From: Clostridium thermobutyricum
GTDB lineage: Bacteria; Bacillota; Clostridia; Ch29
Length of the DNA stretch: 64,000 nucleotides
Assembly: GCA_016842005.1 (NCBI GenBank)
Contig: JAENYD010000003.1
Coordinates: 62,001-126,000 of the forward strand
Direction of reading: 5' to 3'
The notes beneath the pieces are model-generated. The model was not told where the DNA came from, searched no databases, and saw nothing but the letters and a program-made list of their open reading frames with translations. Numbering within the stretch: the stretch's first letter is position 1; every line of letters starts with the position of its first letter. The position numbers and the translations under genes are program-made. Below, piece after piece: positions 1 through 64,000 of the stretch.

Positions 1-2
1 TG

Positions 3-287
3 GGCTTCGGGCACCTGAATGCAATTGTGACAGGGGTCATGGCTGCCCGGTCCGTAGCCGGAGGCAAAGATTATGAGAAGCTTCTGAAGGGCATTCTGAA
101 GAACCTCAGGTGGAGGCTTGAATTCAGAAAGCTGTTCAATACCCTGGATGACAGGGATTATGACCGGCTGATAACTGCGATCGGACTGCCGGGGATAAGG
201 CATCTGCTGTATCATACCAACTTTAACGTTTTCAAATATGGCTCGCTGGCGATTAGACTGCTGTCCGGGGATAATAAACTGACATAG
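3..287 (+). CDS. C-terminal fragment of a probable FAD-dependent oxidoreductase (truncated by window start)
   Basis: Frame open from base 3 (GFGHLNAIVTGVMAARSVAGGKDY...), resembles the C-terminus of FAD-dependent oxidoreductases. Confidence 0.5.
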   Translation, partial: GFGHLNAIVTGVMAARSVAGGKDYEKLLKGILKNLRWRLEFRKLFNTLDDRDYDRLITAIGLPGIRHLLYHTNFNVFKYGSLAIRLLSGDNKLT

Positions 288-293
288 GGACAA

Positions 294-1451
294 TCAGCTT
301 ATGGATTTAGGGCTTTTTTCAGTCTTTGACCTGAGGGTTGAGATTAAAAGAAGAAGGGCAGGGATTACGAACGAAACAGTCAGGCTGAAAAAGGGGAAGA
401 TGGTTTGTATATACCGGTTGATGCCTGCTATATTGTCCGCCGAGGCTATGGAAAGGACGATAATAAGCACTCCGGCAGGTATAATCATATACCTGTATGA
501 CCTGAAGCCAAAGAACTGTGATATGGACAGGACAGATACGTAGTAGAAAATCGTAATCTTCAGAAAAATACCTATGGTCCATACCCCTATTATGAGGATA
601 TCCATTTTTTCAATGTACTGTCCCAGCCGGGCCAGCCTTACAAAAAGCAGGGCAGGGAACATAAGGTGTTCTGTGAGCTGGCCGTATACTGCTATGGTAA
701 GGACTCCTGCTTCCATGGCCAGGCCCAGTATTAACACCGCAACAAAGATATTTTTTTTTATCCCCGCCCTGTCACTGACAAAGGGTATCAGCTGGAGAAC
801 CACAACAGCTTCAATGATCCATGCCTGTATCAATATGCTACCCCTGATGGCCGGCTTGATGCCGTCGGCTAAAACCGGAAGAAAGTTCTTGAAATCCATA
901 TTGGGTATGTTAATCAGCGGAATGAATATCAGAATGATCAAGCCGAGGGGGAGAAACAATTCATTTATACGCGCGATTACCTCCAGCCCCATTGTTACCG
1001 CATAGGCGGCCACCATTATTACTACTATGCTGTATACTATCATGGGGGAATCCGGGTTGTACGCAATAAGAAAAAGCTCCCCCAGTTCCCTTGTAACGGT
1101 CCAGGCAGCCATAAGGAAAAAGTATATATAAACAAGTCCTACAGCCTTACCCAGAGGTTTCCCGAGGATATCGCAGGCATATTGCAACAGGGTTTTTTCG
1201 GGATACCTGAGACCCAGCAGCAGGAAGATATAAATTATGACAGTTGCCGCCGCAGTACCCAGTATTACTGATATCCACGCATCGCGCTTTGCCTCCTGGG
1301 CAACGTATGCAGGAAGAAATACATCGATAGTCGCAATCATAAGAACCAGCATCAGGAAAGACAGCTGCAGGGATGAAATTTTCCCTTTCTCCAGCATATG
1401 ACAGGAAACTGTTGTTTTGTTCATGTGCACCATCCTTGTGGTCTTGTTCAA
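294..1451 (-). CDS. GerAB/spore germination permease family protein
   Basis: 385 aa multi-TM protein with GerAB-type features (ISSLQLSFLMLVLMIATIDVFLP..., TRELGELFLIAYNPDSP). Confidence 0.8.
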   Translation of the reverse strand: MNKTTRMVHMNKTTVSCHMLEKGKISSLQLSFLMLVLMIATIDVFLPAYVAQEAKRDAWISVILGTAAATVIIYIFLLLGLRYPEKTLLQYACDILGKPLGKAVGLVYIYFFLMAAWTVTRELGELFLIAYNPDSPMIVYSIVVIMVAAYAVTMGLEVIARINELFLPLGLIILIFIPLINIPNMDFKNFLPVLADGIKPAIRGSILIQAWIIEAVVVLQLIPFVSDRAGIKKNIFVAVLILGLAMEAGVLTIAVYGQLTEHLMFPALLFVRLARLGQYIEKMDILIIGVWTIGIFLKITIFYYVSVLSISQFFGFRSYRYMIIPAGVLIIVLSIASADNIAGINRYIQTIFPFFSLTVSFVIPALLLLISTLRSKTEKSPKSIS

Positions 1452-1836
1452 TCAGTCCTGTCTTCTATTATTTGTCGAAATCCCGGGCGATATTCCCTAA
1501 CTGGAGCAATTAACCCTGTCCAAAATAGAATAGTATTACCAACCCGGATGCCGGGACAGCCAGGACCTTGTCCCTTAGCATCACGTCTTCCCTCCCGCCC
1601 ATCTCACCGGAGCCTGGGCTTCCTCGGGAGTACAAACAAAAAGTACCGTCCCGTTTGTTTCTTTATGTTTTTATTCTTCTTTTGTTCCAGGATTGAAAAT
1701 TTCTTCATGGGAAATTCAACTAAAAATTGTTAAGCCCTTTTGTTTGTGAGTATAATATATGTATAGGCCATACAGCCGTATATAGTCACAAAAATAATTT
1801 TTCCGGTTATTTTGGAGAACTGCTCCCGCTGAAATC

Positions 1837-3597
1837 ATGCTGACAGGGGTGAATGCTTTGAACTGTATGATGGAGTACCAGTGCTGGCTTGACAGCAGTT
1901 ATATTGATGAAGACACCAAGAGAGAACTTATGTCCATAAGGAATGACCCGGGAGAAATTGAGGACAGGTTTTACAGGCATCTTGAGTTTGGGACAGCAGG
2001 GCTGAGGGGTGTAATAGGGGCCGGACTGAACCGGATGAACCGGTATACCGTGGCAAGGACCACCCAGGGCCTGGCCAATTACATAAAGAAATCAGGAGAA
2101 GCTGAAAACGGGGCCAGTGTTGTAATAGCCTATGATTCAAGACATATGTCCGATCAGTTTGCTCTGCAGGCTGCCCTGGTGCTGAACAGGAACGGAATAA
2201 AGACGTATCTTTTCGAGAGCCTGAGGCCTACTCCCGAATTATCCTTTGCAGTAAGAGAACTGAAGGCAACGGCAGGTATAGTGATTACTGCCAGCCATAA
2301 TCCTCCCCAGTACAACGGTTATAAAGTCTACTGGAGGGACGGGGGTCAGATAACCCCGGACAGGGCGGAGGCAATAACAGATGAAATTGATGCCATCACC
2401 GATTTGTCCCAGGCACAAATCATGGAGAGGAACGAAGCTGTTGATAAAGGGCTTCTTGTAATGATCGGCAGGGATATTGACGAGAAGTACACCGAAAAAG
2501 TGGTTTCCCTCTGTCTGAACAGGGAAATGGCAAGGGAGCACGGCAGAAAACTGAATATAGTATATACCCCGCTGTACGGTACCGGTAATAAACCGGTGAG
2601 GGAAGTCCTTCAAAAAGCCGGGTTTGAAGATGTACACGTGGTAGAAGAACAGGAATTGCCGGACCCTGATTTTCCCACTGCCCGGTCTCCAAACCCGGAA
2701 GACCCCGGGGCATTGAGACTGGCCATTGAAAAGGCGGGAAGGATTGGAGCCGATATTGTACTCGGTACCGACCCCGACTGCGACAGGGTGGGTATGGCCG
2801 TCAGGAACAATAAAAATGAATTTGTTGTTCTGACCGGCAACCAGATTGGAGCCCTGCTGGTGGAATATGTACTGTCCCGGAGGGATGAGCTGCGCATTTC
2901 CACCCCCGGAGACGTAATAGTCAAAAGCGTTGTCACCAGCGAGATGGGGAGGGTTATTGGAGCCGCCTTTGGCGTGGATACCGTTGACACCCTTACGGGG
3001 TTCAAATTTATTGCGGAAAAGATTGAAGAGTATTCCCGCAGCGGTGGGAGGAATTTTGTCTTCGGTTATGAAGAGAGCAACGGGTACCTGTACGGTGATT
3101 TTGTGAGGGATAAGGACGGTGTGATAGCCTCCCTTATCATATGTGAAATGGCTCTGTATTACAAGCTTAAAGGGCTTACGGTGTACCAGGCCCTGGAGGG
3201 GCTGTATGAGAAATTCGGCTATTTTGTCGAGGATGTGAAGTCCATAAGGCACGAAGGCAGGGAAGGAGAAGAAAGAATAGGCAGGATAATGGATTATTTC
3301 AGAGACAGCTGGGTCAAAGTGAACAGTAGACTTAACGGCAAAGTGGAAGAAATGAGGGACTACCTCAAGGGCACTTGCTGTTATCCTGCGTCGGGGAAGA
3401 AGGTAAAGGCCGAGCTGCCGACTTCCAATGTCCTGTACTATAAACTGCACAATGGTTGCTGGTTCTGCATCAGGCCCTCCGGTACCGAGCCCAGGATAAA
3501 AATATATTTTTCTGCTGCAGGGAAAACCAGGGCAGAAGCACTGGACAGGTTGAAGTACATGCAGGAAAAAGTTATGGGTATGGTGGATTTTGAGTAG
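1837..3597 (+). CDS. pgcA: phospho-sugar mutase (phosphoglucomutase/phosphomannomutase)
   Basis: TASHNPPQYNGYK active-site motif, GTDPDCDRVG metal-binding loop, FGYEESNGYL, RPSGTEPRIKIY. Confidence 0.93.
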   Translation: MLTGVNALNCMMEYQCWLDSSYIDEDTKRELMSIRNDPGEIEDRFYRHLEFGTAGLRGVIGAGLNRMNRYTVARTTQGLANYIKKSGEAENGASVVIAYDSRHMSDQFALQAALVLNRNGIKTYLFESLRPTPELSFAVRELKATAGIVITASHNPPQYNGYKVYWRDGGQITPDRAEAITDEIDAITDLSQAQIMERNEAVDKGLLVMIGRDIDEKYTEKVVSLCLNREMAREHGRKLNIVYTPLYGTGNKPVREVLQKAGFEDVHVVEEQELPDPDFPTARSPNPEDPGALRLAIEKAGRIGADIVLGTDPDCDRVGMAVRNNKNEFVVLTGNQIGALLVEYVLSRRDELRISTPGDVIVKSVVTSEMGRVIGAAFGVDTVDTLTGFKFIAEKIEEYSRSGGRNFVFGYEESNGYLYGDFVRDKDGVIASLIICEMALYYKLKGLTVYQALEGLYEKFGYFVEDVKSIRHEGREGEERIGRIMDYFRDSWVKVNSRLNGKVEEMRDYLKGTCCYPASGKKVKAELPTSNVLYYKLHNGCWFCIRPSGTEPRIKIYFSAAGKTRAEALDRLKYMQEKVMGMVDFE

Positions 3598-3623
3598 ATT
3601 ACAGGGACTGAAAGGAGAAATCG

Positions 3624-5003
3624 ATGTTGGAGAGGGTCAGACTGGACTATTCCAATCTGCTGGTTGCAGACGAAGGGATAATGGAAGAGATACACGGTAT
3701 CAGGAAACGGATAACCTGTGCTGTGGCAGGGATGCGAAAAAAGAAGGAGAGCAATCTCCAGGGTTTTTTCAGACTGCCCTATCAGACTGAAGAGAAGGAA
3801 GATATAAAGATACATGCCCGCTATATCAAAGAGAATTTCGAAAATTTTGTTGTGGTAGGAATAGGGGGGTCTGCCCTGGGGAACAGGTTTCTTCACAGGG
3901 CTTTGAACCATCCTTATTATAACATGCTTTCATGGGAAGAAAGAAAAGGCTGTCCGAGGATTTTTGTGCTGGACAGTATTGATACCGATTACCTGGCAGG
4001 GCTCCTAGACATACTTGACCTTAAAAAGACCGCTTTTAACATAATAACCAAATCGGGCGGTACCAGCGAGACAATGGCCAATTTCATGGTGATCAGAGAC
4101 CTGCTGGAAAGAATGGTGGGCCGGGAACGGGCGCCAGAACACATAACGGTCACTACCGACAGGGAAAGGGGAAGTCTGCTGAAAATTGCCCGGGAAAAAG
4201 GATACAGGACCTTTTATATACCCCAAAATGTAGGGGGCAGGTATTCGGTTCTGTCTCCCGTGGGACTGTTGTCTGCAGCGGTGAGCGGTATTGATATTGA
4301 CGGACTGCTGGAGGGGGCGTCGGATATGGCTGAGAGATGCAGCAAAGAAAATCCCTTTAACAATCCTGCCCTGCTGGCGGCCATATTCCAGTACCTGGCC
4401 TACAGGAGGGGCAAGAATATCTCGGTTGTCATGCCCTATTCGGAATTCCTGGACGGCTTCGGGGACTGGTACTGCCAGTTGTGGGCTGAGAGCCTTGGCA
4501 AGACCCGGGATGCGGAGTCAACAGGGCAGACACCGGTAAAAGCTGTAGGGGCAAGGGATCAGCATTCCCTGCTCCAGCTGTTCCTGGATGGACCGGATGA
4601 CAAGATATACACCCTGCTGGAGGTGGAGAACAGGGATAGGGATTTTGAAATCCCCCGGCAGGACATGGGGGACAAGGGAGTGAACTATCTTTCGGGTAAT
4701 TCGGTCGGAAAACTGCTGAATTCGGAGTTCCGGGCCACCGGGTATGTACTGACAAAAAGGAAGAGAATGAACTACCGGCTTATCCTGCCGCACATTTCGT
4801 CGAATACCATTGGTCAGCTGGTATTTCTCTATATGTACATGACGGCTTATGCAGGCGAGTTGCTGGGGATAGATGCCTTCAACCAGCCGGCGGTTGAAGA
4901 GGGTAAAACCATTACATACGGACTTATGAACAGGGAAGGTTATGAAGACAGGGCTGAGGAGATGCTGAACTGGGAGAAATCGGTGAAGAGGGTGTATGTA
5001 TGA
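3624..5003 (+). CDS. pgi: glucose-6-phosphate isomerase
   Basis: VVVGIGGSALGNRFLHRAL, TKSGGTSETMANF, QHSLLQLFLDGP motifs; 459 aa. Confidence 0.93.
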   Translation: MLERVRLDYSNLLVADEGIMEEIHGIRKRITCAVAGMRKKKESNLQGFFRLPYQTEEKEDIKIHARYIKENFENFVVVGIGGSALGNRFLHRALNHPYYNMLSWEERKGCPRIFVLDSIDTDYLAGLLDILDLKKTAFNIITKSGGTSETMANFMVIRDLLERMVGRERAPEHITVTTDRERGSLLKIAREKGYRTFYIPQNVGGRYSVLSPVGLLSAAVSGIDIDGLLEGASDMAERCSKENPFNNPALLAAIFQYLAYRRGKNISVVMPYSEFLDGFGDWYCQLWAESLGKTRDAESTGQTPVKAVGARDQHSLLQLFLDGPDDKIYTLLEVENRDRDFEIPRQDMGDKGVNYLSGNSVGKLLNSEFRATGYVLTKRKRMNYRLILPHISSNTIGQLVFLYMYMTAYAGELLGIDAFNQPAVEEGKTITYGLMNREGYEDRAEEMLNWEKSVKRVYV

Positions 5004-5167
5004 TAAAAAGCAGGAGGTGTGGGTTTTGGTGAAGAGACCTGTCTCCCTCTTCTTATTTTACCTTTTTTAAGAGGATATTGGGAAACAAGAGAAAAAGGCT
5101 CAAAAATATTCCAGATTTTGTCGAGGATATAATGAGGAACAAGTTTCACTTTATTGGGGGGTAAGCT

Positions 5168-7300
5168 GTGCCTGAAGATAACAAGGTTTTTGAAAACAAC
5201 CTCAGGAAAAACAATGATATCTTAAGGTTAGTGAACGCTCTTTTGCACATGTCCCTGGAGAATGCCACTCTCGAACACATTATGGCGGAAGCCCTGGATT
5301 CAATTGTTTCAATTCCGTGGCTCCCCTTTGAAAAAGCAGGGAGCATATTTCTGACAGAAGATGAACCCCGTGTTCTGGTACTGAAAAAGGCAATAAATAT
5401 GTCCGGCCGTATCTTTGAAAGGTGTTCCCGGATTCCTTTCGGGACATGTCTATGTGGGAGGGCAGCATCAACCGGACAGATAATCTTTGCTAACAGCAGC
5501 GATCAGGAAATGCTGCAGGATGATGCATCTGTACTCCCCCACAGCCACTGCTGTATTCCGCTGGTATTCAACAAAAAAACCATTGGAGTGGTCAACTTGA
5601 GACTTAGAAAAGGAGCCCGCCTTACCAGAGAGGAAATCAAATCCGTTACCACTATCACCAACACCGTTACTGACGTAATAATCAGGAAACAGATGGAAGA
5701 GGAACTGAACCTCCAAAGGGCTTTTTTCGAACAGCTTTTCGAAAATTCTCCCCAGGCAATTGTTATGGTGGACAATCGTGACAGGATTATCAGCATAAAC
5801 AAAGGTTTCGAGAAGCTCTTCGGCTACTCCTTGGAGGAAACCAGGGACCGTTATATAAACGACCTGGTTGTTCCTTCGGACCTGGTTGAAGAAGCAGAAT
5901 ACATTTCAGGCAGAGTGCTCAAGGGCGAAGTAATGTACAAAGAAACCACCAGGAAATGCAGCGACGGCAGCAGGGTGCATGTTGCCCTGCTTACATATCC
6001 AATAATGGCAAACGGCAGGCAGGTTGGAGTATACGGCATATATAGCGATATTACCGCCCGCAAGCTGATAGAGAAGGCACTGCTTGAAAGTGAAGAACGG
6101 TACCGGATACTGTTTGATTATAATCCTGAAGCTATTTTTGTGCACGACGGAGAAAGGGGTTTGATAGCCAACAACGCCGGCCTTAAATTACTGAAATTAG
6201 AAAATATGGGAGAATTTATAGGAGCGCCCGTAATGGATTTCATACATCCGGATTTCAGGGAAAAAGTAAGAGAAAGGATGAAGCAGGTAGAAAAAGACGG
6301 TAAACCCCTGCCCCGCTTTGAACTGAAATTTATTGGAAAAGACGGCAGTCATGTATATGCAGAAATAAAAACCATACCTTTTTTGTTCAAGGGAAGGAAG
6401 GCTGTAATGAGCCTGGCCCGGGACATTTCTGACCGTAAAAGAGCGGAGGAGCTTCAAAAAAATGTTAAAGAGAAGGAAGAACTGCTGTATGAAGCCTTAA
6501 AATACGAAAAACTGAGAACAGAGTTTTTCGCCAACATCTCCCATGAACTGAGGACGCCACTGACACTCATGTTCAGCGTAGTACAGATGCTGGAACTCTA
6601 CATGGGTGATTACTCTTCATGCAGGAGCGGTGAAAAGGCAAACAAGCATGTAAAAACTTTAAAACAGAATTGCTACCGGTTGCTGAGACTGATTAATAAT
6701 CTGATTGACATAACCAAAATCGACACGGGATATTTTATGATAGAACTGCAGAACCAGGATATTGTCAATATCGTGGAAAACATAGCTCTTTCTGTTGCGG
6801 AGCATCTTGAAAGTAAAGGTATAAAATTAATATTCGATACCGATGTGGAAGAAAAGGTTATCGCTTGTGATGCGGACAAAATAGAAAGGATTATGCTGAA
6901 TCTGCTGTCCAACGGGGCAAAGTTTACCGAAAGGGGTGGGAATATTTCTGTTAATTTGCATGACAGGGGAGATCAGGTGGTTATTTCGGTTAAGGATACC
7001 GGTATCGGTATACCGGAGGACAAACTGGACGAGGTGTTCGAAAGGTTCAGACAGATAGAAAATACCCTGACCAGAACACACCAGGGGAGCGGTATAGGCT
7101 TATCCCTCGTCAAAGCCCTTGTTGAGATGCACGGTGGCAGTATTTCGGTCAAAAGTGAGTACGGGAAAGGAAGCGAGTTTATTATCCAGTTGCCCGCCGT
7201 ATTGGTGGATGGAAAGGATGCAGCATCAATTAAGGATGTAAATAATAAGCACAGTTATATCGAGAGGATCAATATTGAGTTCTCAGAGATATATTCATGA
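5168..7300 (+). CDS. GAF/PAS-domain sensor histidine kinase
   Basis: GTG start; N-terminal GAF-like region, two PAS regions, FFANISHELRTPLTLMFS H-box, DTGIGIPEDKLDEVFERF and GSGIGLSLVKALVEMHGG ATPase motifs. Confidence 0.92.
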   Translation: MPEDNKVFENNLRKNNDILRLVNALLHMSLENATLEHIMAEALDSIVSIPWLPFEKAGSIFLTEDEPRVLVLKKAINMSGRIFERCSRIPFGTCLCGRAASTGQIIFANSSDQEMLQDDASVLPHSHCCIPLVFNKKTIGVVNLRLRKGARLTREEIKSVTTITNTVTDVIIRKQMEEELNLQRAFFEQLFENSPQAIVMVDNRDRIISINKGFEKLFGYSLEETRDRYINDLVVPSDLVEEAEYISGRVLKGEVMYKETTRKCSDGSRVHVALLTYPIMANGRQVGVYGIYSDITARKLIEKALLESEERYRILFDYNPEAIFVHDGERGLIANNAGLKLLKLENMGEFIGAPVMDFIHPDFREKVRERMKQVEKDGKPLPRFELKFIGKDGSHVYAEIKTIPFLFKGRKAVMSLARDISDRKRAEELQKNVKEKEELLYEALKYEKLRTEFFANISHELRTPLTLMFSVVQMLELYMGDYSSCRSGEKANKHVKTLKQNCYRLLRLINNLIDITKIDTGYFMIELQNQDIVNIVENIALSVAEHLESKGIKLIFDTDVEEKVIACDADKIERIMLNLLSNGAKFTERGGNISVNLHDRGDQVVISVKDTGIGIPEDKLDEVFERFRQIENTLTRTHQGSGIGLSLVKALVEMHGGSISVKSEYGKGSEFIIQLPAVLVDGKDAASIKDVNNKHSYIERINIEFSEIYS

Positions 7301-7355
7301 TCAGTGCATAATTCAAAGGTAACTGCATCTGCCCGTCATTGGATATGTAACTGCC

Positions 7356-7649
7356 TTAAGATGCGGATGCCAGTATGGCCAACAGGAGAAATGTAAGAAA
7401 ACCTATACTTGTCAGCTGGTCCACCAGCGTCAGGTATTTTTTCTTTTTTTTTGATGAAAGATTTTGATCGTGCTTAATCATTGCTGTAAGGACATCTTCC
7501 AAGGGACCTGCCGTAATGATGGCCAGGGTTATATATGCCGGCACCCTACTGCCTTTCTTGAGATACAAAAATAAAGAAAGCAGGACGATAACGGTTCCCA
7601 GGACATAATTGAGAAATTTCAGGCCCCCTTCAAGGTCCAGATCCCTCAT
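7356..7649 (-). CDS. small hypothetical membrane protein
   Basis: 97 aa with predicted hydrophobic segments; SD-like AGGAGG before the start on the minus strand. Confidence 0.5.
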   Translation of the reverse strand: MRDLDLEGGLKFLNYVLGTVIVLLSLFLYLKKGSRVPAYITLAIITAGPLEDVLTAMIKHDQNLSSKKKKKYLTLVDQLTSIGFLTFLLLAILASAS

Positions 7650-7861
7650 TGATTAATCCTCCTTTCACAGTGTAATTATTGCCCTGTAAATATATAATAT
7701 GCAGTTTCCCTGTCCATGGATATACAATTGCAGACTTGAAGGCCCGGTTGTTATATGGTAGGATTTGCAGCGGGCCTGCCGTTCTATTATATCTGTCGAT
7801 GTCAAAACCGGTTCTTGATACATATGATGAATTAAGTGTTTTGAGAAGGAGGTGAAATGCT

Positions 7862-8305
7862 TTGTATTGTTATACCGTTGCAAACAGTGTTAATTGTGTT
7901 GTAAGGGAACTGAGATTGTGGTCCGGAATCTCCTCCGAACATCCTGTTTTCCTGAGGACGGTTGCCGGGTTGAGCAGGAAACACTTGAGCAAAAAAATCA
8001 TACAGGATTTGGAAAAATCCGGGCAGAAATTCCGGGACATATATACCTGTGCCGGTGAATATGCGATAAAATGGGAGAAAATGTATTGCTACCCGGCGGA
8101 GGCACAGACATTCATCGGGGAACTGGTAAACTGCCTGCAGAGTTTCCTGGAAGAAATCTGCAGTTTTCTGGAAATACTTAATGAACTGAAGGAATACGGA
8201 AAGCAGGACCGGGTATGGCAGGCCCTTGTGGAACATGTCGGGCAGGAAGAAAAGTATATGCACAGGCTGATGGAGACCCTGATGAGGCAGATAAATATTC
8301 GGTAA
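7862..8305 (+). CDS. DUF2935-like (hemerythrin-type helical) protein, single half-domain
   Basis: 147 aa, TTG start after AAGGAGGTG; VRELRLWSGISSEHPVFLRTVAG pattern typical of DUF2935. Confidence 0.6.
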   Translation: MYCYTVANSVNCVVRELRLWSGISSEHPVFLRTVAGLSRKHLSKKIIQDLEKSGQKFRDIYTCAGEYAIKWEKMYCYPAEAQTFIGELVNCLQSFLEEICSFLEILNELKEYGKQDRVWQALVEHVGQEEKYMHRLMETLMRQINIR

Positions 8306-8407
8306 TTTTTCAATAAAAGAAGAATTTGTGCTATAATTTAAGATGTAATTGTACACAACAGTGCAGAAAATGACCATAATAAAGTTAATTTTTAGGGGGT
8401 CTTATTT

Positions 8408-8923
8408 TTGAAGAGCTATGTGCAGGTGTATACCGGCGATGGCAAAGGAAAGACTACCGCAGCCATTGGCCTTGCAATAAGGGCTGTGGGTGCGGGTCTT
8501 AAAGTGTTTATCGGGCAGTTTGTAAAAAATATGTATTATAATGAATTAAAACCGCTGCAGAAGTTTTATCCCAACATAGTAGTCAAACAATACGGAAGAA
8601 GTTGTTTCATATACAATGACCCTGTCGAGGAAGACATTCAGGCTGCCCGAAAGGGTTTTGAAGAGATTGAAAGAGTGATTAAGTCGGAGGAATATGACAT
8701 TGTAATACTGGATGAGGCGAACATCGCCATGCATTATAAACTCATCCCTGTAGAAGATTTCATCAGACTGATTGATGAAAGACCTGAGGGTGTGGAACTT
8801 GTTTTTACAGGCAGGAGGGCTCCCGTCCGCCTCCTTGAAAAGGCGGACCTCATTACTGAAATGAAAGAAGTCAGACATTATTACAGCCAGGGGATAGAAG
8901 CCCGGGAAGGCATTGAAAAATAG
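8408..8923 (+). CDS. cobO: cob(I)yrinic acid a,c-diamide adenosyltransferase
   Basis: VYTGDGKGKTTAAIGLAIRAVGAG P-loop, DIVILDEANIAMHYKLI; TTG start. Confidence 0.9.
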   Translation: MKSYVQVYTGDGKGKTTAAIGLAIRAVGAGLKVFIGQFVKNMYYNELKPLQKFYPNIVVKQYGRSCFIYNDPVEEDIQAARKGFEEIERVIKSEEYDIVILDEANIAMHYKLIPVEDFIRLIDERPEGVELVFTGRRAPVRLLEKADLITEMKEVRHYYSQGIEAREGIEK

Positions 8924-8927
8924 TCAG

Positions 8928-9953
8928 TCAGATAATATAGTCTATTGAACAGTCCGGGAAAGCCTCCCGGAGTTTTTCTGTGAAATATGTGTGTATTTCC
9001 TCCATTGCATCCGGCGGGTAGACGTATTTTCCGTAACCGAACTGGCCGTACTTGAATTTGCGCTCATTTTCCTCCATGGGAAGGGTGGTGCCCGGGAAAA
9101 CTTCCATTATGGTTTTCTTGGCCCTTGATGTAAACCTGTGGGAGATAACCTCGAACCGGATATGGCGGCTGCCGGCATCCACAAGCTGGTTCTGGAGTTC
9201 ATTTATCATATCGGCATAGCGTTCTTCCCACCGGTCAAACAGTATTACGGGACCGATGATGAACCCCAGGGGATAACCGGCCAGGGCTATTTTTCTTGCA
9301 GCCTCTATCCTTCTATTCAGGCTGGGGGTGAAGTGTTCATATTCTTTTATGACCGGGCCGGCATTTATACTGAACCGGACAGTTGTCCTGTTATTATGGT
9401 GGATGTCCAGGAGGCTGTCAATATCGGTGTATTTGGTTACAAATCTGAACCTGCCCGATTCCTGTCCGGCAAAAAAGCCAATGGTATCAGCCAGTGCTCC
9501 CGTATAGGGTTCAACAGGAACAGGATCGGAAGTGGCTGCCCCTTCAAAAACAGTGATGTCCGGTTTTCTTTGCACAATGTATCCGGCAGCGCTTCTCAGT
9601 ATTTCGTCAATGTTGACATATATCCTGATATAAGGCTTTTTGCCGAACCGGGTGTTCAGGTAACAGTATTCACATTTACCCATACAGCCGGTAACAAGGG
9701 GAAGCTGGTAGTGGGCAGAGGGTTTGCAGGTCTCAAATTTCAGGGTTTTTCTCACACCAACCACCAGCGTGTTTTTCCCTTCTTCATATGCTTTTTCAGG
9801 AGTGCTTCCGGGTATTCCGGTTACCCTGTTGTGGGACCTGAGTAAATGCAGCTCTATGTCTGTTCTTTTGCTGAATATGTCCATCATCTTTTTACCCATG
9901 GGATAATCAAGGGCATCTCTTTCAAAGAATACTCTTTTGGGTGCAAAAGCCAT
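8928..9953 (-). CDS. splB: spore photoproduct lyase (radical SAM)
   Basis: GCMGKCEYCYLNT radical SAM CxxxCxxC motif, FIGPVILFDRWEERYADM; 341 aa. Confidence 0.93.
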   Translation of the reverse strand: MAFAPKRVFFERDALDYPMGKKMMDIFSKRTDIELHLLRSHNRVTGIPGSTPEKAYEEGKNTLVVGVRKTLKFETCKPSAHYQLPLVTGCMGKCEYCYLNTRFGKKPYIRIYVNIDEILRSAAGYIVQRKPDITVFEGAATSDPVPVEPYTGALADTIGFFAGQESGRFRFVTKYTDIDSLLDIHHNNRTTVRFSINAGPVIKEYEHFTPSLNRRIEAARKIALAGYPLGFIIGPVILFDRWEERYADMINELQNQLVDAGSRHIRFEVISHRFTSRAKKTIMEVFPGTTLPMEENERKFKYGQFGYGKYVYPPDAMEEIHTYFTEKLREAFPDCSIDYII

Positions 9954-10185
9954 TATTATACCTCCCTGTGTGCATCAATACATATATTATCCTGCATAAT
10001 GACAGAAAATATAGCAGTGACATCAAAGATCCGATGTCTGTCTGATGAACAGGAGAAAACAGTACTATATATTTATACAGAAAGGAGAGGCCTCTGGAAC
10101 AGAGGATTGTCACCGCTCTTTTGTTTCCATATTCCAGGAAGCCAGGGGCGGGTATGGCTGTAATGGCTGCAAGTTCCTTGATTGT

Positions 10186-11115
10186 TCATTGATGCCCTGC
10201 CGTCCTTAACCGGGAGTCCGGCCTGTTCATTCTGTAGTTGGCTAGTCCTGCCGCAATTATGAGCAGTCCACCCAGAAGGCTTAAGATATCCGGTATTTCG
10301 TGCCACATAAGATACCCTGCTGCAGCCGAAAAAAGGATGGTAGTGTAGTCGAAGACAGAGAGCTCACCTGCAGGGGCGCAACTGTAAGCCATATTTATAC
10401 ACAACTGGCTGATGGAAGTAAACAGTCCCATGGACAACAGACCGAGAAATTCCGCAGTTGTAAGTAATCTCGGACTTTGAAAAAACATCAGGGGTATTGT
10501 GCCGATAACCGAGAAACCCATAAAGTACAAGAGAATCACCTGAGGAGAATCGCTTTTTCTCAGGTGCCTTATTATAGTGAAGGACAGTCCGGCAGTTACG
10601 GCGGATGCCAGTGCCATAAAAGCTGCAAAAAAGTTGTACTGGAACCCGGGTTTCAAAACCAGGCCGGCTCCAAATAGACCTGTTATCAGTACAGGTACGT
10701 TATGTTTATGGATTTTTTCTCCCAGGAATATTGATGAAAAAATAATTACGAAGAAAGGACAAACCTTGTTAAGCAGAGTGGCATCGTTCAGGGAGAGGTA
10801 ATTTATGGCGTAGAAGTAACAGAGGGCGCCGAGGAATCCTAGGACTGCCCGTGCAAGAAGCAATCTATGATTATTTCCTTTTATTGTACCTCCGTATTTC
10901 ATGACCAGTATCAGTGTTATTACAACTGCAAAAGAATTTCGGACAAACAGCTTCTCGGTCAGGGGTACTTCAGCCGTAAACTTGGCTGATGCCGACATAA
11001 GGGTGAAGGAGAGGCTGCTTCCAAGCATATATAATATGCCTTTTGTTCTGCTGTTCATTATTGAGTTCCTCCGGTGGTGAAGTTCGGTCTGTATTAATTG
11101 TAACACAGACCACAA
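10186..11115 (-). CDS. EamA/DMT-family transporter
   Basis: 10-TM pattern, ILYMLGSSLSFTLMSASAKFTAEVPLTEKLFVRNSFAV and C-terminal EamA repeat. Confidence 0.85.
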   Translation of the reverse strand: MWSVLQLIQTELHHRRNSIMNSRTKGILYMLGSSLSFTLMSASAKFTAEVPLTEKLFVRNSFAVVITLILVMKYGGTIKGNNHRLLLARAVLGFLGALCYFYAINYLSLNDATLLNKVCPFFVIIFSSIFLGEKIHKHNVPVLITGLFGAGLVLKPGFQYNFFAAFMALASAVTAGLSFTIIRHLRKSDSPQVILLYFMGFSVIGTIPLMFFQSPRLLTTAEFLGLLSMGLFTSISQLCINMAYSCAPAGELSVFDYTTILFSAAAGYLMWHEIPDILSLLGGLLIIAAGLANYRMNRPDSRLRTAGHQ

Positions 11116-11238
11116 TATATTGTAAGGAGCTTATTATACGCATATGTAAAGCATTCCTGTACGGTCGGTCAAAATTGCTGGGATTATATTATTTTTTTGA
11201 TATAATTATTAAATAACACGTCATTACGGGGTGATAAA

Positions 11239-11811
11239 GTGGTTTATTCAATAGTAGTGGCTGACAGCGGCGAGACTTCAAGAAAGACTATCAGTGACCT
11301 GCTGACCAGGAGGGGTTATAAGACTTATCAGGCTACCGACGGAGCAGGGGCTATCAGACTTGCAAGAAGCATCCATCCCAGTCTTGTAATCATTGATATC
11401 AATATATGGGGGATTAATGCCTACGAGGCTGCCCGGATAATTGAAGAAGGCAATCTTTCTACCGTACTGTTTATTACTTCCAATCCGGACAGGGATTTTA
11501 TTGAAAAGCTCAAGCTGATGAAGGTTTTCGCATATATCACCAAGCCTATAAATCACGCACAGATGATGCAGATAATAGAATTCTCATTGATGAACTCCAG
11601 GAAGATTGATTTACTGCAAGACAAAGTAAAGAAACTGGAGAATAATCTGAGCGCGAGAAAAAAGATAGACAGGGCAAAGGGCATCCTGATGGACAGGCAT
11701 AAGATTTCAGAAAATGAAGCTTATGGTATTTTGAGAAAGAAGAGTATGGACGGCTGCATTTCCATTGAAAAGGTGGCAGAGTCAGTAATAGAACAACATT
11801 CCACCGGTTAG
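11239..11811 (+). CDS. response regulator with ANTAR RNA-binding domain
   Basis: GTG start; receiver (VVADSGETSRKTISDLL...LVIIDINIW...FITSNPD...YITKPI) plus C-terminal IDRAKGILMDRHKISENEAYGILRKKSMDG ANTAR helix bundle. Confidence 0.9.
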   Translation: MVYSIVVADSGETSRKTISDLLTRRGYKTYQATDGAGAIRLARSIHPSLVIIDINIWGINAYEAARIIEEGNLSTVLFITSNPDRDFIEKLKLMKVFAYITKPINHAQMMQIIEFSLMNSRKIDLLQDKVKKLENNLSARKKIDRAKGILMDRHKISENEAYGILRKKSMDGCISIEKVAESVIEQHSTG

Positions 11812-11952
11812 GCAGATATTACATATGAAATATTTAGTGAAAATATTTGATTTATCAGAGGGTTTGCTGTAAAATAAATAACCGTTACCCGTTCCTCCGT
11901 ACATAGTAGAGATAACAATCTCTACAATAATATATTTCAGGAGGGATTTTTT

Positions 11953-12672
11953 TTGAAAAACAAGAAATTTGTACTTCCGGTAGTTGTTCTTCTGGTCATA
12001 CTGCTGATCGCGCCCGCAGCCCATGCATATAACGGCAAGTATTACAGCGTATTTCAAAGGATAAATAATCTGGGACCTTTCAATTTCTATGCATATCTCA
12101 ACAAAAGTGCGGTTGATAATAAACTGTCCGGTGGTTCGGATTATTCATGGAAGGTTGTAAAGCCTTCGGACAAGCAGGATAATGTGTCTCAGCAGCCGGC
12201 GGAAGAACCAGCCCGGCAGTCAGCAGATAATGGGGAGGATGTGGATAAAGAAGTACCTGAAACAAATACAGGAACCCAGTACCAGTTGACAGCCAGGGAA
12301 AGGGAAATGGTGGAATATGTAAATGAAGAAAGGATTAAGGCGGGACTGGAGCCTCTGCAGGTTGACCTTGAGCTTGCGAGGGTGGCCAGGATAAAATCAC
12401 AGGATATGGTGGATAACGGCTATTTCTCGCATAATTCGCCAACCTACGGGTCACCTTTTGAAATGATGAAAAACTTCGGTATCAAGTATAGATCAGCAGG
12501 GGAAAATATTGCAATGAACAGTTCCGTGTTAAAGGCCCATGAATCCCTGATGAACTCTGAAGGGCATAGAAACAATATACTGAATAAAGGCTTTACCCAT
12601 ATCGGGATCGGGATTGTGGGCAATAACGGGCGAAGTGGTATTACTGTAACCCAGATGTTTATTTCAAAATAG
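11953..12672 (+). CDS. CAP/SCP-domain secreted protein (YkwD-like)
   Basis: Signal peptide; VEYVNEERIKAGLEPLQVDLELARVARIKSQDM...GYFSHNSPTYGSPFEMM...AGENIAMN...GHRNNILN. Confidence 0.9.
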   Translation: MKNKKFVLPVVVLLVILLIAPAAHAYNGKYYSVFQRINNLGPFNFYAYLNKSAVDNKLSGGSDYSWKVVKPSDKQDNVSQQPAEEPARQSADNGEDVDKEVPETNTGTQYQLTAREREMVEYVNEERIKAGLEPLQVDLELARVARIKSQDMVDNGYFSHNSPTYGSPFEMMKNFGIKYRSAGENIAMNSSVLKAHESLMNSEGHRNNILNKGFTHIGIGIVGNNGRSGITVTQMFISK

Positions 12673-12684
12673 GTATAAATAAGA

Positions 12685-12712
12685 CAACCCTGATGAATGA
12701 CCATCAGGGTTG
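12685..12712. terminator. bidirectional intrinsic terminator-like hairpin
   Basis: CAACCCTGATG-aatgac-CATCAGGGTTG, 11-bp arms between convergent genes. Confidence 0.75.
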
Positions 12713-12718
12713 CTGTCT

Positions 12719-13399
12719 TTAGTCGGACCCGGACCTGCAGTGAATGTCCTCAAGCTGCGGAGGGAATAGCGGCAGGCCGAAGAATTCGGAACAGATGTTT
12801 TCCGCAAACTCCTCGCAGGGCGGAATGTCGCAGAACCCGAAGGCAGGTATCAGCAGTTCTACCACAGCAATCACTTTTAATATTATTGTGAAGCACAGGT
12901 CAATCTCGAACCTGAAGTCATCGATAAATTCTCCGTCGGCACAGGTAGCACCCACTGTAGCTTCAATTTCAAAAGGTATTATAGATTCATCGGGAACAAA
13001 GAGTATCACATCCTTGGGTACGAAAACTACAGTGGTTCCCGTACCCCGCACACCGTCGGCGTCTACAAATTCCACCTGCAGTTTGATACCTACTTTAGCT
13101 CTAACCCTGGCGAAATTCGGCCTGTCTTCCAGCCTGTCAACCATCAGGTCTTTTATGATGCCTTTGGATTCCACATTTCTGCATCCTATGAATCTGAGGG
13201 GTTTTGCAAAGGAGCAGTCGTCGGGTACCACCTTTACTATAAGGTCTTCCAGGAGGTCCTGCTGGAGGCAGGCATCGTAAACCTTCTTAACCTGTACACA
13301 GACTTTTTCCCTTACAAAAAATCCATCCATGGAGCCAATCAGGCCGGGACAGTTTTTGAAGTCTTTGCTGGCCATTGAATAGAATGACACATTAATCAA
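12719..13399 (-). CDS. hypothetical protein, possible spore-surface (SPOCS-like) protein
   Basis: 226 aa, Cys-rich C-terminus, beta-rich core; adjacent to cotE; family not firmly recognised. Confidence 0.5.
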   Translation of the reverse strand: MINVSFYSMASKDFKNCPGLIGSMDGFFVREKVCVQVKKVYDACLQQDLLEDLIVKVVPDDCSFAKPLRFIGCRNVESKGIIKDLMVDRLEDRPNFARVRAKVGIKLQVEFVDADGVRGTGTTVVFVPKDVILFVPDESIIPFEIEATVGATCADGEFIDDFRFEIDLCFTIILKVIAVVELLIPAFGFCDIPPCEEFAENICSEFFGLPLFPPQLEDIHCRSGSD

Positions 13400-13594
13400 C
13401 TCCTTTCTTAAATCCTATATGCATCTGATTATTCTGCAGTATAATATATGACCCATGGAAGTATTTAGTGATAGGGTAGGAGACGGTTTTTAATATTTGA
13501 GGTATAGACTGCTATATTGAAAGCCGTAACATACCGGGCTGTTTCAGGAGAAAACATACTGAAAAGGACAAATTTTTAAATCAATACCAGTAAA

Positions 13595-13633
13595 ACAAAA
13601 AAATGAGAGTATGCGCTATTCACACTCCCATTT
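13595..13633 (-). terminator. probable terminator downstream of cotE
   Basis: Minus strand reads AATGGGAGTG...ACTCTCATTTTTTTG: imperfect hairpin followed by T-run. Confidence 0.6.
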
Positions 13634-13646
13634 ACAGATAACTATG

Positions 13647-14246
13647 TTAATCTTCGTCCTCGCTTTCAGCATCGACATTGAACATGGTCAATGAACTCAT
13701 GACAGTGTCTTCATCCTGTCTGTTCTGGCCGCCTTCCAGATGATAGGCCACCACATTCAGCATTGCTTCTCCAAGGACTTCCACTCCCAGTCCGTATTCT
13801 ACCTGCACTGATATAGCATGGGAACCGCCCTTGTTAACAATCATTGTGCCCAGGGAGGACGGTTTACCGGATATCCATGCCAGTATCTGCTTATTGCGGT
13901 AGCTTTCCCCGCCGAGACATTCCACCGGCACCACTTCGGAGAACCTCTCGTTGCTTTTGGTCACGCAGGTATCTCCGCCGGCTTCATACCATACATGTAC
14001 TTCAAAAAACCCGTTTATTCTCACATTAACCATACTGTCCTTGATTTCTTCAAACCTGCAGTCTTTAATCCTGGCCTCTTTTACCTTGCAACCTAAAACC
14101 TGTGTAGGCTTCTTGCCGTCAACAGGGCTAATATATACAGTAGCATTACATGTCTCGGTTGTGCTGCCGTAAACCGCATTGGTGATTATAGTCCTCATTT
14201 TTCCCGCATCCGGATACATGCTTTTTTCCTCTTCCATCAATTTCAC
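13647..14246 (-). CDS. cotE: CotE-family outer spore coat morphogenetic protein
   Basis: RTIITNAVYGSTTETCNATVYISPVDGKKPTQVLGCKV...VNVRINGFFEVHVWYEAGGDT matches the B. subtilis CotE pattern (REIITKAV...ISPEKKPSSILG...VEIEGYYDVNVWYSYADNT); acidic tail. Confidence 0.88.
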   Translation of the reverse strand: MKLMEEEKSMYPDAGKMRTIITNAVYGSTTETCNATVYISPVDGKKPTQVLGCKVKEARIKDCRFEEIKDSMVNVRINGFFEVHVWYEAGGDTCVTKSNERFSEVVPVECLGGESYRNKQILAWISGKPSSLGTMIVNKGGSHAISVQVEYGLGVEVLGEAMLNVVAYHLEGGQNRQDEDTVMSSLTMFNVDAESEDED

Positions 14247-14405
14247 CCCTTTTGCTAGAAATTAAACTCTTCTATTTATCATAGTATTCTTTTACGGTAC
14301 ATGTGTGCCAGGTAAACTATATTTTTTATCAGCAATTCACCTCTGCTGCAGACTAAAACATATAATATCTTAAGTATGTTACTTAATACAGAGAGGATAG
14401 GGTAT

Positions 14406-15344
14406 ATGACTGGAAAAGCGCTGGTGACAGGATGCGCAGGCTTTATAGGTTCCCATCTATGCGATGAACTTCTGCGCAGGAAGTGGGAGGTTGTAGGGAT
14501 GGATTGCTTTATAGACAATTATTCAAAGAAACTGAAAGTGAGAAATATATCACAGTTGGTAAGTTCCTCCCGTTTTAGATTTATAGATGAAGACATTACA
14601 AAGGCCCCATTAAGTCAATATATCAAAGATATTGATGTAATATTTCACCTGGCCAGTCTTCCCGGGGTGCGCGAAAGCTGGGGGGAGAGTTTTAATGATT
14701 ACGTAGTCAATAACATACTGGCGACCCAGCGTTTATTGGAGGCGGTAAAAGACCGGGATATCCAAAAATTTGTCTATGCTTCATCATCATCGGTCTATGG
14801 AAATACCGGTATGTTACCCATGAAGGAAATTCACCTGCCCAGACCTTTTTCCCCCTATGGCGTTACCAAGCTGGCTGCCGAAAACCTGTGCCATCTCTAC
14901 TACAAGAATTATGCAGTGCCGGTGGTTTCTCTCCGCTATTTCACTGTATACGGACCCCGTCAGAGGCCGGATATGTCTGTCAGTCGGTTTATCAATGCCA
15001 TTCATGCGAGTGCTCCCATTACCGTTTACGGTGATGGGACACAGAAAAGGGATTTTACGTATGTTCATGATGTGGTAAGGGCTAATATACTGGCTGTACA
15101 GTTGCCAACAGCAGGGGAGGTATTCAATGTAGGGACTGGAAATCCCGTAGGGCTTCTGGAAGTGATCAGAATATTGGAGAAGATTATGGGGAAAAGGGCA
15201 CTGTTGAGATTTACAGAGAGTCAGAAGGGGGACGTTAAGGATACCTTTGCGGATATCTCCAAGGCAAGAGAGCTTTTGGGGTTTCAGCCGTCTATCGGGC
15301 TGGAAGAGGGTTTGTTGTACCAGGTTGAAGCCATGAACAGATGA
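14406..15344 (+). CDS. NAD-dependent epimerase/dehydratase (UDP-sugar epimerase type)
   Basis: ALVTGCAGFIGSHLCDELL Rossmann motif, YASSSSVYGNT, SPYGVTKLAAENLC; start at 14406 supported by a GAGAGGA-like SD. Confidence 0.88.
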   Translation: MTGKALVTGCAGFIGSHLCDELLRRKWEVVGMDCFIDNYSKKLKVRNISQLVSSSRFRFIDEDITKAPLSQYIKDIDVIFHLASLPGVRESWGESFNDYVVNNILATQRLLEAVKDRDIQKFVYASSSSVYGNTGMLPMKEIHLPRPFSPYGVTKLAAENLCHLYYKNYAVPVVSLRYFTVYGPRQRPDMSVSRFINAIHASAPITVYGDGTQKRDFTYVHDVVRANILAVQLPTAGEVFNVGTGNPVGLLEVIRILEKIMGKRALLRFTESQKGDVKDTFADISKARELLGFQPSIGLEEGLLYQVEAMNR

Positions 15345-15429
15345 ACTTTTATCAGATTGTGGAACCCATTATGTCGTTGAGAATATTATGGTTATTGAAA
15401 GATGCCAATTATTAATAGGGAGGGATAGC

Positions 15430-15672
15430 ATGAAATATAAAGAGGGATATATAGGCAGTAAAAGAGAATGCCTCGGTTTCCTCAGCGAGATGTTCACAAA
15501 ACTGCTGAAAGGGCAGCTTACGGTGGAGGACCAGGAAGTCAGGATACCCGATGACAGGGAACTGGACTACAAGATAAAGTATGAAGATGATGAAGTTGAA
15601 GGGCAACTGGCAATTAAAGTATCCTGGGATTATGTTGAAGAATTCGAGGAGGAAGAAGAAGAGGAATTATAA
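15430..15672 (+). CDS. amphi-Trp-domain-like small acidic protein
   Basis: 80 aa, KRECLGFLSEMFTKLLKGQLTVEDQEVRIPDDRELDYKIKYEDDEVEGQLAIKVSW; ATG preceded by GGGAGGGA. Confidence 0.55.
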   Translation: MKYKEGYIGSKRECLGFLSEMFTKLLKGQLTVEDQEVRIPDDRELDYKIKYEDDEVEGQLAIKVSWDYVEEFEEEEEEEL

Positions 15673-15703
15673 ACAAATAGGGAGGTATCCTCCCTATTTG
15701 TTT
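15671..15703. terminator. intrinsic terminator (bidirectional-capable)
   Basis: AAACAAATAGGGAGG-TAT-CCTCCCTATTTGTTTT, 15-bp perfect arms. Confidence 0.85.
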
Positions 15704-15785
15704 TAGATTTCGGGAAAGGATGCTGTATTTGCTGCCTTCTGATGCGGTGAAGATTGTATCAGAGACAGGGCAGAAGCATCGTCAT

Positions 15786-15977
15786 ATAAACAGGATTCTT
15801 GGCTTCAGGTGGGGTTTTAACCCCATCTGAAGCTTAGAAACCGTTATCCAGGGGCGTAGCGTCGCTTATCTTTAGTTGGGAACATTCCTGTCCACAGAGG
15901 GATACCGGGGCTTCAGCAGGTGTGTCCCCTGACCTCTGACAGGACGGGAGTATTAGCGGCGGTAGCCATCGGATAAA
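15786..15977 (+). repeat. 192-bp structured dispersed repeat, copy 1
   Basis: ATAAACAGG...CTTCAGGTGGGGTTTTAACCCCATCTGAAG...TTATCCAGGGGCGTAGC...GGATAAA; near-identical to 19235-19426 and 36678-36871. Confidence 0.93.
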
Positions 15978-16006
15978 TCAAGGACTTGTTTCAAGGAGGA
16001 TAAGTT

Positions 16007-17038
16007 ATGCCCAAGATTGACTGGGATGTAATAAAAAGCGTACTGGCAGAATATGACCTGAATGTCACTGAAGTGAGAACCGAATCCTACAAAGAAAAAA
16101 AAGGGGTGTGGTGGGTTAAGACTCCTTACGGTTATAAAATACTGAAAAAGCACTCTAACTCCCGGGAGACGATAGAGTTTATCCTTGCGGCGGTGGAATA
16201 TCTGCAGGGGAAAGGGATACGTATTCCCGATATTATCAGGACTACCGGCGGTGAGAAGTATGTATACAGGGACGGCCACTGCTATATTATGAGTCAGGCT
16301 GTGGCGGGCAATAATCCGAGTTATAACAGGATGGATGAGCTGAGGAGAATGGTTGAGGAACTGGGACGGTTTCACAGTGCATCTGGCGGTTTTGTCCCTC
16401 CCCGGGATGCCAAACCCCGGGTACATCTGGGTGGCTGGATAGAAGACCATAACCGGCAGAGGGATAAACTGGAAAAATATTATCTGGCCGAAAGCACATG
16501 CACAGAGCATACAGCTTTCGGAGAAACAATACTGAAGGAGTTTCCTTATTTCCTCAATAGAATAAAAAGATCTGTTGAAGGCCTGGAGACATCCGGATAT
16601 GCCCGCTGGGTCAGCCAGGCAGAAAGTTCGGGGTGTTTATGTCACCAGGATTTCGCTGCAGGCAACCTGATGATGACTGAAGCAGGGGAGACCTATGTCC
16701 TTGATACAGACTCCATTACCATTGATATACCGGCAAGGGATATAAGAAAGCTGCTTCTGAAGGTCATGAAGAAACGTGGCCAGTGGGATATGAGACTGAC
16801 AAAGGATATGCTGGCATGGTACCAGAGGGAAAACCCCCTTGAATCATGGCAGTGGCAGGTACTGAAATGGGAACTGGTATACCCGCATCTGTTCGCAGGG
16901 ATTATGGGCAAGTATTATGAGAAGAGGGAAGAAAGCTGGACAGAGGGGAAATATCTGAAGCGGCTGAAGGAAATGGTGGATATGGAGAGGTCGGTGGACC
17001 CTGTGATTGACAGCTTTGAGTCCCTAATCCCCCGGTAA
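16007..17038 (+). CDS. cotS: CotS-family spore coat protein (APH-like fold)
   Basis: CLCHQDFAAGNLMMTEAGETYVLDTDSITIDIPARDIRKLL kinase-like catalytic region typical of CotS/YutH. Confidence 0.88.
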   Translation: MPKIDWDVIKSVLAEYDLNVTEVRTESYKEKKGVWWVKTPYGYKILKKHSNSRETIEFILAAVEYLQGKGIRIPDIIRTTGGEKYVYRDGHCYIMSQAVAGNNPSYNRMDELRRMVEELGRFHSASGGFVPPRDAKPRVHLGGWIEDHNRQRDKLEKYYLAESTCTEHTAFGETILKEFPYFLNRIKRSVEGLETSGYARWVSQAESSGCLCHQDFAAGNLMMTEAGETYVLDTDSITIDIPARDIRKLLLKVMKKRGQWDMRLTKDMLAWYQRENPLESWQWQVLKWELVYPHLFAGIMGKYYEKREESWTEGKYLKRLKEMVDMERSVDPVIDSFESLIPR

Positions 17039-17061
17039 CTTTTGAAAAGGAGGAATTTCCC

Positions 17062-18072
17062 ATGAGTGATAGGAACAGGCGTACAGATCTGATGGAACTT
17101 GCAGAGAATGTTCTGGCAGAGTACGGTATACGGGCGTATGATATGAAGGTTATTCAAAATGAGGGATTAAAAACCCTGTGGAGGATATCCCATGACAGTG
17201 AGGTGAAATGTCTTAAAAGATTAAGACATTCCCTTGATAAAGCCCTTTTTTCGGTTAATGGGCAGAGGCACATCTACAATAACGGTGGTAATGTCCCCGG
17301 AGTTCATCTAAACTCAAAAGGTGGAGAAATTACCGATTATGGCGGACAGTTATTTGTTCTGTATGACTGGGTAGAAGGGAGAGATCTGAATTTCGATGTT
17401 TCGGCGGATTTATCCCTGGCAGTGGAAGGACTGGCTGAATTTCACAAGTCATCTGTAGGATACAGACCTCCGGAAAAGGCCAGGGTTTCCTATAAACTGG
17501 GAAAATGGCCGGTGCACTATGATTCAATGCGGAAGGACATGATTGAATGGAAGGAACTATCAATAAGCAGTGGAAGTAAAATGGGATACGCTAATTACCT
17601 GAAATATGCCGGCTCCATGATTGAAATGGCGGATATGGTCCTGGATGCCATTCGGAAATCTTCTTATGACTTAATAACCGGTATGGAATTTCACCAATCC
17701 CCGCTATGTCACCAGGATTATGGTAAGGGAAATGTGCTGTTCTCGGGGCAGGAGACCTATGTACTGGACCTGGACGGGGTAACCTATGACCTGCCGGTAA
17801 GAGACCTGCGCAAACTAATAGGCAAACAGGCGGAAAACCGCGGCCGGTGGAGGGCTGACATTATAGAGTCCATACTGGAGTGGTACAACCGGAAGAACCA
17901 TTTACCCGGCCAGTATATGGAGCTGCTGAAAATAGACCTGTTGTTTCCCCACTGGTTTTATGGTGAAGTGAAAAACCTGTTCAAGAAAAACAAGACTGTT
18001 AAGGACAGGGATATGGAGTTAACGGCTATGCTGGAGCAATCCAAACTTACGGTCTTATCAGATGTTTTCTAG
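17062..18072 (+). CDS. CotS-family spore coat protein (second paralog)
   Basis: SPLCHQDYGKGNVLFSGQETYVLDLDGVTYDLPVRDLRKLI; tandem paralog of the preceding gene. Confidence 0.88.
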   Translation: MSDRNRRTDLMELAENVLAEYGIRAYDMKVIQNEGLKTLWRISHDSEVKCLKRLRHSLDKALFSVNGQRHIYNNGGNVPGVHLNSKGGEITDYGGQLFVLYDWVEGRDLNFDVSADLSLAVEGLAEFHKSSVGYRPPEKARVSYKLGKWPVHYDSMRKDMIEWKELSISSGSKMGYANYLKYAGSMIEMADMVLDAIRKSSYDLITGMEFHQSPLCHQDYGKGNVLFSGQETYVLDLDGVTYDLPVRDLRKLIGKQAENRGRWRADIIESILEWYNRKNHLPGQYMELLKIDLLFPHWFYGEVKNLFKKNKTVKDRDMELTAMLEQSKLTVLSDVF

Positions 18073-18084
18073 AGGGAGGTAATC

Positions 18085-19224
18085 ATGAGAATTGCACTGA
18101 TATGTACTGAAATGCTTCCCGTTCCTCCTGTATCGGGGGGAGCCATCCAGATATACATTGAAGGTATACTGCCTTTTTTGTCCAGGTATCATGAAATAAC
18201 AGTATACAGCCTCCAGAGCAAGAACCTGCCGGATGAGGAGATATCAGACAACGTACGGTACGTGCGGGTTCCAGGCAGAACAAGGCATGAATACCTCAAC
18301 AACCTCAAAGAACACATTTCAGGCCGGTACAGGCTAATTCATGTCTTTAACAGGCCCTTGTGGGTGATTTCATTGAGCCGGGCTGCCCCTGAAAGCGATT
18401 TCAGTCTGAGCCTGCACAATGAGATGTTTCAGCCCAAAAAAATTGATGCTGACAGGGCAATACAATGTATTGAAAGAGTAAAATTCATAACAGCGGTGAG
18501 CAGGTTTATTGCCCAGGGGGTAGAAAAATTATACCCGGATGCAGGCAGTAAACTGAATGTGGTTTATTCGGGAGCGGATATACATCAGTATAAGCCCGTA
18601 TGGTCTGAAGAAGCACTGGAGCAAAGAGCGGCCATACGCTCCGGATACGGTCTGGACGAATACAGAGTTGTCCTATATGTAGGAAGGCTGAGCAGGAAGA
18701 AGGGTGCCCACATACTGCTCCAGGCCATGAAAGAGGTTATGGACGCTTATCCCGATACCGCACTGATGTTTGTGGGCAGTAAGTGGTATGGCAGTAACGC
18801 TGCGGATGAGTATGTAAGAAAGCTTCAACTGCTGGCGGAGCAGCTAAGGGGTCCGGTTGTGTTTACAGGATTTCTGACACCTTATGAAATACCCGACCAC
18901 TATAGTATAGGGGATATATTTACCTGCGTTTCCCAGTGGAATGAACCCCTTGCCAGAGTTCATTACGAAGCAATGGCAGCCGGTTTACCCGTAATTACTA
19001 CCAACCGGGGAGGAAACGCCGAGGTTATTGAGCCTGGCGTAAACGGCCTGGTAATCGATGACTATAACAACCCGGAAATACTGGCAGGAAAAATCGCATA
19101 TCTTCTTGAACACCCTGAAGAAGCGAAGAACATGGGAATAAGGGGCAGAAAACTGGTTGAAGAAAAATATACATGGGAACGGGTGGCAAATCAGTTACTG
19201 GAACTCTTTGAAAAAATTCAATGA
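18085..19224 (+). CDS. cotSA: glycosyltransferase family 4, CotSA-like
   Basis: VVLYVGRLSRKKGAHILLQAMKEV, EPLARVHYEAMAAGLPVITTNRGGNAEVI; located after cotS paralogs. Confidence 0.88.
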   Translation: MRIALICTEMLPVPPVSGGAIQIYIEGILPFLSRYHEITVYSLQSKNLPDEEISDNVRYVRVPGRTRHEYLNNLKEHISGRYRLIHVFNRPLWVISLSRAAPESDFSLSLHNEMFQPKKIDADRAIQCIERVKFITAVSRFIAQGVEKLYPDAGSKLNVVYSGADIHQYKPVWSEEALEQRAAIRSGYGLDEYRVVLYVGRLSRKKGAHILLQAMKEVMDAYPDTALMFVGSKWYGSNAADEYVRKLQLLAEQLRGPVVFTGFLTPYEIPDHYSIGDIFTCVSQWNEPLARVHYEAMAAGLPVITTNRGGNAEVIEPGVNGLVIDDYNNPEILAGKIAYLLEHPEEAKNMGIRGRKLVEEKYTWERVANQLLELFEKIQ

Positions 19225-19234
19225 CTGAAAGGCA

Positions 19235-19426
19235 ATAAACAGGATTCTAAGCTTCAGGTGGGGTTTTAACCCCATCTGAAGCTTAGAATCCGTTATCCAG
19301 GAGCGTAGCGCCGCTTATCTTTAGTTGGGGACATTCCTGTCCACAGAGGGATACCGGGGCTTAAGCAGGTGTGTCCCCTGACCTCTGACAGCACGGGAGT
19401 ATTAGCGTCGGTAGCCATCGGATAAA
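19235..19426 (+). repeat. 192-bp structured dispersed repeat, copy 2
   Basis: Same boundaries (ATAAACAGG...GGATAAA) and length as copy 1; hairpin GATTCTAAGCTTCAG..CTGAAGCTTAGAATC. Confidence 0.93.
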
Positions 19427-19666
19427 CGGCACAGCTTTTGTTCCGCAAACAGCGACTTCATAAGCTGTGCCGTATTATTTTGCCCTTAAAGCACAGCCGC
19501 TTCGGGAGGGGTAAGACCTCATTTGAGCAAACAGTGATTTTCTAATAATATTCGAGGTCACTTCGATTGAAGGGGCTGACTATCAGTAGCACTGAGAGAA
19601 GTTTCACTCTGTCAATCTTCTATTTGGCATAAAGGCGCATATATTTTAGGTAGAGGTGGTGATAGA

Positions 19667-21106
19667 ATGAAAACCCGTTCGGATAAAAGTATAATAATGG
19701 ACGGTGATAGAAATTTCCGGGTATTCTATGTCGATGCGGGAAAGACAATTAGGTATTTCACTTATGGAGAAAGAAATCCAGCAGGGGAGAGAGCGGTAGA
19801 ACTGGGGGAAGGGATCCAGGAGTTTGATGCGGACATAGATAATAAAGGCGATATTCATCTCGTTATAATAAGCTCAAATAAAAACATATTTTACTGCAGG
19901 TTCAACGGTACCGAGTGGAGTAAACATCTTTTATACAGTTTCTCCAGAACCGACAGCAGGGTGGCGGATCCCAAACTGATTTCCATCGGTGACCAATTGC
20001 ATTTTCTTTACCTGATTTCCGCCCCGGGAGGAGGCGGGGCTATCTTTCATCATCACTGGTCCGGGACAGAATGGAAGGGGTACAAGGTAGTCGATTTACC
20101 GGATACATCTGCCGGTACAGAGTATGACGTTAGTTGTAGCTTTGCAGACGGTGGTCTGAATCTTGCTGTATATCAGGGGGACCAGCTGTCTGTCTGGAGG
20201 TTTGTCCCGGGGAAGTGGAAGAAAATATCTGACAATTTCTGTGAAAGGGTATCAGGGGATGCGGAAGTCGTATTTCTGGGGGACTGCCTGGTTGCGAAGG
20301 ATGAACAGGGTATCTGTTTCGCCCGGGATTTGCAAAGACACGGTGAAGACATGTTTTTTAACATTGTGAACAGCAATTCCATTACCAAAGGGCCTGTCAT
20401 TGTCAAAAGGAATAAAACTCTCCATATAGCCTGGGTCGTGGAGAACCGCCTGTATTACAGGACATCCTATGACCACGGGGGGAGTTGGGGACGAGTAAAA
20501 GTATATCCCCATATACAGGGCAAAGATCTGGAACTTTATAAATTCTCCTGCAGTTTTAAGGCGCATTCAGGGGTAAAACGGGTACTGGGTACAAAAATGC
20601 CCCAGCTGCATATTCCGTTTATACACAGGCCCGCTGAACAGATACGGCTTATGGAAAAGGGGGATACAGGTATCAGCCCGGAGGAGGTTGTGACAGATGT
20701 CTCCGGCCGGCGTATGGGAAAGGCCCGGATGCAGGAACCCGGACAGGAATTCACTTTGCAAGATACCAGATGGGTTGAAGATATCAGAGAATTGACTGAA
20801 AAAGCGAAAAAGGATATTGAAGAGATAAGGAATGAGATATCTTCTCTGTATGAAAAGACAAAGCCGGACAGGCATGCTGAAAAGGAAGATATCGTGCGGA
20901 CCCTGGAAGAGGGTATAGGGCAGGAAGTGAAGAAACTGCAGGCCGAAATCATATCCCTTAATGAAAGAGTAGGGAAACTGGAAGATACATTAAGGGATAA
21001 GGAAAATAAATGGCACAAAAGACCGGAAGTGCAGGGAAGCGCAGTAGCACAGTATACAATAAACAAATACCTGAAAAACAGGAGATATTACCCCGATGGG
21101 GTTTGA
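19667..21106 (+). CDS. hypothetical protein: predicted beta-propeller N-terminal region plus C-terminal coiled coil
   Basis: Repeated sialidase/propeller-like blades (GDIHLVIISSNKNIFYCRFNGTEWSKHLLY..., GDQLHFLYLISAPGGGGAIFHHHWSGTEWKGYKVV..., KTLHIAWVVENRLYYRTSYDHGGSWGRVKVYP) then heptad-rich tail. Confidence 0.7.
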   Translation: MKTRSDKSIIMDGDRNFRVFYVDAGKTIRYFTYGERNPAGERAVELGEGIQEFDADIDNKGDIHLVIISSNKNIFYCRFNGTEWSKHLLYSFSRTDSRVADPKLISIGDQLHFLYLISAPGGGGAIFHHHWSGTEWKGYKVVDLPDTSAGTEYDVSCSFADGGLNLAVYQGDQLSVWRFVPGKWKKISDNFCERVSGDAEVVFLGDCLVAKDEQGICFARDLQRHGEDMFFNIVNSNSITKGPVIVKRNKTLHIAWVVENRLYYRTSYDHGGSWGRVKVYPHIQGKDLELYKFSCSFKAHSGVKRVLGTKMPQLHIPFIHRPAEQIRLMEKGDTGISPEEVVTDVSGRRMGKARMQEPGQEFTLQDTRWVEDIRELTEKAKKDIEEIRNEISSLYEKTKPDRHAEKEDIVRTLEEGIGQEVKKLQAEIISLNERVGKLEDTLRDKENKWHKRPEVQGSAVAQYTINKYLKNRRYYPDGV

Positions 21107-21108
21107 AA

Positions 21109-21744
21109 TCAGGTATGCTGCAGCAGTTTATATCTGTTTTTTGGTCTGCCGATTTTTCCGTACTGGGGTATTATCTCTACCCTGCCTTCATCCGTAAGGT
21201 ACTGCATATATCTATGTACTGTCTGGTAAGCAAGACTTACTCCGGCGGTAATTTCTTCAATGGTAAAGGCCCTGTCTTTTTTCTCCAGAAAGCCGGTAAT
21301 GATGCCGAGGGTGGCACTGCTTATACCTTTGTCCACATAAATCTCCTGCTGGTCGGTAATCTGTTTGCGCTGTATTTCGCTTATTTCAAGATTCACCTTT
21401 ATCCGGGAAATCAAATCCGGCGATTTAATGGGCTTGATTGCAAAATCGGTAGCGCCGGCCAGCATGAATCTGTCAGCGATTTCCTGCCTCTCGTCAACTG
21501 TAAGGACCAGGATGGACACAACGCTGTCCTGTTCACGTATTTTCCGTACAGTGGTAATCCCGTCCCATCCCGGCATGTGATAGTCGACAATCACAAGGTC
21601 AGGTTTATGCAGGCCGACCAACTGATATCCCTGTTTGCCGGTGCCTGCAGTAATGGGTTGCCAGCCCCCTGCGGTACAAATTTCTTTAATTGTGTAAAGG
21701 ATATCGGGTTCATCATCAATAACAATAATTTTTTTAGAAATCAC
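21109..21744 (-). CDS. response regulator, CitB/DctR type with C-terminal HTH
   Basis: IIVIDDEPDILYTIKEIC, PDLVIVDYHMPGWDGITTVR, LTVDERQ, AIKPIKSPDL; HTH tail TIEEITAGVSLAYQTVHRYMQYL. Confidence 0.9.
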   Translation of the reverse strand: MISKKIIVIDDEPDILYTIKEICTAGGWQPITAGTGKQGYQLVGLHKPDLVIVDYHMPGWDGITTVRKIREQDSVVSILVLTVDERQEIADRFMLAGATDFAIKPIKSPDLISRIKVNLEISEIQRKQITDQQEIYVDKGISSATLGIITGFLEKKDRAFTIEEITAGVSLAYQTVHRYMQYLTDEGRVEIIPQYGKIGRPKNRYKLLQHT

Positions 21745-21830
21745 CTTTTCCCCTCCCGGTTCTGCTTTTTTTCCAGTGCAAGCATCCTCTATCTCTTCTA
21801 TCGCTTCCCATTCGATTTCCCGTCTGCCAT

Positions 21831-21956
21831 AGAAACTTCAGGTGGGGTTTTAACCCCATCTTGGAGTTTAGAATCCGTTATCCAGGGGCGTAGCACCGCT
21901 TATCTCCCGCCTGAGAGGACGGGAGCATTAGGTGAAGCAGGCCAGGCATCGCATAA
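21831..21956 (+). repeat. structured dispersed repeat, copy 3 (internally shortened variant)
   Basis: AGAAACTTCAGGTGGGGTTTTAACCCCATCTTGG...TTATCCAGGGGCGTAGCACCGCTTATC...GGACGGGAGCATTA...; central stem-loop replaced by a shorter one. Confidence 0.85.
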
Positions 21957-21969
21957 CGGACCATTCACT

Positions 21970-23334
21970 TTACTGCGTGGTGTTTGCCGGCAAGTAAAGG
22001 GTTACCGTGGTTCCCACCCCTTGCTGGCTTTTTATATCAATCCATCCCATGTGGTTTTCTATTATCTGTTTTGCAAAGGGAAGACCCAGGCCGGATGTGT
22101 TTCTGGTGGAATAGCCTGCCTCCCATATATTTGGCAACTCGGATGCTTCGATACCTTCTCCGTTATCAGTCACTTTCACCAGTATTCCTTCAAGTTCTGG
22201 AATTACTTCGAACTGGATTAACTTATAGGGTTTTTTACAGGGGGCTATTATGGCATTCTCAAGCAGGTTGATAATCGCTCTTGCTACCCTTACCTTGTTG
22301 ACGTACAGCGGGGGCAAATTTTCATCAATGCGGATGCGGATCTGAATGGTCTCATCCTCAAGAGGAAGCTGGGCGCGGATATAGTTAACCAGTTCGGCAG
22401 CTTTGATTTTCTGCCTGGCGGATTCGTAAAGGATGCCCGAAATCATTTCGTTCATTTTTACTACCGAATTCTCTATCCGCTCAAAATATTCCTGCAGTTT
22501 GCCTTTATTGTCGGTGATGGGAAGGAGAGAATTTAATCCGCGGATGGTGGCAAGGGGCGTTTTCAGGTCATGGACCAGGGAATGCAGTTCCTGGTAAAGC
22601 CTGTTTTCCAGCGCCCTGACTTTGATGTACTGTAGTTTTCTTTCCTTTTCATGGTTTTCTTCCATTGCCTTTATGTTCTTGGCGTAGCTGATAAACAGGA
22701 TTGTTGTGATAAAAGCCGAGCTGATAAATGGCAGGAAAAAGGCGGCGCCTGTGAAATTCAACACTGTTTCTGACCCCAGGTATATCCCTGCCACTTTTAT
22801 ACTCAGGGGAATGTCGCTGCGCCCAAAGGAATATTCTCTGAGCATTGGCATTATATTAAGCCACTGAAAAGCAAAGAAGACCTGTACCGATACAATGGAA
22901 ACCTGCAGAAAATTGTAAGTTTCACTGAATACCTTTTCAAACAGTATGAGGGCAATGGCAACACTTATTATAGATGTCATGTACTCCCAGTTGAAATCAC
23001 AGATTTCTGACGAAAGCCAGTCCAGTACGATTATCAGAGGATATAAAACCAGGAACTTTATCCCGAATTTTTCTATAATTTGGAATTTAAGACAGCATAC
23101 CAGGAATATGGCACCCAAAAAGAAAAAGGTGATCTGGACAGCGTTCACAAGATTTATCGAGGCGGAGGCAAGGATCAAATGTCCGCTGTCCCCGGCTTTA
23201 ATAGCACCCCGGATCCTGTTGAGTATACCGAACCAGAAAGTCTGCGTAACAAAGGGCAGATAAAACCCGCAGAATACCAGAATAATGCCACTGAGGACAC
23301 GTGTTTTATAATACCGGAGTCTGGCTTCGTTCAT
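21970..23334 (-). CDS. membrane sensor histidine kinase
   Basis: Multi-TM N-terminus, LVHDLKTPLATIRGLNSLL H-box, VTDNGEGIEASELPNIWEAGYSTRNTSGLGLPFAKQIIENH; start at internal Met (MNEARLRYY). Confidence 0.88.
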   Translation of the reverse strand: MNEARLRYYKTRVLSGIILVFCGFYLPFVTQTFWFGILNRIRGAIKAGDSGHLILASASINLVNAVQITFFFLGAIFLVCCLKFQIIEKFGIKFLVLYPLIIVLDWLSSEICDFNWEYMTSIISVAIALILFEKVFSETYNFLQVSIVSVQVFFAFQWLNIMPMLREYSFGRSDIPLSIKVAGIYLGSETVLNFTGAAFFLPFISSAFITTILFISYAKNIKAMEENHEKERKLQYIKVRALENRLYQELHSLVHDLKTPLATIRGLNSLLPITDNKGKLQEYFERIENSVVKMNEMISGILYESARQKIKAAELVNYIRAQLPLEDETIQIRIRIDENLPPLYVNKVRVARAIINLLENAIIAPCKKPYKLIQFEVIPELEGILVKVTDNGEGIEASELPNIWEAGYSTRNTSGLGLPFAKQIIENHMGWIDIKSQQGVGTTVTLYLPANTTQ

Positions 23335-23447
23335 CCGCAAACCTCTTTCTAAGAATGAATATATTTCGAAGGACTGTTGGCATAGAGCAGGTTTTCCAGA
23401 GCAATAGAGCAGCACAGCGCTTAACAAAGACCTGGCAGACAGCATAC

Positions 23448-24044
23448 CTAACGAAAGGCAGATGTAAAGGGTTCTCTTATATCATCCACCTCTTTGACAA
23501 GGGTGACAGGCAACATGTTTTCCCTTGCCAGGGTAGTTAGGAAACCATCATAATTTGCTTCCTTCAGTCCAATTATATAATCTCCTTTTGGGGCAATCAG
23601 TCGGAGCAGTTCATCGGTTTTTGATCCCCGTCTTTCTTTCCCGCCAATAAACACAATCAGTACAGTTTGGCCTTTCGATCGGGCATTTTCCAGCAGCAGT
23701 TTAAGGCGTTCCTTTTCACTGTCAAAGCTGATGCCGTTGGATTTCATACCTACCGGACTGTAGCCGGCTACAACAACCATGCTTTTGACATTCAGCATAT
23801 CGGCATTACGGACCTGGGGCATGAAATAGTTGTGTATCATCAGATCGTTTGCAATCTCTGCAACAATGTATGCATCAGTACATTGACCCGCCGAAGTGAT
23901 AAGAACCCTCTCTTCAGCTATTGGCCGGGGAAGGCTGGGCAGCGTCCAGCCATGAGTCTGCCGGTCACGGTCGCAGCCGGTGACCCATAATGCGGGAAGA
24001 ATCAATGTTATGGAAAAAAGGAAAGCGAACAGCCTGGGCTTCAT
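23448..24044 (-). CDS. DUF6305-like lipoprotein
   Basis: Lipobox-like ALWVTGC; RVLITSAGQCTDAYIVAEIANDLMIHNYF... Confidence 0.6.
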   Translation of the reverse strand: MKPRLFAFLFSITLILPALWVTGCDRDRQTHGWTLPSLPRPIAEERVLITSAGQCTDAYIVAEIANDLMIHNYFMPQVRNADMLNVKSMVVVAGYSPVGMKSNGISFDSEKERLKLLLENARSKGQTVLIVFIGGKERRGSKTDELLRLIAPKGDYIIGLKEANYDGFLTTLARENMLPVTLVKEVDDIREPFTSAFR

Positions 24045-24055
24045 AGATGCACCCC

Positions 24056-25723
24056 CTATTCTTTCTGGTTTGCAGTCATATCCAGATCAACAGCGCTGAG
24101 AGGTTCAATCCCTGTAATCTGGGGTATGTATCCCCTGACAGAACGCTGGGCTGCCAGGGCCGGCATTGTGTGGACAATGGGAATTGCGGGTACATCCTCA
24201 TGTATAATAACCTGAAGCTGCATATACAGGCTCTTACGGAAGGAGATATTGAATGTCTGCCGGGCTTCGGCAAGCAACCGGTCTGCTTCCCGGTTTTTAT
24301 AGAAGGAATAATTGCTGGCTCTGCCGGGCTGTGCATTATCTGACCCCAGCAGGGTATGCAGGAAATTATCCGGATCCCTGTTGTCACCTATCCACCCTAT
24401 CAAAGCCAGGTAGTGCTCCCCCTCCTTGATCCTGTTCAGGTATTCCTCCCACTCGAAAACCTGTATGTCCGCATCAATCCCCACCTGCCTCAGGTCTTCT
24501 GCAATATAAAGGGCGACCTTGCGGGGGTTGGGAAAATAGGGTCTGGGCTGGGACATTACCCAGAGGGTGGTTTTGAAACCCCGGGGGAATCCGGCTTCCT
24601 CCAGCAGTGCCTTTGACTTTTGGGGATTATATTCATAAGGCTCCACATCATCATTGTACCCCCACAGCAGCGGCGGTATCATATTTTTTGCCGGTTTTGC
24701 CTGGCCTTTGAACACGTCTTCAATCAGCCTGTCCTTATTGATGGCATGGCTGACAGCCAACCGTACCTTTTGGTTGTCGAAAGGTTTTTTGAGGGTGTGC
24801 ATTGCCAGATATCCCACATTGAAACTGGGCCTCATATACAGGCGCAGCTCCGGGTTTTCCTGCACTCTAGATATATCTTCGGTGGTCAGCCCGTCAATTA
24901 TGTGAACCGTACCCTGTTCCAGGGCTTCCACCCTGTCACGGTTATTGCCGATTACCCTGAACTCCAGTTCATCTATCAGAGGAATCCTATCCCAGTAATC
25001 CCTGTTGGCCTTTAAGCTGATACTTTCACCGGGTTTCCATTCCTCAAAATAAAATGGACCGGTTCCCACAGGATGCCTGTAAAAGTCCTCACCGTACTTT
25101 TTAATGGCCTCCGGGCTGGCAATGGCAAAGGCAGGCATGGCAAGGGTATTCAAAAAAGGAGCATAAGGTTTGGAAAGTATAATTTTTACAGAATAGTCCG
25201 AAAGGGCGGTAACACTTTCCACAAATCCCGGGAATCCGCTGAAAATATAATACCAGTATTGAAACCCGCCCGTGTGATAAGGGTGGTCAGTATCCATCCA
25301 ACGGTGAAAATTGAATTCAACGGCACGGGCATTGAAGGGGGTGCCATCATGGAATCTGACGTTGCGGCGAAGGTTAAATACCCAGACCAGTCCGTCTTCA
25401 CTCACTTTCCAGTCTAAAGCCAGGCAGGGCTTGATGCCATCTCCCTCTTCCTCATACTTTACAAGGGTCTCAAAAATATTAACCGTAACCTTGAAAGATT
25501 CGTTGTCGTTAGGTTTTGCAGGGTCAAGACTGATAGAATCATTGGCGCGGGCAAAGACGAGTTTTTTTACGGGGGAGGGTTGAGAGGGTATTGTTCCGGG
25601 GTTGACCGTTGTGGACGGTTCCGGATTGCACCCCGCTGCCATTGAACAAATCACGATTGAAATTGTCAGTATGATAATTCGCTCGTATAAACTGTTCAGA
25701 ATTATCATCTCCCCGTTACACAT
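24056..25723 (-). CDS. ABC transporter substrate-binding protein, family 5 (peptide/nickel type)
   Basis: Lipobox SMAAGC; GLVWVFNLRRNVRFHDGTPFNARAVEFNFHRW, VRLAVSHAINKDRLIEDVFKGQAKPA. Confidence 0.92.
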   Translation of the reverse strand: MCNGEMIILNSLYERIIILTISIVICSMAAGCNPEPSTTVNPGTIPSQPSPVKKLVFARANDSISLDPAKPNDNESFKVTVNIFETLVKYEEEGDGIKPCLALDWKVSEDGLVWVFNLRRNVRFHDGTPFNARAVEFNFHRWMDTDHPYHTGGFQYWYYIFSGFPGFVESVTALSDYSVKIILSKPYAPFLNTLAMPAFAIASPEAIKKYGEDFYRHPVGTGPFYFEEWKPGESISLKANRDYWDRIPLIDELEFRVIGNNRDRVEALEQGTVHIIDGLTTEDISRVQENPELRLYMRPSFNVGYLAMHTLKKPFDNQKVRLAVSHAINKDRLIEDVFKGQAKPAKNMIPPLLWGYNDDVEPYEYNPQKSKALLEEAGFPRGFKTTLWVMSQPRPYFPNPRKVALYIAEDLRQVGIDADIQVFEWEEYLNRIKEGEHYLALIGWIGDNRDPDNFLHTLLGSDNAQPGRASNYSFYKNREADRLLAEARQTFNISFRKSLYMQLQVIIHEDVPAIPIVHTMPALAAQRSVRGYIPQITGIEPLSAVDLDMTANQKE

Positions 25724-25932
25724 GAATTTTCAACATCCAAATTCAGTTCCGGTGGCCTTATTTAAAGTATATTGTATCCTATTACGGTAAAAAAAGAAAG
25801 ACCGGAAGCTTGAAGAATGGATAAAAAATGATTTTCGCCGGTATATTCAGAGAAATATGAGAAAAAATAGGAACGCTCTATAACACGTTGAATTACTGTA
25901 CTATTCAAAATCATAAACGGAGGATGTAATGA

Positions 25933-27030
25933 ATGAAACTATGCAATAAAGTCAATGAAATTACCGGCTATATGAAAGAAGCGGGAATAGATGCGTTGTG
26001 CATCGGGGCCAATTCAGACATGGAGTATCTGACAGGGTTGACTCCTTTGAGCGATGAAAGGTTTAAAGCACTGGTGATACTCGGGGACGGGAGACATTTC
26101 TCCATATGCCCTGAACTTTACTATGAGGAAACCAGGCAGGTACTGGGCGAAGATGCACCCATACTTGTGTGGAGTGACGCCGAGGGGTTTCTGAAAGCCA
26201 TTGATGAAGCCAACCGGCTGTACGGCCTGGAAGGGGCGAATATCGGAGTCAATGAGGAGATAAGGGCGGTAGACATAATCGATATGCAAAGAACGGTAAA
26301 TGTAAGTTTTGTTAACGGCAGCGGAATAATGGAAAAAGTGCGTCAGATAAAAGATGAAGATGAAGGGAAGCGGCTTAAAAAGGCTGCCCTCATTGCCGAC
26401 CAGGTTGCCGAAGAGATAGTCGGATTCATCAGACCGGGGTTGACTGAAGGAGACATCCGGAAGAAGATAGAGGAACTGTTCATGGAAAAGGGTGCTGATG
26501 GCCTTGCCTTCACGCCCATAGTAGCCTCGGGACCCAACAGTTCAAAACCGCATTATAACGATGACAGGAGAGTAATAGAGGAAAGAGACATCATAGTACT
26601 GGATTTCGGGGGCCGGCATGGAGGGTATTGCTCGGACATGTCAAGGACGATATTTATCGGGAAGCCCACCCGGGAGCAGGAAGAGATATATAATATTGTG
26701 CTCAGTGCAAACACCGAAGCCGAAGGGTATGCGAGGCAGGGTGTAACCGCCGGAGATGTAGACAGAAAGGCAAGGGATGTAATCAGGGAAGCCGGGTACG
26801 GGCAATATTTCATAAACAGAACGGGGCACGGTATAGGGATGGCGGTGCATGAAGCCCCCTACATAAAAGAAGGCAGCGGGACAGTCCTGGAAAACGGCAT
26901 GGCCTTCAGCGTGGAACCGGGTATTTATCTGCCCGGGCGATTCGGCATGAGGATAGAGGATATCGTACTGGTTGAAAACGGTGAAGGCAGGGTCCTGAAC
27001 AGGTTTACCAAAGAGATGATCTGCCTGTAG
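25933..27030 (+). CDS. M24-family Xaa-Pro aminopeptidase
   Basis: DIIVLDFGGRHGGYCSDMSRTIFIG, NRTGHGIGMAVHEAPYI, AFSVEPGIYLPGRFGMRIED. Confidence 0.92.
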   Translation: MKLCNKVNEITGYMKEAGIDALCIGANSDMEYLTGLTPLSDERFKALVILGDGRHFSICPELYYEETRQVLGEDAPILVWSDAEGFLKAIDEANRLYGLEGANIGVNEEIRAVDIIDMQRTVNVSFVNGSGIMEKVRQIKDEDEGKRLKKAALIADQVAEEIVGFIRPGLTEGDIRKKIEELFMEKGADGLAFTPIVASGPNSSKPHYNDDRRVIEERDIIVLDFGGRHGGYCSDMSRTIFIGKPTREQEEIYNIVLSANTEAEGYARQGVTAGDVDRKARDVIREAGYGQYFINRTGHGIGMAVHEAPYIKEGSGTVLENGMAFSVEPGIYLPGRFGMRIEDIVLVENGEGRVLNRFTKEMICL

Positions 27031-27162
27031 CGGGTACAGGGACAACCCTGCCGTAGATTTAACGAAGAGCATGATCACAGTTTATTATAAGTATTTATGA
27101 AGGGAGGGTAGTTATCAGGCAATTCAAGGGTTAAGCACCACTATTATAAACCTAGGAGGGTT

Positions 27163-28296
27163 TTGATGATGAAAAAGTTATTAGCTATTCTGCTGGTTGT
27201 AGCTCTGGTAGGAGGCCTGACAGCCTGTGGGGATCAGGCAACTTCGGGGGAAGAGAACTGGAAGATAGGCATAATGACCAATACGGTTGTTCAAAACGAA
27301 GAAGAGTACAGGGCAGCACAAAACGTTCTTGCAAAATTCGGTGAGGAACATGTTATTCATATGACCTTCCCGGACAAGTTCATGGATGAACAGGAAACCA
27401 CCATAGCAAATATGGTAAGTATGGCTTCCGACCCGGATGTAAAAGCCCTGCTTATAGTTCAGGCGGTTCCGGGAACCGCTGCAGCCATAGACAAGGTAAA
27501 GGAAATCAGGGATGACCTCCTGATTATAGCGGGGGTTCCCGGAGAAGACCCGGCGGTCATATCATCTAAGGCTGACATAGTATTCCAGCCGGATGAAATC
27601 GGGATGGGTTATACCATACCTGCCCAGGCCAAGAAACAGGGAGCAAAGACATTTGTGCACTACTCGTTCCCAAGGCATATGTCCTATCCTCTTCTTTCCG
27701 CCAGAAGAGAGATTTTCAAAACAGAATGTGCCAGGCTGGGCCTTGAATTTGTAGATGCTACGGCTCCGGACCCCACCGGTGATGCCGGAGTATCGGGGGC
27801 GCAGCAGTTCATTCTTGAAGATGTACCGAGGATGGTTGCAAAATACGGTAAGGACACTGCATTCTTCAGTACAAACTGTGCAATGCAGGTACCGCTGATT
27901 AAATCGGTGGTTGATACCGGCGCCATCTACCCGCAGCCCTGCTGTCCGTCACCGTATCACGGGTTCCCGTCCGCCCTGGGTATTGAGATACCTGAAGACA
28001 AGAAGGGAGATATCGGGTATGTGGTTGACGAAATCACAAGAATTATGGCCGAGAAGGGGATGACCGGGAGAACTTCCACCTGGCCGGTACCGGTTGCCAT
28101 GATGTTCATCGAGGGTGGAGCGGAATACATTAAGCAATGGATTGAAGGAAACACCAATGGGAAAGTAGACCTCGACAAGATTAAGGAAGCCTTCAAGGGA
28201 TATGCAGGGGTGGAGATTGACGCGAAGCCTCTGGAAGAAGGCGGCAGGAAATATGACAACTATTTCGTGGTATTAATGGATTTCCTGAATTTTTAG
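27163..28296 (+). CDS. DUF3798-family substrate-binding lipoprotein
   Basis: Lipobox GGLTACG; WKIGIMTNTVVQNEEEYRAAQNV... upstream of an ABC cassette. Confidence 0.8.
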   Translation: MMMKKLLAILLVVALVGGLTACGDQATSGEENWKIGIMTNTVVQNEEEYRAAQNVLAKFGEEHVIHMTFPDKFMDEQETTIANMVSMASDPDVKALLIVQAVPGTAAAIDKVKEIRDDLLIIAGVPGEDPAVISSKADIVFQPDEIGMGYTIPAQAKKQGAKTFVHYSFPRHMSYPLLSARREIFKTECARLGLEFVDATAPDPTGDAGVSGAQQFILEDVPRMVAKYGKDTAFFSTNCAMQVPLIKSVVDTGAIYPQPCCPSPYHGFPSALGIEIPEDKKGDIGYVVDEITRIMAEKGMTGRTSTWPVPVAMMFIEGGAEYIKQWIEGNTNGKVDLDKIKEAFKGYAGVEIDAKPLEEGGRKYDNYFVVLMDFLNF

Positions 28297-28324
28297 GATA
28301 TATCTAAGACAAGATGTAAGAGGG

Positions 28325-28358
28325 AAGGTAAGGTTGCCGCACAAGGTAACCTTACCTT
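28325..28358 (+). terminator. hairpin between substrate-binding and ATPase genes (attenuator/terminator)
   Basis: AAGGTAAGGTT...AACCTTACCTT arms followed by TT. Confidence 0.6.
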
Positions 28359-28387
28359 TTGATTGAATTCAGAAGGTGGTGGCTCAA

Positions 28388-29998
28388 ATGGAAAAAGAAT
28401 ACGCCCTTCAGATGAAGAATATTGAAAAAGAATACTACGGCAATAAAGTATTGAAGAAGGTTGATTTATCGGTCAGACATGGAGAAATACATGCCCTGCT
28501 GGGGGAGAACGGAGCCGGCAAGTCAACCCTTATGAACGTGCTGTTCGGTATGCCCGTAATTCATTCTACCGGGGGTTTTACCGGTGATATTTATATAGAC
28601 GGAGAAAAGGTGGATATCAGGTCACCCTACGAAGCGATGAAAATAGGTATTGGCATGGTGCACCAGGAGTTCATGCTCATACCCAATTTTACAATCACCG
28701 AAAATATAAAACTGAACAGAGAGACTACAAGGGACAATTTTCTAAGCAGATTGTTCAAAAGCAAGGGGATGGAAACTTTAGACGTTAAAGCGATGAATGC
28801 TGATGCAAGGAAGGCACTGGATACCCTGGGGATGGGTATAGAAGAGTGGGCAACGGTGGCAGGTCTTCCTGTCGGGTATATGCAGTTTATAGAGATTGCC
28901 AGGGAAATAGACAAAACAGGCATAAAACTTCTGGTGTTTGACGAACCAACAGCAGTACTTACCGAAAGCGAGGCGGATAACCTTATATCAGCAATGAAAA
29001 AACTTGCAGCATCAGGGATAGCAATACTTTTCATCACCCACAGGCTGGACGAGGTTTTGAAAGCCGCTGACAATGTCACAATCCTCAGGGACGGGGAGCT
29101 GGCTGCTACCAGGAAAACAGCCGAAACCAACGTACTGGAGCTTGCGGAGCTTATGGTGGGCAGGCGGATTGAGGTAACAGGCAAAACCGAAACAACAGGA
29201 GAAACACTATCGGACAGGGAAATTATTCTGGAGATAAAGGACCTTAAGGTGGAAATGCCCGGGGAGCGCGTCAGGGGCATAGACCTGAAAGTGGCAAAGG
29301 GAGAAATCCTGGGGATAGGCGGGCTTGCAGGACAGGGCAAGGTAGGTATCGCCAACGGTATAATGGGTCTTTACCCCAGCAGCGGGGAAGTCTGGTTGAA
29401 AGGAGAAAGGCTGAAGCTCAATGATACGAAAGAGGCCCTGAACAGGGGTTTGGCTTTTGTTTCGGAGGACAGGAGGGGTGTGGGCCTGCTGCTGGATTCT
29501 TCAATAGAGCATAATATTGCATTTACTACCATGCAGGTAAAAAGTAAATTTTTGAAAAGGTTCGGTTTCTTTGACCAGATTGACGGCAGGATGATAAGAG
29601 AGCATGCGAACAGAGTAATCGAAGATCTGGATATAAGGTGTATCGGACCCCATCAGTTAACCCGACAGCTCAGCGGGGGTAACCAGCAGAAGGTTTGTGT
29701 TGCCAGGGCATTGACCTTGGACCCGGATGTGCTGTTTGTATCCGAGCCCACCAGGGGAATAGACATCGGGGCAAAGAAACTTGTCCTTGATTTACTGGTG
29801 AAACTGAACAGGGAGCTCGGAATGACCATAGTTATGACATCCAGTGAACTGGTGGAGCTTCGGTCCATATGTGACAGGATTGTTATCATCTCCAGCGGAA
29901 AAGTGGAAGGTATCCTTGAACCCGGTGCCAGCGACAGGGAGTTTGGCTTGATGATGGCAGGAGAGTACAGCAAAATTCAAAGTAAGGGGGCCGTATGA
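28388..29998 (+). CDS. sugar/nucleoside-type ABC transporter ATP-binding protein (double NBD)
   Basis: LLGENGAGKSTLMNVLFG and second-half LSGGNQQKVCVARALTLDPDVLFVSEPTRGIDIGAK. Confidence 0.92.
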   Translation: MEKEYALQMKNIEKEYYGNKVLKKVDLSVRHGEIHALLGENGAGKSTLMNVLFGMPVIHSTGGFTGDIYIDGEKVDIRSPYEAMKIGIGMVHQEFMLIPNFTITENIKLNRETTRDNFLSRLFKSKGMETLDVKAMNADARKALDTLGMGIEEWATVAGLPVGYMQFIEIAREIDKTGIKLLVFDEPTAVLTESEADNLISAMKKLAASGIAILFITHRLDEVLKAADNVTILRDGELAATRKTAETNVLELAELMVGRRIEVTGKTETTGETLSDREIILEIKDLKVEMPGERVRGIDLKVAKGEILGIGGLAGQGKVGIANGIMGLYPSSGEVWLKGERLKLNDTKEALNRGLAFVSEDRRGVGLLLDSSIEHNIAFTTMQVKSKFLKRFGFFDQIDGRMIREHANRVIEDLDIRCIGPHQLTRQLSGGNQQKVCVARALTLDPDVLFVSEPTRGIDIGAKKLVLDLLVKLNRELGMTIVMTSSELVELRSICDRIVIISSGKVEGILEPGASDREFGLMMAGEYSKIQSKGAV

Positions 29999-29999
29999 T

Positions 30000-31049
30000 A
30001 TGATTGAAAAGTTCAGAAACATAACAAACAGGATCGGGCTTCCAAGGCTGATAATCACGTCCCTTTTCATAGGGGTCTGTATTATGGCGGCGCTGATGAA
30101 GCAGGACTTTGGCCTTCTTGTTTCCGACGTTCTCAGAAGGTTTGGTATGTTTGGGGTCCTGGCGCTGGCAATGATTCCGGCCATACAGTGCGGCACAGGT
30201 CCCAACTTCGCACTGCCTATAGGGATTATCTGCGGTCTGCTGGGAGCCCTTATAGCCATTGAACTGGGACTGACCTCCCCGGCAATGGGTTACGGTTTGG
30301 TATCTGCCGTACTTATTTCCCTGCCCTTTGCGGTGGCAACAGGACTGGTATACGGGATGCTTCTCAACAGAATCAAGGGGTCCGAAATGCTGGTGGCCAC
30401 CTATACAGGTTTTTCGATAGTGTCGTTCATGCAAATAGGCTGGGTAACGCTGCCCTTCAGGCATCCCGAGATGGTCTGGCCTATAGGCCGGGGGTTAAGG
30501 GTAACAATTAATCTGGATACGTCTTATGGTCAGGTGCTCAACGACTTTATGGCCTTTCATGTTGGCGGTGCAAAGGTGCCTACCGGATTACTGCTCTTCT
30601 TCTTCGGATCCTGCTTTATAATATGGCTCTTTTCAAGGAGTAAAGCCGGAACTGCATTAAGGGCAACGGGAGATAATCCCCGGTTTGCCGCTGCATCCGG
30701 CATAAATGTGGACAGGAACAGGATTATAGGGACCATTTTATCAACGGTTATCGGGGCCGTGGGTATTATCATATATTCACAGAGCTATGGTTATCTTCAA
30801 CTATATCTGGACCCCCTTTATATGGCCTTCCCAGCTGTGGCTGCGGTTCTGATAGGCGGGGCTTCCACCAGAAAGGCAAAGATATCCCATGCGATTATCG
30901 GTGTTTTCCTGTTTCAGGGAATACTGGTGGTGGCTCTGCCCGTAGCCAATCAGATGTTTCCCGAGGGGAATCTGTCAGAGGTACTGAGAATGATAGTACA
31001 GAACGGTATAATACTCTATGCATTGACTAAAGTTGGGGGGGAAATATAA
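30000..31049 (+). CDS. ABC transporter permease (BPD_transp_2 type)
   Basis: Multi-TM; ALRATGDNPRFAAASGINVDRNRIIGTILSTVIGAVG, overlapping operon. Confidence 0.88.
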   Translation: MIEKFRNITNRIGLPRLIITSLFIGVCIMAALMKQDFGLLVSDVLRRFGMFGVLALAMIPAIQCGTGPNFALPIGIICGLLGALIAIELGLTSPAMGYGLVSAVLISLPFAVATGLVYGMLLNRIKGSEMLVATYTGFSIVSFMQIGWVTLPFRHPEMVWPIGRGLRVTINLDTSYGQVLNDFMAFHVGGAKVPTGLLLFFFGSCFIIWLFSRSKAGTALRATGDNPRFAAASGINVDRNRIIGTILSTVIGAVGIIIYSQSYGYLQLYLDPLYMAFPAVAAVLIGGASTRKAKISHAIIGVFLFQGILVVALPVANQMFPEGNLSEVLRMIVQNGIILYALTKVGGEI

Positions 31050-32341
31050 TGACTGCTGATAACAAGGTCGTTGCCGGTAAGACAAACAGGTCCGAAGCTG
31101 CGGACAGTATTAAAAGATTTCTGATAGACAGCAGTGTACCGCTTTTGTTTGTCGTCATATGCCTGGCAGGTATATACTTTTCAAAATTGCCTATGCTGTT
31201 CATAGTCGATACGCTGCTGTCGAGAATTACCAGAAACTCCTTCCTGGTGCTTGCCCTCATAATACCGGTAATCGCAGGACTGGGCCTCAACTTCGGTCTG
31301 GTCATAGGAGCCATGGCCGGTCAGTTTGCGATTATTGCCGTAAAACACTGGGGCGGGGACGGATTTGCCGGTTTTATGCTGTGCATTGCCCTGTCAACAC
31401 CGCTGGCAATACTCTTTGGCATCCTGACGGCCAAGCTTCTTAACAGGACCAAGGGGCAGGAAATGATATCCAGCATGATTGCCGGTTTTTTTGCAAACGG
31501 GGTATATCAGTTTGTCCTGCTGTTTCTGGTAGGCACCCTTATCCCGATGAAAAACCCGATACTTGTTTTAAGCAGGGGTATCGGCATCAGGAATACCATA
31601 GACCTGTCGGTAAACGGCAATCTCAAGTATTCCATCGACAATCTGCTGAAACTTCCCCTGTTCAATGTTCTGGCGGTTGCTTCCGTTGCAGCCATGATTA
31701 TCATCGCGGTAAATTATTTTATAAAAAGAAGGAAGGGCGGAGGGAGGAACAGTTTCTTCATCCTTGCCTGGCGCATGATGTTATGTTTAACTATTTTTGC
31801 AGTGAGTATGTATGTGATTGTAACCGGTTCGCCTTTAAAGGTTGTTAAACTGCCCATAGCCACAACTCTGGCGATAGCTGCATTATGCCTGTTCAATTGG
31901 TTGATTGTCAGGACAAAACTGGGACAAGACTTCAGGACAGTGGGGCAGGACATGCATATTGCAAAGGTTTCGGGTATAAATGTTGACAGGGTAAGGGAAA
32001 TAGCCGTGGTTATCTCGACGCTGCTGGCGGCATGGGGGCAGATCATATTCCTGCAGAACATAGGCACCCTGGCCACATATGGTAGCCATGTCCAGATAGC
32101 GACCTTTTCGATTGCCGCCATACTTCTGGGAGGGGCGTCGGTTACAAAGGCCACCAACGGGCAAGCAATCCTGGGAGTTATACTTTTCCATACTCTGTTT
32201 ATAGTGTCACCAAAAGCCGGGAACAACCTGTTCGGGGAGGCGCAAATCGGTGAGTTCTTCAGGGCTTTTGTGGCTTATGGTGTCATAGGGGTGTCACTGG
32301 GTCTTCATGCATGGAAGAAGAGACTCGGACATATAAAATAA
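31049..32341 (+). CDS. ABC transporter permease (BPD_transp_2 type)
   Basis: Multi-TM; DFRTVGQDMHIAKVSGINVDRVREIAVVISTLLAAWG. Confidence 0.88.
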   Translation: MTADNKVVAGKTNRSEAADSIKRFLIDSSVPLLFVVICLAGIYFSKLPMLFIVDTLLSRITRNSFLVLALIIPVIAGLGLNFGLVIGAMAGQFAIIAVKHWGGDGFAGFMLCIALSTPLAILFGILTAKLLNRTKGQEMISSMIAGFFANGVYQFVLLFLVGTLIPMKNPILVLSRGIGIRNTIDLSVNGNLKYSIDNLLKLPLFNVLAVASVAAMIIIAVNYFIKRRKGGGRNSFFILAWRMMLCLTIFAVSMYVIVTGSPLKVVKLPIATTLAIAALCLFNWLIVRTKLGQDFRTVGQDMHIAKVSGINVDRVREIAVVISTLLAAWGQIIFLQNIGTLATYGSHVQIATFSIAAILLGGASVTKATNGQAILGVILFHTLFIVSPKAGNNLFGEAQIGEFFRAFVAYGVIGVSLGLHAWKKRLGHIK

Positions 32342-32555
32342 TGGGCTGATGAACAGCTCATAAAAAGAGGAATAATAATAACAATCAATTTCCGGTGAGC
32401 AGGTATTCCATGCAGATACCTTTCGGGAATGCTATTCTTTTCACAGGGTAATGCCGCCTTTCGCTGGGTCTTTGCAGTGAACTGACAGAAAGGCCGGGGT
32501 ATTACCCTTTGAGTATTTAATGGATTCCGTATAAAATTATTATGGAGGGATTAGA

Positions 32556-32660
32556 ATGGAATATGCTATGAAGATGGAGAAAGAAGAAAAGGGGATACTA
32601 CTCAAATCCTTTGGTGTGTCAGCCCACGGGAGCACTCTTTCAAAGGGAAAAACGCCATAA
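32556..32660 (+). CDS. short ORF (34 aa) with strong SD, function unknown
   Basis: TATGGAGGGATTAGAATGG start context; MEYAMKMEKEEKGILLKSFGVSAHGSTLSKGKTP*. Confidence 0.35.
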   Translation: MEYAMKMEKEEKGILLKSFGVSAHGSTLSKGKTP

Positions 32661-32785
32661 CCCAGCTGATTTTGTTTTTAAACAGGCGTGACATTGGAGG
32701 GGGTGAAACTGGCCGGATAGGATATAATGTTAATATGGAATTTTTGTCCTCTGCATAAAATATTTCAACGGGCAGGTGAAAAAAG

Positions 32786-32938
32786 TTGGAAGTATTGTAT
32801 TCGCTTTTAACGGGGTTTGCGGCAGGGGGGATATTCGCCCTGTTGAAGCTCCCGGTACCCGCACCGCCCACTCTTTCGGGACTGGCGGGGATAATCGGAA
32901 TTTTTATTGGGTTTTCTCTGGTCACCTATATGAGATAA
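32786..32938 (+). CDS. XapX-domain (DUF1427) small membrane protein
   Basis: TTG start, 50 aa MEVLYSLLTGFAAGGIFALLKLPVPAPPTLSGLAGIIGIFIGFSLVTYMR*; classic XapX pattern; absent from the ORF track. Confidence 0.85.
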   Translation: MEVLYSLLTGFAAGGIFALLKLPVPAPPTLSGLAGIIGIFIGFSLVTYMR

Positions 32939-33039
32939 CCGAGCAGAGAGATGTTGATGTGCTGCTGTGATGTATTATATAATAGAAGACACATTGAAAA
33001 CTGGTAATTTTAATCTGCAACCGGGGAGAGTGACCTGAA

Positions 33040-33735
33040 ATGGATGTTCCATCAATTATTGACCATACACTTCTAAAGGCCGATGCAACTCCTGCAGATA
33101 TCCAGAAGCTCTGCCAGGAGGCTGCTGAATACGGGTTCTGTTCAGTATGCGTGAATCCGGTCAATGTTAAAGATGCAGTGAAATTTCTTAAAGGTACTGA
33201 TGTAAAGGTATGCACTGTGCTGGGGTTTCCCCTGGGGGCGGATCTCCCGGAGACCAAGGTGTTCCAGGCTGTTAAGGCCTTCGAACAGGGATGCCAGGAA
33301 GTGGATATGGTTATCAATATCGGGGCAGTAAAAAGCGGGAATTTTGATATTGTTGAAAAAGAGATTAAAGAACTGAAATCAGTTGCGGCAGACAGGATTA
33401 TAAAGGTGATCCTGGAAACCTGCTATCTGTCAGATGTGGAAAAGATAAGGGTAGCCTGGCTGGCTGCCCAGTGCGGAGCCGATTTTGTCAAAACCTCCAC
33501 CGGGTTCGGCCCTGAGGGCGCTTCGGCAGTAGATGTGAAACTGCTCAGGCAGACAGTGGGACCGGATATGGGGGTTAAGGCCTCGGGAGGTATAAGGGAT
33601 CTGAGAAAGTTTATCCTAATGGTTAATGCAGGAGCAAACCGTATAGGTGCCAGCAGCAGCGTAAAGATAATGAAGGAATGGGAAGCATATAAAAATAAAA
33701 TGATACCGGGAGGGGTTACTGATGAAAGGCTTTGA
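33040..33735 (+). CDS. deoC: deoxyribose-phosphate aldolase
   Basis: IDHTLLKADATPADIQKLCQEA, VKTSTGFGPEGASAVDVKLLR, VKASGGIRDL. Confidence 0.93.
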   Translation: MDVPSIIDHTLLKADATPADIQKLCQEAAEYGFCSVCVNPVNVKDAVKFLKGTDVKVCTVLGFPLGADLPETKVFQAVKAFEQGCQEVDMVINIGAVKSGNFDIVEKEIKELKSVAADRIIKVILETCYLSDVEKIRVAWLAAQCGADFVKTSTGFGPEGASAVDVKLLRQTVGPDMGVKASGGIRDLRKFILMVNAGANRIGASSSVKIMKEWEAYKNKMIPGGVTDERL

Positions 33736-34159
33736 ATATTTGCAGAAAAACATATACATGGGACGGCTCCCTTGCGGCGGAGACCTGTTGAACTCTCTTA
33801 CCGATTTTGCACGGGAGAAGAATATCAGAACAGGCCAGGTTCAGGTCATCGGAGCCCTGCAACGGGCAGTCATCGGCTTTTATCACCAGGACCAGAGGAA
33901 ATATCAGTCGATAAGTTTTGATAAACACCTGGAAATTTTAAGCCTTGAGGGCAACATATCCCTTAAGGACGGGAAGCCTTTTGTTCATGCCCATATAACC
34001 CTGGGGGATGAAAAAGGCAACAGTTTTGGAGGCCACCTGATGGAGGGGACTGTTGTATTTGCAGGCGAGTTTATCATCCGGGAATTTGAAGGCAGGGACC
34101 TGTCAAGAGTGTATGATGAAGAAACGGGTCTGGCCCTGTGGAATATGGACCGTGGGTAA
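33722..34159 (+). CDS. PPC (DUF296) domain protein
   Basis: GGDLLNSLTDFAREKNIRTGQVQVIGALQRAVIGFY...HAHITLGDEKGNSFGGHLMEGTVV. Confidence 0.85.
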   Translation: MKGFEYLQKNIYMGRLPCGGDLLNSLTDFAREKNIRTGQVQVIGALQRAVIGFYHQDQRKYQSISFDKHLEILSLEGNISLKDGKPFVHAHITLGDEKGNSFGGHLMEGTVVFAGEFIIREFEGRDLSRVYDEETGLALWNMDRG

Positions 34160-34186
34160 ATCGTTAAGATTTTCCCACGGTTTTTT
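34150..34186 (+). terminator. intrinsic terminator
   Basis: CCGTGGG...CCCACGGTTTTTT. Confidence 0.8.
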
Positions 34187-34346
34187 ATTGTTGCTGTCCG
34201 GCAGAATACGGGAATAACCCTTGTATTTTGCCAGGGACTCCCTGGAATTATTACAAATATATTAAATTTTCGTCAAAATAAATGACAAAATCATATTTTT
34301 TTTGTAAAATATATACTAGATATTTTTATCCAGGGGGGCCTTACCG

Positions 34347-35471
34347 GTGAGATCTAATAAGACAGTATGCATAATCCTTTTGAGTATTTTGTTACTACAT
34401 AGCTCTACAGCCTTTGCGGGGTTGGCTGAAGAACAGCAGAAGCTGGAAAAAATTAAGGAGGAGCAGAAAAGGGTGGAAAGCAGGCTCAAGTCGGTTGAGC
34501 AGCAGAAAACCAGTCTGCTGAAAGAACTTCAGCATCTCAACAACCAGCTTAACAACACCCAGAACAGCCTTCGGGAAGTAGAAGGAGAAATAGAAAGTAC
34601 CAGGCAGCAACTGGAGAAGCTCACTAAAGAACTGGAAGAAGCCCAGGAACAGCTGGACAACCGGAAGGACCTTTTCAACCAGCGGCTGAGAAGTATGTAC
34701 AAAAACAGCAGTTACGGATACCTGGATGTATTGTTTGATGCGGAAAGTTTTTCGGATCTGGTATCCCGTTTTTTCGTGGTCAGCAAGGTAACCTCTTACG
34801 ATATGTCTGTACTCCAGGAAATGAAAACCTACAGGGACAAGATTGAGGAGACCAGGAACAGTGTGCAGGAAAAGGAGACAAGGATGTTGTCCCTGAAAAA
34901 CGACCTCCTCCAGAAGAAAAAAGAAGTTCAAAGCCTCACCGTTTCAAGGAACAAGACCCTCAGCAGCGTGAAAAGCCAGGAACAGGAATACGAAAGAATG
35001 CTTGATGAACTGGAACAGACATCCAAAGAGATAGAGCTTACCATTATCAAACTCCAGAGCAACGGTTCCTTTATAGGCGGGAAATTCGTATGGCCTGCTC
35101 CGGGATATAAAAGAATAACGTCAGATTATGGCTGGAGAATTCATCCTATTACCAGGACCAAGAAATTTCATACAGGTCTGGATATAGGAGTACCATGGGG
35201 GCAGAAAATAGTTGCCGTCGGCAACGGCAAGGTTTTGTACGCAGACTGGTACGGCGGGTACGGCAAGACGGTTATGATAGACCATGGGGGCGGTATAGTA
35301 ACCCTGTATGCCCATAATTCTTCATTGAAGGTCAAGGCCGGAGATATTGTAAGGGCGGGAGATACAATAGCCCTATCCGGTACTACGGGACTTTCCACCG
35401 GACCACACCTTCACTTTGAGGTAAGGAAAAACGGCGGGCACATTAATCCGAGACCATGGCTGGGTATATAG
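34347..35471 (+). CDS. M23 peptidase with N-terminal coiled coil (EnvC-like murein hydrolase activator)
   Basis: Signal peptide, long coiled coil, HTGLDIGVPWGQKIVAVGNGKVLYADWYGGYGKTVMIDHGGGIVTLYAH...GPHLHFEVR. Confidence 0.92.
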   Translation: MRSNKTVCIILLSILLLHSSTAFAGLAEEQQKLEKIKEEQKRVESRLKSVEQQKTSLLKELQHLNNQLNNTQNSLREVEGEIESTRQQLEKLTKELEEAQEQLDNRKDLFNQRLRSMYKNSSYGYLDVLFDAESFSDLVSRFFVVSKVTSYDMSVLQEMKTYRDKIEETRNSVQEKETRMLSLKNDLLQKKKEVQSLTVSRNKTLSSVKSQEQEYERMLDELEQTSKEIELTIIKLQSNGSFIGGKFVWPAPGYKRITSDYGWRIHPITRTKKFHTGLDIGVPWGQKIVAVGNGKVLYADWYGGYGKTVMIDHGGGIVTLYAHNSSLKVKAGDIVRAGDTIALSGTTGLSTGPHLHFEVRKNGGHINPRPWLGI

Positions 35472-35526
35472 TCAAGGAAGCCTTTGAGACTTTGCTCAGC
35501 ATAATGGATAAATAATTCTCCAGATA

Positions 35527-35553
35527 CAGGCCGGGATTTCTCCCGGCTTTTGA
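35527..35553 (+). terminator. intrinsic terminator
   Basis: GCCGGGATTTCTCCCGGCTTTT. Confidence 0.75.
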
Positions 35554-35559
35554 TGTGTA

Positions 35560-35643
35560 ATAAACAGGCTTCTAAGCTTGGGCAGGCGTGTTCCCTGACC
35601 TCTGACAGGACGGGAGCATTAGCGGCGGCAGCCACCGGATAAA
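35560..35643 (+). repeat. structured dispersed repeat, copy 4 (84 nt, internal deletion)
   Basis: Left end ATAAACAGGCTTCTAAGCTT joined to right part GCAGGCGTGTTCCCTGACCTCTGACAGGACGGGAGCATTAGCGGCGGCAGCCACCGGATAAA. Confidence 0.88.
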
Positions 35644-35733
35644 TATAGAAGGTAATATTATGGCTTTGAAGGTATTCAGCCTTGCAAAGAGAACATATAT
35701 AAATATGGATATTATCAGAATGGAGGTATACCT

Positions 35734-36639
35734 GTGATGAAAAGGTACTGCATAAAACCCGTTATTATTCTTCTCATGCTAATCCTGGGGCTGGCAGGAT
35801 GCTCGCAGAAGGCAGAAACTTACCAGCTGTCATATAATTATGAAAAAGGAGATAAATTTGTATACCAGGTCGATATGTCGGGAGATATGACGGTAGGTAC
35901 GGGTGAAAACAAACACGGAGGGAATTTCGGTTTTGGTCTTGTTATGTCCCAGGAAGTGGTGGATATTGACGATAAAGGGATATATACAGTGAATGCTACT
36001 CTGGAACAGTTTAAAATGAGCATGGATGTGGATGGGCAGAAGATAGAAATGCCCACTATGTTTGACCAGCTGAGTTTTAAAATGAAAATGGACAAATATG
36101 GGAAAACCTATTCTGTGGAAGGGTTTGATGACCTGTTGACCATGGGAATGGAAGCGCCCATTGATATGAATCAGATACTTGACAATTCCAAGCCATCTCT
36201 GCCCGATCACCCTGTAAAGGTTGGAGATAGCTGGGAAAACACTGTTGAAATACCTTTCCCCGGGGTCCAGGAACCCATTAAGGCGAATATTGTCATGAAA
36301 CTGGAAGGTATTGAGGAGGTCAATGGGCAGGATGCGGCAAAAGTATCCTCCAAGGTGAGTTTACCCCTTGATATGAAATATAACCTGAAGGACACCATGC
36401 AGGGGATGGAACAGCCCGTGCCCGCGCCTCAGGGGCAGGAAATGCCGGATATGATCGTAGAGATGTCCGGTTATGAAAATGTGGATATGGTTTCCTATAT
36501 AACCCTTGACAAAGGGATAACACTGTCCTCCCGGGGCACCTTTGAGATGGAAATGACTGTAAAAACCGGTACCCCCGGAGAAAACACGGAAGAGACAGTC
36601 AATATGAATGCAACAATAAACATGGAATTGAAAGAATAG
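35734..36639 (+). CDS. DUF6263-like lipoprotein
   Basis: Lipobox LGLAGCS; YNYEKGDKFVYQVDMSGDMTV..., HPVKVGDSWENTVEIPFPG. Confidence 0.7.
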   Translation: MMKRYCIKPVIILLMLILGLAGCSQKAETYQLSYNYEKGDKFVYQVDMSGDMTVGTGENKHGGNFGFGLVMSQEVVDIDDKGIYTVNATLEQFKMSMDVDGQKIEMPTMFDQLSFKMKMDKYGKTYSVEGFDDLLTMGMEAPIDMNQILDNSKPSLPDHPVKVGDSWENTVEIPFPGVQEPIKANIVMKLEGIEEVNGQDAAKVSSKVSLPLDMKYNLKDTMQGMEQPVPAPQGQEMPDMIVEMSGYENVDMVSYITLDKGITLSSRGTFEMEMTVKTGTPGENTEETVNMNATINMELKE

Positions 36640-36677
36640 CGAGGTACTATGAAAATAGTCTTAACGGTTATCCCATT

Positions 36678-36871
36678 ATAAACAGGCTTCTAAGCTTCAG
36701 GCGGGGTTTTAACCCTATCTGAAGCTTAGAAACCGTTATCCAGGGGCGTAGCGCCGCTTATCTTTAGTTGGGGACATTCCTGTCCACAGAGGAATACCGA
36801 GACTTCAGCAGGTGTGTCCCCTGACCTCTCTGCCAGGACGGGGGTATTGGCGGCGGCAGCCGTCGGATAAA
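36678..36871 (+). repeat. structured dispersed repeat, copy 5 (194 nt, full length)
   Basis: ATAAACAGGCTTCTAAGCTTCAGGCGGGGTTTTAACCCTATCTGAAGCTTAG...GTCGGATAAA. Confidence 0.93.
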
Positions 36872-36972
36872 AGTTCCATATCATCATTGTATATCCGATA
36901 ATAGAATACTATATATCAGTTCATTACAAAAAAAGAAGGATTTTTATAATGTTTGTTGAATATATATAAGAT

Positions 36973-37008
36973 ATAAATATTGCCTGATGAGAATCAGGCA
37001 ATATTTAT
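36973..37008 (+). promoter_or_regulatory. perfect 16-bp hairpin in the livJ-like gene leader
   Basis: ATAAATATTGCCTGAT-GAGA-ATCAGGCAATATTTAT, 28 nt before the start codon, no T-run. Confidence 0.6.
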
Positions 37009-37035
37009 GATAATAATATTCAAGGGGGTTAAAAA

Positions 37036-38331
37036 ATGAAAAAAAGGGTATTGGCATCCATTCTTGTAGTACTTCTGGCAGTTTCGTTGATTGCTGTTGG
37101 GTGTACTCCCAAGGAGCAGACGCCTGCAGACGAAGGAACTGAAACCGTGAAAGTTGGTGCTATATTCCCGCTTACCGGCAGCGCTGCTTCAACCGGTGTA
37201 AAGCTTAAGTATGCCGTAGAGACAGCTCAGGAAATAATCAACGGAGAGCATCCGGAGATTGATCTTCCTCTGGCAAAAGATGCCGGCCTGCCAGGTCTTG
37301 GTGGCGCAAAAATAGAGTTTGTCTTTGGTGACCACCAGGCTAATCCTGAAATTGCAAAATCAGAAGCTGAAAGGCTTATTCAGAACGAAGGGGTTGTGGG
37401 ATTAATCGGCTGTTATCACAGTTCTTCCACAAAGCCCGCCAGCGCAACGGCTGAAACATACCAGATACCCTTTGTGGCAGGGTCCTCCAGTTCTGCCGCT
37501 TTAACCGAGAGGGGACTGAAATATTTTGTAAGGGTTGCACCCCATGACGGTATGGAAACCGAATTCTTCTTCGAATACCTGAATTTCCTTAATGACAAGT
37601 ATGATGCAGGCATCAAGAAGGTGGCAGTGGTATATGTGGATAACGAATACGGTGTTCATGCTGCCCAGATGGTAGACAAATGGATGGAAGAGAAGTATGC
37701 AGCCCAGGGATACGAAAAGGTAGCGGATGTCAAATATCCTGCAGGGGCATCCAATGTTGACACCGAGGTTCAGAAGGTAAAAGGGGCTGACCCGGATATA
37801 ATATTCCACGCTTCCTATATCAACGACATGACCATGTTTGTTAATGCCTACAAGCAGTTCAATGTGGCACCCAAAGCCGTTATAAGTTATTGTGGCGGAT
37901 TCCAGGATCCCCAGTTCATAGTCAACCTCGGCGACGATGCGAATTATTTCTCGGGCTCCAATGCAACCATACCTGCAATAATCGAGAATGTGGAAGTTCT
38001 CAAGAAGATTAACGAAATTTATAAATCCAAGTCGGGTGTAGATTTTGACGGTCCTTCCCTGGAGGATTTCGCTTCCGCAATGGTGATAGCAGACGCTATA
38101 AACCAGGCAGGCAGCACGGATGCTGATGCCATAATGAAGGTGCTTAAAGAAGCTACTTTTGAAGCGCCATATTTCATGACAGGGAAAATCAAATTCGGCG
38201 AAGACGGTCAGAACCAGTTCTCGGCTTCTGCCATGACCCAGGTAATTGACGGCGAATACCAGGCAGTATGGCCGGAAGGCAATCAGACTGCGGAACCCGT
38301 ACCGGATATTCCTGAGTGGAGTAACAGGTAA
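37036..38331 (+). CDS. livJ: branched-chain amino acid-type ABC transporter substrate-binding protein
   Basis: Lipobox LIAVGC; VGAIFPLTGSAASTGVKLKYAVETA; followed by livHMGF-like genes. Confidence 0.9.
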   Translation: MKKRVLASILVVLLAVSLIAVGCTPKEQTPADEGTETVKVGAIFPLTGSAASTGVKLKYAVETAQEIINGEHPEIDLPLAKDAGLPGLGGAKIEFVFGDHQANPEIAKSEAERLIQNEGVVGLIGCYHSSSTKPASATAETYQIPFVAGSSSSAALTERGLKYFVRVAPHDGMETEFFFEYLNFLNDKYDAGIKKVAVVYVDNEYGVHAAQMVDKWMEEKYAAQGYEKVADVKYPAGASNVDTEVQKVKGADPDIIFHASYINDMTMFVNAYKQFNVAPKAVISYCGGFQDPQFIVNLGDDANYFSGSNATIPAIIENVEVLKKINEIYKSKSGVDFDGPSLEDFASAMVIADAINQAGSTDADAIMKVLKEATFEAPYFMTGKIKFGEDGQNQFSASAMTQVIDGEYQAVWPEGNQTAEPVPDIPEWSNR

Positions 38332-38419
38332 TAGTTGTTTGCATATGTTTGGGGTTAAGGGGTGTTCCCTTTAACCCCATATGTGTATTTTGTTCACTGC
38401 ATCAGAAGGGAGGAATAAC

Positions 38420-39274
38420 ATGATAGCACAGATTGTAGCAAGCGGGCTGCTTATGGGACTGATATACGCTCTCGTTGCAGTTGGACTTACTCTCACATGG
38501 GGTGTGCTGGACATAATAAATTTTGCCCATGGCGAGTATTTGATGCTCAGCATGTACACTGCATTCTGGCTGTACAGCCTCTTCAATGTTGACCCGTATA
38601 TATCTCTGCCTTTAGCAGCATTCATCATTTTTGTAATAGGCTATCTCACTTACAAACTTGTAATAAAAAGAGTTATTGACGCACCGGGTTTGACGGCCCT
38701 CCTGGCCACCTTCGGTTTAAGTCTCTTTTTCAGGAATCTTGCACAGTTTATGTGGACACCAAATGCGAGGTTCATAAATGATTCACTGGTAGCCGGGAAG
38801 AAAATGGAATTGGGTTCTGTTATTCTGGGCATGCCGCAACTTGTGGCGGCAGCAGGAAGTATAATTATGGTGTTTGTGATTTATTACTTCATCAATAAGA
38901 CAAGGACGGGAAAAGCTATTCAGGCCACCGCCCTGGATAAGAATACCGCCCGTTTGATGGGGATAAATACAGAGAAGATTTTTGCTGTTACATTTGCCAT
39001 ATCAGGGGCAGCTGCAGGCATTGCAGGGTCTTTTATGTCCACTTTTTATCCCGTGTACCCGGAATCAGGGATAATGTACGGGCTGTTGGGATTTGTGATT
39101 GTGGCCCTGGGTGGTTTCGGAAATATAATGGGCGCATTATACGGGGGGATTATTATAGGTTTGGCGGAAGCTCTGGGAGGATATTTACTGGGGACCCAGT
39201 TCAAATACGCTGTGGTTTTCCTGATATATCTGATTGTAATTCAATTTAAGCCGAAAGGATTGTTCGGGTGGTAA
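38420..39274 (+). CDS. livH: branched-chain amino acid-type ABC transporter permease
   Basis: GLLMGLIYALVAVGLTLTWGVLDIINFAHGEYLML. Confidence 0.92.
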   Translation: MIAQIVASGLLMGLIYALVAVGLTLTWGVLDIINFAHGEYLMLSMYTAFWLYSLFNVDPYISLPLAAFIIFVIGYLTYKLVIKRVIDAPGLTALLATFGLSLFFRNLAQFMWTPNARFINDSLVAGKKMELGSVILGMPQLVAAAGSIIMVFVIYYFINKTRTGKAIQATALDKNTARLMGINTEKIFAVTFAISGAAAGIAGSFMSTFYPVYPESGIMYGLLGFVIVALGGFGNIMGALYGGIIIGLAEALGGYLLGTQFKYAVVFLIYLIVIQFKPKGLFGW

Positions 39275-39276
39275 TT

Positions 39277-40287
39277 ATGAAGAATATAATAAACGATCAG
39301 AAAAAATCAATTACCGTGTTACTTGTATTGATATGCATCCTCCCATTACTGATTAGAAGCAATAACTTCAGACATGTTATGATTATGTTCGTCCTCTTTG
39401 CAACCCTGGGAGAGGCATGGAATATTATAACAGGATATGCCGGACAGACTTCCTTCGGACATGCGGCTTTCTTCGGCATCGGTGCATATACGTCCACTGT
39501 ACTGCTCTGGAAGTTTGATGTAAGTCCCTGGATCGGGATGCTTGTCGGAGCAGTTATTGCTGCAACAGTGGCTTGTATTGTCAGTTATCCGTGCTTTAAA
39601 CTGTCAGGCCACTACTTTGCCATTGCGACCCTGGCAATTGGAGAGATAATACTGCAGCTGTTTGTCAGCTGGGAATACGTGGAAGGTGCCACGGGGATAA
39701 TGCTTCCCATTAAAGAGAGGGGATTATGGAATTTGCAGTTTCATCCTGCAAATAAACTGCCCTATTTCTATATAATTTTCTTTCTGTTTGTTTTAACGGT
39801 TATGGCGGTATACATTATAGAACACTCAAAAATGGGGTTCTACCTGAAGGCTATAAGGGAAAACCCCGATGCGGCATTGTCCATAGGTATTGATATAACG
39901 AAGTACAAGCTTTATGCCATGGCAGTAAGCGCATTTTTAACGGCCATTGTGGGTTCCTTTTATGCCCAGTATGTCATGTATATAGACCCCTTTATGGTTT
40001 TTCCCCTGGCAATATCCATGCAGATAGTACTGCTTACGGTGCTGGGCGGCTTGGGCAATATTTTCGGACCTATTATAGGATCCGCCATATTGATATTTAT
40101 GTCTCAGTATTCCAGGATAATATTCGGGGGCACCGGGAAAGGAATAGACCTTATAATATTCGGGTTGCTGGTGGTTTTGGTAGCGTGTTACCAGCCCAAT
40201 GGCATTGTGGGGCTGTTCAAGAGATTTATCGGGAATGGAGACGGGAAGGAGGTTGACAGTAATGGCACAGCCAATGCTGAAGGTTGA
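39277..40287 (+). CDS. livM: branched-chain amino acid-type ABC transporter permease
   Basis: GEAWNIITGYAGQTSFGHAAFFGIGAYTSTVL. Confidence 0.92.
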   Translation: MKNIINDQKKSITVLLVLICILPLLIRSNNFRHVMIMFVLFATLGEAWNIITGYAGQTSFGHAAFFGIGAYTSTVLLWKFDVSPWIGMLVGAVIAATVACIVSYPCFKLSGHYFAIATLAIGEIILQLFVSWEYVEGATGIMLPIKERGLWNLQFHPANKLPYFYIIFFLFVLTVMAVYIIEHSKMGFYLKAIRENPDAALSIGIDITKYKLYAMAVSAFLTAIVGSFYAQYVMYIDPFMVFPLAISMQIVLLTVLGGLGNIFGPIIGSAILIFMSQYSRIIFGGTGKGIDLIIFGLLVVLVACYQPNGIVGLFKRFIGNGDGKEVDSNGTANAEG

Positions 40288-41005
40288 TGGAGTAACTATG
40301 AAATTCGGAAATCTTGTGGCCAACAGCCGGGTAACCTTCAATGTCAGTGAAGGCGAAATCGTCAGCCTCATAGGTCCGAACGGAGCCGGGAAGACCACCC
40401 TCTTCAACTGTATTACCGGATTTTACAGGCCCACCGAAGGCAGGGTGATATTCAAAGATAAAGATATTACCGGTATGAAGCCCTACCGGATATGCAAGCT
40501 CGGCTTGACCAGGACCTTTCAGATCGTAAAACCCCTGAAAGAAATGACAGTAAAGGAAAACATAATGACAGGGGCCTTCTTAAACGCTAACAAGAGGAAA
40601 GAAGCTGAACAGGTAGCGGATGAGATTTTGGAGCTTACCCATCTGTACAGTAAAAAGGACCAGCTGGCGGGAAGTTTGACAATCGCCGATAAAAAGAGGG
40701 TTGAGATTGCCAGGGCCCTGGCGACCCGGCCGGATATGCTTATGCTGGATGAAGCCATGGCAGGACTGAACCAGACCGAGATCAAGGAAGCCATGGAACT
40801 TTGTCTGGCCCTCAAGGAAAAGGGATTGACCCTAGTGATAGTCGAGCATATAATGGAGGCCATAATGCCCATATCCGACAGGGTGGTGGTCCTTAACGCT
40901 GGAGAGAAGATTGTAGAAGATGTTCCCGAAGTGGTGGTCAATGACGAGAATGTAATAAAAGCTTATCTGGGGGAAAGATATCATGCTAAAAGTAAAAAAT
41001 CTTAA
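40262..41005 (+). CDS. livG: ABC transporter ATP-binding protein
   Basis: LIGPNGAGKTTLFNCITGFYRPTEG; EHIMEAIMPISDRVVVL. Confidence 0.92.
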   Translation: MAQPMLKVDGVTMKFGNLVANSRVTFNVSEGEIVSLIGPNGAGKTTLFNCITGFYRPTEGRVIFKDKDITGMKPYRICKLGLTRTFQIVKPLKEMTVKENIMTGAFLNANKRKEAEQVADEILELTHLYSKKDQLAGSLTIADKKRVEIARALATRPDMLMLDEAMAGLNQTEIKEAMELCLALKEKGLTLVIVEHIMEAIMPISDRVVVLNAGEKIVEDVPEVVVNDENVIKAYLGERYHAKSKKS

Positions 41006-41687
41006 GGCCGGATATGACGGCGTACCGGTAGTATTTGACGTTTCTTTTGAGGTCAGGGAAGGAGAACTGGTTTCAATCGTCGGTTCCAACGGTGCCGGAA
41101 AGACAACCATATTAAGAGCTGTGTCCGGTTTGCTCAAACCCCTCGGAGGAGAGATTGAATTTATGGGTCAGCGGATTGATTGCATTCCGGCCCATAAGAT
41201 AGTCGAAATGGGCATAGCCCATGTGCCGGAGGGGCGCCATGTGTTCGGAAAGATGTCCATAAGGGATAACCTGCTTATGGGCGCTTATATAATCAAATCG
41301 GATGCTGAAATTAAAAAGACCCTGGAAGAGGTTTACGATATATTTCCGAGACTGAGGGAAAGGGAAAGTCAGAAAGCTGAAACCCTGAGCGGCGGAGAGC
41401 AGCAGATGCTGGCAATAGCCCGGGGTCTTATGTCCAGGCCCAGAATATTAATGGTTGACGAGCTGTCCTTAGGCTTGATGCCCATACTGGTTGACAAAGT
41501 AATGGATATACTCCGGGAAATCAGCAACCGGGGAATGACTGTACTGTTAGTGGAACAAAAGGTGCAGGAAGCCCTTGAAATGGCTGACAGGGGCTATATA
41601 CTCCAGACAGGGAGAATAGTAACTTCGGGTACCAACAGGGAGCTTCTGGAGAGTGACCTTGTCAGAAAAGCTTATCTGGGAATGTAG
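40983..41687 (+). CDS. livF: ABC transporter ATP-binding protein
   Basis: IVGSNGAGKTTILRAVSGLLKP; LSGGEQQMLAIARGLMSRPRILMVDELSLGLMP. Confidence 0.92.
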   Translation: MLKVKNLKAGYDGVPVVFDVSFEVREGELVSIVGSNGAGKTTILRAVSGLLKPLGGEIEFMGQRIDCIPAHKIVEMGIAHVPEGRHVFGKMSIRDNLLMGAYIIKSDAEIKKTLEEVYDIFPRLRERESQKAETLSGGEQQMLAIARGLMSRPRILMVDELSLGLMPILVDKVMDILREISNRGMTVLLVEQKVQEALEMADRGYILQTGRIVTSGTNRELLESDLVRKAYLGM

Positions 41688-41694
41688 TATTATA

Positions 41695-41717
41695 GCCGGC
41701 CCCGGGCCGGTTTTTTT
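41695..41717 (+). terminator. intrinsic terminator after liv operon
   Basis: CCGGCCCCGGGCCGGTTTTTTT. Confidence 0.85.
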
Positions 41718-41840
41718 GTCCGATGACTACCGCCGTTAATGCTCCCATTCTTTCGGGCGGGAGCTGATCGACGCTATCTCTTTTTTTGAGTAGAAAAGTA
41801 AAATGGGGTAAAATATTGGTAAAAAGGGAGGAGAGACATT

Positions 41841-42659
41841 ATGGACATAATGGAGAAATACGCTGAAGCGGCGGAATTTATTAAAGAAAGGACGAATATA
41901 AAACCGCAGGTAGGAATAATTCTGGGTTCGGGACTGGGGGAGATGGGTGAATACATAGAGGATAAAAAGGTCATAGATTATAGCGATATTCCCGGTTTTC
42001 CCCTCTCGACGGTGGAAGGGCACGCTGGAAGGCTGTTGACGGGAAAACTGATGGATAAAAGGGTTATTGCGCTGCAGGGGAGATTCCACTATTATGAAGG
42101 ATATTCCATGGAAGAGGTGGTCTTCCCTGTAAGGGTCATGAAGCTGCTGGGGACTGAGTATCTCATTGTGACAAACGCCGCAGGCGGTATTAATAGAGAG
42201 TTTGAGCCGGGGGATTTGATGGTCATAGTGGACCATATAAATCTAATGGGGGACAATCCCCTCAGGGGACGCAACATAGACAGGTTGGGGCCGAGATTTC
42301 CCGGGATGTCACTGGCTTATGACAGGAGACTGGTGCAACTGGCGCAGCAGTGTGCCGGACAGCGGAAGATAGATATAAAGACCGGAGTGTACTGTGGTGT
42401 GCCTGGTCCCAGTTATGAGACCCCGGCAGAAATCAAAATGCTGGACACAATGGGCGGGGATGCGGTAGGCATGTCCACGGTCCCTGAAGTGATTGCCGCA
42501 AATCACTGCGGTTTACGGGTTCTGGGGATTTCCTGCATCACCAATATGGCTGCCGGCATCTTGCACCAACAGCCCAGTCATGAAGAAGTGCTGGAGGTAG
42601 GAAGACTGGCCAAGGATAAATTCATAACGCTGCTGAAAGAAATTGTTAAATCCATCTAG
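41841..42659 (+). CDS. purine-nucleoside phosphorylase
   Basis: VGIILGSGLGEMGEYIEDKKVIDYSDIPGFPLSTVEGHAGRL, VTNAAGGINREFEPGDLMVI, GPSYETPAEIKML. Confidence 0.93.
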   Translation: MDIMEKYAEAAEFIKERTNIKPQVGIILGSGLGEMGEYIEDKKVIDYSDIPGFPLSTVEGHAGRLLTGKLMDKRVIALQGRFHYYEGYSMEEVVFPVRVMKLLGTEYLIVTNAAGGINREFEPGDLMVIVDHINLMGDNPLRGRNIDRLGPRFPGMSLAYDRRLVQLAQQCAGQRKIDIKTGVYCGVPGPSYETPAEIKMLDTMGGDAVGMSTVPEVIAANHCGLRVLGISCITNMAAGILHQQPSHEEVLEVGRLAKDKFITLLKEIVKSI

Positions 42660-42711
42660 AAGCGATGGCTAAACATGAATGGGAAGATATTACAGACCGG
42701 TTTATACCGGC

Positions 42712-42740
42712 TAAAATACGGCGATGCCGTATTTTTTTTG
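42712..42740 (+). terminator. intrinsic terminator
   Basis: AATACGGC-GAT-GCCGTATTTTTTTT. Confidence 0.88.
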
Positions 42741-42865
42741 TGTTTAAATTGTCAAATAATTGGCTATACTTTAAAAACCGTTGTATTTATCACAAAAATT
42801 TGGTATATTAATAGACTGTGCTGGCTAAAACTGCCAGCATGGAGGGATTTAAGGGGGTATAGAAA

Positions 42866-43477
42866 GTGATACAGAAGAGAAAAATCGTTTTGATTTTACT
42901 GGTTGTCTTACTGTTTTCGGTTAATGGGGGATGTCTTAAGGCTTCAGCCAAGCTGCTGGATTTCAACCCCAGAATCGAAGACAAATACCTGGAAGTGCCT
43001 GTAGTCATCCTGCCCCTTGGGGTCAGGATGCAACCGGCCATATCAAACCCGAAGCCGGATGCAAGCAGGAGCAATGCAGGGTTGAGCGACAGAGAGCTCT
43101 ATTTGTTTGCAAAAATGATTGAATGTGAAGCCAGGTACGAACCCTATGAAGGTAAAGTGGCTGTTGGGGCTGTAATACTTAACAGGGTAAAAAGCAGCAG
43201 GTTCCCTAACAGCATCGAAAAGGTAATATTCCAGAAAGGACAGTTTCAGCCAATGACTGACGGAGGCTGGGAAAGCAAGGAACCTTCCGGACTTGCATTT
43301 AAAGCTGCCCGGGAAGCCCTGCAGGGAGTAAAACCGGTGGGTGACAACGGTAAATCGGTGGGCAATGCCCTGTTCTTTATCTACGAGGAACTGGCCAGTG
43401 AAACCGGCAGCAATTGGTTCAGGGATAACCTCAAATATATAACCACCATAGGCAACCACGATTTTTACTGCTATTAA
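42866..43477 (+). CDS. SleB-type cell wall hydrolase
   Basis: LSDRELYLFAKMIECEARYEPYEGKVAVGAVILNRVKSSRFPNSIEKVIFQKGQFQP, GNALFFI, IGNHDFYCY. Confidence 0.88.
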   Translation: MIQKRKIVLILLVVLLFSVNGGCLKASAKLLDFNPRIEDKYLEVPVVILPLGVRMQPAISNPKPDASRSNAGLSDRELYLFAKMIECEARYEPYEGKVAVGAVILNRVKSSRFPNSIEKVIFQKGQFQPMTDGGWESKEPSGLAFKAAREALQGVKPVGDNGKSVGNALFFIYEELASETGSNWFRDNLKYITTIGNHDFYCY

Positions 43478-43519
43478 TACAGCAGAATGAAATCACGGTG
43501 ATATACTGAGAAAAGCTTG

Positions 43520-43575
43520 ATCCTCTCCTGACTGGCAAGCCGGGATTAATCAGGGGAGGATAAGGCTTTTTTTGT
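43520..43575 (+). terminator. intrinsic terminator
   Basis: ATCCTCTCCTGA...TCAGGGGAGGAT followed by AAGGCTTTTTTT. Confidence 0.75.
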
Positions 43576-43672
43576 TTCAGTTGAATTTTGAAGGTAAGGG
43601 CAGAAAGATGTATAATAATACTGACACTTTATGTACAAACAGGTGCAAATAACCGGAACAGGAGGACAAGCA

Positions 43673-43846
43673 ATGAATATTATCTTTCCTTTGCTTGCAC
43701 TGAGCAAGAATATAGCGGGGTACACTGTTGTAATCATAGCCATGGTATCTTCACTGGGAGCTACTATAGCACTTTTCTACATCCTGTACAGGAATCTGAA
43801 GAGGGCCGAGGAAGAAGAAAGGGAGGAAAAGAATAAAGACGAATAG
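43673..43846 (+). CDS. small single-TM protein
   Basis: 57 aa MNIIFPLLALSKNIAGYTVVIIAMVSSLGATIALFYILYRNLKRAEEEEREEKNKDE; SD GGAGGA upstream. Confidence 0.6.
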   Translation: MNIIFPLLALSKNIAGYTVVIIAMVSSLGATIALFYILYRNLKRAEEEEREEKNKDE

Positions 43847-43859
43847 GAGGCAGGTATCC

Positions 43860-44342
43860 ATGAAAGTTGTGAAAGGAGATATAACCGCCATGGAAGCCGA
43901 TGTTATTGTCAATGCCGCCAACGGTATCGGTCCCATGGGGGGTGGAGTGGCTGCCGCCCTTAGAAGGGCTGGAGGTAAAGAAATAGAGGAAGAAGCCATA
44001 CAAATATGCAGGAAAGAAGACCCCCGGGAGGGAGAGGTTTATGTAACCGGTGGAGGGAAACTTAAATGCCGGTATATATTCCATGCGGTAACCATGAAAC
44101 AGCCGGCACAGCCGTCCAGCATTGAGATTGTAAGGGAATGTCTGGATGCCCTTCTACGAAAAGCCAGGAACATGAACATCCGGTCTATGGTGCTTCCGGC
44201 CTTGGCTACGGGAGTAGGAGGAGTGTCCAAGGACAAGGTGGCCCAGGTGTATGCGGAAATACTGGGGAATGTGGACGACATAGACATAACGGTGGCTGAT
44301 GTCAGCGGTAGTTTTATTGAAATACTTGAACGATACCTGTAA
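43860..44342 (+). CDS. macro domain (ADP-ribose-binding) protein
   Basis: VVKGDITAMEADVIVNAANGIGPMGGGVAAALRRAGG; VLPALATGVGGVSKD. Confidence 0.9.
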   Translation: MKVVKGDITAMEADVIVNAANGIGPMGGGVAAALRRAGGKEIEEEAIQICRKEDPREGEVYVTGGGKLKCRYIFHAVTMKQPAQPSSIEIVRECLDALLRKARNMNIRSMVLPALATGVGGVSKDKVAQVYAEILGNVDDIDITVADVSGSFIEILERYL

Positions 44343-44393
44343 ACATTTTTCACCTGGAGGTATAATATATATATCGAAGGTGGAGGTGTTATC

Positions 44394-44585
44394 GTGTACA
44401 GTGTAAAGACAATCGTGAGGGACGTTATAAGACAGCATCCCGAAGCTGAGAAGGTTTTCAGGGAATACGGCATCAGATGTTTTGGGTGAGGCGGGGTTCT
44501 TTATATGACTATCGGGCAGGCTGCCCGAAAGTATATTGTTGATGCGAACAGTATTGTGAATGAATTGAATAAGAGGTATTCATGA
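44394..44585 (+). CDS. DUF1858-type small redox protein, candidate selenoprotein (in-frame TGA at 44487-44489 read as Sec)
   Basis: GTG start with GGAGG SD; VYSVKTIVRDVIRQHPEAEKVFREYGIRCFG-U-GGVLYMTIGQAARKYIVDANSIVNELNKRYS*; homologous DUF1858 pattern continues in the same frame across the TGA. Confidence 0.82.
44503..44536 (+). promoter_or_regulatory. candidate bacterial SECIS hairpin
   Basis: AUAU(g)ACU(a)UCGGGCA-GGC-UGCCCGA(a)AGUAUAU; apical loop starts with G, 29 nt after the in-frame UGA. Confidence 0.75.
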
Positions 44586-44620
44586 TGAAGGAACAGGCGG
44601 CAGGCACCTGTTCCTTCATC
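44584..44620. terminator. hairpin terminator between convergent genes
   Basis: GATGAAGGAACAGG...CCTGTTCCTTCATC, 14-bp perfect arms. Confidence 0.75.
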
Positions 44621-44632
44621 TATTCTATGTAT

Positions 44633-44935
44633 CTACTTCAGTTTACTCTGCACTGATTCAATCTTTCCTTCCATGGTGCCTTTTTTGTCCCGGCGGTCGT
44701 CAATTCGGATCAGTGTGGAAACCCTTTTGGCCCCTTCATCAAAAGGTACCTCATGCATTTTTCTGACGGTTTTCAGTACAAGGTCCAGGTCTCCTTCTAT
44801 GACTGTGCCCATGGGGGTAAGCATGTACTTAAGGTTTTTTTCCTGTTCCAGTACCCTGTGACAGCCGGCCACGTACCGGCTGAGACTGGTGGAACCGGTG
44901 CCGAAGGGGGCTATGGTAACTTCTACAATGGCCAT
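44633..44935 (-). CDS. MTH1187-family thiamine-binding protein (UPF0045)
   Basis: MAIVEVTIAPFGTGSTSLSRYVAGCHRVLEQEKNLKYMLTPMGTVIEGDLD. Confidence 0.9.
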   Translation of the reverse strand: MAIVEVTIAPFGTGSTSLSRYVAGCHRVLEQEKNLKYMLTPMGTVIEGDLDLVLKTVRKMHEVPFDEGAKRVSTLIRIDDRRDKKGTMEGKIESVQSKLK

Positions 44936-45222
44936 TCCTGTAACCTCCTTTCCCAATATTATTATAACATGATTTTGGATTTGCATATCGGTTATGAAAC
45001 CCACCGACAGGCAGGATAATTAGGAAACAACACAACGAATGCAGAGCTATATAATAAATATTTTTCACTGCCGGGAAAAAATAATATAATATTGATATGG
45101 ACATTTCATTTCTGCAGTACCTGAAAACAGGATAGTGCATAAATGACACATATGATACCATGTTCACATAATAATCCGGACGGCCGTATTCCAAGGCCAA
45201 GGCCGGGGAAACGGGTGATAGA

Positions 45223-46320
45223 ATGAGAGAAATATCAATATCTGCCGGCAGCAGAAAATATACATACTTTTTAACAGCCGGGACTTTTGATAAAATAGGA
45301 CTGATTCTCCGTCCGGTTATTGGTATGAGACGGGTTTTGGTTATATCCCAGTCACCGGTGACGGAGCTGTATATGGGCCGGCTGGTTGAAAGTCTGAAAA
45401 GTGCAGGCATGGAAGCAGAATGTCTCTTTATGCCCCCCGGGGAGGAGGGTAAGAATTTCAATACCATTGAGACCCTGCTGGAAAAAGCCCTTGACCTCAA
45501 TATTGACAGGAGATGCGTCATTATTGCCCTGGGAGGAGGGGTGGTGGGGGACACGGCGGGTTTCCTGGCCGGTATTTACATGCGGGGAATAGATTATATT
45601 CAGGTGCCTACCACACTGCTGGCCATGGTTGACAGCAGCATAGGGGGTAAGGTGGCAGTTAATGTTAGCAGGGGGAAAAATATGGCAGGGGTGTTCCATC
45701 AGCCCCTGGCGGTTTTTGCAGATATTTCCCTGCTAGATTCTCTACCCGGAGAGGAGTTCAGTGCAGCCCTCGGAGAGGTGATAAAGTACGGTGCCGGGTT
45801 TGACAGGGAATTTTTCGAATGGCAGGAACAGCATCTCCGGTCAATTCTCGGGAGGGAACCCCGGTGTCTCCTGTATCTTGTTGAAAAGTCGGTGGGACTG
45901 AAGGCCCATGTGGTGGAAAAGGATGAGAAGGACAGGGGAGAAAGGATGCTCTTGAACCTGGGCCATACCCTGGCCCATGCCGTTGAAAAGGCGGGGAATT
46001 ACAGGACATTCAGTCATGGTCAGGCAGTAGGTATCGGCCTGGTATATGCCTTTGTCACAGCCCGGCGGCTGGGCAGGGTGTCCGGAGAGGAGGTCTCCAG
46101 GGTAAAAAGACTGGTGGCCGGGGCCGGTTTGCCTGTGAAGCCCCAGGGTATCGGTTTCCGGGATTTTATGCAAATTGCCCTTAATGATAAAAAGTGGGAA
46201 AGGGGTAACAGTATATTCATCTTGCCGGAAGGCATCGGAAAGTGCAGTACGGTCAGCAATATCAGTGAGGGTGTTTTAAGACTGGCCTTTGAGGAAATGA
46301 TGGAAGGCCGGACTTTTTAA
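45223..46320 (+). CDS. aroB: 3-dehydroquinate synthase
   Basis: VIIALGGGVVGDTAGFLAGIYMRGIDYIQVPTTLLAMVDSSIGGKVAVN; LNLGHTLAHAVEK. Confidence 0.95.
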   Translation: MREISISAGSRKYTYFLTAGTFDKIGLILRPVIGMRRVLVISQSPVTELYMGRLVESLKSAGMEAECLFMPPGEEGKNFNTIETLLEKALDLNIDRRCVIIALGGGVVGDTAGFLAGIYMRGIDYIQVPTTLLAMVDSSIGGKVAVNVSRGKNMAGVFHQPLAVFADISLLDSLPGEEFSAALGEVIKYGAGFDREFFEWQEQHLRSILGREPRCLLYLVEKSVGLKAHVVEKDEKDRGERMLLNLGHTLAHAVEKAGNYRTFSHGQAVGIGLVYAFVTARRLGRVSGEEVSRVKRLVAGAGLPVKPQGIGFRDFMQIALNDKKWERGNSIFILPEGIGKCSTVSNISEGVLRLAFEEMMEGRTF

Positions 46321-46343
46321 CTAATATACAAGGAGGAATTGTG

Positions 46344-46922
46344 ATGACAAAAAAAATGATACCGGTAGGATTATCGGGAAGACATGTCCATCTCAGCCAG
46401 GAAGATCTGGAAAAGCTCTTCGGGAAAGGGCATGAACTGACAGTGTTCAAGATGCTGTCACAACCCGGGCAATATGCCTGTGAAGAAAAAGTAGACCTTG
46501 TTGGGCCGAAAAAGACTATAAAAGGAGTAAGAGTCCTGGGGCCTGTCAGAAAAGAAACCCAGGTTGAGATATTGATGTCTGACGGATTTATCCTAGGGAT
46601 AAACGCTCCGGTAACGGATTCGGGAGGTCTTGACGGTACCCCCGGTATCAGGATTGTGGGCCCCAAAGGGGAAGTAGACATCGAAAAGGGTGTAATAGTC
46701 GCAGGAAGACATATACATATGTCCCCCCGGGATGCGGAGGAATTCGGAGTGGAAGACGGTCAGAGGGTCAAGTTGAGAGCAGGAGGCAAGAGGGGTCTTG
46801 TATTTGAGAATGTATTAATACGGGTATCTCCCAGTTTTGCCCTGGACTGTCATCTGGACCTTGAAGAAGGTAATGCTGCGGGTCTCTCCAATGGGGATAC
46901 CCTTGAACTGATTACTGATTGA
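46344..46922 (+). CDS. pduL: phosphate propanoyltransferase (PduL family)
   Basis: IPVGLSGRHVHLSQEDLEKLFG ... VAGRHIHMSPRDAEEFGV; duplicated HVH/HIHMS motifs. Confidence 0.92.
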   Translation: MTKKMIPVGLSGRHVHLSQEDLEKLFGKGHELTVFKMLSQPGQYACEEKVDLVGPKKTIKGVRVLGPVRKETQVEILMSDGFILGINAPVTDSGGLDGTPGIRIVGPKGEVDIEKGVIVAGRHIHMSPRDAEEFGVEDGQRVKLRAGGKRGLVFENVLIRVSPSFALDCHLDLEEGNAAGLSNGDTLELITD

Positions 46923-47029
46923 AGATAGGCGGTTTATTTTTGGTTTGTGTGAAGCAGGTGTATCGTCAGACTGAATATCAGCCGCCAGACAGCCGGGAAG
47001 TGCCTATATATGTGATAAGGGGGAAAAGT

Positions 47030-47932
47030 ATGATTAAATATTTTGAGGAGATACTTGACACTGCCGGGAAGAAAGGACCCAAGAAAATGGTAGTGGCTGT
47101 AGCTCAGGATGAGGACGTGCTTAAAGCGGTAGTCAATGCATACGGTAATGGTATTGCCAATTCGGTACTGGTGGGGGATAAGTCGTGTATTGAACAAACT
47201 GCCAGAGATATTGACCTGGATATATCCGGGTTTGATATTATCCATGTCGCTGACAAGGTTGAGGCTTGCCGGAAGGCTGTAGAACTGATCCATAGGGGAG
47301 AGGCCTCCATGCTGATGAAGGGATTTGTGGATACCCCACTTATCCTGAAGGCGGTTCTGGACAGAGATATGGGTCTCATGAGGGATGCCCTGCTGAGCCA
47401 TGTGGGAGTACTGGCAGTTCAGGGTTTTGACCGGTTGTTCGTATTAAGCGATGCAGCCATGAATATTGCCCCCGGGCTGCTCGAAAAAGCCGGGATAATC
47501 AAAAACGCCGTCAGGGTTGCCCATGTACTGGGATGCGACATGCCCCGGGTGGCAGTAGTATGTGCCGTTGACGAGGTGGACCCCGAAATGCCTGCAACGG
47601 TGGATGCGGCTGAATTGACCGAGATGAACCAAAGAGGTGAGATACAGGACTGCATTGTGGGAGGTCCCTTTACCCTGGACAGTGCCATATCGGTTGATGC
47701 GGCCCGTCACAACGGTCTGTGCCATCCGGTGGCAGGGAATGCGGATGTATTGATAATGCCGGATATTGAGACAGGAAACATGCTCAACAAATCAATGGAA
47801 TATTTTGCAGGGGCCAGAAAGGCAGGGGTGATAATGGGAGCCGGTGCCCCCATAGTGCTGACCTCCAGGGCCAGTTCGGACCAGTCCAAATTGAATTCCA
47901 TAGCCCTTGCGGCCCTTATAGCTGACATATAG
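47030..47932 (+). CDS. ptb: phosphate acyl(butyryl)transferase
   Basis: PTA_PTB family pattern VVAVAQDEDVLKAV..., LMKGFVDTPLILKAVLD...LSHVGVL; upstream of buk. Confidence 0.88.
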   Translation: MIKYFEEILDTAGKKGPKKMVVAVAQDEDVLKAVVNAYGNGIANSVLVGDKSCIEQTARDIDLDISGFDIIHVADKVEACRKAVELIHRGEASMLMKGFVDTPLILKAVLDRDMGLMRDALLSHVGVLAVQGFDRLFVLSDAAMNIAPGLLEKAGIIKNAVRVAHVLGCDMPRVAVVCAVDEVDPEMPATVDAAELTEMNQRGEIQDCIVGGPFTLDSAISVDAARHNGLCHPVAGNADVLIMPDIETGNMLNKSMEYFAGARKAGVIMGAGAPIVLTSRASSDQSKLNSIALAALIADI

Positions 47933-47948
47933 ATGAGGAGGATGATGA

Positions 47949-49028
47949 GTGGAAAACGAGTTCAGGATACTTGCGGTGAATCCAGGCTCCACATCCACCA
48001 AAGTTGCCGTCTATGATAACGAGGAACCGGTATTTACGGAGGTGCTGAGACACCCTGTTGAACAGATAGAAAAATACAGTACAATATATGACCAGTTCGG
48101 TTTCAGGAAAGACCTGGTACTAAAAACCCTGGAGGAGAAAAATATCCGGCTGGACAGCCTGGATGCAGTGGTGGGCCGGGGTGGCAATATGAAGCCGGTC
48201 CCCGGAGGAACCCACAGGGTAAATGAGCAGATGGTGGAGGATTTGAAGGTAGGCATAATGGGGCAGCATGCATCCAATCTTGGGGGCATAATTGCCTTTG
48301 CCATTGCTCAGCCTCTTAATCTGCCGTCTTTCGTGGTTGACCCCGTTATAGTGGACGAGTTTGATGAACTGGCCAGGATCTCTGGTATGCCTGAAATACA
48401 GAGAAAATCCAAGGACCATCCTTTGAACCAGAAGGCTGTGGCAAGGCGCGCTGCGGCGGAGATGGGGGGAGAATACCACCACTTCAATTTTCTGGTCAGT
48501 CATTTGGGGGGAGGCATTTCGGTCGGGGTACACAGGAAGGGAAGGATTGTAGACGTAAACAACTGTCTGGACGGTGACGGGCCCTTTTCACCCGAGAGGG
48601 CCGGAGGGCTTCCGGTGGGTGCCCTTATCGATATGTGCTATTCAGGGAAATATACCAGAGAAGAGATGAGAAGGAAAATAGTAGGCGGTGGGGGTCTGGT
48701 GGCGTATCTCGGTACCAATGACGGTAGGGAGATTGCAAAACGGATACAGGAAGGGGACCGGTATGCCCGGCTGATATACGAGGCCATGGCGTACCAGGTG
48801 TCAAAAGAGATTGGAGCAGGAGCAACTGTCCTTAAAGGCGATGTGGACGCCATAATACTGACGGGGGGCCTTGCCTTCGACGATATGCTGGTAGACTGGA
48901 TAAAGGAAAGGATAGGATTTATCGCCAGGGTATTCGTGTATCCCGGAGAATTCGAGATGATAGCCATGGTACAGGGAGTGCTGAGGGTGTTGAAGGGCCA
49001 GGAGAAAGCAAAGATATATGATAAATGA
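47949..49028 (+). CDS. buk: butyrate kinase
   Basis: GTG start; ILAVNPGSTSTKVAVYDNEEPVFTEVLRH; FLVSHLGGGISVGVHRKGRIVDVNN. Confidence 0.94.
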   Translation: MENEFRILAVNPGSTSTKVAVYDNEEPVFTEVLRHPVEQIEKYSTIYDQFGFRKDLVLKTLEEKNIRLDSLDAVVGRGGNMKPVPGGTHRVNEQMVEDLKVGIMGQHASNLGGIIAFAIAQPLNLPSFVVDPVIVDEFDELARISGMPEIQRKSKDHPLNQKAVARRAAAEMGGEYHHFNFLVSHLGGGISVGVHRKGRIVDVNNCLDGDGPFSPERAGGLPVGALIDMCYSGKYTREEMRRKIVGGGGLVAYLGTNDGREIAKRIQEGDRYARLIYEAMAYQVSKEIGAGATVLKGDVDAIILTGGLAFDDMLVDWIKERIGFIARVFVYPGEFEMIAMVQGVLRVLKGQEKAKIYDK

Positions 49029-49035
49029 AGTTAAT

Positions 49036-49076
49036 CAGGAGTCATTAGTCGGGTTAAGGGCTGATGACTTTTTTTG
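49036..49076 (+). terminator. intrinsic terminator after buk
   Basis: AGTCATTAG...CTGATGACTTTTTTTG. Confidence 0.65.
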
Positions 49077-49230
49077 TCATCTATTACAGAGACAAAAAAA
49101 TACAAAGTTATGTAAATAAAAAGGAAGATGACTGCAGACATAGAATAAGTATTATTATTGGTCTATGAGTTAGAAAGGTTTGAGACATCACTTCAGAAAA
49201 GCCATAATGTACCGGGAAAGGAGTAGAGAG

Positions 49231-49431
49231 ATGAGCAAGGTGACCGTTGATACGGCATTGTGCAAGAGATGTGGCATTTGTATCGAGTTCTGTCCTGTCG
49301 GGGTATTTGTCCGGGAGACTGACGGCACACCGGTACCGCAGTACCAGGATAAATGTACCGGATGCAGACTGTGTGTCCTGAGATGCCCGGACTTTGCCAT
49401 AGAAGTGGAGGTGTTGGGAGATGACAGATAA
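49231..49431 (+). CDS. 4Fe-4S ferredoxin-like delta subunit of 2-oxoacid oxidoreductase
   Basis: CKRCGICIEFCPVGVF ... CTGCRLCVLRCPDFAIEV two 4Fe-4S motifs. Confidence 0.92.
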   Translation: MSKVTVDTALCKRCGICIEFCPVGVFVRETDGTPVPQYQDKCTGCRLCVLRCPDFAIEVEVLGDDR

Positions 49432-50566
49432 CAGGCAGGTGAAATTCATACAGGGAAATGAAGCCATTGCGGAGGGGGCGTTTGCGGCAGGAGCCCGGTT
49501 TTATGCAGGTTATCCCATAACACCGTCTTCTGAAATAGCCGAAATGGCATCCAGGCGGCTGCCCAAGCTGGGAGGAGTATATGTGCAGATGGAAGACGAG
49601 CTGGGAAGTATGGCTGCTATAATAGGGGCTTCACTGTCAGGCAGGAAGTCCTTCACCGCCACCAGCGGACCCGGATTTTCCCTCATGCAGGAGAACCTGG
49701 GAGTAGCGGTTATGGCCGAGGTGCCCTGTGTAATAATAAATGTCCAGCGTTCAGGGCCCAGTACCGGACTGGCCACAAAACCGGCCCAGGGGGATGTGCT
49801 GCAGAGCCGATGGGGTACCCACGGGGACCATGGAATAATAGTAATCTCACCGTCTTCGGTTCAGGACTGTTTTGATCTGACGGTCCGGGCCTTTAATCTG
49901 GCGGAGAAATACAGGACTCCCGTTATTTTGCTGGCAGATGAGATAGTGGGGCATATGAGGGAGAAAGTTGTGCTTAGGGAGATGAAGCCTTATGAGATAG
50001 TTGAACGCAGAAAGCCCACAGGAAGTCCGGAGGATTACAGGCCCTTCGGTTCTAATGGGGAAATAGCGCCCCTGGCTGCCTACGGCAGCGAATATGTATT
50101 CAAAGTCTCCGGCTCTATGCACGACGAGACAGGTAATGCCTGCAGCAGGCCGGAAAATGCAGATAAATTCATAAGGCATTTAACCGACAAAATCGACAAG
50201 AACAGAAGGGATATCATAATAACCAGGGAATACAACCTTGATGACGCGGAATATGTGATAATCACTTTCGGGTGTACTGCCCGCTCCGCCCTGGCCGCCA
50301 TGGAAATGGCCCGCAGTAAAGGGAGAAAGGTAGGGGTATTTCAGCTGGTGACCCTGTGGCCCTTTGCCGATGAACAGGTAAGAGAAATATGCCTGAGGTC
50401 AAAAGGCATAATTGTGCCGGAACTGAACCTCGGGCAGATAATAAGGGAAGTGCAGAGGGTAAATGACAGCAAGGTGCCCGTTCTGGGCGTGAATAAAGTA
50501 AACAGCCTGCCCATTACTCCGTACGAAATACTGGATGCTGTTGAGGAGGTGGAAAAATGCCGGTAA
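49421..50566 (+). CDS. 2-oxoacid:acceptor oxidoreductase alpha subunit
   Basis: FIQGNEAIAEGAFAAGARFYAGYPITPSSEIAE; TSGPGFSLMQENLG. Confidence 0.93.
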   Translation: MTDNRQVKFIQGNEAIAEGAFAAGARFYAGYPITPSSEIAEMASRRLPKLGGVYVQMEDELGSMAAIIGASLSGRKSFTATSGPGFSLMQENLGVAVMAEVPCVIINVQRSGPSTGLATKPAQGDVLQSRWGTHGDHGIIVISPSSVQDCFDLTVRAFNLAEKYRTPVILLADEIVGHMREKVVLREMKPYEIVERRKPTGSPEDYRPFGSNGEIAPLAAYGSEYVFKVSGSMHDETGNACSRPENADKFIRHLTDKIDKNRRDIIITREYNLDDAEYVIITFGCTARSALAAMEMARSKGRKVGVFQLVTLWPFADEQVREICLRSKGIIVPELNLGQIIREVQRVNDSKVPVLGVNKVNSLPITPYEILDAVEEVEKCR

Positions 50567-51381
50567 TGAAGTATGATGATTATCTGCTGAAGGATAAACT
50601 GCCCCTTTTCTGGTGCGCAGGCTGCGGCAACGGGAATGTGCTGGGAGCCATCGTAAGGGCCTTTGAAGAACTGCAGATGGACAGGAGAAAAACCGTTGTT
50701 GTCACGGGCATAGGCTGCTGGGGAAAGGCGGATGACTATATAGACACCAATACCTTTCACGGTACCCACGGCAGGGCCCTGGCCTTTGCAACCGGGATAA
50801 AGCTGGCCAACCCGGAGCTCAAGGTACTGGCACTGATGGGAGATGGCGACGGTGCCACAATAGGGGGCAATCACCTTATCCATGCCGCCAGGAGAAATGT
50901 AGACATTACGGCAATTTTGGTCAACAACCTCAACTACGGAATGACCGGGGGCCAGTATTCGGGTACCACACCGGAAGACAGCTACACTTCAACATCAAGA
51001 TACGGCCATGTGGAGCAGGGATTCGACCTCTGCAGGCTTGTGGAGGCCTCAGGGGCGCCCTATGTTGCCAGAGGTTCGGTTTACGGCATAGTCCAGCTTC
51101 AGAGACTTATTATAGAAGCCATAAATAAAAAGGGTTTTTCCTTTGTCGAGGTGATAGCACCCTGTCCCACCCATTTTGGGAGATTGAACGGTATGAAAAC
51201 TGTTTCCGAGATGCTGCACTGGATCAAGGGAAATTCGGTTTCCGTAAAAAAAGCGGATATGCTGCTGCCGGAAGAAAGGGAGAAAAAATTTGTCATGGGC
51301 AAATTTATTGACAGAAATATTGATGACTACAGTACCAAATACCGCAAAATGTCTCAAATGGCAAGAAGTTCTGAAAGGTGA
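50557..51381 (+). CDS. 2-oxoacid:ferredoxin oxidoreductase beta subunit (TPP-binding)
   Basis: FWCAGCGNGNVLGAIVRAFEEL; MGDGDGATIGGNHLIHAARRNVDITAILVNNLNYGMTGGQYS. Confidence 0.93.
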   Translation: MPVMKYDDYLLKDKLPLFWCAGCGNGNVLGAIVRAFEELQMDRRKTVVVTGIGCWGKADDYIDTNTFHGTHGRALAFATGIKLANPELKVLALMGDGDGATIGGNHLIHAARRNVDITAILVNNLNYGMTGGQYSGTTPEDSYTSTSRYGHVEQGFDLCRLVEASGAPYVARGSVYGIVQLQRLIIEAINKKGFSFVEVIAPCPTHFGRLNGMKTVSEMLHWIKGNSVSVKKADMLLPEEREKKFVMGKFIDRNIDDYSTKYRKMSQMARSSER

Positions 51382-51393
51382 GAGGTGAGTTAT

Positions 51394-51933
51394 ATGAGGG
51401 ATAGATGGGAAATAATTCTGAGCGGCGTCGGAGGACAGGGTTTGATAGTGGCCGGGACCATACTTGGAGAGGCAGCTACCGTATATGAAGGGAAAAATGC
51501 GACTCTCACATCTTCCTATGGGGTTGAAACAAGGGGTACCTTTACAAAGTCGGATGTAATCATCAGCAGGGGAGAGATTTTTTATCCCGAGGTCCTGAAG
51601 GAAGATCTGGTGCTGGCTCTTGCACCGGCGGCATATGACAGGTACGCTTCGGTCATTGAACAAGGTGCGGTATTAATATACGACAGCAGCATGATACAGG
51701 ATGTGAGGTCGTCAGAGGTGAATGGGCAGGGCTATCCCATTACGGTAGCTGCCAGGGAACTGGGCAGTGAAACAGTGGCCAATATCATTGCAATAGGGAT
51801 AATTACAAAAATTACCGGAGTCGTAGCCCCGGAATCGGTTTTGGAGGTGATAAAGGACCGATTCGGCAGCAGGGGAACAATGCTGGACCTGAATATAAAA
51901 GCCTTTAACAAAGGGCTGGAATTTATAGGATAA
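51394..51933 (+). CDS. 2-oxoacid:acceptor oxidoreductase gamma subunit
   Basis: IILSGVGGQGLIVAGTILGEAATVYEGKNATLTSSYGVETRGTFTKSDVIIS. Confidence 0.92.
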   Translation: MRDRWEIILSGVGGQGLIVAGTILGEAATVYEGKNATLTSSYGVETRGTFTKSDVIISRGEIFYPEVLKEDLVLALAPAAYDRYASVIEQGAVLIYDSSMIQDVRSSEVNGQGYPITVAARELGSETVANIIAIGIITKITGVVAPESVLEVIKDRFGSRGTMLDLNIKAFNKGLEFIG

Positions 51934-52041
51934 AAGAATGAGCAAAGGCCTTTCATAGATTGAAGGGCTTTTTATTTTTGAAATAAATTGTTCAGACTAA
52001 AAAAACCGCCCTGTGAAAAACTATAGAAGGGAGGTGAACAA

Positions 52042-52545
52042 ATGAAGGCGGTTAAAGTTTTTACGGTTTTAATAGGACTGATACTTATAGTGGTTTTTGC
52101 AGGCTGTACTCCTCAGAAGAGGCCCATTCAGCAGGATAATACGACCAATCCGGCCAAAGTCCAAAATCCGGCTTCCACAGGGGGAAAAGATGCGTATACA
52201 GTAAAGCAGAAAGAAGAAAGAAACCTGGCGGCAAGCATTAAAAATCAGGTGGAAAATATAAAACAGGTCAGGAAGGCTTCTGTAATTATAATTGATGATT
52301 CAGCCATAATCGGTATAAATATTGCCCGGGGGCCGGCAACAGAGATGACACCGGGATTGAAAAGGGAAATAGAGAGCACGGTAATCAAAAGCAACAGTTG
52401 GGTAAAAAGTGTCACCGTAACGGCCGACCCCTATCTGGTAGACAGAATAGAGAGAATTGTACAGCAGACGGCTGCCGGCAAACCTGTAACTGCCTTTACC
52501 AGGGAAATAGCAGAGATACTGAGGCAGACCGGACCGGTCAGATAA
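52042..52545 (+). CDS. YhcN/YlaJ-family sporulation lipoprotein
   Basis: Lipobox VVFAGCT; ASIKNQVENIKQVRKASVIIIDDSAIIGINI... WVKSVTVTADPYLVDRIERI. Confidence 0.82.
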   Translation: MKAVKVFTVLIGLILIVVFAGCTPQKRPIQQDNTTNPAKVQNPASTGGKDAYTVKQKEERNLAASIKNQVENIKQVRKASVIIIDDSAIIGINIARGPATEMTPGLKREIESTVIKSNSWVKSVTVTADPYLVDRIERIVQQTAAGKPVTAFTREIAEILRQTGPVR

Positions 52546-52546
52546 A

Positions 52547-52571
52547 CAGCCCTACAGGGCTGTTTTTTTAT
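52547..52571 (+). terminator. intrinsic terminator
   Basis: CAGCCCTACAGGGCTGTTTTTTT. Confidence 0.88.
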
Positions 52572-52646
52572 TGCATCAAAACCAAACAGCCGGTTATTTA
52601 TTAATCATGCAGAGCATAAAAATTAATTAAAGAAAGGAGGGATCGC

Positions 52647-53837
52647 ATGAAAGATAGGATATTGCTGTTGATACCGGGACTACTGCTGGGAATACTGTTT
52701 GCGATGTTTCTGGTATGCAAAAGCCCCTTACAGTATATAGCAGTCGTGATTATGTGCCTCTGCCTGCTGGCCACCGCGTATTTTATACGGAAAATGCCGA
52801 AAAAAAAGCGAATAATACTATTATATGCACTGTTGCTGTTGGTCGGATATCTGCTGACCGCCGCGTTTGTAAGCGGGACCATGGGAGATATTGAGGCAGA
52901 GAATATAACGCCCGGAGAGGAGAAGGACAGTACTGCGGTTTTGCTGATTTCTCCGGGAGAAATAACCGAATTCAGGACAGAGTGGGCGGTTTACCGCATT
53001 AATATGATGAGAGAGGTGTATCCTGCCCGAACGAGCTGGTGGGGTACACCCTATAAGGTATACGGTATTAGAAGAAATCTGAAGAAGGTGGATACAGATA
53101 TGTTCTCAAGCACCAATCAGCAGCTGTACAACAAGGTAAAAGACGCCCTTGGAGAGCAGGTCTGTGTCTACAATGCCAATCTGTTCGGTCCCCCGTATAT
53201 AGAAACCGTAACAAGGGAGATACTCCAGGCAGGGCATAAAAGAATTGTGGTTCTTGAGAATTTTCTTATCCAGGAACCTTATAAAGAGGCTGTTGACAGC
53301 AGGATATTCGAAGCGGCCAAGGCCTGTAACGCAGACATAAAGCTGATACATACCTTTCCGCTGTGGAACCATGATGCCGTGGCAACCCTGTATGAGAACA
53401 GGATAATGGAAAAGATACAGGAAAACAATCCTGAAAAGGTCGGAATAATCTTTGTAGCCAGGGGATGCAGTACAAAAACCCTGGAGAGATACCGGGAAGC
53501 ATACAAGCGGGAAAAAGTTTTTCTGAACAAGATAAGGGAGAACCTGGTCAAAAACGGGTATGACAGCAGGAAGATTAAAACAGCGTATCTCAGATACAGG
53601 GACCCGGAAGTGAAGGATATGATAGAATACCTGCTTGACTCAGGGGTGAGCAAACTGGTGATAGTTGCCGCAGGCTTTGAGACACCCTGCATCGATACCG
53701 AATATGTTATCCCCGGGATAATAGATAAGACGGACATACCCGAAGGAATAGAGGTAGAGTACGTGGGAGCCTGGGGGGGAAGCGATATCCTTGTGAAGGC
53801 ACTGATAGACCGGTTCAGAATAGCCAATATAGATTAG
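52647..53837 (+). CDS. membrane-anchored protein with ferrochelatase/chelatase-like domain
   Basis: Three N-terminal hydrophobic segments, then STAVLLISPGEITEFRTEWAV..., FSSTNQQLYNKVKDALGEQVCVYNANLFGPPYIETVTREILQAGHKRIVVL, KLVIVAAGFETPCIDTEYVIPG...YVGAWGGSDILVKALID. Confidence 0.6.
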   Translation: MKDRILLLIPGLLLGILFAMFLVCKSPLQYIAVVIMCLCLLATAYFIRKMPKKKRIILLYALLLLVGYLLTAAFVSGTMGDIEAENITPGEEKDSTAVLLISPGEITEFRTEWAVYRINMMREVYPARTSWWGTPYKVYGIRRNLKKVDTDMFSSTNQQLYNKVKDALGEQVCVYNANLFGPPYIETVTREILQAGHKRIVVLENFLIQEPYKEAVDSRIFEAAKACNADIKLIHTFPLWNHDAVATLYENRIMEKIQENNPEKVGIIFVARGCSTKTLERYREAYKREKVFLNKIRENLVKNGYDSRKIKTAYLRYRDPEVKDMIEYLLDSGVSKLVIVAAGFETPCIDTEYVIPGIIDKTDIPEGIEVEYVGAWGGSDILVKALIDRFRIANID

Positions 53838-53879
53838 GAATAAGGGAGACTGTAAAAAATTCATGTTTGATAAAAATTA

Positions 53880-53930
53880 ACCTCCTTCTTGGCAAGCATC
53901 AAATAATCAAGCCGAGGAGGAGTTTTTTAT
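53880..53930 (+). terminator. probable terminator hairpin
   Basis: CCTCCTTCTTGGC...GCCGAGGAGGAGTTTTTT. Confidence 0.65.
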
Positions 53931-53949
53931 GGGAATGTACTTAGACCAG

Positions 53950-54005
53950 ACCGGACAAAGTCCCTGTCCCCTTGTCCAGACAAGGGGACAGGGACTTTGT
54001 CCGGT
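53950..54005. repeat. 56-nt palindrome (27-bp perfect arms, 2-nt loop), REP-like
   Basis: ACCGGACAAAGTCCCTGTCCCCTTGTC-CA-GACAAGGGGACAGGGACTTTGTCCGGT. Confidence 0.9.
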
Positions 54006-54106
54006 GTCCCCGGTTGTAAAATAAGCGGTTATATATTATTATATGGATAATTGAGTAGTATACTTAGAATACTAAAATAAGTGACTATGACTACATATAG
54101 CCATTA

Positions 54107-55411
54107 GTGAGGAGGATGGGTATGGAAGGTGTACATTACCAACAACAGCTGAAGGATGGAATAAACCTTTACCTCATAAAAGAACCGAAGTTCAAGACGG
54201 TATCTTTGAATGTATTCATGTACAGGCCTTTGGACGGGAATACCACCAAAAACGCCCTGCTGCCCCATGTCCTGAAGAGAGGCTGTGAAGGATTGCCGGA
54301 TATACAGGCAATAGAGACATTCCTGGGGGAACGTTACGGTGCCTCTCTTGACGTCAATGTGGTCAAGAAGGGGGATATGCAACTGCTGCATTTCAACAGC
54401 AGCGTTATAAGCAACAAGTATACCCTCAAAGGTGAAGGTGTTGTGGGGGAGGTACTCGACTTTCTGCTGAGATTAGTTACGGCGCCCTTAACCAGTGGCG
54501 GAGGTTTCAGGGAGGATTATTTTAACCAGGAGAAGGAAAATCTCCGGAAGCTGATAAGGGCAAGGATCAATGACAAGATTAATTATTCGGTGGACAGGTG
54601 CTATGAGGAGTTGTGTCAGGGTCAGCCTTTCAGCAGGTACATATATGGCAGGGAAGAGGACCTGGAGGGCATTGATCGTGAAAACCTGTACCGGTATTAC
54701 CGGGAGATGCTTGAGAAAGTGCCGGTGGATATATTTGTGGTGGGGGATGCCGATGAGGGGGACATTGATAGGATATTGAACAGACCCCTGAAAATAGGCA
54801 GGGGCAATGTATCCTATCCCCGCCAGCAGAAATCTGTTCCCGGAGACAATGGTCCCAGGGAAGTAATAGAGAGAATGGATATCAATCAGGGTAAACTGAC
54901 CATGGGATATACCACAGGGGTGGCCTATGGTGATCCGGATTACATCCCCATGCTGGTTTGCGGCAGTGTGCTGGGGGGAGGGCCCCACTCCAAGCTGTTC
55001 AATAATGTACGGGAGAAGGCCAGTCTTGCCTATTACACCTTTGCCCGGCTGGAGAAATTCAAAGGTCTGATGCTGATAGGGTCGGGTATTGAGATATCCA
55101 ATTACCGCAAGGCCAGGGAGATTATTGACAGGCAGTTGGAGGATATGGTCCGGGGCAATATAGGTGAATATGAGATGGAGGGGGCAAAGAAATCCCTTAT
55201 TAACGGTATTCTTTCGATGAAAGACAGCCAGATGCAGATGGTGGACTTTCTGATAAACAAGAAGATTTCCGGACACAGGATGAATACAGACTGTCTCATC
55301 AGCGGGATAGAAGAGACTACAGTGGAACAGGTTTCCGAAATGGCCGGAAGGATAAAGCCCGGAGTGGTTTACTTTCTCACATCCATAGAAAAAACGGAGG
55401 GGAGGAAATAG
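54107..55411 (+). CDS. M16-family peptidase-like protein (YfmF-like)
   Basis: M16 fold pattern without canonical HxxEH; GVHYQQQLKDGINLYLIKEPKFKTVSLNVFMYRPL; precedes an active-type M16 gene. Confidence 0.85.
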   Translation: MRRMGMEGVHYQQQLKDGINLYLIKEPKFKTVSLNVFMYRPLDGNTTKNALLPHVLKRGCEGLPDIQAIETFLGERYGASLDVNVVKKGDMQLLHFNSSVISNKYTLKGEGVVGEVLDFLLRLVTAPLTSGGGFREDYFNQEKENLRKLIRARINDKINYSVDRCYEELCQGQPFSRYIYGREEDLEGIDRENLYRYYREMLEKVPVDIFVVGDADEGDIDRILNRPLKIGRGNVSYPRQQKSVPGDNGPREVIERMDINQGKLTMGYTTGVAYGDPDYIPMLVCGSVLGGGPHSKLFNNVREKASLAYYTFARLEKFKGLMLIGSGIEISNYRKAREIIDRQLEDMVRGNIGEYEMEGAKKSLINGILSMKDSQMQMVDFLINKKISGHRMNTDCLISGIEETTVEQVSEMAGRIKPGVVYFLTSIEKTEGRK

Positions 55412-55412
55412 A

Positions 55413-56705
55413 ATGACCGCAGTTGCCAGAGAGTTGAAGATGAACAGGATCAGGGAGACTTTGCATTACAGAAAGCTGGACAATGGTATTGAAATATTTG
55501 TACTGCCAAAGGAGGGATACTCCAGGCAGTTTGCCGTATTTGCCACCAATTTCGGGTCCATTGACAGCCGGTTCAGAGTTCCCGGTGAACATGAGATAAC
55601 CGGTGTCCCCGATGGGGTTGCCCATTTCCTGGAACATAAACTGTTCGAGGAGGAAAAGGGAAATATATTCGACAAGTTTTCCAAACTGGGGGCGTCCGCC
55701 AATGCGTATACAAATTTTACCACTACCGCTTATCTCTTCTCTTCCACAAACAATTTTTACCAATGCCTTGAGATACTGGTGCAGTTTGTGCAAAACCCCT
55801 ATTTTACCCATGAAAATGTTGAAAAGGAAAAGGGGATTATCGGGCAGGAAATCCGGATGTACGACGACAACGGTGAGTGGAGGTGTTTTTTCAACCTTCT
55901 GCAGGGCCTGTATCACCATCATCCGGTGAGGATAGACATAGCGGGTACCGAGGAGTCCATTTCCCGCATTGACAGGGATATACTGTACAAATGCTACAAT
56001 ACCTTTTACCATCCCGACAATATGATGATATTCGTTGCAGGGGATGTTGATGTGGGCAGGACCCTGGAAGTCATAGGGAAAAATATTTCTTCCGACCTGG
56101 AAAGGAAAGAGGATATCCAGAGGTTTTATCCGGAAGAGCCCGGCGGGATTTACAGAGACAGGATAGAACAGCACCTGGCGGTGTCCCAGCCCCTTTTCAA
56201 CATCGGTTTTAAGGACAGGGATGTGGGATACGGAGGAGAAAAGCTCTTCATGAAGGATATAGGGACTTCGGTACTGATGGAAATGATTTTCGGCAAGGGC
56301 TCGGATATACACACCACCCTGTACGGCGAGGGCCTTATAAATGATACCTTCAGTTTTGACTTTACTTCAGAGACAGGTTACTGTTATTCTATTATGGGGG
56401 GAGAATCACCGGACCCTGACCGTGTGGCCCGGATTATTAAGGAGAAGCTAGGAGCGCTGAAACCGGAGGATTTGAGTGAAAAGGATTTTACCCTGGCCAG
56501 GAACAAACTGCTGGGCAGATACCTGAAGAACTTCAACTCCCTGGACTATGTGGCGGCCAACTTTATTGCCTATCACTTCAAAGGAGCAAATTTCCTCGAT
56601 TTTATCGACTGTCTGGAAGATATAAGCTTGGACTATGTCCGCAGCAGGTTTGAGGAGCATTTTATGCCGGACAATATGGTCCTGTCAGTAATTCAGCCAA
56701 AATAA
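55413..56705 (+). CDS. M16-family zinc peptidase (YfmH-like)
   Basis: GVAHFLEHKLFEEEKGNIFDKFSKLGASANAYTNFTTTAYLF: inverted HxxEH motif present. Confidence 0.92.
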   Translation: MTAVARELKMNRIRETLHYRKLDNGIEIFVLPKEGYSRQFAVFATNFGSIDSRFRVPGEHEITGVPDGVAHFLEHKLFEEEKGNIFDKFSKLGASANAYTNFTTTAYLFSSTNNFYQCLEILVQFVQNPYFTHENVEKEKGIIGQEIRMYDDNGEWRCFFNLLQGLYHHHPVRIDIAGTEESISRIDRDILYKCYNTFYHPDNMMIFVAGDVDVGRTLEVIGKNISSDLERKEDIQRFYPEEPGGIYRDRIEQHLAVSQPLFNIGFKDRDVGYGGEKLFMKDIGTSVLMEMIFGKGSDIHTTLYGEGLINDTFSFDFTSETGYCYSIMGGESPDPDRVARIIKEKLGALKPEDLSEKDFTLARNKLLGRYLKNFNSLDYVAANFIAYHFKGANFLDFIDCLEDISLDYVRSRFEEHFMPDNMVLSVIQPK

Positions 56706-56725
56706 GGTGAAAGAGGGGGGATTCA

Positions 56726-57457
56726 ATGAATCCTGTAGCATTTGAGGTATTCGGGATTACTGTAAGATGGTACGGTATAATCATGGCATCAGGGATTCTG
56801 GCGGGATTGCTCCTGGCCCTGCGGGAGACCAAAAGGCTGGGGTTGAACCAAAACATCCTGCTGGACCTGGTTATTTACGCCATACCTGCCGGAGTAATCG
56901 GTGCCCGTATATATTATGTGATTTTCAACTGGGACTACTACGCAGGTGATATATGGAAGATGCTCAATATCCGCGGGGGCGGCATGGCAATCCACGGTAC
57001 CCTTATAGCAGCCGTCCTCACAGGCATAATATATGCCAGGGTGAAAAAGGTCAGTTTCTGGCTGCTGGCGGACATTACCGCTCCCAGTATAATACTGGGC
57101 CAGGCCATCGGCCGGTGGGGAAATTTTGTGAACCAGGAGGCCTATGGCGCTCCCACCGACCTGCCATGGGGGATAATGGTAAACGGAGTAAAGGTTCATC
57201 CTACCTTTTTGTACGAATCCCTGTGGGACCTGGGGGTATTTTTGATATTGATGTGGTATAGAAAGAGAAAGAAGGTTGAGGGAGAGATATTCCTGCTATA
57301 CGGCATCCTGTACTCGGCCGGCAGGTTTTTCATTGAAGGTCTGAGAATGGACAGTCTGATGCTTGGCAATATAAGGGTTGCGCAGCTTATCAGCGTGATA
57401 ATAATAGCATCTGCCCTTTTTCTGATATATTACAGGAGGAAAAAACTGGTCCACTGA
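56726..57457 (+). CDS. lgt: prolipoprotein diacylglyceryl transferase
   Basis: GRWGNFVNQEAYG signature; HPTFLYESLWDLG; 243 aa multi-TM. Confidence 0.94.
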   Translation: MNPVAFEVFGITVRWYGIIMASGILAGLLLALRETKRLGLNQNILLDLVIYAIPAGVIGARIYYVIFNWDYYAGDIWKMLNIRGGGMAIHGTLIAAVLTGIIYARVKKVSFWLLADITAPSIILGQAIGRWGNFVNQEAYGAPTDLPWGIMVNGVKVHPTFLYESLWDLGVFLILMWYRKRKKVEGEIFLLYGILYSAGRFFIEGLRMDSLMLGNIRVAQLISVIIIASALFLIYYRRKKLVH

Positions 57458-57494
57458 GAAGTATTAATACCGTATTCTAAGCAAACAAAAAGAA

Positions 57495-57720
57495 AGGTTC
57501 TTGATGTTCACAAAGAACACCGGATTAAACCCGGTGTGAGCATGAAGACAATTATCTTAATCCGCTTTTTGGTGACAGGGCTTCATGAAAAGGCAGCGCA
57601 TGCTTTTAATGATTTAGCAAGGCTTAAGTTTCCTCTAAAACATTTTCGCATAAGTCGATTCCCATGAAGCCAATAAATGTTTGTCTGCAATAGGACACCG
57701 GACTAAACCCGGTGTTTTTT
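57495..57720 (+). ncRNA. candidate structured ncRNA / riboswitch-like leader with terminal terminator
   Basis: Hairpin ACACCGG/CCGGTGT at 57517-57537 repeated at 57695-57715 followed by TTTTTT; competing CATGAAG(57541)/CTTCATG(57581)/CATGAAG(57663) pairings. Confidence 0.6.
57695..57720 (+). terminator. intrinsic terminator
   Basis: ACACCGG-actaaac-CCGGTGTTTTTT. Confidence 0.85.
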
Positions 57721-57758
57721 CTGTGAAAAAATTTCTAATCAAGGAAGGATTTTTGGAA

Positions 57759-57805
57759 GTGGTATCGAAATAGTGGATATGTGGTTAAAAGTGGTACAAA
57801 GTGGG
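57759..57805 (+). promoter_or_regulatory. MraZ operator-like GTGG repeat array
   Basis: GTGG at 57759, 57773, 57781, 57791, 57801; last three exactly 10 nt apart (GTGGTTAAAA GTGGTACAAA GTGGGGGATA), upstream of mraZ. Confidence 0.75.
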
Positions 57806-57831
57806 GGATAGTCCCTGAATGGGGTGGAAGC

Positions 57832-58263
57832 ATGTTTTTCGGCGAATTTCAGCATTCCATAGACAGTAAAGGCAGGTTGATAGTCCCTTCGAAATTCAGG
57901 GAAGGCCTGGGCGTAACATTTGTTCTCACCAAGGGCCTTGATGACTGTCTTTTTGCCTATCCCCTGAACGAATGGAAAAATTTTGAAGAAAAACTGAAAA
58001 GTCTTCCAATCAGTTCCAGGGACGCAAGGGCTTTTGTAAGGTATTTCTTTTCCGGAGCTACCGAATGTGAACTGGACAGACAGGGAAGAATACTTTTGCC
58101 GGCCAATCTCAGGGAGCATGCCCGGCTGGAGAAGGATGTGGTTGTAATAGGGGTGTCAACCCGGGTGGAAATCTGGAGCAAGGAGCTGTGGGACAGGTAC
58201 AACAGCGATACCAATATGGGATATGACGCAATAGCGGAGAAGATGGCGGAATTGGGGATATAG
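57832..58263 (+). CDS. mraZ: transcriptional regulator MraZ
   Basis: [27 protein letters not shown]; second repeat [22 protein letters not shown]. Confidence 0.95.
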
Positions 58264-58296
58264 CCCCGTGTAAAATCGGATGCGGAGTTGAAGGGG

Positions 58297-59232
58297 ATGG
58301 AGTATGAACATACCAGCGTACTGCTTGAAGAAGCAATAGATTATCTGAATATAAGGCCTGACGGGGTATATGTGGATGGAACCCTGGGAGGGGGAGGACA
58401 TTCCCTGGAGATTGCAAAAAAGCTTGATGACAGCGGGAGACTTATAGCTGTTGACAGAGACCCCGATGCGATTGAGGCCGCCCGGGAACGGCTTGCAGGA
58501 TATATGGACAGGGTTACTGTCATTCACGGTAATTTCAGGAACCTGTATCATCTGGTCACAGAGGCCGGTTATCCCGGAGCTGATGGTATACTACTGGACC
58601 TGGGAGTGTCCTCTCATCAGCTTGACCAGCCGGAGAGGGGTTTCAGTTATATGCACGATGCACCCCTGGATATGCGGATGGATACCACACAATCTCTGAC
58701 TGCCAGGGAAGTGGTGAACGGCTATTCCAGGGAAGAACTGCACAGGGTAATCAGGGAATACGGAGAAGAACGGTGGGCTTCCCGCATAGCCTCTTTTATT
58801 GAGAAGGAAAGGGGTAAAAAGCCCATCGAAACCACCTTCGAGCTTGTGGAAATCATAAAATCAGCCATCCCGGCGGCAGCCAGGCGAAAGGGACCTCATC
58901 CGGCCAAAAGGACGTTCCAGGCCATCAGAATAGAGGTCAACAATGAACTGGGTATTCTGAGAGAGACTATCACCGGAGGATTGAAGCTTTTGAACCCGGG
59001 CGGGAGATTTTGCATTATTTCCTTTCATTCCCTGGAAGACAGAATGGTTAAGGATATATATAAGGAAATGGAAAATCCGTGTACATGCCCCAGGGAATTT
59101 CCCGTGTGTGTATGCGGGAAGGAGCCGGTTGTCAGGGTGATAACCCGGAAACCTGTTCTGCCGGGAGGCAGGGAGATAGAACAAAATCCAAGGTCCAGAA
59201 GCGCACGGCTCAGGGTTGCTGAGAGATTATAG
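58297..59232 (+). CDS. rsmH: 16S rRNA (cytosine1402-N4)-methyltransferase
   Basis: [53 protein letters not shown]. Confidence 0.95.
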
Positions 59233-59269
59233 ACAGGACGGGAGTATGGGGGACGACAGCTACAGGATG
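59232..59269 (+). repeat. possible degenerate 3' relic of the dispersed repeat (copy 6)
   Basis: GACAGGACGGGAGTAT identical to the repeat 3' region, followed by loosely alignable GACGACAGCTACAGGAT. Confidence 0.45.
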
Positions 59270-59353
59270 AAGCTGAAACTTTCATCTGTATCTGTGGGGG
59301 TTTTGCGGGCGGTTGCACCCGAAAGTTCTAAATGGCACAGGGGGTGAATAGAT

Positions 59354-59818
59354 TTGATAGTAGCAGAGAGAAAGATAAGAGAAACATCTTATCGGCAGCA
59401 GAATAATGATGTTGTTAAAAGACAGCAGAAAGATAAAAGGCGGAAAAAGAAGCTGAGGACAATTTTAAGGATTGGGGTCATACTGGCCCTGGGCGTTGTC
59501 ATTACCTCCCGCTTTGCCATTATTTCAGAATATGCATATAGAATGGATAAGCTGGAGAACCAGTTATCCGAACTCAGGAAGGTGAATGAAAGGTTAAATC
59601 TTCAGATTGCCCAGGCGCAGGATATAACCTGGATAGAGGATTATGCCAGGAACCAACTGGGGATGGTTTACCCGGACAACAGGGATATCATCTATGTTGC
59701 TGTGGACAGGACCGATGAGGAGAAACTGGCACAGGAAAATACTGAAGAAGATTATACTCTTAAAGGGTGGGCTGCTATCCTGGCAGGAAAGATAGGCGGT
59801 TTTCTTTCCGGGGATTAA
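59354..59818 (+). CDS. FtsL/DivIC-like cell division protein
   Basis: Short cytoplasmic Lys-rich N-terminus, one TM, coiled coil; position between rsmH and spoVD. Confidence 0.8.
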   Translation: MIVAERKIRETSYRQQNNDVVKRQQKDKRRKKKLRTILRIGVILALGVVITSRFAIISEYAYRMDKLENQLSELRKVNERLNLQIAQAQDITWIEDYARNQLGMVYPDNRDIIYVAVDRTDEEKLAQENTEEDYTLKGWAAILAGKIGGFLSGD

Positions 59819-59841
59819 AGCGGTAATAAGGGGGTAGAGGT

Positions 59842-62013
59842 TTGGCTTCATCGGCTTTGAGATTAAGAAAGCGATTGATATTTTGTCTCTTCGCAGCATT
59901 TTTTCTATTTTTTGTACTTATACTGAGGCTGGCATGGATTCAGATTGTCCGGGGGGAAGTATACCAGCAGATGGCGGTTGAGCAGTGGACCAGGGATATT
60001 CCTGTACCACCAAAGAGAGGTATAATTTATGATAGAAATGGAAAGAAATTAGCTATAAGTGCCAGTATTGAAACCGTATACGTGAGGCCAGTGGAAATAG
60101 AAGACCCGGAAGAAGCATCCTATAAGATCGCAGAAGTGCTGTCCATGGACAGGGATGAAGTTCTGGAAAGGCTTACTGCCAGGAAGGATACCGTGCTTTT
60201 GATGAAGAAAGTGGAGAAGGAACTGGTGGATAAGATCAGGGATATAAAAGGGATTCACGTGGTGGATGATAGCAAGAGGTATTATCCCAACCGCAATTTT
60301 GCGGCTCATCTGCTGGGTTTCACCGGTATTGACAATCAGGGTCTTGACGGGGTTGAGGCAATGTTTGAAAAATACCTCTTCGGGCTCCCCGGCAGAAATA
60401 TTGCAGAAACCGATGTGGCGGGAAGACCCATCCCTTTCGGGTCCGATATGTACCAGGCGCCCCAGAACGGATATAATCTGGTGCTTACCATTGATGAAAC
60501 CATACAGCACTTTGCCGAGAAGGCAGTGGAGGAAGCATTGATAAAAAACCAGGCATTGAAAGCAATAGCCATAGTAATGGACCCTAAAACAGGGGATATT
60601 CTTGCTATGGTTACAAAGCCGGATTACGACCCCAACGCTCCTTTTTCCCCTCCGGATGAGGAGACCCAAGCCGAATGGGAAGGCCTATCCCAGGAGGAAC
60701 TGAGGGATGAGAGACTGAAGATGTGGCGGAATTATGCTGTTTCGGATGTCTATGAACCCGGTTCTACCTTCAAAATGATTACTGCGGCTGCAGGGCTGGA
60801 GGAAGGAGTGGTAACCCCTACCAGTACCTTTTACTGCAGCGGGTATATTAAAGTCGAAGATAAGAATTTCAAATGCTGGAGATACTATTCTCCCCACGGG
60901 CATGAGACATTTGTTGAAGCTGTACAGAATTCATGCAATCCTGTGTTTATACAGGTAGCCCAGAGACTGGGCAAAGAGAAATTTCTGAAGTATATAAGGG
61001 CTTTCGGTTTTGGGGAACCTACAGGAATAGACCTGCCCGGAGAGGGCTACGGATTGGTAATGAACAGTTCCAGCGTGGGACCTCTGGAACTATCAACAAT
61101 GGGCTTCGGACAGGGTATTGCCGTGACCCCCATACAGCTTATAACGGCAGCCTCCGCCATAGCCAATGACGGTATGCTGATGGAGCCCAGGATTGCCATG
61201 GAATTGAGAGATGATGACGGTAATGTGGTACATGAATTTGAGCCTAAAATGCGCCGGCAGGTCATTTCTCCAAAGACTGCCAGGACCATGAAGCAGATAC
61301 TTGAAACGGTGGTGTCTGAAGGCACCGGAGGGAATGCTTATGTACCGGGGTACAGGGTGGGAGGAAAGACCGGGACCGCCCAGAAGGTGGTTAACGGCAG
61401 ATATCTGGAAGGGAAATACGTGGCTTCCTTTGTTGCCATGGCACCGGTGGATGACCCCAGGATAACCGTGCTGGTAGTAATAGACGAACCCAATCCTGCC
61501 AACTATTACGGGGGACAGATAGCTGCCCCGGTTGTGGGAGAGATTGTCAGAGATACATTGAGATACCTGCAGGTCAAGCCTTCATATACCGAAGAGGAAG
61601 CCGAAAGGCTTGTTAAGGCAAAGGTAAAGGTTCCCGACATAAGGAACATGTCTTTGCAGGAAGGACTGAAGCTGTTAAAAAGCAATAATTTGCAATTCCA
61701 GGTTATTGGTAATATTATTGAAGGAGAAGAAAACCTCATAGTTGACCAGACACCCAAACCTGATATAATGGTTTCGGAGAACTCAATAGTCCTTATTTAT
61801 CTTGAAACCTTTGAAGACCAGACAAGAGAAGTTATTGTCCCCAATGTAATAGGAAGCACGGTAAACAGGGCTACCAATATACTCAATTCTTCTGGATTAA
61901 AAATCAGGATATCCGGGACCGGCATAGCGGTCAGACAGGAGCCTTTGCCCGGAGCTGTGGTCAGGAGAGACACCATGGTTAAAGTGGAGTTTGAAGAACC
62001 GGAGAACCATTGA
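59842..62013 (+). CDS. spoVD: PASTA-containing transpeptidase PBP, SpoVD-like
   Basis: EPGSTFKMITAAAGLEEG active-site STFK, GGKTGTAQKV, two C-terminal PASTA-like repeats. Confidence 0.9.
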   Translation: MASSALRLRKRLIFCLFAAFFLFFVLILRLAWIQIVRGEVYQQMAVEQWTRDIPVPPKRGIIYDRNGKKLAISASIETVYVRPVEIEDPEEASYKIAEVLSMDRDEVLERLTARKDTVLLMKKVEKELVDKIRDIKGIHVVDDSKRYYPNRNFAAHLLGFTGIDNQGLDGVEAMFEKYLFGLPGRNIAETDVAGRPIPFGSDMYQAPQNGYNLVLTIDETIQHFAEKAVEEALIKNQALKAIAIVMDPKTGDILAMVTKPDYDPNAPFSPPDEETQAEWEGLSQEELRDERLKMWRNYAVSDVYEPGSTFKMITAAAGLEEGVVTPTSTFYCSGYIKVEDKNFKCWRYYSPHGHETFVEAVQNSCNPVFIQVAQRLGKEKFLKYIRAFGFGEPTGIDLPGEGYGLVMNSSSVGPLELSTMGFGQGIAVTPIQLITAASAIANDGMLMEPRIAMELRDDDGNVVHEFEPKMRRQVISPKTARTMKQILETVVSEGTGGNAYVPGYRVGGKTGTAQKVVNGRYLEGKYVASFVAMAPVDDPRITVLVVIDEPNPANYYGGQIAAPVVGEIVRDTLRYLQVKPSYTEEEAERLVKAKVKVPDIRNMSLQEGLKLLKSNNLQFQVIGNIIEGEENLIVDQTPKPDIMVSENSIVLIYLETFEDQTREVIVPNVIGSTVNRATNILNSSGLKIRISGTGIAVRQEPLPGAVVRRDTMVKVEFEEPENH

Positions 62014-62070
62014 AAGAGAAGGGGCAACTGAACCAGGGTTGCCCCTGTCATTAAGAGGTGAGGAAAAGAT

Positions 62071-63531
62071 ATGAAGATTTCTGATTTATGGGATTTTGTG
62101 GAGATTCTTGATGTAAAAGGGGATACAAGCACCTGTGTAACCGGGGTAAGCTATGACTCCAGGCAGATTGAACCCGGTTATATGTTTGTTTGCGTGGAAG
62201 GCTTCAACAGGGATGGGCACGACTATATAGATGAAGCCATACAAAAGGGCGCAGTCTCTGTACTTGTGCAGAAAGAAGTGGGAATAAAAGATGAAAGGGT
62301 TGTGGTTGTACGGGTTAAAGATACCCGTAAGGCCATGGCCGGTATCGGACATGTGTTTTACAATTTTCCCTCCCACAGGCTAAAAATCATTGGTGTTACC
62401 GGGACCAACGGCAAAACCACAACTACATATCTTATTAAATCCATTCTGGAAGAGGCAGGCTATAAAGTGGGATTAATAGGTACAATTGCCAACAGAATAG
62501 GGGACAGGATAATGCCCGCTCAGCGGACCACCCCGGAGGCCTTTGACCTGCATCGCATGTTCGCGGAGATGCTGGACCACGGTGTGGATTATGTTGTGAT
62601 GGAGGTTTCCTCCCATTCCCTTGACCTGGGAAGGGTAGGGTATGTAGACTTTGACATAGGCATTTTTACCAATCTGTCCAGGGACCATCTGGATTTTCAC
62701 GGTACCCAGGAAAAATACCTGGATGCAAAGGTGAAGTTGTTTAAAAGCACTGACAAAGCCAATATAATTAATGCGGACGATGGCGTGAAGGACCTGATCA
62801 TCAGCAAAATAAGGCATCTTCCTACCCCTTTCTTTACTTACGGTGTAGGGAACCGGGCGGATTATATGGCTGAGGATATAGAACTCAGCCCGGGATCTGT
62901 AAAGTACAATCTGTCCATGAAAGACGGCAGATTTCCTCTGGAGGTAAAGATTCCGGGAATGTTCAGCGTCTACAACAGCCTGGCAGCGGTTTCCGCAATG
63001 ATGGTTGAGGGAATCCCCCCCGAGGCGATACAGGAAGGGTTGAAGAAGGTTGAAGGGGTAAAGGGCAGGTTCGAGTGCATTGATACCGGCAGGGGATATG
63101 CTGTTATAATAGACTATGCCCATACCCCCGACGGCCTGGAGAAGGTTCTTGCCGCAATTAAAGGATTTGCACGGGGAAGAATTATTACCGTCTTCGGTTG
63201 CGGTGGAAACAGGGATAAGGAAAAAAGGCCCCTTATGGGTGAAGTGGCCGGCCGGTGGTCGGATTTTGTGGTTATTACTTCGGATAACCCCCGGAAAGAA
63301 GAGCCTTACCGGATCATTGACCAGATCCTCCCGGGCGTGGAGAAGACAGGCTGTAGTTACATATGCATTGTTGACAGAAGGGAAGCCATCAAGTATGCCC
63401 TGGATATTGCCCAGAAGGACGATATAGTCTTACTGGCAGGAAAAGGACATGAGACTTACCAGGAGTTTGCAGATAGAACGGTTGAGTTTGATGAAAGAAA
63501 GGTCGTCAGAGAAATATTAGGGAGGATTTGA
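62071..63531 (+). CDS. murE: UDP-N-acetylmuramoyl-L-alanyl-D-glutamate--2,6-diaminopimelate ligase
   Basis: GVTGTNGKTTTTYLIKSILEEAG; TSDNPRKEEP (DNPR DAP-specificity motif). Confidence 0.95.
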   Translation: MKISDLWDFVEILDVKGDTSTCVTGVSYDSRQIEPGYMFVCVEGFNRDGHDYIDEAIQKGAVSVLVQKEVGIKDERVVVVRVKDTRKAMAGIGHVFYNFPSHRLKIIGVTGTNGKTTTTYLIKSILEEAGYKVGLIGTIANRIGDRIMPAQRTTPEAFDLHRMFAEMLDHGVDYVVMEVSSHSLDLGRVGYVDFDIGIFTNLSRDHLDFHGTQEKYLDAKVKLFKSTDKANIINADDGVKDLIISKIRHLPTPFFTYGVGNRADYMAEDIELSPGSVKYNLSMKDGRFPLEVKIPGMFSVYNSLAAVSAMMVEGIPPEAIQEGLKKVEGVKGRFECIDTGRGYAVIIDYAHTPDGLEKVLAAIKGFARGRIITVFGCGGNRDKEKRPLMGEVAGRWSDFVVITSDNPRKEEPYRIIDQILPGVEKTGCSYICIVDRREAIKYALDIAQKDDIVLLAGKGHETYQEFADRTVEFDERKVVREILGRI

Positions 63532-63533
63532 TT

Positions 63534-64000
63534 ATGCGGAGCATTACTGCAAAGCAGATTGCAGAAGCAGTTGAAGGCAGTATAATACACGGAGCCCCTG
63601 AAACCGAAGTAAGGAATATTTCCACCGATACCAGGAGCATGAAACCGGATAGCCTGTTCATACCCCTGCAGGGAGAAAGGTATGACGGGCACCGGTTCAT
63701 ACAGGAGGCGGCTGAAAAAGGGGCGAAGGTAATACTGGCGGACAGGGAGGGGGAATATTTTTTCCCGGGCACTGTGGTCCTGAGGGTTGATAATACCCTT
63801 GCCGCATTTCACAGGCTGGCTGCATGGTACAGGGGTTTGTTTGACGTGGATTTCGTGGCTGTCACCGGCAGTACGGGAAAGACAACTACAAAAAACATGA
63901 TAGCTGCAGTACTGGGAAAGAAGTTTTCTGTTTTGAAAACACCGGGGAATTTTAATAACCAGATAGGTTTACCCCTTACTATAATGAAACTGGAAGAGGG
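63534..64000 (+). CDS. murF: UDP-N-acetylmuramoyl-tripeptide--D-alanyl-D-alanine ligase (truncated by window end)
   Basis: MRSITAKQIAEAVEGSIIHGAPETEVRNISTDTRSMKPDSLFIPLQGERYDGHRF...VTGSTGKTTTKNMI. Confidence 0.93.
   Translation, partial: MRSITAKQIAEAVEGSIIHGAPETEVRNISTDTRSMKPDSLFIPLQGERYDGHRFIQEAAEKGAKVILADREGEYFFPGTVVLRVDNTLAAFHRLAAWYRGLFDVDFVAVTGSTGKTTTKNMIAAVLGKKFSVLKTPGNFNNQIGLPLTIMKLEE

Follow-up and report, generated by a model that had tools for sequence, protein, structure and literature searches.

The window, the whole 64,000-nt stretch of DNA analysed here, carries lgt and mraZ in the same orientation, and the interval between them contains a 154-nt element bordered on both sides by near-identical hairpins. 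The features of the locus are as follows.

56726..57457, + strand: lgt, prolipoprotein diacylglyceryl transferase (TIGR00544, 222.9 bits against a cut-off of 118.9)
57514..57537, + strand: left copy of the target-site duplication, corresponding to the lgt terminator hairpin AGAACACCGGATTAAACCCGGTGT without the T-run (direct repeat of 57692-57715; the hairpin is single-copy in relatives)
57538..57691, + strand: the window copy of the MITE, 154 nt, internally deleted (homology to dispersed copies; duplicated hairpins at both borders)
57538..57552, + strand: left terminal repeat GAGCATGAAGACAAT, consensus CAGACTGAAGAAAAA, 10/15 matched
57579..57671, + strand: core palindrome GGCTTCATGAA...CATGAAGCC, shortened here to 93 nt from a core of 203 nt (copy alignment)
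57616..57622, + strand: AGCAAGG junction, the site of the missing apical two-hairpin domain (in full-length copies, independent query matches abut or overlap at this point)
57680..57691, + strand: right terminal repeat TTTGTCTGCAAT, consensus TTTGTCTACAACCTG
57692..57715, + strand: right copy of the target-site duplication, AGGACACCGGACTAAACCCGGTGT (direct repeat of 57514-57537)
57715..57720, + strand: T-run of the lgt terminator, retained only behind the right hairpin copy
57781..57804, + strand: GTGG direct repeats with 10-bp spacing, outside the MITE and untouched by the insertion
57832..58263, + strand: mraZ (TIGR00242, 166.8 bits against a cut-off of 98.35)

The ORF list holds no open reading frame of at least 60 aa within 57538-57691. 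The GTGG repeats precede mraZ, and we take them to be a probable MraZ operator.

Our searches establish that a dispersed non-coding element (MITE) has one shortened copy at 57538-57691, and that the interval is neither a riboswitch nor a locus-specific ncRNA. A DNA search recovered a second copy in the source genome (G000:C7:144751-144857, 82%) together with 1 to 13 matches in each of the five other genomes of the same family, and a search with the full-length consensus found more copies than the window query had done. About 35 copies, from six genomes of this one clostridial family, were curated; a DNA search of 93 genomes from other families of the same class found none. When the named genome collection was scanned with a pattern, 14 loci were returned, 13 of them in MAGs of this clostridial kind. 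The remaining locus, in the delta-proteobacterial L052, lies in a coding region, looks like a chance match and was rejected. No copy was found in a scan of viral contigs.

The full-length core measures 200-204 nt and extends from GGCTTCATGAA, the inner repeat of the MITE, to TTCATGAAGCC. It contains a three-way junction with two hairpins, and in many full-length copies the apical domain is bordered by AGCAAGG, the motif at which the window copy, with its 93-nt core, has lost that domain. The terminal repeats CAGACTGAAGAAAAA / TTTGTCTACAACCTG are matched at 15/15 positions in G3C80 and G3C5b and at 10/15 and 11/15 in the window. The element is thus short, non-coding, multicopy and dispersed, and it possesses the terminal inverted repeats and target-site duplication of a MITE. 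Relics can be as small as 29 nt. Three of those in G004 (L105, L112 and L118; 58, 29 and 35 nt) retain both core ends, which suggests repeated deletion of the centre of the palindrome.

The sequences bordering the copies proved to be informative. We compared the left and right flanks of the 35 curated copies, using the flanks of other copies as the control, and detected a flanking direct repeat in 12 of them, including that of the window, scoring beyond 99% of mismatched pairs (p<=0.004). The duplicated segment varies from site to site, lies at a consistent distance from the core and is usually a hairpin, often with a terminator T-run or an A-run; in the best conserved copy the sequence runs AAAAAAAGTACCGTTTGCTGTAGAAACGATACT / CAGACTGAAGAAAAA ... 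TTTGTCTACAACCTG / AGTACCGTTTGCTGTAGAAACGGTACTTTTT. At the lgt terminator, the target-site duplication is 24 bp long and consists of the ACACCGG/CCGGTGT hairpins at 57514-57537 and 57692-57715. Some of the MITE duplications are poor hairpins (G4C100), and a clear duplication is absent from 23 of the 35 copies, which we ascribe to decay, deletion or one-sided loss. The two end hairpins had also suggested ends of the IS200/IS605 type, a candidate that was dropped because the end hairpins differ at each locus.

Orthologous lgt-mraZ intervals provide the empty sites. In G002, G003 and G005, lgt is followed by a single hairpin and T-run (AACACCGGGGTTTCCCCGGTGTTTTT, AACGCCGGATTAAAGCCCGGCGTTTTTTTT and ACGCCGGAAAAAAACCGGCGTTTTTT, respectively); the G002 hairpin carries ACACCGG...CCGGTGT and that of G003 has the CCGGATTAAA loop side of the window. 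Since these three relatives have only one hairpin, we conclude that the MITE was inserted into a hairpin that is the terminator of lgt. A remnant of the right end of the MITE lies next to the terminator in G001, and G004 possesses a relic with a 58-nt core upstream of mraZ. This last element is in the opposite orientation, and the history of the site is therefore not simple. Inversion of the palindromic core, or its insertion in either direction, seems to occur, as in G004 lgt-mraZ and at G003:C81 (L143 1691-1893), where the core runs opposite to the outer arms.

A terminal-motif search revealed that the ends of the MITE, 5'-CAGRYTGWAGA, match those of a larger insertion sequence (IS) in G005, the ends of which (CAGACTGAAGACAAA / CAGTTTGTAGACAAA) closely resemble them. 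Three copies of this IS are present, each broken at contig ends, and their left and right parts are paired by exact duplications of 30, 24 and 22 bp that comprise whole hairpins. Common ends and common behaviour suggest that the G005 IS, the transposase interior of which is absent from the bin, is a member of IS1182 and the partner of the MITE. Similar ends (CAGNCTGTCGAAAAA) are found on IS1182 elements from other parts of the class, in G077 and G031. The IS in G077 is complete, with ends CAGTCTGTCGAAAAAG and a 494-aa IS1182 transposase (NF033551, 411.2 bits against a cut-off of 270), and an exact 30-bp hairpin duplication lies at a distance of 117 nt on both sides of the transposase match. 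In G031, where IS fragments match NF033551, the first 19 IS copies examined all adjoin a hairpin, and 18 of them score at least 7, as against 6% of control positions. Furthermore, for 20 of 28 left ends there, a right end was identified that shares an exactly duplicated segment of 15-36 bp, and the 784 comparisons yielded no other match; these pairs link contig ends over assembly breaks. Taking the IS duplications together, 23 of 24 fold as a hairpin lying no more than 2 nt from both ends, compared with 69 of 480 shuffles (14%).

The 57 ends of a single IS1182 element within the one MAG of G031 represent a terminator-targeting IS at very high copy number, and constitute a good natural data set from which rules of target structure might be drawn. 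Within the six same-family genomes we found no intact IS1182 transposase with MITE-type ends, and a quick test of the IS1182-type transposases of G002 and G001 revealed no hairpin duplication. Of the G005 IS, only remnants were recovered when 292 genomes of the class were searched at the DNA level. The first partner candidates, identified in same-family genomes by PF13751, were elements without MITE ends and were rejected.

On the reading that we favour, with a probability of roughly 0.9, 57538-57691 represents a MITE copy that has degenerated and undergone internal deletion, and an IS1182-type DDE transposase mobilised it in trans into the lgt terminator, presumably by joining at the feet of a cruciform. 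Dispersal, terminal repeats, hairpin duplication, empty sites and a likeness to the behaviour of the IS1182 family can all be read from the DNA; the cruciform intermediate and the geometry of strand transfer are what the junctions would imply. An IS1182-type transposase would act in trans on the MITE, and its target would be the intrinsic terminator of lgt extruded as a cruciform. The transposase would use the 5' foot of each cruciform arm as the point of attachment for the MITE ends, and gap repair would then yield one complete hairpin on each side. Because the two points of attack would lie close together at the base of the cruciform, the whole arm, of any length, would be duplicated. The T-run accompanies only the right hairpin, and transcripts of lgt should therefore read through the MITE and end at the right-hand terminator.

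DDE transposons usually generate a duplication that is short and of fixed length. The duplications described here range from 15 to 36 bp and track the target hairpin exactly, and so bear the direct imprint of a target choice guided by structure. Correia/NEMIS, ERIC and RUP elements are, like the present MITE, short, non-coding, palindromic, dispersed between genes and known in internally deleted forms. Their duplications, however, are short whereas that of the MITE is as long as a hairpin, and the MITE sequence is unrelated to theirs as far as compared (Rfam without match).

The closest parallels are to be found in the IS1182 family itself. IS1272/TnSha1 also select their target, a terminator or another stem-loop, by structure rather than sequence, insert at the hairpin foot, and may enter one terminator several times and in both orientations (PMC4923244, PMC5678879). 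Conversely, IS1272/TnSha1 remove the terminator hairpin that they target without target duplication (PMC4923244), so that IS1272 deletes or replaces the hairpin where the present elements duplicate all of it. The cruciform model of PMC5678879 includes, as a possible variant, attack at the other feet, which would duplicate the stem-loop (Fig 13, 3b-6b); judged by their sequences, the present insertions look like this duplication branch. Beyond PMC4923244 and PMC5678879, our literature search, which did not extend to subscription papers or ISfinder, found nothing on hairpin-long duplication. With respect to the family as defined by NF033551, the G077 transposase is a full member, and G077 and G031 share CAG-ended terminal repeats and hairpin duplications; unlike these, the MITE encodes nothing and its resemblance is limited to the terminal repeats.

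Hairpin duplication complements the hairpin deletion of IS1272, and explains how elements could spread between genes while the host terminator is left in place. An ordinary-looking, decayed MITE thus reveals an unusual and clean rule, namely that in a branch of IS1182 the target duplication is the terminator hairpin. This points to a class of transposons in which the length of the target duplication is that of the hairpin hit.

It is tempting to speculate that the repeated core may function as a structured RNA, such as an sRNA that binds a protein, which the mobile element happens to carry. In the full-length core, 18 of 62 pairs are changed on both sides and 98.3% of cells are paired, a result equalled by none of 500 shuffles. 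The stems covary while the hairpin loops retain AGGA and N-GGA, and each of the six genomes carries csrA. The consensus fold reaches -77 on the + strand versus -65 on the - strand, and the + strand gave the more stable fold for 19 of the 20 copies. The strand bias is nevertheless weak: the G-U to A-C count of 33:12 on the + fold falls to 13:9 when confined to the pairs shared by the two strands. The complementarity can also be explained by selection of the DNA hairpin or by arm-to-arm template switching, and the window copy lacks the GGA loops. On balance, we regard a functional RNA as unlikely. The apical loops in alignment A1 (columns 80-100 and 111-126; e.g. L064 1538-1741) are AGGAC and N-GGA, with GGA almost invariant, and these GGA-loop hairpins resemble CsrA sites, for which they are candidates only. 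Slightly more doubtful again is the combined proposal, in which a branch of IS1182 elements and MITEs targets the extruded terminator cruciform, with a duplication as long as the hairpin and the terminator kept, and the MITE core is in addition a selected structured RNA whose GGA loops might bind CsrA upon read-through from the upstream gene.

An earlier note on this DNA had read the interval as a riboswitch or other cis-regulatory RNA of mraZ and the cell-wall cluster, operating through mutually exclusive pairing. Its pairings are all present to within 1-2 bases: CTTCATG (57581-57587), CATGAAG (57541-57547) and CATGAAGCC (57663-57671) were each located, and the end hairpins (57514-57537 and 57692-57715; 24 nt) are identical at 22/24 positions, with T6 after the second. 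The alternative pairing can accordingly be drawn in the window copy, with a terminator downstream. The region 57495-57722 is more stable than dinucleotide shuffles (z -2.7 on the + strand, -3.6 on the - strand), and chance accounts neither for the pairing of the core nor for the duplicated hairpin. What stands is a segment that is discrete and strongly structured, has its end hairpins duplicated and carries a terminator; the switch and the tie to the cell-wall cluster do not stand. The CATGAAG heptamer on which the switch depends occurs in 1 of 35 copies and is private to that of the window, and other copies reside at many unrelated intergenic sites. The end hairpins, taken in the note as part of the structured element, are instead locus-specific duplications outside the MITE. 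The multibranch fold that it drew is strongly supported by covariation in full-length copies, and its apical half has been lost from the window copy. The suggestion of 6S RNA or another Rfam family found no match above the gathering threshold, nor was any credible match for the region seen at E<=10. Conservation at the locus, offered as a check, went against the switch, the intervals of G002, G003 and G005 having the terminator hairpin only; a riboswitch is already contradicted by these empty sites, and we consider it highly improbable. The case advises caution, since a palindromic repeat flanked by duplicated terminators can mimic a riboswitch. That the terminator underwent tandem duplication by chance, around a repeat unrelated to it, is no more credible, although the difference between the two hairpins at 2 of 24 positions might lend the idea some colour; it is already refuted by recurrence of the arrangement at IS1182 insertions and at 11 further copies, where the sequences differ and the distances to the core are consistent.

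Two further repeats were encountered among the MITE loci. A second palindromic repeat (GCCAGGCATCAAGTCATCTGAAG...) has TTCATGAAGCC ends in common with the MITE and a different interior, and occurs in G004 and G001 (L022 1580-1820, L109, L114, L129 and L132). Several MITE relics (L106, L114, L117, L121, L073 and L136) are joined to, or interrupted by, another dispersed repeat, around GGGGACA...GTCCCC with TTCCTTAA.
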